Positions 1 to 27,030 of a DNA stretch of 27,030 nucleotides are shown here, in pieces (the stretch's first letter is position 1; every line of letters starts with the position of its first letter). The notes under the pieces are model-generated. The model was not told where the DNA came from. It made no database searches and worked only from the letters and a program-made list of their open reading frames with translations. The position numbers and the translations under genes were made by a program. Source of the stretch: a virus; IMG/VR virus record IMGVR_UViG_3300047998_000103, positions 1 through 27,030 of that record; one strand, 5' to 3'.

Positions 1-909
1 CGCAACGGCAAGACCTTACGGCAGTATGTGTATAATTTTAATGAGGACGCATATACCAGTAATGACATATCCGTTTTGTCGTCGCACCTAATAAACAAAC
101 CTAAAGATATGGCAGTTTTGTCGGGTACTTCTTCTGACGATGCTAACTGGGTGTTTATAATTAACGAGGACGGTACGGGCGCTGTTTTAAATACGTTACG
201 ATCACAAGATATTAACGGGTTTACCAAATGGGTCAACGCTGACAGTGGCAGATTTATTGCCGGTAGCCCCCTGCCTTACTTGTTAGTATCTGCCTCCGTA
301 GTTAATAACGAGCTTTATATGGTTAATAAAGTAACAGGTGGCTCAAGTTTTAAATACTCTATTGAGCGGTGGAGCTTTGACTACTTGCTAGACTCTGCTG
401 TTAAGATAAGCAACATATCTAACACAGGCGTTACGTTGCCCGACTCGCACCTAAATAATGCAGAAGTTAGCGTGATTGCAAACGGCAACAACCTTGCAAA
501 ACGTACCGTTAGCTCTTTGGGTGCTTTAATTTTAACGGAAGAAGAATTGTCAGGAGGTGCAGTAGACCTAGAAATAGGGCTAAACTTTGTGCCTACCGTT
601 GTGCCAATGCCCCTTAACACAAACATGGGTTCAGGTTTTAATGTAATGCGCCAAAAGAAAATTACTAACATGAATTTAAGAGTTTATCAAAGCGGCGGCA
701 TTTATATTGACGGAAACCCTGTACCTGTCAGAAACTTTGGTGATTCTTCTGACAGTCCATTAGGTACGCCATTTAAGGTTAAAAGTGGTATTATAGAAAA
801 TAACAACGGTGGAAACGGGTGGGGCATTAACGTAGCGCCTAGAATTACTGTGCCAGATGCGGCTCCTTTTCACTTGCAAGCAATTCAATTCGAGGTAGAA
901 TCATCGTGA
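1..909 (+). CDS. Tail tubular protein B / nozzle-like protein, 3' part
   Basis: The frame is open from the first base, so the gene starts upstream and only its last 302 residues are visible. The visible start contains LRQYVYNFNEDAYTSNDIS, followed by a beta-rich stretch with VFIINEDGTGAVL. That pattern is usual in phage tail tubular/nozzle proteins (T7 gp12 type, about 800 residues), where the chain forms the distal tube through which DNA leaves. The end (FHLQAIQFEVESS) resembles the hydrophobic C-terminal strand of these proteins. It is followed, with a 4-base overlap, by small internal virion protein genes, the same order as T7 genes 12-14-15-16. The family call rests on motif memory and gene order; a P22 gp10-like stabilisation protein is the main alternative. 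Confidence 0.62.
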   Translation, partial: RNGKTLRQYVYNFNEDAYTSNDISVLSSHLINKPKDMAVLSGTSSDDANWVFIINEDGTGAVLNTLRSQDINGFTKWVNADSGRFIAGSPLPYLLVSASVVNNELYMVNKVTGGSSFKYSIERWSFDYLLDSAVKISNISNTGVTLPDSHLNNAEVSVIANGNNLAKRTVSSLGALILTEEELSGGAVDLEIGLNFVPTVVPMPLNTNMGSGFNVMRQKKITNMNLRVYQSGGIYIDGNPVPVRNFGDSSDSPLGTPFKVKSGIIENNNGGNGWGINVAPRITVPDAAPFHLQAIQFEVESS

Positions 910-1355
910 TTTTTACAATATTAGCTAAGTACGCGGCTAAGTACGGGGCCGCAACTTTAGCGGCGGCTTCTACAGCGGTCAGCACATATAGCGCAATAGA
1001 GACAGGCAAAGCGCAACAAGAAGAACTCGACCGTCAAGCCGAGGAAGAAAGAATAGCGGCACAAGGGCGGGAGCTACAGCGCCGAGAGCAGTTAAACGAG
1101 CAGTTAGCGGCTAACAATGCGGCATTAGCGGCTAGTGGCATAGCAACTGAGGGTACTCCCGCTAGTATAGCCCTAGAAAGTGCCAAAGCTATTAGCGCAA
1201 GTGAAGGCATGATAGGATTAAGCGAAAGGCTAAAGCAAGGCCAGTTAAGGCGGCAGGGTAAAATGGCACGAAGTGCGGCTAACTTAAACGCGGCTTCTAC
1301 TTTGTTAGAGGGCGGCTTGCAAACTTATCAAACGTACAAATCGGAAAACACCTAA
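906..1355 (+). CDS. Small internal virion protein (T7 gp14 position)
   Basis: A 149-residue, Ala/Gln/Glu-rich protein with a GTG start that overlaps the previous stop (GTGA). Residues 1-30 form a small-residue hydrophobic segment (KYGAATLAAASTAVSTYSAIETG). The rest is a charged helix with heptad-like Ala/Leu spacing (EELDRQAEEERIAAQGRELQRREQLNEQLAANNAALAASGIATEGTPASIALES is read here as one long amphipathic region), ending in TLLEGGLQTYQTYKSE. Small Ala-rich proteins of this kind with an SGIATEGTPA-type turn are common directly after the tail tube gene in podoviruses and are ejected with the DNA (T7 gp14 role). The function is inferred from position and composition, not from a catalytic motif. 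Translation is probably coupled to its neighbours on both sides. Confidence 0.55.
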   Translation: MIFTILAKYAAKYGAATLAAASTAVSTYSAIETGKAQQEELDRQAEEERIAAQGRELQRREQLNEQLAANNAALAASGIATEGTPASIALESAKAISASEGMIGLSERLKQGQLRRQGKMARSAANLNAASTLLEGGLQTYQTYKSENT

Positions 1356-3010
1356 TGGCTATTAAACCAATAAAACGATATGGCTTGCTTACACCTACGG
1401 GTGTAGACCCTACTGTGGGTAATCGCATGAAGGCTTTAGCGGGCGTAGCTGACGGTGTAAGAGGTTTAGCTGTAGGGATAGGCAAAGCTAAGGCTGAATC
1501 AGAAGCGCCAGCAGAAGCTCTTAGAGAGGCTAGAGAGGCTATTGAGGAAGGCCGTCCTGTAGAAAAGCGGGGCGTATTGGAGTTTGGGGCTGATACTTTT
1601 AACAAAAACCTTATTATGGGGTTTGCCGCAGGCAAGCAAAATGCTGTTGCTGATCTTGTGGCAAGAACGGCAGAGGAAAACCCTACCGATTTTGCAAAAT
1701 TTAGTTCGTTAGTTTCCGAAGGTTATAAGCCTATATTAAACGACCTTCCAGAAGAAGCAAGAATGTCTGTAGACAGCTTTTACAAAAAAGCGGTTTCTGT
1801 TGCAGGAGAAAACATTTTAACGGAGCAAAACAAAATTGCTCAAGCTAAAGCTGATAAAGAACAAGTGCAGGCCAATAATGCTTATGACGCTTTGCAAAGT
1901 AATTTAGCTGTTAGCGGGAACTTGCAGGCGTTAGCAGAATCTTTACGAGAGCAAGGTGAGGCTAATCAAGTTGCAGGCATAAAAGACTTTGAAAAATACG
2001 AAAAAGCCCGCCAAGAAAAAATAGCTGTGCTTGAGGTATCTACGGCGCTCGGAGAAGTTAGGCGAGGAATTATCAATGCCGAAATGCCACCCGAAAAAAA
2101 AGTCCAACAACTAAATGCTTTTATTAAAAATTTAAAAACTCAAGCAGTTTTGCAGGTTCCAGATTTAGAAAATGAAGGACAATTAAAAACTGTTGATGAT
2201 GCTCAAAGAAAAAAAATTATTAATGCTGTAGAAACAGAAGCAAAAGATTACAAAGCATTATTAGCAAAAGAAATAGAACAAAATACGCTTATAGACCGCA
2301 TCAACAAAGTGAAAAGCTATCAAGATTTGCGCGCTATGGTTTCCGAAGATAATCTGACAAGTGAGCAAAAGACCCTTAAAATTAACGAAGCATCTATGAA
2401 TGGCGAAATTGGCGACACAAGTGCGGGTATTTTGAGAAGATATGTTACGTCTAAAAAAGCACTTACGGCTACTACTAAGCCTGCCGAATACGGAGAGTTA
2501 ATTGACAGGGTTTATAATATTAATGCTCAATTTGCAGAAAGCGCAAAAGGGGCTGATTATTTGGAAGGCTTGCAAGCTATTGAAGAAGCGGCTTTAGTGT
2601 ATGTTACTAACGGCGATTTAACGCAAAAAGATTACAGCAAATTAATAAATGAAATTAACAATCTTACTGCGGCTAGAGAGGCTGGCGCGTTGTCTGAGTT
2701 AGCTGGCGACTACACTGCGGCTAAAAAAATAATTAACAACACCGTTAGGTCAGACTTGCGAGGCGAAACAATTACCCGCTTGTTTAGATTTGTAGAGCAA
2801 CAAATGTTAGAACTGGAAAGCCAAGACGAAAACTTGAGTCAAGATCAAAAAAGAAAGTTAAAAAGAAACCTTTGGAAACAGTATGCGCTTAGCGTTTCTA
2901 ACACTGTAGTCGAAGAAGAAAGGGAAAAAATGCGCCAAAAAGTAACTAACATTTTGCAAGAAGATAGCCAAGAATTGCCCCAAGGCGTAACCGTTAGGCG
3001 CGTTCAATGA
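1355..3010 (+). CDS. Internal virion protein, coiled-coil (T7 gp15 position)
   Basis: A 551-residue, strongly helical, Lys/Glu/Ala/Gln-rich protein without a signal peptide or clear membrane segment. It starts at an ATG that shares one base with the previous stop (TAATG). The N-terminal 60 residues are basic (MAIKPIKRYGLLTPTG) and the rest reads as long helices (e.g. EILTEQNKIAQAKADKEQ near 155). No enzymatic motif is seen. Its place between the gp14-like gene and the very large ejection protein matches T7 gene 15, whose product forms part of the periplasmic DNA-ejection tunnel; T7 gp15 is longer (about 750 residues). It overlaps the next gene by 4 bases (ATGA), so the ejection proteins are made as a coupled set. 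The assignment is by synteny and fold character only. Confidence 0.5.
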   Translation: MAIKPIKRYGLLTPTGVDPTVGNRMKALAGVADGVRGLAVGIGKAKAESEAPAEALREAREAIEEGRPVEKRGVLEFGADTFNKNLIMGFAAGKQNAVADLVARTAEENPTDFAKFSSLVSEGYKPILNDLPEEARMSVDSFYKKAVSVAGENILTEQNKIAQAKADKEQVQANNAYDALQSNLAVSGNLQALAESLREQGEANQVAGIKDFEKYEKARQEKIAVLEVSTALGEVRRGIINAEMPPEKKVQQLNAFIKNLKTQAVLQVPDLENEGQLKTVDDAQRKKIINAVETEAKDYKALLAKEIEQNTLIDRINKVKSYQDLRAMVSEDNLTSEQKTLKINEASMNGEIGDTSAGILRRYVTSKKALTATTKPAEYGELIDRVYNINAQFAESAKGADYLEGLQAIEEAALVYVTNGDLTQKDYSKLINEINNLTAAREAGALSELAGDYTAAKKIINNTVRSDLRGETITRLFRFVEQQMLELESQDENLSQDQKRKLKRNLWKQYALSVSNTVVEEEREKMRQKVTNILQEDSQELPQGVTVRRVQ

Positions 3011-6000
3011 AATACACTTATGAAATTGTAATTGACGGTGAAAAATACGCGGTAGACTCTGAATCAGAATTGACAGATATACAAGCATATAACTATGCCT
3101 TTAACTCTTTGCAGGAATTAGATCGCGGAAAACCGAGTGAAGGCTTTTCTGCTGAAACGCAAGCAGTATTAGAATCTTATAGTTTGCCTACAGCACCCTC
3201 GGCCATTACTTTTGACTCAACTAATGAGCAAGGGCTACCCCTTATTGAGCAAAGAGAAGCAGATAGGCAGGGAATAATTGACCTTGCAAAATCTAGGTTT
3301 TCTCCCGAAACTGTTAAAATGTGGGAAAGCACTCCTATTGACATTGGGGAAGTGGGCGATTTTATAGAATGGTCTCAAATACTGCCTGCTGGCGGGTTTG
3401 TGCAGGGAGCGCAAGCCTTAAAGCTAATGGATATTTCTGAAAAAATAAACCAAGGCGAAGAAGTTAAAGACTCTGACAAAGCATACCTTGATCAATGGAT
3501 AGATAAATCTATTGAAATGGATATTAGGGGCATGACTTTTGGGGGTAAGTTTCGTTACTACGGCGAACAAATGCCTGCATTTATGGCTGAATTTGCGGCT
3601 ACTGGTGGAGTAGGTAAATCGGCTCAAGTTGCCGCAGTAAAAGGTACGCAGTCGTTAATTAAAAACAAGGTATTAAGTCAGGCGGCAGGCGCTACAGCAA
3701 GGGTAGCTGCTCAGAGTGCCATGCTTATGCCAACGCAGGGATTTAGGGCATACGGCAATGTACGAATGTCAGAAGGCTTAGAGGTTACTGACACAGGGCA
3801 AGCTATTTTTAGAGAGGCTAAAGAATCCCCAGCAATTAGCGCATTAAAGGCATACGGATATGTTAGCGCCGAAGTTGCCTCAGAATTAAGCGGGTTAGCT
3901 GTTGCCTCTAAACTAGCTAAGTCTCCAACTTTTCAGCAAGGCAAAATGGCTTTAAAAAGTGCGGCGATTACAAGTATTAACAAGTTACCTGCAAAATTAA
4001 AAAACAATTTGTACGGGGCTTACAAAGCAATACAGCCTAACGCAAGAATGTCTGAAATATTTACTCGCGCAGGGTGGAACGGAATGCTTTTGGAGCTAGG
4101 AGAGGAGCGCGTAGCAGACGTATTGCGCGAATCAGTAGACTTAGCTTTAACCGAAGGCTATACCATGTCAGACGTTTTAGAAGGAATTACACCAGACGCA
4201 GAGCAATTGCTTTTAGAGTCGGGCTTAATTATGACAATGGGAGGCGCTAAAGCTGGCGGCAACTTATTAGCTAATATGCTAGTCAAAAAAGGTATGACAC
4301 CAAACGAGGCGCAAGACTCCGTAGAGTCTATGAGTTCTTTAGAGCAAGACGCATTAATAGACGAACAAGTTACAGTTAATCAAACAAAAGAGCAGTTAGC
4401 GGCACCTATTTCGGAATCCACTGAAATAAAAGAGGCCGCAGACGCGCAAGGCGAATCTACCCCTAGTCTTATAACTAGCGCACAACAAGACCAGTTAGCG
4501 GCAGGTAGGCCAATGGCGCAAGTAGACGCTAACGAATCTATTTTTAATGATTTATATTATCAATGGATTGATGATATGGGGGCGCTTGTTGATCTTTCTA
4601 AAGCCGCCGCTAAGGAAGGCAAGGACAATATGTTGGAGTCGAGCGTCAGATTGTATCAGGGCGTTTCCGGCATGGCGCTTTCTTCTTTAAACAATGGCAC
4701 AACTATTGTAAACGAGCAAGGCAAGTTAGAGCAAACGGGTAAAGGTTTGCGGGCTATTATGGAAGATTTTGATTTTAACGCCCAAACTATTGAGCCAAAC
4801 AAAAAGGCTAGAGAGCAAGACCTTGTAGATTACATGATAGCGCGAAGATACGCTTTAGATTTAACTAACCGAGAAGATGTCGAAGTTACAGAGGAACAGT
4901 CAAAAAAATCTATTGAAACGCTTGCCTATATGTCAGCCAAGTATGGCGACACTATGACGTTAATAGATACGTCCGTTCAGGAAATTTACGAATATCAAGA
5001 CAGGCTTCTTCAAATGCTTGTGTCTTTTGATGTTATGTCGCAAAAAAAATACGACACAATCAAAAAAGAAAACCCTAATTACATTCCTTTTCAACGGGTA
5101 ATGGATGAAGAATACGGAATAGAATCAGGTTTGCAGGGTATGCAATTAAAGACCGCTAGAACTTTTGCGGGTAAAAAGTTAAATCAAGTTATTAAAAAAA
5201 TACAAGGAAGCGACAAAGAAATAATCAACCCGATTGAATCTATTGTGCGAAATACTTTTAGAATTACCGATATTGCTTATCAGAACAGAATAGCAAAACA
5301 ACTTGTAGAGTTGGCTGATGTAATGCCGGAGTATGTAAGCAAAACAACCCCTGCAAAAATAAGCATAACAGACCCTAAAACGGGAGAGAAAAATTTTCGC
5401 ATTGCAGAGGTTCAGCCTGCCGATGTATTTACAGCGTTAATCAAAGGCGAGAAAAAATACTACAAAGCGCACCCGTCTATTATTGCGGCAATGAGTTCTA
5501 TGTCGCCAGAACAAATTACGGGCTTAGGGTGGCTGTTAAGCACTCCCGCTACAGTGCTTAGAACGGGCGCAACTATTACGCCAGAATTTATGGCTAGAAA
5601 TTTTATTAGGGATATTCACGGGTCTTATGTGTTTTCAGAGGCTCGGCCTACTCCTTTTGATGCCGCCAAAGGATTGTTAGCCAGAATAGGCAAGACGGAA
5701 TTGTACGAGCAATGGAGGGCTTCTGGCGCATCATTCAATAGTTACATGAACATTTCTGACAAAGGAATGCAAAAAGCCTATCAAGAAATATTTAAACAAG
5801 AAGGTAAGCTAACTCGGTATTTAAAAAACCCGTTAAACTTGCCGCAAGATATTGGCTCTGTTATTGAGCAAGGCGTCAGGATAGGAGTGTATAACGCGGC
5901 TAAAAGAAAAGGAATGACAGACGCGCAAGGAGCAATGGAGGCTAGAGACGCTAGTATAGATTTTGCTAGGGGCGGGAAGGCTAGTAAATTTATTAATCGG

Positions 6001-7068
6001 TATGTAGTTTTTTTTAACGCAGGAATGCAAAGCGCGGATAAATTTGTTAGGGCGGCTAAGAAAAACCCTAAAGGTTTTATTCTTGCTGCTACAGCTACAG
6101 TAACTATTCCGCAAGTTTTAATTACTGGGTATTATTTGTTTGTTGCACCAGAAGAAGAAAAAAAAGAATATTTGGAAATTCCCGAATGGCAAAGGGATAT
6201 GTTTTGGACTTTTAAAGTAGGCGATACATGGGCTAGATACCCCAAACCTTTTTCTATTGGGTTTGCTTTTGGTAGCTCTGTAGAGCGTTTGATGATTTGG
6301 CTTGATTCTCAAAATGACAATAGTTTTTTTGAGGTCTTTCGGGGTATATCTTCAGGGATAGTAGCATCGGTTAGCCCAGTGTATGAGCCTAGCGCCATTG
6401 TTCCTTCTCCCATAAAGACAGCGGCAGAATTAACAGCAAATTATAATTGGTTTCAAGGCAGAAGAATCTATCCAGAGTGGATGGAGAAACTGCCAAACGA
6501 AGAACAAAAAAATGCAGGAACATCGTTGACTGCTCAAGAGCTTGGAAAGGTGTTTGATTATTCGCCTGCTAAAATAGACCACATTATTAGATCAAGTTTA
6601 GCAACGTCAGGGCCATACATTACGGACGCAGGGGATGCCTTATTAAAACAAGTTAAAGAATGGAATGGAGAAGAAATCCCCAAAGACCCTACTAGTCCTG
6701 TAGATATGCCTTTGTTAAGAGCATTTACAATGAGATACCCTACTGGGGGAATGGCTAATAGCGTACAAGAATTTTACGAATTGTATACTAATTATGAAAA
6801 AGTAAAAAACGGGTTAAAGATTTTTGAAGATGAAAGGCTAGACAATTATCGAGACGAAAACCAAGCATTGATTAGCGTGTTTCCCGCTATCAAAAGAGCA
6901 GGCAAACGCATAGCTAGATACAACAAAAAACGCAAAGCGGTGTATAACGATTTAGAAATGTCTGGAAAAGAAAAAGAAACAGAGCTTAGATTTTTAGATG
7001 ATAATATTTTAGAAGAAGCTAGAATTGCTAACGAAGCATTACTTGAAGCACTAGAAGATTTACAGTAA
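3007..7068 (+). CDS. Large internal virion (ejection) protein, LPD38-like
   Basis: At 1353 residues it is the longest gene here, close to T7 gp16 (about 1320). The N-terminus (residues 1-40, YTYEIVIDGEKYAVDSES) is a small beta-rich domain. Residues 170-460 are helical with Gly/Ala-rich hydrophobic patches. NYIPFQRV lies at 691-698 and PEFMARNFIRDIHGSY at 859-874. A hydrophobic segment at 1023-1046 is followed by a Glu-rich stretch and PEWQRDMFW, and PKPFSIGFAFGSSVER begins at 1079. The last four are, to my memory, signatures of LPD38-type 'large polyvalent' phage proteins that enter the cell with the DNA. No lytic transglycosylase motif is evident, unlike T7 gp16. The ATG overlaps the previous stop (ATGA), giving one translational unit with the two genes before it. 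Confidence 0.62.
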   Translation: MKYTYEIVIDGEKYAVDSESELTDIQAYNYAFNSLQELDRGKPSEGFSAETQAVLESYSLPTAPSAITFDSTNEQGLPLIEQREADRQGIIDLAKSRFSPETVKMWESTPIDIGEVGDFIEWSQILPAGGFVQGAQALKLMDISEKINQGEEVKDSDKAYLDQWIDKSIEMDIRGMTFGGKFRYYGEQMPAFMAEFAATGGVGKSAQVAAVKGTQSLIKNKVLSQAAGATARVAAQSAMLMPTQGFRAYGNVRMSEGLEVTDTGQAIFREAKESPAISALKAYGYVSAEVASELSGLAVASKLAKSPTFQQGKMALKSAAITSINKLPAKLKNNLYGAYKAIQPNARMSEIFTRAGWNGMLLELGEERVADVLRESVDLALTEGYTMSDVLEGITPDAEQLLLESGLIMTMGGAKAGGNLLANMLVKKGMTPNEAQDSVESMSSLEQDALIDEQVTVNQTKEQLAAPISESTEIKEAADAQGESTPSLITSAQQDQLAAGRPMAQVDANESIFNDLYYQWIDDMGALVDLSKAAAKEGKDNMLESSVRLYQGVSGMALSSLNNGTTIVNEQGKLEQTGKGLRAIMEDFDFNAQTIEPNKKAREQDLVDYMIARRYALDLTNREDVEVTEEQSKKSIETLAYMSAKYGDTMTLIDTSVQEIYEYQDRLLQMLVSFDVMSQKKYDTIKKENPNYIPFQRVMDEEYGIESGLQGMQLKTARTFAGKKLNQVIKKIQGSDKEIINPIESIVRNTFRITDIAYQNRIAKQLVELADVMPEYVSKTTPAKISITDPKTGEKNFRIAEVQPADVFTALIKGEKKYYKAHPSIIAAMSSMSPEQITGLGWLLSTPATVLRTGATITPEFMARNFIRDIHGSYVFSEARPTPFDAAKGLLARIGKTELYEQWRASGASFNSYMNISDKGMQKAYQEIFKQEGKLTRYLKNPLNLPQDIGSVIEQGVRIGVYNAAKRKGMTDAQGAMEARDASIDFARGGKASKFINRYVVFFNAGMQSADKFVRAAKKNPKGFILAATATVTIPQVLITGYYLFVAPEEEKKEYLEIPEWQRDMFWTFKVGDTWARYPKPFSIGFAFGSSVERLMIWLDSQNDNSFFEVFRGISSGIVASVSPVYEPSAIVPSPIKTAAELTANYNWFQGRRIYPEWMEKLPNEEQKNAGTSLTAQELGKVFDYSPAKIDHIIRSSLATSGPYITDAGDALLKQVKEWNGEEIPKDPTSPVDMPLLRAFTMRYPTGGMANSVQEFYELYTNYEKVKNGLKIFEDERLDNYRDENQALISVFPAIKRAGKRIARYNKKRKAVYNDLEMSGKEKETELRFLDDNILEEARIANEALLEALEDLQ

Positions 7069-7074
7069 AAAATC

Positions 7075-7083
7075 TGATATAAT
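7075..7083 (+). promoter_or_regulatory. Extended -10 promoter for the tailspike gene
   Basis: TGATATAAT forms a perfect extended -10 element (TG-N-TATAAT) in the 39-base gap between the ejection protein stop and the tailspike ATG. No good -35 lies 16-18 bases upstream, which is tolerated for extended -10 promoters. It would start transcription about 20 bases before the tailspike gene, whose ribosome site is GAGG. Confidence 0.5.
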
Positions 7084-7107
7084 CAACAGAACTATTGAGG
7101 CTACAAA

Positions 7108-9687
7108 ATGACATTAACAGCGGCAACTACTAGAAACGATTATACGGCTACAAGCGGTCAGACCGTTTTCCCGTATACGTTTACCGCATTATCTGATACT
7201 GATATAAAGGTTGTCAAGAACGGTGTAACTTTAACGCTAGGCGGCAGTAATGACTACACTGTAAGCGGTATAGGTAGTTACGGCGGTAACGTCACGCTCA
7301 ACGTAGGCGCCACTAAAGGGGATACATTATCTGTGTACCTTGATATGCCTATTGATCGCACTACTAACTATCAGAACTCAGGGGACTTTTTAGCCGCTGA
7401 TGTAAACGGTGATGTAAATAAATCTTACATTGCACTACAGCAAATGGCTACGTCTATTCTAGCTACTATTAGAAAGCCGCAAACCGATCTAGGTACGGTA
7501 AACATGGCATTGCCAGTAGCTTCAAGCAGGGCTAATAAGGCTCTAGGCTTTGGTGCAGACGGGTCGGTTAAGATGCTACCCCCTAGCGGCACTCATGCTG
7601 TAATTGCGGTTGAGGATTTTGGGGCTATTGGGGACGGGGTTACTGACGACACGGCGGCTATACAGGCGGCAATAGACGGAAGTAATGGAGTGTGGGTTCT
7701 GCTTTCTGCTCAGTCTGTTTACTTGGCTACTACTCTTACAGTAACAAACAATACTAAGTTGTTAATTGAAGGTACTTTAAAGGCATCCTTGACCGTTACT
7801 GACACCCCGTTGATTACAGGCGCAAACGTAAGCAATGTAATTATTAGTGGTGATGGTTATCTTGACGGCGGGTATAATATTGCCGCTGGCTATCAAGGTC
7901 GTAGTGCTACAGAACCTACAGCTAGAACTAATGGCTCTGCATTGCAAGTGGGCGACACGTTTTATGATACAGCGGTTAGTCAATTCAAACAATACTTAGG
8001 GTCAGCTTGGGCTATTATTACAGCGTACAGGGCAGGCATTAAGCTAGACAAATCTGTAAATTGTTCTATCAATAATGTGACTATTGAAAACTTTATTTTA
8101 ACGGCCCAGCCCGGAAATTGGGGTGCGGGAGTTTGGTTTGAGGGCGACCCAGACAGCGTAGGCGCGGTGGACTCTATACGCAACAAGTGTATCAATGTTA
8201 AAGCTAATCATAATATAGGTTGTGGCATTGTGTTTGGTGGCAACCTTGATTCTATGACGGAGCGCTGCTATACAGCAGGGAACCAGTGGGGAAGTGGTAT
8301 AGGTCATACGCGAGGGCTTAGGGCTGTATCATCTAGCGATACATTAGATGGTAACGAGCTATCAAACCTTACGGTAAATTGTGAGGACTCTCAGATTATC
8401 GCCCCTACGTCCAGAAATTCTGGATACACTGGGATTAATATTGGTCACGATAGGGAAGCGTCAAACGCATCAAGAACTTTATTGCTAGGTGGTTCGTCGG
8501 AGGATAACAACTACGAAGGGCTGACTGTTACTGGCTCTAGTGATGTTACTATTCTAGGTTTGTATTGTAAGGGTAACGGAGAAAATCTACCTAATGTGAG
8601 TTTTAGGTATGGAATATCGAACCTAGCAAACTGCGAAAGGTTGCACCTTATTGGCTGTAAGGTTACAGGCTCTTATGGGCCTGCAATTTATTTAAAATCT
8701 GGTGTAGGCCATAGAATCGAATCATGCAAAGTTTATGAAAACTTGCGCTCAGGAATGCAATTAAATTTGCCCGATGTTACCGTGTCTGATTGTGAAGTAT
8801 TTAATAATAACCTTTTGTCTGACAGTGAAAATAGGGCGGGTATATTCTTAGAGTCTGGACGTAGCAAGATTACTAACACTAACATTTATGACACAAGGAC
8901 TAGGGCTAAAAATACTATTGTAGCTACTCAAGGGCAGACGGTGTTCCCTTACACTTTTAAAGTTAATTCCGCGTCAGATATTCGGGTTGAGCGCAGAGGC
9001 ACACCGCTAACGCTAACCACTAATTATACTGTTTCAGGCGTAGGCAGTGCTGGTGGCAACGTAACGATTACCACTGGCACACAGAACGCGGGGGATGAAA
9101 TTGTCATTAGCGGCCCTGCTGACAGTTTGTCAGATACTTATTATGCTACTGCGGCTCAAACGGCGTTTGCATATAACTTTGACCCTGCTAATACCGCCGA
9201 CATAAGAGTGGTTAAAAATGGAGGCTTGCTTACACTGACTACGGATTACACTGTTACGCCTAACGCTGGTGTGGGTGGTGTAGTAACTTTAACATCGGGC
9301 GCTACCCTTAACGATAAAATTAGAATTACTGTGGTGTCTCAAAACTTTGGAGCGTTTGCTACTGGTGGCTTGCATCAATTTGTTGGGTGTAGCTTTGTAG
9401 GAAATATGCAAGAACCAACTAAGGTATCTGGTTTAGGCGACATTGACATAACTTCTACAACAATAGGCAACGACCCTATGGGCGGCACTTTTAATTTAAC
9501 AAACGGCGCAAGTCTTACTTCTGTTATTAATGATAATGTTACGTCTGCTAGTAGAATTTTGCTTGTACCTAGATTTTTTGATAATCCAGATACGAACGCA
9601 TACGTAAACGAAGTAACTGAGGGTGTTGGGTTTACCGTTTCCCACACGTCAGGGTCATTACAGCCATACAATTATATTATTATTTGA
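7108..9687 (+). CDS. Tailspike/tail fibre with T7-fibre N-terminus and beta-helix
   Basis: An 859-residue receptor-binding protein. Residues 1-125 resemble the T7 gp17 N-terminal attachment domain: FPYTF at 21-25, a GxxLT...YTVSG core, then NSGDFLAADVNGDVNKSY where T7 fibres carry a similar 'ILxAADLN' segment. From about residue 168 the chain becomes a right-handed parallel beta-helix of the pectate-lyase-3 type, opening with VEDFGAIGDGVTDDTAAIQ, which is typical of phage depolymerase spikes that bind or cut surface polysaccharide. The helix runs to about residue 600. Two further copies of the N-terminal beta module then follow (606-668 and 679-745) before beta-helix-like sequence resumes (FVGCSFVGNMQEPT). 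A separate promoter precedes it. Catalytic residues cannot be assigned by eye. The fold is fairly sure; enzymatic activity is inference. Confidence 0.75.
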   Translation: MTLTAATTRNDYTATSGQTVFPYTFTALSDTDIKVVKNGVTLTLGGSNDYTVSGIGSYGGNVTLNVGATKGDTLSVYLDMPIDRTTNYQNSGDFLAADVNGDVNKSYIALQQMATSILATIRKPQTDLGTVNMALPVASSRANKALGFGADGSVKMLPPSGTHAVIAVEDFGAIGDGVTDDTAAIQAAIDGSNGVWVLLSAQSVYLATTLTVTNNTKLLIEGTLKASLTVTDTPLITGANVSNVIISGDGYLDGGYNIAAGYQGRSATEPTARTNGSALQVGDTFYDTAVSQFKQYLGSAWAIITAYRAGIKLDKSVNCSINNVTIENFILTAQPGNWGAGVWFEGDPDSVGAVDSIRNKCINVKANHNIGCGIVFGGNLDSMTERCYTAGNQWGSGIGHTRGLRAVSSSDTLDGNELSNLTVNCEDSQIIAPTSRNSGYTGINIGHDREASNASRTLLLGGSSEDNNYEGLTVTGSSDVTILGLYCKGNGENLPNVSFRYGISNLANCERLHLIGCKVTGSYGPAIYLKSGVGHRIESCKVYENLRSGMQLNLPDVTVSDCEVFNNNLLSDSENRAGIFLESGRSKITNTNIYDTRTRAKNTIVATQGQTVFPYTFKVNSASDIRVERRGTPLTLTTNYTVSGVGSAGGNVTITTGTQNAGDEIVISGPADSLSDTYYATAAQTAFAYNFDPANTADIRVVKNGGLLTLTTDYTVTPNAGVGGVVTLTSGATLNDKIRITVVSQNFGAFATGGLHQFVGCSFVGNMQEPTKVSGLGDIDITSTTIGNDPMGGTFNLTNGASLTSVINDNVTSASRILLVPRFFDNPDTNAYVNEVTEGVGFTVSHTSGSLQPYNYIII
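7144..7344 (+). repeat. Tailspike beta module, copy 1 (N-terminal)
   Basis: Encodes residues 13-79, with the pattern Q-T-V-F-P-Y-T-F, then D-I-K-V-V-K-N-G, LTL, DYTVSG and GGNVTLNVG, ending with GDTLSV. The same order of motifs is found twice more near the C-terminal end of the same protein. The copies share protein pattern but not close DNA identity, so the duplication is old or the modules arrived separately. Confidence 0.75.
8923..9111 (+). repeat. Tailspike beta module, copy 2 (internal)
   Basis: Encodes residues 606-668: ATQGQTVFPYTF, DIRVERRG, LTLTTNYTVSG, GGNVTITTG, GDEIVISG. It matches copy 1 motif for motif. It follows the beta-helix turn NIYDTRTRAKNT, where related spikes normally continue with another helix rung, so it looks like an insertion into the helix. 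Confidence 0.72.
9142..9342 (+). repeat. Tailspike beta module, copy 3 (internal)
   Basis: Encodes residues 679-745: YATAAQTAFAYNF, DIRVVKNG, LTLTTDYTV, GGVVTLTSG, NDKIRITV. It is the most diverged copy (FAYNF in place of FPYTF) and lies ten residues after copy 2. Beta-helix-like sequence resumes soon after it with LHQFVGCSFVGN. Confidence 0.7.
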
Positions 9688-9694
9688 GGTATTT

Positions 9695-9958
9695 ATGAGC
9701 AATCCATTTGAAGGAAAACGAGGACACTTAAACGGTAGCGTAACTGATATGCTACCTGTCACTCCAAACGATAGCACAGACCTATCTAGCGTAGGTATAG
9801 GGCTATACATTACAGGCGCAGGTGATGTGACTTTTCACAACGTAGATGGAGTATCTAGGACGGTAACTGTCCCCGATAACTTTTATCTTATTTGTTCGGT
9901 TAAGCGTGTGCTATCTACTAGCACTACCGCTACTGGCATACACGCTCTAATAGCATGA
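9695..9958 (+). CDS. Spike base protein-like small tail protein
   Basis: An 87-residue protein. An upstream in-frame ATG lies inside the tailspike gene, but the ATG used here follows a TTGAGG ribosome site at a sensible distance and gives the natural N-terminus MSNPFEGKRGHLNGS. The sequence VTPNDSTDLSSVGIGLYITGAGDVTFHNVDG, followed by a beta-strand and VKRVLSTSTTATGIHALI, resembles the small 'spike base protein' family (RCAP_Rcc01079 type, known from a gene transfer agent and many phages). That family usually has P-x-D-x-x-D-L and a final R-V-x-x-T-G-T-T-A-T-G-I. It probably forms a small jelly-roll-like fold at the base of the spike. It sits directly after the tailspike gene and overlaps the next ORF by 4 bases. 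The family name is from memory. Confidence 0.55.
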   Translation: MSNPFEGKRGHLNGSVTDMLPVTPNDSTDLSSVGIGLYITGAGDVTFHNVDGVSRTVTVPDNFYLICSVKRVLSTSTTATGIHALIA

Positions 9959-10404
9959 TTAACGCTAACCTAAGTGCGTTCTCTGTAGGCAAGGCTGTAG
10001 GTCGTGGTGGTGGTGCGCCTGTTCCGTTGCTATGGAATAATACTTCAGGTAGATATGTTATTGCTCAACGGGCTGGAAGTTTTATTAGGTTTGGTGTTCC
10101 TTCAAACAGCCCAACAATCTCTGGAACTTGGCAATATAAACTGGAAAGTGGGGGTAGTTGGGCTCCATTTGGTGGGCCTTTTACTGTTATAGACGTAGGG
10201 GCCCCTATAATACAACTTACAGATACCGCTTTGTACCAATATATACATGTGTCATCAAATTGGACCGCAGGAAACACAAACTATATTCAAAGGATTTACC
10301 CTTCTACAGCCGTGGCGGGGAATGGTTATTCTTATGGAGAGACTTTGTCTCTTGCTAACAATGCAGGAAACTTTGGTACTGCAAGCAATTATTCTTTTTT
10401 CTAG
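9955..10404 (+). CDS. Hypothetical tail-associated protein
   Basis: A 149-residue protein starting at an ATG that overlaps the previous stop (ATGA). The first 25 residues contain a Gly-rich linker (VGKAVGRGGGAPVPLLW). The remainder is beta-rich with many Ser, Gly, Tyr and Trp residues, including repeated SGTWQYKLESGGSWAPFG-like strands and a C-terminal TASNYSFF. No signal peptide or membrane segment is visible. Composition and position between the spike base-like protein and the lysis genes suggest a virion surface or spike-associated protein, perhaps a carbohydrate-facing domain. I do not recognise a family, so this role is inference. Confidence 0.5.
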   Translation: MINANLSAFSVGKAVGRGGGAPVPLLWNNTSGRYVIAQRAGSFIRFGVPSNSPTISGTWQYKLESGGSWAPFGGPFTVIDVGAPIIQLTDTALYQYIHVSSNWTAGNTNYIQRIYPSTAVAGNGYSYGETLSLANNAGNFGTASNYSFF

Positions 10405-10413
10405 GAGAAAATC

Positions 10414-10617
10414 ATGCCAACAATATTTTCATCTCTTGAGGAGACGGCTGAACATTTTAATCTTCTTCCATCTAGCATTCTTGGATGGGTAAGTAACAGT
10501 GAGATTGCAGATGATACGTACATAGAAACAGAGGGCACTTATCGTTTTGACATAGAGGGCGTTACTGAGTCAATGCTATCTAATAAAGGTGAAAGTTATA
10601 ACCCTGCAAGAGATTGA
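10414..10617 (+). CDS. Small acidic hypothetical protein
   Basis: A 67-residue acidic protein with a strong AGGAGA ribosome site 7 bases before its ATG. The N-terminal half (TIFSSLEETAEHFNLLPSSILGW) is helical and the C-terminal half (TEGTYRFDIEGVTESMLSNKGES) is beta/loop. There is no membrane segment. It lies between tail genes and the first lysis-type membrane gene, separated from the latter by about 20 bases. I do not recognise the family; a small tail or chaperone protein would fit the place. Confidence 0.5.
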   Translation: MPTIFSSLEETAEHFNLLPSSILGWVSNSEIADDTYIETEGTYRFDIEGVTESMLSNKGESYNPARD

Positions 10618-10636
10618 TTAAAAAGTGAGTAGAAGT

Positions 10637-10831
10637 ATGAACGAACTAAAACAATTTTGGCGTAGTCGTAGTAACCGTTGGCAGGTTTTTGGCATAACCT
10701 TGGCGGCTTTACAGGTGTACGTCTTACAACTGAACTTATCTGCCGAGGCTATCATGTTAGCAAGCATTCTATTTGGCATGGGCGGTATATTCTTTCGGTA
10801 TCAAACTACGCAGTCAATGGCAGAAAAATGA
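10637..10831 (+). CDS. Small membrane protein, holin-like
   Basis: A 64-residue protein with a charged start (NELKQFWRSRSNRWQ) and two short hydrophobic stretches (VFGITLAALQVYVLQL and AEAIMLASILFGMGGIFF), ending in RYQTTQSMAEK. This layout, with a basic-aromatic head, two helices and a C-terminal R-x-x-T-T, recurs in small phage proteins encoded next to endolysins and often called holins. A GTG four codons upstream is possible, but the ATG gives the more usual N-terminus. It overlaps the following membrane-protein gene by 4 bases (ATGA). The holin function is inferred from size, topology and lysis-gene context; a second, better holin candidate lies downstream. Confidence 0.45.
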   Translation: MNELKQFWRSRSNRWQVFGITLAALQVYVLQLNLSAEAIMLASILFGMGGIFFRYQTTQSMAEK

Positions 10832-11034
10832 TTAAAGTATTAACAGAAAACCCGCAGATTAAATCTACTGTAGAAACCGCCGTTGTAGCAAGCGCGGCGG
10901 CTAACGGCTTTGACTTGGCAGGGTGGATAGACCTTACGTTAAACCCTATCTTGCAAGCTGTTTCTCTAGTTGCGGGTATTTGCCTTTCTGTTATAATGAT
11001 TAAACAAAGAATTAACGAAACTGATAAGGAGTGA
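10828..11034 (+). CDS. Small membrane protein of the lysis region
   Basis: A 68-residue protein; the ATG at the overlap with the previous stop gives the natural start MIKVLTENPQIKSTVETA. After an amphipathic head come one moderately and one strongly hydrophobic segment (VVASAAANGFDLAGWIDL; ILQAVSLVAGICLSVIMI), then a charged tail KQRINETDKE. Such two-segment proteins next to a holin-like gene may be class II holins, pinholins or holin antagonists. The sequence itself does not decide between these. It is followed three bases later by a 16-codon Lys-rich ORF, so this stretch is a tightly packed string of tiny genes. Confidence 0.45.
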   Translation: MIKVLTENPQIKSTVETAVVASAAANGFDLAGWIDLTLNPILQAVSLVAGICLSVIMIKQRINETDKE

Positions 11035-11037
11035 AGT

Positions 11038-11088
11038 ATGCCTAGCCCTACCTACCCACCAAAGAAAAAAAAGAAAGTTAAAAAATGA
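11038..11088 (+). CDS. 16-residue Pro/Lys-rich mini-protein
   Basis: Encodes MPSPTYPPKKKKKVKK. Three things suggest it is translated. It has a GGAG Shine-Dalgarno site 7 bases before its ATG, it sits in the only gap between two genes, and its stop overlaps the next ATG (ATGA). Short Pro/Lys-rich ORFs of this sort occur in other phages, but I know of no function. Binding to nucleic acid, or to the acidic membrane surface during lysis, are possibilities. It could alternatively serve only to couple ribosomes onto the following membrane-protein gene. Confidence 0.45.
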   Translation: MPSPTYPPKKKKKVKK

Positions 11089-11564
11089 CACCGTTGTTAG
11101 GTTGCTTATTGGTTGCCCTAAGTCTAGTGCAAAGAAACCAAAGCAACAAAATGATTGCCTTAACCTTTACAGTTAGCGCGATCTTCATTAGCCATTATGT
11201 TACTTTTCACCCTAATTATTTCTTTTTACTTAGCGCACTGTCCGAGGGTACAGGTATTTGTTTGATGCTGAATGCTGTACAATTAGAACATAATAGATTG
11301 GCTTTAAAGCTACAAGCTATGTGCCTTGTATTAGTTGCCTTACAGTGTTCTTTTTACACCATTTGGTACCTAGGCATTACCACCATAACAGGCTTTGCCG
11401 TAGAATCTATTTACGCCTATACATGGACTGCATACTATCTGATGGTATGCGCTATTCTTACAAGGGAATCTGGAAGTTTTGGAACTGCTATTGAATATTC
11501 TGGGTTTCGTGGCTCTAGCGTTGGCTTGCGTAAATGCAATGGCCCATTATATCGGGAAGCGTAA
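11085..11564 (+). CDS. Multi-pass membrane protein
   Basis: A 159-residue protein with about five hydrophobic segments: near residues 2-16, 22-40, 45-66, 76-105 and 108-126. There is little soluble sequence until a hydrophilic tail beginning TRESGSFG. It has no recognisable family motif. The ATG overlaps the stop of the Lys-rich mini-ORF. The last 32 residues look unlike the rest, and the overlapping +1 frame encodes another hydrophobic peptide. Either the tail is real and overlaps a nested gene, or a frameshift joins the two. Its place among lysis genes suggests a role in the cell envelope, such as holin modulation or superinfection exclusion, but this is inference. Confidence 0.5.
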   Translation: MTPLLGCLLVALSLVQRNQSNKMIALTFTVSAIFISHYVTFHPNYFFLLSALSEGTGICLMLNAVQLEHNRLALKLQAMCLVLVALQCSFYTIWYLGITTITGFAVESIYAYTWTAYYLMVCAILTRESGSFGTAIEYSGFRGSSVGLRKCNGPLYREA

Positions 11565-11574
11565 AGAAAAGTAA
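11479..11574 (+). CDS. Candidate nested membrane mini-gene
   Basis: In the +1 frame over the end of the previous gene, a TTG (or the TTG at 11491) opens a 31-residue peptide. It has one hydrophobic helix (LLLNILGFVALALACVNAM) and a basic tail (IGKRKEK). Its stop shares a base with the ATG of the holin-like gene (TAATG), the same junction style used across this operon. That supports a real gene, but the non-ATG start and weak ribosome site leave it uncertain. A frameshift fusion to the upstream membrane protein is the alternative. Confidence 0.32.
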   Translation: MELLLNILGFVALALACVNAMAHYIGKRKEK

Positions 11575-11933
11575 TGGGTATTCTCAGCAGCATATTAGGC
11601 AATAGTGATGTAATTTCTAAGGGGTTCAAGTTAATTGACGACTTGCACACCTCTGATGAAGAACAAATCAAAGCTACCACTAAGGCCAAGACTGACTTGT
11701 TATCTGCCTACGCGCCTTTTAAGATTGCACAACGCTATCTAGCCATCATCTTTGCCTTGACGTTTGTAGCCAGTTACATCATGGTATTGACGCTGTATTT
11801 TGTGGGAAACTCTACAGACGATGTAACTAAGATTATACAGGCGTTTAAAATAGACTGGATAATGCTTACCATCGTAGGGTTTTATTTTGGTGGCGGTGCG
11901 TTTGAGGGTGTCATTGCATCAAAAAAGAAATGA
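11574..11933 (+). CDS. Holin of the 3TM superfamily type
   Basis: A 119-residue protein. The soluble head (residues 1-50) has the DLHTSDEEQIKATTKAKTDLLSAYAPFKIAQR pattern of acidic then basic helices. Strong transmembrane helices follow at about 55-77 and 95-115, and the C-terminus is basic (ASKKK). Head length, the 'FKIAQRYLA' entry into the first helix and the GGGAFEG glycine-rich turn near the end match what I remember of the phage 3TM-holin family (GTA_holin_3TM/Holin_3TMS). Holins form lesions in the inner membrane that free the endolysin. The endolysin gene follows directly with a 4-base overlap (ATGA), which strengthens the call. Confidence 0.65.
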   Translation: MGILSSILGNSDVISKGFKLIDDLHTSDEEQIKATTKAKTDLLSAYAPFKIAQRYLAIIFALTFVASYIMVLTLYFVGNSTDDVTKIIQAFKIDWIMLTIVGFYFGGGAFEGVIASKKK

Positions 11934-12271
11934 GATACTTTAAGCTCGAAGATTTTAACTGCAAGGAGACGGGCGAAAATGAAATGTGTCCAGACTTCCT
12001 CGCACGACTGGACGAATTACGCCACCGTTGCGGATTTCCCTTTATCATCACAAGCGGCTACAGAAGTCCACGCCACAGTATTGAAAAAAGAAAGCCCAAA
12101 GCGGGAGCTCACGCCCAAGGTATTGCCGCAGACATTAGAGCATTGCACGGCAGTCAAAGATACATCATCCAGAAACACGCCTACGAGATGGGATTTCAGG
12201 GTATAGGTGTCCACAAAGCATTCATTCATGTAGACGATAGGGAAACAACCGCAGTTAGTTGGCCTTATTAA
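11930..12271 (+). CDS. Endolysin, M15-type zinc peptidase
   Basis: A 113-residue protein that matches the peptidase M15 (D-Ala-D-Ala carboxypeptidase/VanY, M15_3) fold. It has the SGYRSPRHS block at 42-50, the zinc-binding H61-x2-G-x-A-x-D68 motif (HAQGIAAD) and the second zinc histidine in FIHVDDR (H100). These enzymes cut peptide bonds in the peptidoglycan stem or cross-bridge. There is no signal peptide, which fits holin-dependent release. It overlaps the holin-like gene by 4 bases, and its last 17 bases overlap the end of a convergent gene. No spanin pair with a convincing lipobox was seen after it. Confidence 0.82.
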   Translation: MRYFKLEDFNCKETGENEMCPDFLARLDELRHRCGFPFIITSGYRSPRHSIEKRKPKAGAHAQGIAADIRALHGSQRYIIQKHAYEMGFQGIGVHKAFIHVDDRETTAVSWPY

Positions 12272-12413
12272 GTAGGCTCTTAGCGGTCTTTTTAGACTGT
12301 TTAAAGGCTTTTGCAGTAGGCGCACCCTTTGCCCCTGCTTTCCTCATAACCTCGCCAGAACCGGCCTTAATTCGCTTTCTCTTAGCATGTATGTTCGCGT
12401 ATAAACCTTTCAT
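12255..12413 (-). CDS. Small basic conserved phage protein (52 aa)
   Basis: A 52-residue, strongly basic protein beginning MKGLYANIHAKRKRIKAGSG and ending KQSKKTAKSLLNKAN. The pattern Y-A-N-I-x-A-K-R-x-R-I-x-x-G-S-G-E-x-M-R-K-x-x-x-K-G-A-P-T-x-x-A-F recurs in many aquatic phages, always as a tiny protein of unknown role. Its start shares a base with the stop of the next basic gene on the same strand (TAATG). Its 3' end overlaps the endolysin gene tail-to-tail. The charge suggests contact with DNA or RNA, or a packaged peptide, but no function is known to me. Confidence 0.7.
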   Translation of the reverse strand: MKGLYANIHAKRKRIKAGSGEVMRKAGAKGAPTAKAFKQSKKTAKSLLNKAN

Positions 12414-12688
12414 TACCATTTACTCTTATTAGCCCAGTATGCCGCAGACATTTTGCCCTTGGCTATGTTCTTTGCGTGCCTTGCTTTAAATGATTTGCGC
12501 CTAGCTTTTTGTTTTTCAGTCTTTGGATTGGAGCCTGCACCAGATACTCCTTGCTGACCATAGCGTATAGTCTTGACTTGGTTGCCAGATTTAGCCACAA
12601 CAACGTGTGACTTTGTGGGATGGCTAGGGGTGCGCTTAGGTTTGTTGTAACCGGATACGCCAATTCTTTTCAGCAGGCTTTGACTCAT
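12413..12688 (-). CDS. Basic conserved phage protein, DUF6321-like
   Basis: A 91-residue basic protein; the ATG giving MSQSLLKRIGVSGYNKPKRT is preferred over a longer start that would run through a terminator. Residues 10-35 (GVSGYNKPKRTPSHPTKSH) and the C-terminal RRKSFKARHAKNIAKGKMSAAYWANKSKW block, split here at residues 65-91, recur in marine phage proteins. I associate that C-terminal block with DUF6321, from memory. Function is unknown. No good Shine-Dalgarno is seen. A TACAAT hexamer ends only 6 bases before the ATG, so a leaderless message is conceivable. The next basic gene begins on its stop codon. A strong terminator just upstream separates it from the structured RNA, so expression may need read-through. 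Confidence 0.68.
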   Translation of the reverse strand: MSQSLLKRIGVSGYNKPKRTPSHPTKSHVVVAKSGNQVKTIRYGQQGVSGAGSNPKTEKQKARRKSFKARHAKNIAKGKMSAAYWANKSKW

Positions 12689-12702
12689 GCTTGTATTGTA
12701 CC

Positions 12703-12728
12703 AAAAAAAAGCCCCTAAAAATAGGGGC
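12703..12728 (-). terminator. Strong intrinsic terminator
   Basis: On the - strand, GCCCCTA-TTTT-TAGGGGC forms a 7-bp GC-rich hairpin followed at once by eight U residues, a textbook Rho-independent terminator. It ends the structured RNA, and any transcript reading in from the early operon. On the + strand no U-tract follows, so it should act in one direction only. Confidence 0.88.
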
Positions 12729-12843
12729 CAAACAGGGGAGTAACACATGAAAATATCAATATTGACTGTTAACGCAGTCAGCGCTTAGGCAGTCGTGTTA
12801 GCGCACGAGTCCTAAGAAATTGTGTAACCGGAAGTTAACACGC
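12703..12843 (-). ncRNA. Candidate structured small RNA (about 140 nt)
   Basis: Read on the - strand, this non-coding stretch holds three consecutive hairpins. The first, 12845-12820, is GUGU/ACAC plus AAC/GUU around UUCCG. The second, 12816-12784, has a CUUAGG/CCUAAG outer stem and a UCGUG/CACGA inner stem. The third, 12780-12763, is UGACUG/CAGUCA. The apical loops of the last two are CGCUAA and CGUUAA, the same motif with one change. A short AU-rich single strand and a strong terminator follow. A promoter-like TTGCTT-N16-TATAAT lies just upstream, so it has promoter, folded body and terminator. It may be a free sRNA, or a leader/antitermination element for the two basic protein genes beyond the terminator. 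It does not fold as a tRNA. Confidence 0.55.
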
Positions 12844-12848
12844 AACCT

Positions 12849-12876
12849 ATTATACATCAAAATTAGGATGAAGCAA
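12849..12876 (-). promoter_or_regulatory. Sigma70-type promoter for the structured RNA
   Basis: On the - strand, TTGCTT (12876-12871), a 16-base spacer and a perfect TATAAT (12854-12849). The elements lie in the last codons and stop of the preceding gene. The predicted start at about 12843 gives an RNA that begins near the first hairpin. Confidence 0.58.
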
Positions 12877-13080
12877 CCCTATTTGTTCTTCTGTAGGCGG
12901 CGTCTGCAATTCTTCTATCTCTGTCTTAACCTCAGCCCATAGATCATCCACCTGCCCCCTTGCTTTGCTAGGTACAGCATCTAGATACATCACTGATTCA
13001 ACGATGTTTAGCAATGTTTCTTTATGCTCATGTAGATTATGTTGCTCACAGTCTTTAAGTAATTCGTGTAGTATCTTCAT
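12850..13080 (-). CDS. Hypothetical small acidic protein
   Basis: A 76-residue acidic helical protein (MKILHELLKDCEQHNLHEHKETLLNIVESVMYLD, split by eye at residue 20). A GTG directly before the ATG is also possible, but the GGGAGA site is best spaced for the ATG. There is no membrane segment or known motif. The chosen ATG shares one base with the stop of the 52-residue membrane protein before it. The last codons double as the promoter of the structured RNA, a compact arrangement. Function unknown. Confidence 0.55.
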   Translation of the reverse strand: MKILHELLKDCEQHNLHEHKETLLNIVESVMYLDAVPSKARGQVDDLWAEVKTEIEELQTPPTEEQIGLLHPNFDV

Positions 13081-13238
13081 CACTCTCTCCCTTTAAATTT
13101 ATCCCTATCTACAATGTACAAAATAATAAACGCCCACATTAGTAAGTCAACACCCTCCATTTTGGTAACATCTAAATAAATTACAGAGAAAAAATGAAAA
13201 ACTGTAACCATAATCAAAATTATTAAATATTTAAGCAT
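13080..13238 (-). CDS. Small two-helix membrane protein (52 aa)
   Basis: A 52-residue protein starting MLKYLIILIMVTVFHFFSVI, with a second hydrophobic stretch VDLLMWAFIILYIV and a basic C-terminal tail DRDKFKGRE. The AGGAGAGAG ribosome site is excellent. The stop overlaps the next ATG (TGATG), and only 9 bases separate it from the HNH gene upstream. These points make it a real gene despite its size. Two short transmembrane helices in an early operon could mean a host-membrane or superinfection-exclusion function; that is only a guess. Confidence 0.6.
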   Translation of the reverse strand: MLKYLIILIMVTVFHFFSVIYLDVTKMEGVDLLMWAFIILYIVDRDKFKGRE

Positions 13239-13247
13239 CACTCTCTC

Positions 13248-13637
13248 CTAGGGGTATGATACAGGCTCGTAGCTAGGGTCTTGCTCCATTTTCCTAAGTT
13301 CTAGCCTGTAATGTTTAGCTATCTCTTTTCTAAGTAGCTTTGTTGTAGGTCTTAAAATGTTTTTCTTTTCTAATAACATTTCCATGTGGCCCTTACCTAA
13401 GTATTGTTCTAGCCATGCTGTAAACTCTGTAGGGTTTTCAGTAAAGTACCTATGATGGTGGCTACACAGACACACAAGGTTGTCTAAATCCCATCGGACA
13501 GACTTAGCCCTGCGTCCGTGAATGTGACAGCATTCCATTCTACTGTCTTGCTTGCCGCAGTATTCGCAAGTGTAGTTAGCTTTCTGCCTAACAACCTTAC
13601 TGCACCATGTATCGCAAGCCTCTAGCTTAATTGCCAT
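13248..13637 (-). CDS. HNH endonuclease-like / NinG-like protein
   Basis: A 129-residue protein with a zinc-finger HNH core. C24-x2-C27 (CEYCGK) is followed by CCHIHGRR (H38/H40), then LDNLVCLCSHHHRYF with N53, C56, C58 and H60-H62, the expected order of metal-binding Cys and catalytic His/Asn. The basic C-terminal half (MEMLLEKKNILRPTTKLLRK) is probably a DNA-binding helix. It lies just after the NinB-like gene (11-base overlap), as lambda NinG/Rap accompanies NinB. A role in cutting recombination intermediates is therefore plausible, although free-standing HNH nucleases of other roles look similar. The nuclease fold is fairly sure; the exact role is inference. Confidence 0.68.
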   Translation of the reverse strand: MAIKLEACDTWCSKVVRQKANYTCEYCGKQDSRMECCHIHGRRAKSVRWDLDNLVCLCSHHHRYFTENPTEFTAWLEQYLGKGHMEMLLEKKNILRPTTKLLRKEIAKHYRLELRKMEQDPSYEPVSYP

Positions 13638-14049
13638 TGTCTTTCCCCATTTGAACCCATATTTTGTGGTGTTCCCACAGATAATTTGATAGTACCTCTG
13701 CTACTTTTGACAACTCCACCGTGCCAAGGTTAGTAGAACTCTTAGCCTTTGGATACAGCGAGTCTTGTACAGGCCGCCACATTCTTTCTTTCACGTTGTC
13801 TTTAGTCCAAGGTATCTCCACTTCCTTAGTTAGCACTGGGCTAGTCATTTTTAGCCAGTACCCCGCATCGTTACACTTGTCCGCGATCTCTCCACAGAAA
13901 GCCCACATAGCATCATTCTGTAATGGGGTACGCGGCTTGGTTAAAAAATAATGGAATCGAATGTATTTTTTTTCTTGATACAATTCCTCAACCATCTTTT
14001 TAAAATGCTTTAGTCTATCATCACTGTTTACAGTAAATCCTAATGGCAT
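13627..14049 (-). CDS. NinB/Orf-like recombination protein
   Basis: A 140-residue protein. The PLQNDAMWAFCGEIADKCND block (residues 42-61) and VEIPWTKDNVKERMWRPVQD (78-97) give the alternating helix and loop pattern I associate with phage NinB-type proteins, which bind single-stranded DNA and recombination mediators. The N-terminal 35 residues contain a basic helix and strand (RLKHFKKMVEELYQEKKYIRF). The gene overlaps both neighbours (10 and 11 bases) and precedes an HNH/NinG-like gene, as in the lambda nin region. It could be another conserved recombination-associated family, because direct lambda NinB similarity is not strong by eye. Confidence 0.45.
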   Translation of the reverse strand: MPLGFTVNSDDRLKHFKKMVEELYQEKKYIRFHYFLTKPRTPLQNDAMWAFCGEIADKCNDAGYWLKMTSPVLTKEVEIPWTKDNVKERMWRPVQDSLYPKAKSSTNLGTVELSKVAEVLSNYLWEHHKIWVQMGKDNGN

Positions 14050-14531
14050 AGCTTTTGCCTTAACCAGTAAGCAGAAAGTTTTTCCATGCTCGTTTCACAC
14101 ACGGACGTTACGACAAACGGTTTTCGTTCCTCAGCAGGAAATAATAGTTTTTCTGTAAATTCTTTTCTCCACAAAAGATTTTTGCGTTTGTGCTTATTAA
14201 GTCTAGCAGTCAATATTTTAATTGACAGTCCGGTCGCTTTGGCTATGTACTCATAACTGTACGATTGACCATGTTTAAAATTAGAATGACTTTTGCCAAC
14301 ATAAAAAGCGTCGTAATCTTTACCTTTATGGGGAAATAACAATTTTTCTGAAAACTGAGTCACAGTCAAATGCTTTCTTTTTTTGTACTGGTGAAGCCTA
14401 GATGTTAATACTTTTGCAGGAATGCCAGTTACATTTTCAATGTAATCGTAGCTGTATTGCTCCCCGTGCTTAAAATTATCATTGCACTCACCCATATACA
14501 AAATTTTGTATATTTTATTTGTTTTAGCCAT
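14040..14531 (-). CDS. Protein with a tandem duplicated ~60-residue domain
   Basis: A 163-residue protein with a very strong GGAGGA ribosome site. It is built from two copies of one unit, residues 11-69 and 76-134. The shared pattern is Y-x-G-x-x-x-x-N-F-K-H-G-x-x-Y-S-Y-x-Y-I-x-x-x-T-G, then K-x-L-T-x-R-L, a K-rich turn, and F-x-E-K-L-L-F-P. The helix YIxxxTGxxxKxLTxRLxxxKxRK reads like a helix-turn-helix, so each unit may bind DNA and the protein may contact two half-sites. I do not recognise the family. Its place between the O-like initiator and the NinB-like gene suggests a replication or recombination accessory role, comparable in position to lambda P, but that is inference. Confidence 0.6.
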   Translation of the reverse strand: MAKTNKIYKILYMGECNDNFKHGEQYSYDYIENVTGIPAKVLTSRLHQYKKRKHLTVTQFSEKLLFPHKGKDYDAFYVGKSHSNFKHGQSYSYEYIAKATGLSIKILTARLNKHKRKNLLWRKEFTEKLLFPAEERKPFVVTSVCETSMEKLSAYWLRQKLCH

Positions 14532-14532
14532 T

Positions 14533-15285
14533 CTATCCTCCCGTAACCCATGTTGTATCTGTTAGCGCATCTTCAATATTTCTTTTTCTAATGCTCGTAT
14601 TTTCAGCCCATGACCTATCATTCACATCATTCATAATAGAATTTTGCCTGATAGAAGATTTCTTAATGGGTGTCACTTCATCTTCCCACCGCCTACCATT
14701 TAAAAACGTAGCAGGGTGTGGAATGTATTGTTTATCCTCCCATTCCCCCGCATCCATTCTGGCTTTCATGTTTTCAGCAATCAATTTAACAACATCATCA
14801 CTTAGTTTCAACTTATCCCATGCTTTTCTTGCGGCCAACTTTCCCTTTTTAACAGGATAAGCAGACCAAAAAGCATCAAAATGATCATTATTATTAACTG
14901 TAATATTAGTTGTATTATTAACTGTATTATTATCTTTAAACTTTTCTTTAATAGGGTCATTAACTTTTCTTTGGGGGGTACTTAACTTTTCTTTATTACC
15001 CCCATTAACTAAAGTTATATACCTATTTAAGATTTCTTTACTACCCTCCGCGTGTTGTATTTCACTTTCGATACACCCTGCATCTACCAGTTGGCGCACC
15101 CATTTAGAGATTGATACCTTGCTTACACCATATAAATTGGCAAAATAAGCATTTCCCGCCCAACACTTCCCTTCCTTGTTACACAGCGCGGTAATCTCGC
15201 CATATAAAAGTTTTGCATTAGGGCAGAGCGTAGTGTCATATCTCACACTGGCAGGGATAATAGCGTAGTAAGATGGCTTATCCAC
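14533..15285 (-). CDS. Replication initiator / helicase-loader, O-like
   Basis: A 250-residue protein. The N-terminal winged-helix domain (residues 1-95) has KPSYYAIIPASVRYD and then NAKLLYGEITALCNKEG, AGNAYFANLYGVSKVSISKWV and LVDAGCIE, the HTH_36 pattern of phage replication proteins. A polar Asn-rich linker (NNTVNNTTNITVNN) leads to the C-terminal motif FDAFWSAYPVKKGKLAARKAW...YIPHPATFLNGRRWEDE, common in lambda O-like and helicase-recruiting phage proteins. The chosen GTG is 6 bases after AAGGTGG; another GTG two codons upstream is too close to that site. No helicase or polymerase gene is seen, so it likely recruits host replication proteins. The gene overlaps the Cro-like gene by 8 bases. 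Confidence 0.72.
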   Translation of the reverse strand: MDKPSYYAIIPASVRYDTTLCPNAKLLYGEITALCNKEGKCWAGNAYFANLYGVSKVSISKWVRQLVDAGCIESEIQHAEGSKEILNRYITLVNGGNKEKLSTPQRKVNDPIKEKFKDNNTVNNTTNITVNNNDHFDAFWSAYPVKKGKLAARKAWDKLKLSDDVVKLIAENMKARMDAGEWEDKQYIPHPATFLNGRRWEDEVTPIKKSSIRQNSIMNDVNDRSWAENTSIRKRNIEDALTDTTWVTGG

Positions 15286-15484
15286 GCTCACCCACCTTAA
15301 TAAACTCGGACACCTTAACCCCAAACAGATCAGATAGCTTTTGAATGGTCTTACAGGTAGGGTCTCTGTGACCGTTAATCACTAATGAAACAGTGGCAGG
15401 GTTCAGAATAGCAAGTCTGCTAATATCTGCCTGCGTGTATCCATTCAATTTCATAAAGTACGTTAAAGATTTCTTAATATTCAT
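15278..15484 (-). CDS. Cro/XRE-family HTH regulator
   Basis: A 68-residue helix-turn-helix protein: SLTYFMKLNGYTQADISRLA, then PATVSLVINGHRDPTCKTIQ and KLSDLFGVKVSEFI. This is the five-helix XRE/Cro fold, with recognition helix around residues 28-37. There is no dimerisation or cleavage (LexA-like) domain, so it is Cro-sized rather than a CI-like repressor. Its ATG overlaps the stop of the pentapeptide gene (ATGA). As an early gene downstream of the divergent promoter pair it could repress those promoters, and the dyads near the small terminase gene are further possible targets. The operator is not proven by the sequence. Confidence 0.8.
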   Translation of the reverse strand: MNIKKSLTYFMKLNGYTQADISRLAILNPATVSLVINGHRDPTCKTIQKLSDLFGVKVSEFIKVGERG

Positions 15485-15927
15485 TTTATTGCCCCAGTTA
15501 AGTCGGCCTGCGTTAAATCAGCCTCTTCTAAATTAGCCTTTTTTAGATTAGCATTCTCGAAATCGGCCTGTCTTGCATTAGCTTTCTCTAAATTAGCATT
15601 CTCTAAATCGGCATGTCTTAGCCTAGCCCGTGTTAAATCGGCCTGCCTTAGATTAGCCTGTGATAATTTGGCATAGTCTAAGTCAGTAATTGCTAAATCC
15701 GCATCCTCTAAATCAGCGCCCTCAAGCCTAGCATATTCAAGATCAGCGCAAAAAAGTAAAGCACCCCTAAGAAAAGCACCCTGCAAATTAGCACCCTGCA
15801 AATTAGCATTCCTAAGATCAACAGCCTCTTTCACGGCCTTTTCTAAGGTCAATCTAAGGGTATTGTTTTCGCATTCATGCGAGTATATAACATTACCGCC
15901 TCTGTCTTTTATCTCAATTTTAATCAT
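15481..15927 (-). CDS. Pentapeptide-repeat protein
   Basis: A 148-residue protein. A short beta domain (residues 1-35, IEIKDRGGNVIYSHECENNTLRLTLE) is followed by about 22 consecutive A-(D/N)-L-x-x pentapeptides from residue 36 to the end (ANLQGANLQGAFLRGALLFC and onward), forming a right-handed quadrilateral beta-helix rod. The family includes DNA-mimic gyrase regulators (Qnr, MfpA). Because phage replication is sensitive to supercoiling, a gyrase or other DNA-enzyme target is an attractive but unproven idea. It follows the MORN-like gene with a one-base overlap and an ideal GGAGG site. Tandem pentapeptide-coding DNA is prone to unequal recombination. Confidence 0.88.
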   Translation of the reverse strand: MIKIEIKDRGGNVIYSHECENNTLRLTLEKAVKEAVDLRNANLQGANLQGAFLRGALLFCADLEYARLEGADLEDADLAITDLDYAKLSQANLRQADLTRARLRHADLENANLEKANARQADFENANLKKANLEEADLTQADLTGAIK

Positions 15928-15945
15928 TACTTCACCTCCGTTAAT
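15924..15945. repeat. 22-nt ribosome-site repeat, copy 1
   Basis: A perfect 22-base copy of the sequence at 16313-16334. It contains the GGAGG site and ATG of the pentapeptide gene, and the codons LTEVK-stop of the MORN-like gene. Confidence 0.8.
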
Positions 15946-16316
15946 CTATACTCTTTGCCTTCAATAATTACAGTTTTACCATTACAGGTATTACGCCTCC
16001 GCTCCATCTCTGCTTTGTAGTCAGGTTTGCTGTATTCTTTTCCATTCAGATACCAATCCTCATCCCCATCAGGATACTCAATAGCAGGCCCATCTTCACG
16101 GTGTATCTCTCCATTCATATACCAATACTTATGCCCATTAGAACGCTCAACAGCAGGGCCATCTTCACGGTGCAGCTCTCCATTCATATACCAATACTTA
16201 TGCCCATCAAAACGCTCAATAGCAGGGCCATCTTCACGGTGTCGCTCTCCATTCAGACGCCACTCCTTATCCCCATTAGGATAAACCTCCACTTCATATC
16301 TAATCCCATCACTCAT
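15927..16316 (-). CDS. MORN-like repeat protein, first gene of the - operon
   Basis: A 129-residue protein starting MSDGIRYEVEVYPNGDKEWR after an ideal GGAGG site; a longer frame upstream runs through the promoter and is not used. It contains about three and a half 23-residue units (W-x-x-N-G-E-x-H-R-E-D-G-P-A-I-E-x-x-D-G-H-K-Y), with the DNA copies also similar at a 69-base period. Such MORN-related 'YxNGxxHREDGPA' repeats occur in phage, bacterial and large-virus proteins of unknown function. The last 35 residues are charged and end RLTEVK. Being first in the operon it is likely made earliest, which suggests host takeover or defence interference, but no activity can be assigned. Confidence 0.72.
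   Translation of the reverse strand: MSDGIRYEVEVYPNGDKEWRLNGERHREDGPAIERFDGHKYWYMNGELHREDGPAVERSNGHKYWYMNGEIHREDGPAIEYPDGDEDWYLNGKEYSKPDYKAEMERRRNTCNGKTVIIEGKEYRLTEVK
15950..16300 (-). repeat. Tandem 69-bp coding repeats (MORN-like units)
   Basis: Inside the MORN-like gene the 69-base unit that spells HREDGPA...YWYMNGE recurs about three times; for example CATCTTCACGG (+ strand) begins at 16091, 16160 and 16229. Identity is high between the middle copies, which implies recent duplication or gene conversion, and copy number may vary between relatives. Confidence 0.7.
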
Positions 16317-16334
16317 TACTTCACCTCCGTTAAT
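16313..16334. repeat. 22-nt ribosome-site repeat, copy 2
   Basis: The second perfect copy, carrying the GGAGG site and ATG of the MORN-like gene. In the matching frame the upstream bases would spell QLTEVK-stop, like the end of the MORN-like protein, so this copy may be the relic of a lost gene end. Confidence 0.8.
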
Positions 16335-16343
16335 TGAGATTAC

Positions 16344-16372
16344 ATAATATACCCTAAGCAATGAATTTGCAA
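16344..16372 (-). promoter_or_regulatory. Early promoter, leftward (- strand)
   Basis: On the - strand, TTGCAA (16372-16367), 17-base spacer, TATTAT (16349-16344), about 28 bases before the MORN-like gene. It would drive the whole - operon. It is arranged back-to-back with the rightward promoter, whose -35 begins 8 bases away, so both are probably controlled together. Confidence 0.65.
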
Positions 16373-16379
16373 TAGGGGG

Positions 16380-16407
16380 TTGACACAAAGCGTAAACACT
16401 GTATGAT
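16380..16407 (+). promoter_or_regulatory. Early promoter, rightward (+ strand)
   Basis: Perfect TTGACA (16380-16385), 16-base spacer, TATGAT (16402-16407), 30 bases before the first gene of the recombination operon. Near-consensus elements indicate strong host sigma70 recognition right after infection. A GTAAA motif occurs twice around the -10 (16392-16396 and 16413-16417), a possible repressor half-site. Confidence 0.78.
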
Positions 16408-16436
16408 AGACGGTAAATCACTAAAGGAGAGTTAAC

Positions 16437-16763
16437 ATGAATTACACACAAGAAGCCCGCAAAGCTGTCATAAAAGCCGCTACTCAGTTTAAAGATTACG
16501 AAGATCGTGATCTCATAGACTACACGGACACAGAAAAAGATTTAGTTTGTAGAGCGTTTTTAGAAAACGATTTTAATTGGTGCGATGATATTCTTCCACC
16601 GTTGGTTTATCGCGACATTTACTTAGAGTGGATCGAGTATATCTACGGTTATTATGTTGGCGGTAAATTACACGCTGAATACCGCAACGCTATTTACTTG
16701 AATTTGGAAAGCGTTCTTGAGGAAATAATCGAAAGTCACAAAGCATATTTAAGGAGTGAGTGA
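16437..16763 (+). CDS. Hypothetical early protein
   Basis: A 108-residue acidic, aromatic-rich protein (VYRDIYLEWIEYIYGYYVGG near residues 57-76). It is helical with no membrane segment or metal motif. It has an AAAGGAGAG ribosome site and is the first gene behind the strong rightward promoter. Its stop shares one base with the following ATG. No family recognised. First place after an immediate-early promoter is where phages often keep host-takeover proteins, which is the only functional hint. Confidence 0.55.
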   Translation: MNYTQEARKAVIKAATQFKDYEDRDLIDYTDTEKDLVCRAFLENDFNWCDDILPPLVYRDIYLEWIEYIYGYYVGGKLHAEYRNAIYLNLESVLEEIIESHKAYLRSE

Positions 16764-17296
16764 TGGACAATAAACAGCTAATTAAAGAAGCGACTGAGTT
16801 GGCAGAACAGTCTGGTCAAAGTAAGGAGATAATATTAAAACTAGTCGAGCGTGTTGAAGAACTAACAGCCGAAAAGGAACCCCAAAGCATAGTTTGGGAG
16901 CCTAAGGAGGGTGAAGAGTATTTTTATGTCGCCGGAAACGGTAAAGTTTGTAGATGCGCTTGGAGACCGCGCGCTGATTCGATTGATCGTAAGCGACTAA
17001 AACACCACAACGTCTACAAAACGCGCGAACTTGCAGAAAAAGCCGCCCCGTATCAAGCCCGATACAACATGGTGCTACAAGCTGTGATGAATCTTGAGCC
17101 TAATCAGAAAGTGGATTGGAATGACAAGGAGCAGTCTAAGTATCAACCTTATTTTGATTATCAGGCCGGTGTTTGGAGAAGCTGGGGAAAACATTACACT
17201 CAACCCCTTGAAAACGGCTACCGGCCCCTAACGGATGAAAAGAACGTGCAACCATTACTGGATTATTTGAACAGGAAGGAGCAAGAAAATGGATGA
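16763..17296 (+). CDS. Conserved early phage protein
   Basis: A 177-residue protein; a GTG directly before the ATG is a less likely start. The first 40 residues are a helical coiled-coil-like head (LIKEATELAEQSGQSKEIIL). The core has WEPKEGEEYFYV, the Cys pair GKVCRC, then NVYKTRELAEKAA and a C-terminal domain with YQAGVWRSWG. Proteins combining a 'W-x-P-x-x-G-x-x-Y' strand with 'x-x-x-F/Y-x-T-R-E-x-A-E' are common hypothetical early proteins in phages. There is no catalytic signature. It overlaps the next small gene by 8 bases, and its ribosome site lies in the end of the previous gene. Confidence 0.55.
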   Translation: MDNKQLIKEATELAEQSGQSKEIILKLVERVEELTAEKEPQSIVWEPKEGEEYFYVAGNGKVCRCAWRPRADSIDRKRLKHHNVYKTRELAEKAAPYQARYNMVLQAVMNLEPNQKVDWNDKEQSKYQPYFDYQAGVWRSWGKHYTQPLENGYRPLTDEKNVQPLLDYLNRKEQENG

Positions 17297-17444
17297 TCGA
17301 GAGTTTTTAAACGATATTGACCGTGGTGATTATGATGCCAGTAAAGGTTATCCGCACAAAGAAGGTGAGTCGCAGGCGTATGATATGGGATACGGATTTA
17401 GATACATGATTGAACAAAATGAAACAGCGAGGAGTGAACAATGA
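17289..17444 (+). CDS. Small acidic early protein (51 aa)
   Basis: Encodes a 51-residue acidic protein, MDDREFLNDIDRGDYDASKG onward, ending YMIEQNETARSEQ. It has an AAGGAGC ribosome site. It begins inside the previous gene, and its stop overlaps the ERF gene's ATG (ATGA), so translational coupling is likely. Its Q-x-Y-x-x-G-Y-G-F-R-Y core recalls other tiny phage proteins upstream of recombinase genes. Function unknown. Confidence 0.62.
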   Translation: MDDREFLNDIDRGDYDASKGYPHKEGESQAYDMGYGFRYMIEQNETARSEQ

Positions 17445-18004
17445 AATCAAGTGAATTAATCAATGAGTTAGCTAACGCACTATGTAATGCTCAGGGACAA
17501 ATGGGGGGCGTTGTTAAGGATTCATCTAACCCTTTCTTTAAATCAAAATATGCTGATATAACGTCAGTTATTAAGGCAATCAAACAACCGTTTTCCGATA
17601 ACGGGTTGAGTTATACCCAATTCCCAGTTAGTAGCGAGCATGGCGTCGGCGTATCAACTAGATTAATGCACGTTTCTGGTCAATACCTTGAAATGGAATA
17701 CACGTTGCCAGCGGTTAAGAAAGACCCGCAAGCATTTGGCTCTGCAATAACATACGCAAGACGGTACGCTTTGCAATCCATCGCAGGAATACCAGTTGCA
17801 GATGATGATGCGGAGGCGGCAATGTTGCGCGGAGACGATAACAAGAAAGTTAATGAAGATCAGGTGATTGCTATTAAAAAATTACTTGATGAAACAAAAG
17901 TAAATCAGCCTAAGTTTTTGAGTTGGGTAAAAGTGGATAAAATTGAAAATATTTTAGCCTATGATTATGAGCGAGTTGTAAATGCTTTGGAGGCTAAAAA
18001 GTGA
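17441..18004 (+). CDS. erf: ERF-family single-strand annealing protein
   Basis: A 187-residue protein of the ERF superfamily (P22 Erf type). NPFFKSKYADITSVIKAIK at residues 30-48 and GSAITYARRYALQSIAG at 100-116 are the family hallmarks. The C-terminal region is a charged linker and small domain (DDNKKVNEDQVIAIKKLLDE). ERF proteins form rings on single-stranded DNA and anneal complementary strands, and can serve to circularise or concatenate phage DNA. The exonuclease gene follows with a 4-base overlap and then SSB, a complete two-component recombination cassette. Recognition is by motif and context. Confidence 0.85.
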   Translation: MKSSELINELANALCNAQGQMGGVVKDSSNPFFKSKYADITSVIKAIKQPFSDNGLSYTQFPVSSEHGVGVSTRLMHVSGQYLEMEYTLPAVKKDPQAFGSAITYARRYALQSIAGIPVADDDAEAAMLRGDDNKKVNEDQVIAIKKLLDETKVNQPKFLSWVKVDKIENILAYDYERVVNALEAKK

Positions 18005-18612
18005 TTATCTTAGACCATGAGCAGGGTTCAGAAGAATGGTTTGAATCTCGGCTTGGCAAACCATCTGCCAGTAATTTTAAAAAGCTAGTGACAACAAAGG
18101 GTGAACCGTCAAAACAAGCTGTGAGTTATGTGCATGAGTTAATTGGCGAGCGTTTAACTGGCGAGTCTGATATTTTTTACACGAATGAACACATGGAACG
18201 CGGTAAAGAATTAGAGTCGGAGGCGCGAAAAGCCTACGAGTTCATTTATGGCGCTAGTGTTACCGAGCATGGTTTTATTCTGCATGATTCTGGCGAGTAC
18301 GGTTGCAGTCCAGATGGTGTTATTTATCAAGATGGAAAAATAGTCTCAGGGTTAGAAATTAAATGCCCTAAAACGAGCACGATGGTCAAATATCACTTAA
18401 ACCCATCTACTTTTCAGAGTGCCTATTATCAGCAGGTTCAGGGGTGTATGTTGATTACTGGCGCACAGTATTGGGATTTGTTTGCCTATCACCCAAAAGT
18501 AAAACCCTTGTTGATTCCTGTTATGCGTGACGAAGAGTTTTTAGCAAAGTTACAGGAAGAGATTGACAAGTCTGTAGATATTATTTTAACAACGATGGAG
18601 AAGATTAGATGA
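18001..18612 (+). CDS. Lambda-Exo-like (YqaJ) recombination nuclease
   Basis: A 203-residue PD-(D/E)xK nuclease of the YqaJ/lambda exonuclease fold. GSEEWFESRLGKPSASNF (residues 9-26) is the characteristic start. SPDGVI gives catalytic D105, and GLEIKCPK gives E119 and K121. AYYQQVQGCMLITG (141-154) supplies the Q motif and hydrophobic helix. It begins with GTG, overlapping the ERF stop (GTGA). Exonucleases of this type resect the 5' strand from double-strand ends, leaving 3' tails for the annealing protein encoded next door. It overlaps the SSB gene by 4 bases. Confidence 0.9.
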   Translation: MIILDHEQGSEEWFESRLGKPSASNFKKLVTTKGEPSKQAVSYVHELIGERLTGESDIFYTNEHMERGKELESEARKAYEFIYGASVTEHGFILHDSGEYGCSPDGVIYQDGKIVSGLEIKCPKTSTMVKYHLNPSTFQSAYYQQVQGCMLITGAQYWDLFAYHPKVKPLLIPVMRDEEFLAKLQEEIDKSVDIILTTMEKIR

Positions 18613-18998
18613 GTATTAATGTTATGACATTTAGCGGTAACGTAGGGCAAGATATGGAGGTTAGGCATACTCCAAACGGCAAAGCCATTGGTCAGTTTAG
18701 CGTAGCAGTTAAGCAAGGCTATGGCGACAATGAGAAAACGTCTTGGGTAACGTGCAAAATGTTCAATGATCGGGCTGAAAAGGTTGCTCCCTACGTTTTA
18801 AGGGGCATGATGGTTACTGTGACAGGCGCGCTTTCTGTAGACGAGTGGGAAAACAAAGAAGGCAACAAAATGAAAACTGTATGCTGTTTGGTGAATGACT
18901 TGCAGTTGCCGCGTAAAGCAGACAATCAACAAGCACCACAGCAAGCAACACCACAAGCACCAAAACAAGATAATTTTGACGACGATATACCATTTTAG
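18609..18998 (+). CDS. ssb: Single-stranded DNA-binding protein
   Basis: A 129-residue SSB with an N-terminal OB fold: INVMTFSGNVGQDMEVRHTP, AIGQFSVAV, TSWVTCKMFNDRAEKV and MVTVTGALSVDEW. A Gln/Pro-rich linker leads to the acidic tip DDDIPF at the C-terminus, which in bacterial SSBs recruits host replication and repair proteins. That tail fits a phage relying on host replication enzymes. The third gene of the ERF-Exo-SSB cassette, it overlaps the Exo stop by 4 bases. No missing residues were noted. Confidence 0.93.
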   Translation: MSINVMTFSGNVGQDMEVRHTPNGKAIGQFSVAVKQGYGDNEKTSWVTCKMFNDRAEKVAPYVLRGMMVTVTGALSVDEWENKEGNKMKTVCCLVNDLQLPRKADNQQAPQQATPQAPKQDNFDDDIPF

Positions 18999-19075
18999 CC
19001 GAGGGTTCCTTTTCCCTAGTGAGCAGGGCTGGCCCACCTGTGGCGACAACGGGCTATTAACTAAAGGAGAGAGTA

Positions 19076-19366
19076 ATGAGTAATCAAACGGTACACATAA
19101 ATCCAAAATTTAAAGTTGAAATTGATAAATGGAACCACACATTGCTAGAGTTTATTCCTGAAAAAATTATAAAAAAAGGAAAGAACGCTGGTGAGATAAG
19201 CAGGGCAAAGTGGTCAGTTGTTGGCTATTACAGCAATATGAGTGGGGTTATAAAGAAGCTCTCTGCCTGTGCCGCGCTTGATGATGCCGACTATTATTTA
19301 ATAGAGCATTGCAAAGCAATTCTTGAAAAGGCCGAAAACTTGTGCGATTCAATTTCATATAACTAA
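19076..19366 (+). CDS. Hypothetical early protein
   Basis: A 96-residue soluble protein (NPKFKVEIDKWNHTLLEFIP near the start, then KWSVVGYYSNMSGVIKKL and a C-terminal helix EHCKAILEKAENLCDSIS). It has the same 17-base leader TAACTAAAGGAGAGAGT as the phosphoesterase gene downstream. The beta-hairpin plus helix arrangement is seen in several small phage early proteins, but I do not recognise a named family. It is separated from SSB by 77 bases holding only short GC-rich inverted bits. Confidence 0.52.
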   Translation: MSNQTVHINPKFKVEIDKWNHTLLEFIPEKIIKKGKNAGEISRAKWSVVGYYSNMSGVIKKLSACAALDDADYYLIEHCKAILEKAENLCDSISYN

Positions 19367-19377
19367 AGGAGAGAGTG

Positions 19378-20544
19378 ATGGATAACTTAATTTATTTGCG
19401 AGAAAGTTATAAACGTCTGACGGAAAAGCAGATCGAGGCGGTTGAAGCGGTGATAGAGCATGGTAGCCACCGCAAAGCGGCTGAGGCGTTAGGAAAGTCT
19501 AAGAACGCGATCACGCAAGCGATTACAGGTGCGCGGAATAAGTCTGCAAAGGGTGGTTTTGAGCCTGAGTCTGACTTGATACATAAAACTGCTAGTGGGT
19601 TTGGGGTAACTGGGGTTAGTACTGCTTATAAGGCCGATGGTAGCGTGGGTTTACAGTGGGTTAAACAATCACCAGACAAGCAATTAGCTATTGAGACCAT
19701 GTTGAACGCCATAGAAAATTACGAGTGGCTACCTGCACCTGTGATTGAGCCGCCTAGCGCGGCAAATGAGGACTTGTGTACGCTAATCACGCTAACGGAC
19801 TATCACTTGGGAATGTACGCGTGGGAGGCTGAAACAGGCGGTGATTGGGACGTTAAAATTGCTGAGAGTACGGCATTTAAGGCGGTGAATCAGTTGGTTG
19901 CTAACTCACCTGCATCTGAGGTAGGCATATTAAATCTACAGGGTGATTTCCTGCATTTTGATTCGCTAAAAGCAGTAACTCCTGCTAGTGGTCACATTTT
20001 AGACGCGGATAGCCGCAGTTCAAAGATGATTGAACTGTCTATGACTATAATGATGGGCTGTGTTGAGTTGATGTTGACCAAGTTCTCAAAAGTAAAGATC
20101 ATTGTTTGCGAGGGTAACCATGACGAGTACGGTAGCGCATGGTTGAGGAAAGCGGCTAAGCAAATCTATCGTGCAAATGATCGGCTCGAGGTTGATGATA
20201 CTGAGTTCCCTTACTATGCTCACCAACATGGTAAGATTATGTTAGGGTTTCACCATGGTCACAAAAAGAAAAACGCACAGCTACCGCAGTTGTTTGCCAG
20301 TGAGCCACGGTATCGGGCAATGTGGGGTGATACAGAGTATTGTTACATTCACACGGGGCATTATCATCACTCTGAGGCGCATATTTCAGAGGGTGGGGGT
20401 GCTATTGTGGAGAGGCACCCTACACTGGCGGCGAGAGATGCTTACGCGGCTAGAGGTGGATTTGTTTCTAAAAGGGCGGCACATTCAATTACATATCACG
20501 TCGATCATGGCGAGGTTGAGCGATCAACTGTAACACCATATTGA
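19378..20544 (+). CDS. Metallophosphoesterase with N-terminal HTH
   Basis: A 388-residue protein. Residues 14-55 form a winged or homeodomain-like HTH (LTEKQIEAVEAVIEHGSHRK, then AAEALGKSKNAITQAITGA). Residues 135-388 are a calcineurin-like phosphoesterase, with TDYHLGM (D141, H143), LQGDFLHFD (D190), EGNHDE (N247, H248) and paired histidines GFHHGH (292-295) and HTGHYHH (325-331). These supply a two-metal site. Such enzymes cleave phosphodiester bonds, as in DNA repair nucleases; the HTH suggests it acts at DNA. The ATG follows AGGAGAGAGTG. The chain ends about 80 bases before the YopX gene. The substrate is unknown, but neighbouring recombination genes favour DNA. Confidence 0.8.
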   Translation: MDNLIYLRESYKRLTEKQIEAVEAVIEHGSHRKAAEALGKSKNAITQAITGARNKSAKGGFEPESDLIHKTASGFGVTGVSTAYKADGSVGLQWVKQSPDKQLAIETMLNAIENYEWLPAPVIEPPSAANEDLCTLITLTDYHLGMYAWEAETGGDWDVKIAESTAFKAVNQLVANSPASEVGILNLQGDFLHFDSLKAVTPASGHILDADSRSSKMIELSMTIMMGCVELMLTKFSKVKIIVCEGNHDEYGSAWLRKAAKQIYRANDRLEVDDTEFPYYAHQHGKIMLGFHHGHKKKNAQLPQLFASEPRYRAMWGDTEYCYIHTGHYHHSEAHISEGGGAIVERHPTLAARDAYAARGGFVSKRAAHSITYHVDHGEVERSTVTPY

Positions 20545-20624
20545 TGATGTAACGCCCCAAAATAGTTACATAACAAACTAAAATGCGCTTAATGTAACTA
20601 AAAGGCACTTAATTAGGAGGTAGT

Positions 20625-20981
20625 ATGAGAGAAATTAAATTTAGGTATGTGTTGCGCGATAAAGAAACGAAGGCAATATCAACCATGCATTACACGCTAG
20701 AAGAGATAGAAGTAGGGTCAATACACACTGATTTTTCTGTGTTAGGTTTAATTGACCGTACAAAATATGATGTAGTAGCCCGAAGGCAATACACTGGCTT
20801 TAAGGACTCAAAAGGCGTTGCAATTTATGAGGGTGATGTTGTTTATATTCGTGGGTGCGGTAACACGCTTATTGAGTTTCCTTTTATAGATTTATATGAG
20901 GCTAGCTTTGAAGATGACATAGGCGCAATTGTAGGTAACATATACGAAAACCCCGAGCTATTAACCAAAGAGGATAATTAG
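20625..20981 (+). CDS. YopX-family protein
   Basis: A 118-residue protein with all blocks of the YopX family (PF09643): REIKFRYVLRDKETKAIS at the start, QYTGFKDSKGVAIYEGDVVY in the middle and GAIVGNIYENPELL at the end. The family is widespread in phages and prophages and of unknown biochemical role. It has an AGGAGG ribosome site with the leader TTAATTAGGAGGTAGT, nearly repeated at the following gene. It probably belongs to the same early operon as the phosphoesterase, after an 80-base gap with GTAAC/GTTAC inverted bits. Confidence 0.85.
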   Translation: MREIKFRYVLRDKETKAISTMHYTLEEIEVGSIHTDFSVLGLIDRTKYDVVARRQYTGFKDSKGVAIYEGDVVYIRGCGNTLIEFPFIDLYEASFEDDIGAIVGNIYENPELLTKEDN

Positions 20982-20990
20982 GAGGTAGTT

Positions 20991-21197
20991 ATGGAGCTAG
21001 TAGCGTTTGTAGGTGGTAGCTTGCATCGAACATTAAAAGAAATTGAGCATAATGCGAACAGACTTATTTTCCTTAAAGAAACATATATTAAAGTTACGGA
21101 TGACGTATACATATTGGAATCATTAGACAGGAAACTATACGCAAACAAAAAGGCTATGGACATACTACAACAAAACGGGAGAAAACAATGGCGTTAA
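20991..21197 (+). CDS. Hypothetical small protein
   Basis: A 68-residue basic/amphipathic protein (MELVAFVGGSLHRTLKEIEH, then YIKVTDDVYILESLDRKLYA). The AATTAGGAGGTAGTT leader is almost identical to that of the YopX gene. Its last 10 bases overlap the DUF3310 gene. A short beta-helix-beta pattern is possible, but no family is recognised. Confidence 0.55.
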   Translation: MELVAFVGGSLHRTLKEIEHNANRLIFLKETYIKVTDDVYILESLDRKLYANKKAMDILQQNGRKQWR

Positions 21198-21433
21198 TAA
21201 GAAATGAAGTGGCAGGGAATTGTAATGTAAACAATCCATCGCATTATCAAAGCGAGGGAGGTATCGAGTGTATTGACGCGATTGAGGCCAGCATGACTCG
21301 GGCAGAGTTCGCGGCACACTGTAAGGCTTGTTGTATGAAGTACCTATGGAGATATAAAGAAAAGGGCGGTGTTGAGTCTCTGCAAAAAGCTGAATGGTAT
21401 CTTAAAAGATTAATTAAAACGGAGCAGGGTTAA
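21188..21433 (+). CDS. DUF3310 protein
   Basis: An 81-residue protein carrying the DUF3310 pattern (PF11753): NNPSHYQSEGGIECIDAIEA, followed by a KYLWRYKEKGGVESLQKAEW-type helix and YLKRLIK. Members occur in many phages, sometimes fused to nucleotide kinases, and the family is thought to act in nucleotide metabolism, though the function is not established. A GGGAG site precedes the ATG. It is the last gene of the rightward early operon, ending four bases before the terminator hairpin. The Cys-rich stretch CKACCMKY is unusual but fits the family's conserved histidine/cysteine region. Confidence 0.85.
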   Translation: MALIRNEVAGNCNVNNPSHYQSEGGIECIDAIEASMTRAEFAAHCKACCMKYLWRYKEKGGVESLQKAEWYLKRLIKTEQG

Positions 21434-21436
21434 AAA

Positions 21437-21457
21437 AAGGGGCTGTGATAGCCCCTT
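21437..21457. terminator. Convergent (two-way) terminator
   Basis: AAGGGGCT-GTGAT-AGCCCCTT forms an 8-bp hairpin. On the - strand it is followed by a U-tract (six or more U), a strong terminator for the small-gene block. On the + strand the tail is only weakly U-rich. It sits between the ends of two convergent operons. Confidence 0.82.
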
Positions 21458-21461
21458 AACT

Positions 21462-21614
21462 TTATGGTATTAGTCGCAGTTTGCCTATCAGCCGCCAGCT
21501 CTCTGCGTCCATCGGAAAGCCAGTTATCTCATTTAAGTAGTCAACGGCCTCTCGTACTGTATTGAATTGTTTCATGTCTTTTTTATTGTTTAAATTGGGT
21601 TTAGCTTCAACCAT
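21462..21614 (-). CDS. Small hypothetical protein (50 aa)
   Basis: A 50-residue protein, MVEAKPNLNNKKDMKQFNTV and then REAVDYLNEITGFPMDAESW, with a perfect AGGAGG ribosome site 6 bases before the ATG. It is helical and soluble. As the last gene before the terminator, with an ideal start signal, it is very likely real. Function unknown; the pattern 'F-x-T-x-x-E-A-x-x-Y-L' is seen in other small phage proteins. Confidence 0.62.
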   Translation of the reverse strand: MVEAKPNLNNKKDMKQFNTVREAVDYLNEITGFPMDAESWRLIGKLRLIP

Positions 21615-21623
21615 TGTATCCTC

Positions 21624-21779
21624 CTAAAGTAATATTATAGTGGCTATCGCCATGAATAAGGCTACTGTCATGCCTGCCAGTGGTAGCAGGATAGTCCAGC
21701 ACATAAACTCTGTGATAAACTCTCTGCGCGCCTCTGCTTTGGCCTCTTTTTCTTTTTTGATCTTTAATGCGTTGTTCAT
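21624..21779 (-). CDS. Small membrane protein (51 aa)
   Basis: A 51-residue protein whose first 20 residues are a highly charged helix (NNALKIKKEKEAKAEARREF). The rest is hydrophobic and spans the membrane once or as a short hairpin (CWTILLPLAGMTVALFMAIA, then TIILL). It has a GGGAG ribosome site and only 9 bases separate it from the next gene. The layout (charged cytoplasmic helix plus membrane anchor) suits an inhibitor of a membrane host process, but no family is recognised. Confidence 0.58.
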   Translation of the reverse strand: MNNALKIKKEKEAKAEARREFITEFMCWTILLPLAGMTVALFMAIATIILL

Positions 21780-21799
21780 GCTGTTACTCCCAGTTGTTG

Positions 21800-21871
21800 T
21801 TAAATAATTTCAATAAGTAGCACTGTTGCCAACGCTACCGATGAAATTACTTTGACCAGTATCCTGTGCAC
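21800..21871 (-). CDS. Possible 23-residue membrane peptide
   Basis: A GTG inside the 3' end of the neighbouring gene opens a frame for MHRILVKVISSVALATVLLI plus EII, a basic head and one hydrophobic helix. It fills an otherwise empty gap. The ribosome site (CAGGGC) is weak and the start is GTG, so this is a low-confidence call. Confidence 0.22.
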   Translation of the reverse strand: MHRILVKVISSVALATVLLIEII

Positions 21872-22008
21872 GCCCTGTTGCTTAGGTAGTAATATACATA
21901 TGGGTCGCTCAATCTATATTCAGCTAACAATCTGCGTGCCTCTTGCATATCCTCTGCGTGATCTACCGTTTCCAAGCTATATTGATCTTTTCGTTGTATA
22001 TATTTCAT
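21847..22008 (-). CDS. Small conserved-type phage protein (53 aa)
   Basis: A 53-residue protein, MKYIQRKDQYSLETVDHAED followed by MQEARRLLAEYRLSDPYVYY and YLSNRACTGYWSK. The pattern A-R-x-L-L-x-E-Y and Y-Y-L-S-x-R-A-C-x-G-W/Y recurs in short phage proteins of unknown function. A GGAG site lies 7-8 bases before the ATG. It is soluble and mostly helical. It sits mid-way in the leftward small-gene block. Confidence 0.66.
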   Translation of the reverse strand: MKYIQRKDQYSLETVDHAEDMQEARRLLAEYRLSDPYVYYYLSNRACTGYWSK

Positions 22009-22026
22009 TGCTGTGACTCCATTTCT

Positions 22027-22263
22027 TTATATGAATGATTTGATTCCTGCTATTAATTCCAGTCCTACTTCAGTCGGCGTTTCATCAAAATAGCCATTAC
22101 TTATTAATTGCTTTATGTGCCTTTTATCGCCAAAAAACGAAGTAGAACAGCCTGCTATTCCTGCTTTCGGTATAGACCACAAAAAACCTCTTTTATTTAC
22201 CCATATATCCCAATTAGAATTCCCAATAAAAGCAAGCTTTAAATTTGATTGATCGGTTGTCAT
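22027..22263 (-). CDS. Hypothetical protein (78 aa)
   Basis: A 78-residue protein (SNLKLAFIGNSNWDIWVNKR, then IAGCSTSFFGDKRHIKQLIS and a C-terminal TPTEVGLELIAGI helix), soluble and mixed alpha/beta. An AGAGGATAA ribosome site precedes the ATG. Its start shares a base with the stop of the preceding gene, so the two are coupled. No family recognised. Confidence 0.55.
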   Translation of the reverse strand: MTTDQSNLKLAFIGNSNWDIWVNKRGFLWSIPKAGIAGCSTSFFGDKRHIKQLISNGYFDETPTEVGLELIAGIKSFI

Positions 22264-22460
22264 TATGATTTATCCTCTGTGGTTACTCGATGGTACCCAT
22301 CAATTCGTGCTTTACATTCTCGAAATGTAGCCTCAGAGTCGTCCCAGTTTAATGTAATCGCGACCGCTGTTTCACCTAAAAACCAACGCCCACAGGGTTG
22401 CCTTTCTATGATATACCCTCGGTACTTGTAATAGCCTGCTGATAGTCTCCGTGCTTGCAT
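22263..22460 (-). CDS. Hypothetical protein (65 aa), first of the small-gene block
   Basis: A 65-residue protein starting MQARRLSAGYYKYRGYIIER after AGAGGATAATAC, the same style of ribosome site as its neighbour. A longer frame upstream would begin in the promoter region and is not preferred. The core (YKYRGYIIERQPCGRWFLGE, then WDDSEATFRECKARIDGY) reads as a small beta-sheet plus helix, seen in short phage proteins of unknown function. It is nearest to the regulatory region at 22495-22621. Confidence 0.57.
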   Translation of the reverse strand: MQARRLSAGYYKYRGYIIERQPCGRWFLGETAVAITLNWDDSEATFRECKARIDGYHRVTTEDKS

Positions 22461-22513
22461 TGTATTATCCTCTGTTAGTGAGGTGTCTATTGTATTGACA
22501 TTACACAATCATG

Positions 22514-22555
22514 CTTATCTGTTTACGACACACACTTATCTAATCACGACACACT
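22514..22555. repeat. Two 21-bp direct repeats (CTTATCT...ACGACACAC)
   Basis: Two adjacent copies of CTTATCT-N4-ACGACACAC plus one base, exactly 21 bp apart (two helical turns), with a third TTATCTA element inverted at 22564-22570. They lie in the 190-bp gap between divergent operons. They look like tandem protein-binding sites (operators or origin iterons). Confidence 0.62.
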
Positions 22556-22584
22556 ACACAAGGTAGATAAAAAAGAGGAAAAGT

Positions 22585-22621
22585 GTTACCATTAGTAACG
22601 GAAAGTGTTACCAAAAGTAAC
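22585..22621. promoter_or_regulatory. Paired dyads GTTAC-N5-GTAAC
   Basis: Two perfect inverted repeats, GTTAC-CATTA-GTAAC (22585-22599) and GTTAC-CAAAA-GTAAC (22607-22621), start 22 bp apart, just before the small terminase gene. They are likely binding sites for a dimeric regulator, or for the small terminase itself. Confidence 0.62.
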
Positions 22622-22652
22622 AATGAAATCAAATTGATAGAGGCAAAAAGGT

Positions 22653-22958
22653 ATGAACACGAGAGGCGTAGGTAAGAATAAGAAGTTTCTGCTTAAAAGA
22701 TTGCAGGATATGTATGGAGAACAGTTCCATCCTATCATCAGAATGGCTGAGCGTGCTAACCAACTAGATGAACTAGCAGTTGATGAACCTGATGCTATTA
22801 CCCTTAAGGCCAGTATCGACGCATGGGATAAGATAGCAAACTATACTGAGCCAAAGCTCAAGGCTGTTGAGGTATCGTCCGATGACCAAGGTCTGACAGT
22901 TTCCATTCAACGCAAGCGATTCGATGGTAATAAGGAAAGCATTGACACCGAGCAATGA
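22653..22958 (+). CDS. Terminase small subunit-like DNA maturase A
   Basis: A 101-residue protein. Residues 1-35 (NTRGVGKNKKFLLKRLQDMY, then GEQFHPIIRMAER) form basic helices. The middle (KASIDAWDKIANYTEPKLKA) is a helical pattern I have seen in podovirus small-terminase proteins. The tail ends in VSIQRKRFDGNKE. Small terminases bind the packaging site and guide the large subunit to it. The context is strong: the large terminase and portal genes follow. It has the ribosome site AAAGG close to the ATG. The gene ends in an eight-C run. Confidence 0.68.
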   Translation: MNTRGVGKNKKFLLKRLQDMYGEQFHPIIRMAERANQLDELAVDEPDAITLKASIDAWDKIANYTEPKLKAVEVSSDDQGLTVSIQRKRFDGNKESIDTEQ

Positions 22959-23040
22959 CCCCCCCCTTCCGAAGTGGCGTGATGTGTGTATATATATATC
23001 TCACTCAAAAAAAAATTGCCAAAAAAAAGGGGTCTTAACA

Positions 23041-23079
23041 AACTACATTAAGTAGTAATAAAAACTACATTAAGTAGTA
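23041..23079. repeat. Paired dyads ACTAC-N5-GTAGT
   Basis: Two identical 17-base copies (AACTACATTAAGTAGTA) begin 22 bp apart; each is an inverted repeat ACTAC-ATTAA-GTAGT. Spacer length, period and the TAC/GTA core equal those of the pair before the small terminase gene. Confidence 0.7.
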
Positions 23080-23133
23080 GCTTATAAGAGTAATTAGGTT
23101 GTACTTAGACTTTCTTTAAGTTGTAGTAACCCT

Positions 23134-23152
23134 TTAACACTGGGGGTGTTAA
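23134..23152. other. Perfect 7-bp hairpin
   Basis: TTAACAC-TGGGG-GTGTTAA is a perfect stem with a five-base loop. It is AT-rich and only weakly followed by T, so a poor terminator. It may be an operator or an RNA structural element. Confidence 0.45.
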
Positions 23153-23253
23153 TTTAAGAAATGAGGACTATGATAGTGACTCATCAGCAGTTTTGTATGT
23201 GTATCGAATCTCTAATCTATTCCTTATTCAGTGCTGACTGATCTAAGGAGGCT

Positions 23254-23367
23254 ATGTCTGGAGGGGCAACCACGGCTCTAGTGTTTTATTGTTCACTAGC
23301 CTCTAGCCCACATACACCTGTATTATACTTGATTACTGCTCAACTTGGTACTATGATGTACCTTTAA
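23254..23367 (+). CDS. Doubtful 37-residue hydrophobic ORF
   Basis: An ATG two bases after a perfect AAGGAGG opens a frame for a hydrophobic peptide (MSGGATTALVFYCSLASSPH onward). The spacing is too short for a normal start and the frame overlaps the downstream promoter. It is recorded because the ribosome-site match is striking, but it may be chance. Confidence 0.2.
   Translation: MSGGATTALVFYCSLASSPHTPVLYLITAQLGTMMYL
23329..23357 (+). promoter_or_regulatory. Promoter of the packaging/portal operon, with dyad
   Basis: TTGATT (23329-23334), 17-base spacer, TATGAT (23352-23357). The -10 is exactly enclosed by GGTAC and GTACC (23347-23362), an inverted repeat that would let a bound dimer block polymerase. 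The first gene starts 20 bases downstream. Confidence 0.66.
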
Positions 23368-23377
23368 CGGAGTGATT

Positions 23378-23536
23378 ATGTTTGAAAACTACGACTTAGA
23401 TGATATTGAAACAGAGATAGTAGATGCCTTTATATCTGCCTTTGTTGATCGCGACCCTATAGCCATGAGAGAGCTTATCTACCAACTAACAGACTTTATG
23501 GACGGATTAGATGAAGAAGAAGGGCCACTTACATAA
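23378..23536 (+). CDS. Small acidic protein (52 aa)
   Basis: A 52-residue acidic helical protein (FENYDLDDIETEIVDAFISA, then FVDRDPIAMRELIYQLTDFM and an EEE tail). It has an ACGGAGTG ribosome site and is the first gene after the packaging promoter. It overlaps the next tiny gene by 26 bases in a different frame. The acidic character could reflect a DNA-mimic or a terminase cofactor, but there is no motif proof. Confidence 0.55.
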   Translation: MFENYDLDDIETEIVDAFISAFVDRDPIAMRELIYQLTDFMDGLDEEEGPLT

Positions 23537-23669
23537 GCTGGATAAAGAAACCCGCAATAGACACTTTCCTGAGTCTAACGGCGGTAAAGGTGGCCATGCT
23601 AGAAAGTCTACAGCAGAAACAAGGCAGGCTTACAGAGACAATTACGATAGGATATTCGGCAAAAAATGA
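23511..23669 (+). CDS. Small basic protein preceding large terminase (52 aa)
   Basis: A 52-residue basic protein (MKKKGHLHKLDKETRNRHFP, then ESNGGKGGHARKSTAETRQA and YRDNYDRIFGKK). The GGKGxHARxSTAExRQAYRDNYDxIF block recurs in short phage proteins just ahead of the large terminase gene. Its stop overlaps the terminase ATG (ATGA). The acidic gene before it overlaps it from the other side, giving an acidic/basic nested pair. Function unknown; binding to DNA or the terminase is a reasonable guess. Confidence 0.66.
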   Translation: MKKKGHLHKLDKETRNRHFPESNGGKGGHARKSTAETRQAYRDNYDRIFGKK

Positions 23670-25126
23670 GCCACATTGAATACAACCTAATGCCGCAAGG
23701 CCAAGTGCTTCAAGATTTTTCTGATTGCCGTGCTAGAAACTCCTTTATTATGGGGCCGCTAGGTTCTGGCAAGACAGTACAATGTATCCTTAAACTGTTT
23801 GACCTTATGTGTGAGCAGGAACCCGTCAAGGATAAATCACACAAGAACTATAATGTGCGCCTATCAAGAGTGATCGCGGCTCGTAACACCTACTCAGAAC
23901 TGTTCTCCACAACTATTAAAGATTGGCTAGAAATACACGGGGAGCTAGGAGACTTTAAACAAGGCAACAAAGAACCCCCTACGCATTTTATACGCTTTAG
24001 ATTAGATGATGGAACACGAGTTGAGTGCGACGTTATCTTTATCGCCTTTGATCGGCCTGAACACGTTAAAAAAGCGCGAGGTATCCAGACAACATGGGTA
24101 TGGCTAAACGAGACCAAGGAGCATTCTAAAGCTGTCCTTGATATGCTTGATCTACGTCATGGTAGATACCCGTCCAACAAAGAGGGAGCAAGACCTACGC
24201 ACCACGGTATGCTAGGAGATTCTAACGCCCCCGATGAAGACCACTGGTATTTTAAACTAGCAGAAATAGAGCGCCCCGAGGATTGGGCTTTTTATCGGCA
24301 AGCAGGTGGGGTGTACAAAGATGGTGAGTCGTGGAAAATTAATGATGATGCGGAAAACCTTATTAACTTACCTGACAACTACTACAAACGCGGATTAAAC
24401 GGCAAAACAGACGATTGGATAAAGGTAAACTTAGCAAATGAGTACGGATTCGTATCAAACGGTAAACCTGTCCATCCTATGTATACCGACTCTGTACACT
24501 GTCAGCATTTGGATTTTACGCCATCTAAAGATAACCCTATTGTGCTTGGTTTTGACTTTGGACGAACCCCCGCGTGTGCGCTTATGCAACGCACCTCGAT
24601 TGGTCGTTGGGTATGCTTTGACGAGTTTGGTGTTAATGACTCCGGTGCGGTGGAGTTTGCCCCCGAACTTAAAAGATACCTAGAGGCGCATTACCCTAAT
24701 TACAACTATGTAGGCTGGGGCGACCCCTCTGGCGGTAACAGTACGCAATCAAGCGATGACACCGCTATACAAATACTCAGAGCCGCTGGTATTCCTTGTC
24801 AGCCCACACAAAGCAACGACCCTTTAAAGCGTAGAGCCGCGCTAGAAGTGCCAATGAAAGAAATGGCAATGGACGGGAAACCACGATTTACCGTATTACC
24901 AAAAGCATCTATGATACGAAAAGGTTTGCAAGGTGGCTTCTGTTATAAGAGAGTGCAAGTATCTGGCGAGCGTTACGCAGATAAGCCCGATAAGAATGAA
25001 TACTCGCACTTTGTTGAGGCATTAGAGTACGGGCTACAGGGTGAGGGTGAGGGCAGACAGGCTTTATCTCGGTCACAAAACTTTACAAAGCCTATACAGG
25101 CTAAGGCTAACTTTAGTGTATTCTAA
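23666..25126 (+). CDS. terL: Terminase large subunit (packaging ATPase/nuclease)
   Basis: A 486-residue motor protein. Walker A GPLGSGKT spans residues 30-37. WVWLNET gives the Walker B-like strand with catalytic E149. RGIQTTWVWLN and the GDSNAP turn fit coupling motifs of the ATPase domain. The nuclease (RNase H-like) half opens with LGFDFGRTP (D297), and GWGDPSGG gives D353; NEYSHFVEALEYG near residue 450 supplies the third acidic region. The enzyme cuts concatemeric DNA and pumps it through the portal. It overlaps its upstream small gene by 4 bases and the downstream gene by 11. Length is typical for podovirus-type terminases. Confidence 0.92.
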   Translation: MSHIEYNLMPQGQVLQDFSDCRARNSFIMGPLGSGKTVQCILKLFDLMCEQEPVKDKSHKNYNVRLSRVIAARNTYSELFSTTIKDWLEIHGELGDFKQGNKEPPTHFIRFRLDDGTRVECDVIFIAFDRPEHVKKARGIQTTWVWLNETKEHSKAVLDMLDLRHGRYPSNKEGARPTHHGMLGDSNAPDEDHWYFKLAEIERPEDWAFYRQAGGVYKDGESWKINDDAENLINLPDNYYKRGLNGKTDDWIKVNLANEYGFVSNGKPVHPMYTDSVHCQHLDFTPSKDNPIVLGFDFGRTPACALMQRTSIGRWVCFDEFGVNDSGAVEFAPELKRYLEAHYPNYNYVGWGDPSGGNSTQSSDDTAIQILRAAGIPCQPTQSNDPLKRRAALEVPMKEMAMDGKPRFTVLPKASMIRKGLQGGFCYKRVQVSGERYADKPDKNEYSHFVEALEYGLQGEGEGRQALSRSQNFTKPIQAKANFSVF

Positions 25127-25475
25127 AATATACGTTGCATTTACCAAAGACGATGGACACTGGTGGTCGAGGTTCCTGCATAACGAAATACAACACTGTG
25201 CAATTATTAAACCCCTTGGCTACAACTACCTTGTATTCCAGAAAACCACGGGTAAGTTTGACTTGTTCACTGTAAGCGATAAAAATGATATACTTGACAA
25301 ACCGTATAAACTTATGGGCGTAACCCAAAAGGACTCAAAGCGGGGATTGTTTATGCTTAATACTTGTGTAGGTCATGCTAAACAGGTGCTAGGTATTAAT
25401 AAACCGTTTATTCTTACGCCTTATCAACTGTATAAATATTTGAGGTCGCAAAATGAAACGCCCGAAGCAACCTAA
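25116..25475 (+). CDS. Possible permuted papain-like (NlpC/P60-type) protein
   Basis: A 119-residue protein. A GTG inside the end of the terminase gene gives the natural start MYSKIYVAFTKDDGHWWSRF; a longer upstream frame is probably chance. The order FLHNEIQHCAII (His), then beta strands (YLVFQKTTGKFDLFTV), then LNTCVGHAKQVLGI (Cys at a helix start) and TPYQLYKYL matches what I expect of circularly permuted papain-like folds, where His precedes Cys. Similar short phage proteins sit beside terminase genes. A peptidoglycan or protein amidase role would fit, but neither catalysis nor family is proven. Its end overlaps the next gene by 23 bases. Confidence 0.42.
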   Translation: MYSKIYVAFTKDDGHWWSRFLHNEIQHCAIIKPLGYNYLVFQKTTGKFDLFTVSDKNDILDKPYKLMGVTQKDSKRGLFMLNTCVGHAKQVLGINKPFILTPYQLYKYLRSQNETPEAT

Positions 25476-25743
25476 GCCTACCGCCGAAGAAACAGCATTG
25501 GTAGCCCGTCAGCAAATCCAGCTAGACAAAGAAATTGAAGAAGAAGAACGCAGAATTAAATCAGTACGCACAGGTCAGCTAGGCGTTAAATCTATGCTAG
25601 GCAAAGGAGCCTCTAAGAGTAGGGGCGGTGCGGGTACGATGAATGGTGGGCGCACAGCTACAGGTGGCAGTATGCTATCTGGTGGAGGCTCTATGAAGGG
25701 CGGAGCGTATGGCGGCATGAATCAACGTATGCAGAGAAAATAA
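25453..25743 (+). CDS. Basic, Gly-rich protein before the portal gene
   Basis: A 96-residue protein. The helical, charged first half (PTAEETALVARQQIQLDKEI, then EEEERRIKSVRTGQLGVKSM) is followed by a flexible Gly/Ser/Met-rich second half (SRGGAGTMNGGRTATGGSML and similar). Helix-plus-glycine-tail proteins directly before the portal gene are frequent in T7-like phages, comparable in character to T7 gp7.3, a tail-assembly protein. That comparison is by position and composition only. A GAGG site 7-8 bases upstream supports the start; the portal gene begins two bases after its stop. Confidence 0.52.
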   Translation: MKRPKQPKPTAEETALVARQQIQLDKEIEEEERRIKSVRTGQLGVKSMLGKGASKSRGGAGTMNGGRTATGGSMLSGGGSMKGGAYGGMNQRMQRK

Positions 25744-25744
25744 T

Positions 25745-27030
25745 ATGGAATTGCCTAAAGAGCTAGGGTCACTTAACGACCTAAAAAAGCGTGAAGCTAA
25801 GGCATTTAGTCGTCAAGCTAACTGGCATAGTACGCTAGATGATGTTTATGAGTATTTCCTACCTAATCGCAACCTGTTTGAAAGCACTACGGTAGGTCAA
25901 AAGAAAATGGAGCGTATCTTTGACTCTACGGCTTTGGAGGCTATTCAGCAGGGAGCAAGCAAGCTACAGGAAAACATAGCGCCTATCTGGTCTCGGTGGG
26001 CTACCTTTGCTCCGTCCGACCAAGTTTTACAACTACTTGAAAGCGGCGACTACGGCGTTACGGAACAGGAAATACGAGATAACCTAGAAAAACAGGCTGT
26101 GATTGTTTTTGACTATTTGAATCGGTCTAATTTTGCCACACAGTTTTACGAGCATGCTCTTGACTTGCTAGTGGGTACAGGTACTCTACGCATTGACGAA
26201 AATCAAGACGACAACGATCCTATTATCTTTAGCGCCATTCCACAAAAAGGCATAGCTTTTGAAGAAGGGCCGCATGGCAGGATAGAAACACACTGGCGCA
26301 AATTTAAAGTTAAAGCCAGAAACCTTGAAAGACAATGGAAAGGTTTTAAACCATCTAAGCAGATGGCCGAAATGATTAAGCAAGACCCTGACGCAGACGT
26401 AGACGTATCCGAAGGCGTAGTGTATATGCCTGAGTCTAAAAAATATTACGGGTGCGTGTGGTGTAAAGACGAAGATCATATAAGCTGGATGGAAGATTTT
26501 GGCGCTTCTAGCCCTTGGCTAACAGGTCGCTACTCTAAAGTGTCTGGAGAAATACGAGGCCGAGGACCCGCATTGCAAGCCTACCCTGATGTTAGATCGC
26601 TTAACAAGGCTAAAGAGTTTGTACTACAGAAAGCCGCTATTGATTTAGCGGGTATGTTTACCGCCACCGATGATGGTGTAACTAATCCATACAATATCGC
26701 TATAAGTCCTGGCATTGTTATTCCTGTAGGTTCTAACAACTCTAGCAATCCGTCTATTTCTCGCCTTGATACTGGTTCTAATTTACAGCTTGCACAGTTT
26801 GAGATTGTAGAGCTACAAACGGCTATTAAACGTGCGTTATTTAACGATTTGCGCGACCCTAACGGTGCGGTGCGAAGTGCTACAGAGGTTGCTATTGAGT
26901 CACGAGAACTAGCCAAGCGTATAGGTTCTGCGTTTGGACGCTTGCAAACAGAAGTATTAATACCTATTATTAAGCGCGTTGTGGCTATTTTGACTCGTCG
27001 AGGGCTTATTACCCCTATTGAGTTGGACGG
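25745..27030 (+). CDS. Portal (T7 gp8-like head-tail connector), 5' part
   Basis: The first 428 codons are visible and the frame is open to the window end; T7 gp8 is about 536 residues. The start MELPKELGSLNDLKKREAKA is followed by STLDDVYEYFLPNRNLFEST, FDSTALEAIQQGASKLQENI with SRWATFAP, and HALDLLVGTGTLRIDE. Near the end, TAIKRALFNDLRDPNGAVRS and TEVAIESRELAKRIGSAFGR lead to LQTEVLIPIIKRVVAILTRRG. These blocks, in this order, are diagnostic for the T7-type connector. Twelve copies form the ring through which terminase pumps DNA. It is transcribed with the terminase gene from the promoter near 23350. Confidence 0.9.
   Translation, partial: MELPKELGSLNDLKKREAKAFSRQANWHSTLDDVYEYFLPNRNLFESTTVGQKKMERIFDSTALEAIQQGASKLQENIAPIWSRWATFAPSDQVLQLLESGDYGVTEQEIRDNLEKQAVIVFDYLNRSNFATQFYEHALDLLVGTGTLRIDENQDDNDPIIFSAIPQKGIAFEEGPHGRIETHWRKFKVKARNLERQWKGFKPSKQMAEMIKQDPDADVDVSEGVVYMPESKKYYGCVWCKDEDHISWMEDFGASSPWLTGRYSKVSGEIRGRGPALQAYPDVRSLNKAKEFVLQKAAIDLAGMFTATDDGVTNPYNIAISPGIVIPVGSNNSSNPSISRLDTGSNLQLAQFEIVELQTAIKRALFNDLRDPNGAVRSATEVAIESRELAKRIGSAFGRLQTEVLIPIIKRVVAILTRRGLITPIELD

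Follow-up and report, generated by a model that had tools for sequence, protein, structure and literature searches.

A candidate phage small RNA gene with exchangeable hairpins and a C-rich, anti-Shine–Dalgarno-like stretch

Main

Between two small genes on the minus strand of a viral genome lies a stretch of about 140 nt in which a promoter, hairpins and a terminator follow each other closely. Does it encode an RNA that acts by itself, and on what, or does it only separate two transcription units? The window analysed here is the whole 27,030-bp IMG/VR record IMGVR_UViG_3300047998_000103 (positions 1–27,030; GC content of 0.42). Its gene content (Erf-like annealing protein, YqaJ exonuclease, SSB, replication initiator, DNA repair exonuclease and tail protein) fits a tailed and probably podovirus-like phage; the phage is uncultured and probably marine. 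Sensitive blastn searches of 50,697 isolate phage records found no near relatives of the RNA region, and a scan of GTDB genomes for a host using the tail pattern of the upstream open reading frame (ORF) gave 0 matches. Elsewhere, a 70-bp repeat occurs at several loci (20773–20842 in the window; 5135–5205, 10833–10902 and 11079–11134 in the related contig L003) and reads as coding sequence with a YopX-like motif (YTGFKDSKG..IYEGD).

Promoter, terminator and upstream ORF

The original prediction named several minus-strand elements, and all are present: the promoter TTGCTT-N16-TATAAT, an eight-U intrinsic terminator and, between them, three hairpins. The −35 hexamer TTGCTT (12871–12876) is weak (3/6, agreeing with TTGACA at TTG only) and is followed by a 16-nt spacer (12870–12855) and a perfect −10 hexamer, TATAAT (12849–12854); the RNA is predicted to start at about 12843–12841. 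The terminator (12703–12729) has a stem of 7–8 bp (GGCCCCTA/TAGGGGCT at 12729–12710; seven Watson–Crick pairs and a closing G–U), a UUUU loop and eight T in the DNA at 12710–12703. The described position in an intergenic gap does not extend to the promoter, which lies over the LLHPNFDV codons and the TAA stop codon of a small ORF of 77 amino acids (12850–13083, minus strand) with the conserved tail PPTEEQIGLLHPNFDV. Own promoter and intrinsic terminator, as sought in trans-acting anti-Shine–Dalgarno small RNAs (sRNAs), are found at the sequence level.

A strict promoter scan (≥4/6 per hexamer) omits the window site; a weighted score ranks it within the top 0.035% of positions on account of its perfect −10. 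Promoter-like −10/−35 pairs occur at the same point in 21 of 21 representatives, and are matched or beaten by 0.0002–0.0035 of all positions; over the lineages examined, the sites rank in the top 0.01–0.35%. The −35 in other lineages is TTGCTT, TTGCAT or TTGAAC, and the −10 in relatives is TAGAAT, TAGACT or TATAAT (weak in L128 and L140, with AAGAAT). The site is retained despite a shift of the stop codon (the window has GTATAAT, relatives have GTAGAATAA or GTAGAATCATAA). Loci of the L113/L114/L124 type, a separate lineage, have TTGACT-N18-TATACT ahead of the same short RNA without overlapping coding sequence; L117 lacks this pair and has instead TTGCAT-N16-TAGAAT and TTGTTA-N16-TATGAT, the latter top-scoring in the tested interval. 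When the window is compared with L005, the final 15 ORF codons are unchanged and the rest is changed at many places, a pattern that is weaker or not seen in other groups.

The small ORF family as a whole combines a strongly conserved C-terminal tail (PPTEEQ.GL.HP.FDV) with very different N-terminal parts.

A shared layout with an exchangeable cassette

About 50 related contigs from several lineages were compared, using the replication protein, a terminator–promoter composite and the ORF tail as queries. Close copies of the locus were found in four contigs (L002 and L004 at 91%, L003 and L005 at 73% over the locus), and the flanking genes on both sides are ~84–94% identical among close relatives. 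Across these copies, the promoter DNA is nearly invariant and the 3′ block TTACTCCCCTGTTTGGCCCCTATTTTTAGGGGCTTTTTTTTG is invariant, while in L003 and L005 the ~90 nt between them are unrelated in sequence. The wider set shares one layout: a small ORF ending in PP[TDN]EEQ[LI][GS]L..HP.FDV(E) is followed by a promoter-like site overlapping its 3′ end, a variable segment, usually a C-rich stretch, the terminator, TGnTATAAT and an ATG. Each of seven phage records has the composite T7-GnTATAAT a single time (7/7). Exceptions are loci of the L098/L101/L141 type, in which a Shine–Dalgarno leader or no near ATG follows and the C-rich motif is less clear, and L116/L117, which have TATACT. That the promoter–RNA–terminator order recurs in several lineages, always with a promoter-like site at the corresponding position, strengthens the original reading as a small RNA, and the locus is likely to encode an independent one.

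The variable segment contains zero to about six hairpins by folding, with about six strong ones in L159. Within one ORF family, L151, L152, L154 and others have only AGCAATCCCCTTTGTTGTTTTG ahead of the terminator, and minimal elements of 42–50 nt exist without hairpins (42 nt in the L151 group). L167, of that family, has L151-type flanks together with ~66 nt resembling the first two window hairpins, L173 carries ~70 nt that are missing from L148 at the same point, and L127 is an L149-like hairpin pair joined to the 3′ half of L141. Two tandem RNA–terminator units are found in L109 (7170–7420), L149, L153 and L159, with TTTAATGTAGACT standing between the first terminator and the second unit. 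Among close relatives, the hairpin part behaves as a cassette that is present, absent or unrelated.

The same comparisons bear on a simpler explanation, in which the locus would be an operon boundary only: the terminator would end an early minus-strand operon, the promoter would restart the basic protein genes, the segment between would be a structured 3′ untranslated region or drifting spacer, and the upstream promoter-like site would be a by-product of the conserved protein tail. The tail peptide is indeed conserved as protein, certain variable segments lack structure, and the 42–50-nt forms do without hairpins altogether; in the lineages to which the window belongs, the element is always found where an ORF of this one small family ends. 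Such a boundary would not account for promoter-like sites that lack overlapping coding sequence, or for those present in L117 despite its differing sequence; nor does termination need a conserved C-rich stretch, and the hairpin stems stay paired as their sequence changes. We consider this explanation unlikely, with a substantial minority chance of being right.

Folding of the hairpins

Folding places three hairpins on the minus strand of the window: H1 (12822–12841), H2 (12784–12816, with outer and inner stems and a 6-nt apical loop, CGCUAA) and H3 (12763–12780, with 6 bp and the loop CGUUAA). A homologous H1+H2 cassette is found in L167, and H3 is missing from L003 and L005. The full transcript folds better than 200 of 200 dinucleotide shuffles (z = −3.1), with the terminator supplying much of the excess; the hairpin segment without the terminator exceeds chance only moderately in the window (z = −1.65, 14/300) and strongly in L005, L149, L159 and L173 (z = −3.2 to −4.2). 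The variable segments of L146 and L147 have no structure excess compared with shuffles. Both CGYUAA loops and the two copies of GUUAAC noted earlier are present in the window; the loop–loop contacts proposed from them are not borne out in L002 (91% identical), which keeps neither the loop pair (CUGUAA in H2 and CGUCAA in H3) nor the second GUUAAC. Of the 13 pairs of the H2 shared by L149, L127 and L159, two have changed on both sides and six on one side with pairing kept, and one is broken, whereas the UUGCCG loop they enclose is unchanged; equal covariation is reached by 47 of 500 shuffles, and the support is moderate because only three sequences are compared.

A search for the hairpins as repeats elsewhere in phage genomes yielded chance matches only, inside an apparent capsid gene of L040 and L016, and this idea was dropped.

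Unrelated stems in L003, L005, L127/L149/L159 and L173 carry a loop of the same form, UUGCNN, which would suit hairpins that are themselves the functional part, acting as a decoy or as a binding partner of some host RNA or protein (such as a defence RNA, RNase or chaperone) and swapped quickly in an arms race, with the C-rich stretch secondary. Presence, absence or replacement of the cassette between close relatives and the strong hairpins of L159 would also fit. Against this, no known binding motif was identified in the hairpins and the L151 group does without the cassette; we regard the hairpins as an improbable seat of the main function.

The downstream gene

The next gene on the minus strand encodes a small basic protein (PHROG 7595; 12413–12688) and has no Shine–Dalgarno sequence; it is predicted to be leaderless, with the extended −10 promoter TGG-TACAAT at 12695–12703 (minus strand; TGGTATAAT in L005 and most relatives). 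An extended −10 (TGnTAYAAT; TATACT in some lineages) lies directly after the terminator T-run, 5–8 nt before the ATG in most lineages. The original prediction had offered as an alternative a leader that, in the manner of HK022 put, lets polymerase read through the terminator; this is disfavoured, as a separate promoter for the downstream gene lies directly after the terminator even in relatives without hairpins. More generally, a cis-acting leader, with promoter and hairpins serving as an attenuator or put-like antiterminator for the two basic protein genes, would suit the order of promoter, hairpins, terminator and genes but is very improbable, as the extended −10 follows the terminator in the complete elements examined (hairpin-less ones included), no conserved pairing was seen that competes with the terminator, and H1 and H2, 5 nt apart, are wholly different between relatives. 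Conservation of the RNA with PHROG 7595 in general was also considered and rejected, as most PHROG 7595 homologues are without such an element.

The C-rich stretch and candidate targets

Before the terminator lies the C-rich stretch CAUGUGUUACUCCCCUGUUUGG (12728–12749, minus strand; core UUACUCCCCUGUUUGG invariant), the putative seed, whose reverse complement resembles a ribosome-binding site and AUG. This 3′ stretch is invariant in four contigs although the hairpin part is replaced. A C-rich motif lies ≤35 nt from the terminator in 26 of 30 elements of this type and in 5 of 55 other terminators, counts that do not amount to a probability because the 30 elements are related. Special openness (unpairedness) of the CCCC core was not seen in the window lineage. 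A plus-strand ORF of 13 codons whose start lies in the seed's reverse complement (MKISILTVNAVSA) was rejected as an explanation: L002 keeps the frame, L003 differs and L005 has no ATG.

The reverse complement of the window seed, CCAAACAGGGGAGUAACACAUG, matches a motif common to a hypervariable early operon, a candidate target to which a scan of the phage genomes pointed. It consists of small genes with a common ribosome-binding-site motif (AACAGAGGATAATACAATG; AACAACTGGGAGTAACAGCATG) and is located at 21440–22560 (minus strand) in the window, L002:1–1760, L003:2200–3250 and L005:10050–11575. Its genes are swapped between close relatives yet the ribosome-binding sites are alike (such as CTAACAGAGGATAATACAATG and AACAACTGGGAGTAACAGCATG), and all six listed consecutive operon genes of L002 carry the motif. 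The ribosome-binding site (17415–17443, plus strand) of the Erf-like annealing gene (17441–18004) is a second candidate, being among the best pairing sites in four of four relatives.

Two further features were observed at the operon. In the window, a second strong terminator-like hairpin and T-run (21457–21437, minus strand) lies at its end, and two tandem repeat pairs (CTTATCTRTTTACGACACAC-like and AAAGTGTTACCANNAGTAAC; 22514–22621) lie just upstream. The repeats are kept in L002 and at least partly in L003 and L005 while the operon genes change, and look like regulator sites.

Seed pairing was stronger to ribosome-binding sites of the operon than to those of other genes in four of four relatives (p = 0.083, 0.005, 0.117 and 0.014), in a test chosen after the top hits had been seen. 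The operon sites do not pair more strongly with 16S rRNA, and Shine–Dalgarno strength does not explain the seed preference. A preference of the seed for ribosome-binding sites of every kind was rejected: it is weak in the window and, in several genomes, fails to reach significance when compared with shuffled seeds. Independently of the operon, we compared own with foreign seeds, matching those of five lineages to the ribosome-binding sites of ten phage records. Own-lineage seeds had a median rank of 3.5–9 of 120 permutations (32.5 for gene-internal control windows), and shuffled seeds reached the observed own-lineage value in 0 of 25 trials; the permutation test was significant for some choices of representatives, not every one. 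Shuffled-seed tests inside single genomes were significant in a few only. These comparisons are suggestive of a stretch that, in each lineage, fits the ribosome-binding sites of its own phage somewhat better than foreign stretches do. When a strict null preserving each purine core is applied site by site, few sites attain p = 0.01 and none in the window, and the antisense role is graded suggestive for this reason. Suggestive evidence for action on phage messages, as originally proposed, comes from the C-rich 3′ stretch rather than from the hairpin loops.

Proposed function

We propose that the locus is a phage sRNA gene of ~140 nt with swappable hairpins and a seed that would block ribosome-binding sites of early genes in trans, a model to which we give about an even chance. 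Host RNA polymerase would start at the promoter overlapping the end of ORF 12850–13083 and stop at the terminator at 12703–12729, both positions being predicted from the DNA, to yield an RNA with an exchangeable hairpin cassette on its 5′ side and a C-rich, anti-Shine–Dalgarno-like seed before the terminator. The seed may pair in trans with the ribosome-binding sites of the hypervariable operon at 21.4–22.6 kb and of the Erf gene, possibly with the aid of a host chaperone bound to the U-tail, and would block translation of early genes, making the RNA a candidate off-switch; the hairpins might serve stability or chaperone binding, which is a guess. The next gene would restart from its own extended −10 promoter, giving an mRNA with almost no leader, and would therefore be independent of the RNA. 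Antisense control of early phage genes, taken as a claim of its own, is tentative and falls somewhat short of even.

Were the model true, one antisense RNA would control a whole set of early genes in a group of uncultured phages, and a nearly leaderless downstream gene would escape it. An address sequence would put swapped-in genes on a common silencing schedule, which would explain in a simple way how hypervariable cargo genes are kept under phage control, and the sequence predicts specific seed–target pairs. In its broadest form, one seed would silence many unlinked early genes through a common ribosome-binding-site address, acquired cargo genes would come under control by carrying it, seed and address would co-evolve in each lineage, and a separate hairpin cassette would pass between phages in the way of an immunity or decoy module; we think this extension unlikely.

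Comparison with known systems

The original prediction knew of no described family with this layout, and covariance searches agree: no Rfam 15 family was found in the window or 11 related loci at the gathering threshold, nor at relaxed thresholds. The best sub-threshold match of the window is mmgR (RF00519, suhB; 22.0 bits against a gathering score of 41), which is second best for L163 (21.7 bits); these matches run through the C-rich seed and terminator. HK022 put suppresses termination through the zinc-binding domain of RNA polymerase. It is ~70 nt long, with two long stems in a V, and acts on downstream terminators from early promoters (PMC9378689). Put resembles the window element as a phage RNA with hairpins near a promoter, but the window element has a terminator–promoter pair directly after it and does not lie between an early promoter and affected genes. 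Sensitive blastn of the RNA region gave three short unrelated matches only, and so no similarity to known put sites, in the 50,697 phage records, which may or may not include HK022 itself. By the tests made, the putative window RNA falls outside put, mmgR and all Rfam families.

Antisense RNAs of the sar and c4 kind have a single target, ant, and are encoded beside or within the target transcript. Those of P22 (sar) and P1/P7 (c4) pair with phage mRNA and block translation start (PMC12197685). Several unlinked targets are proposed for the window RNA, in contrast to sar and c4. We know of no hairpin cassette exchange in MicX-type sRNAs. These have a promoter in the 3′ part of the upstream ORF, the RNA being the 3′ untranslated region of that ORF (PMC9438474). 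The window RNA shares this gene layout, whereas MicX is bacterial.

SmelA075/SmelA099 and RS0680a have a variable number of hairpin modules and a C-rich anti-Shine–Dalgarno motif, and are thought to bind many ribosome-binding sites (PMC3927594); the motif is in every hairpin loop, whereas the window has a single such stretch ahead of the terminator, and only relatives of the L126/L171 type place it in a loop. The closest description found is that of SmelC671, trans-encoded sRNAs of Rhizobiales with a long single-stranded domain, a conserved CUCCCUGU and highly variable flanking hairpins, of which the 3′ one is the terminator (PMC3927594). The window RNA likewise has CUCCCCUGU, variable hairpins and a terminator; SmelC671 is chromosomal in bacteria, with no phage members in PMC3927594, and its sequence likeness to the window RNA is one of a short motif alone. 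On these comparisons, we rate the candidate RNA as belonging with the known phage antisense and anti-Shine–Dalgarno sRNAs, as a variant not described before.
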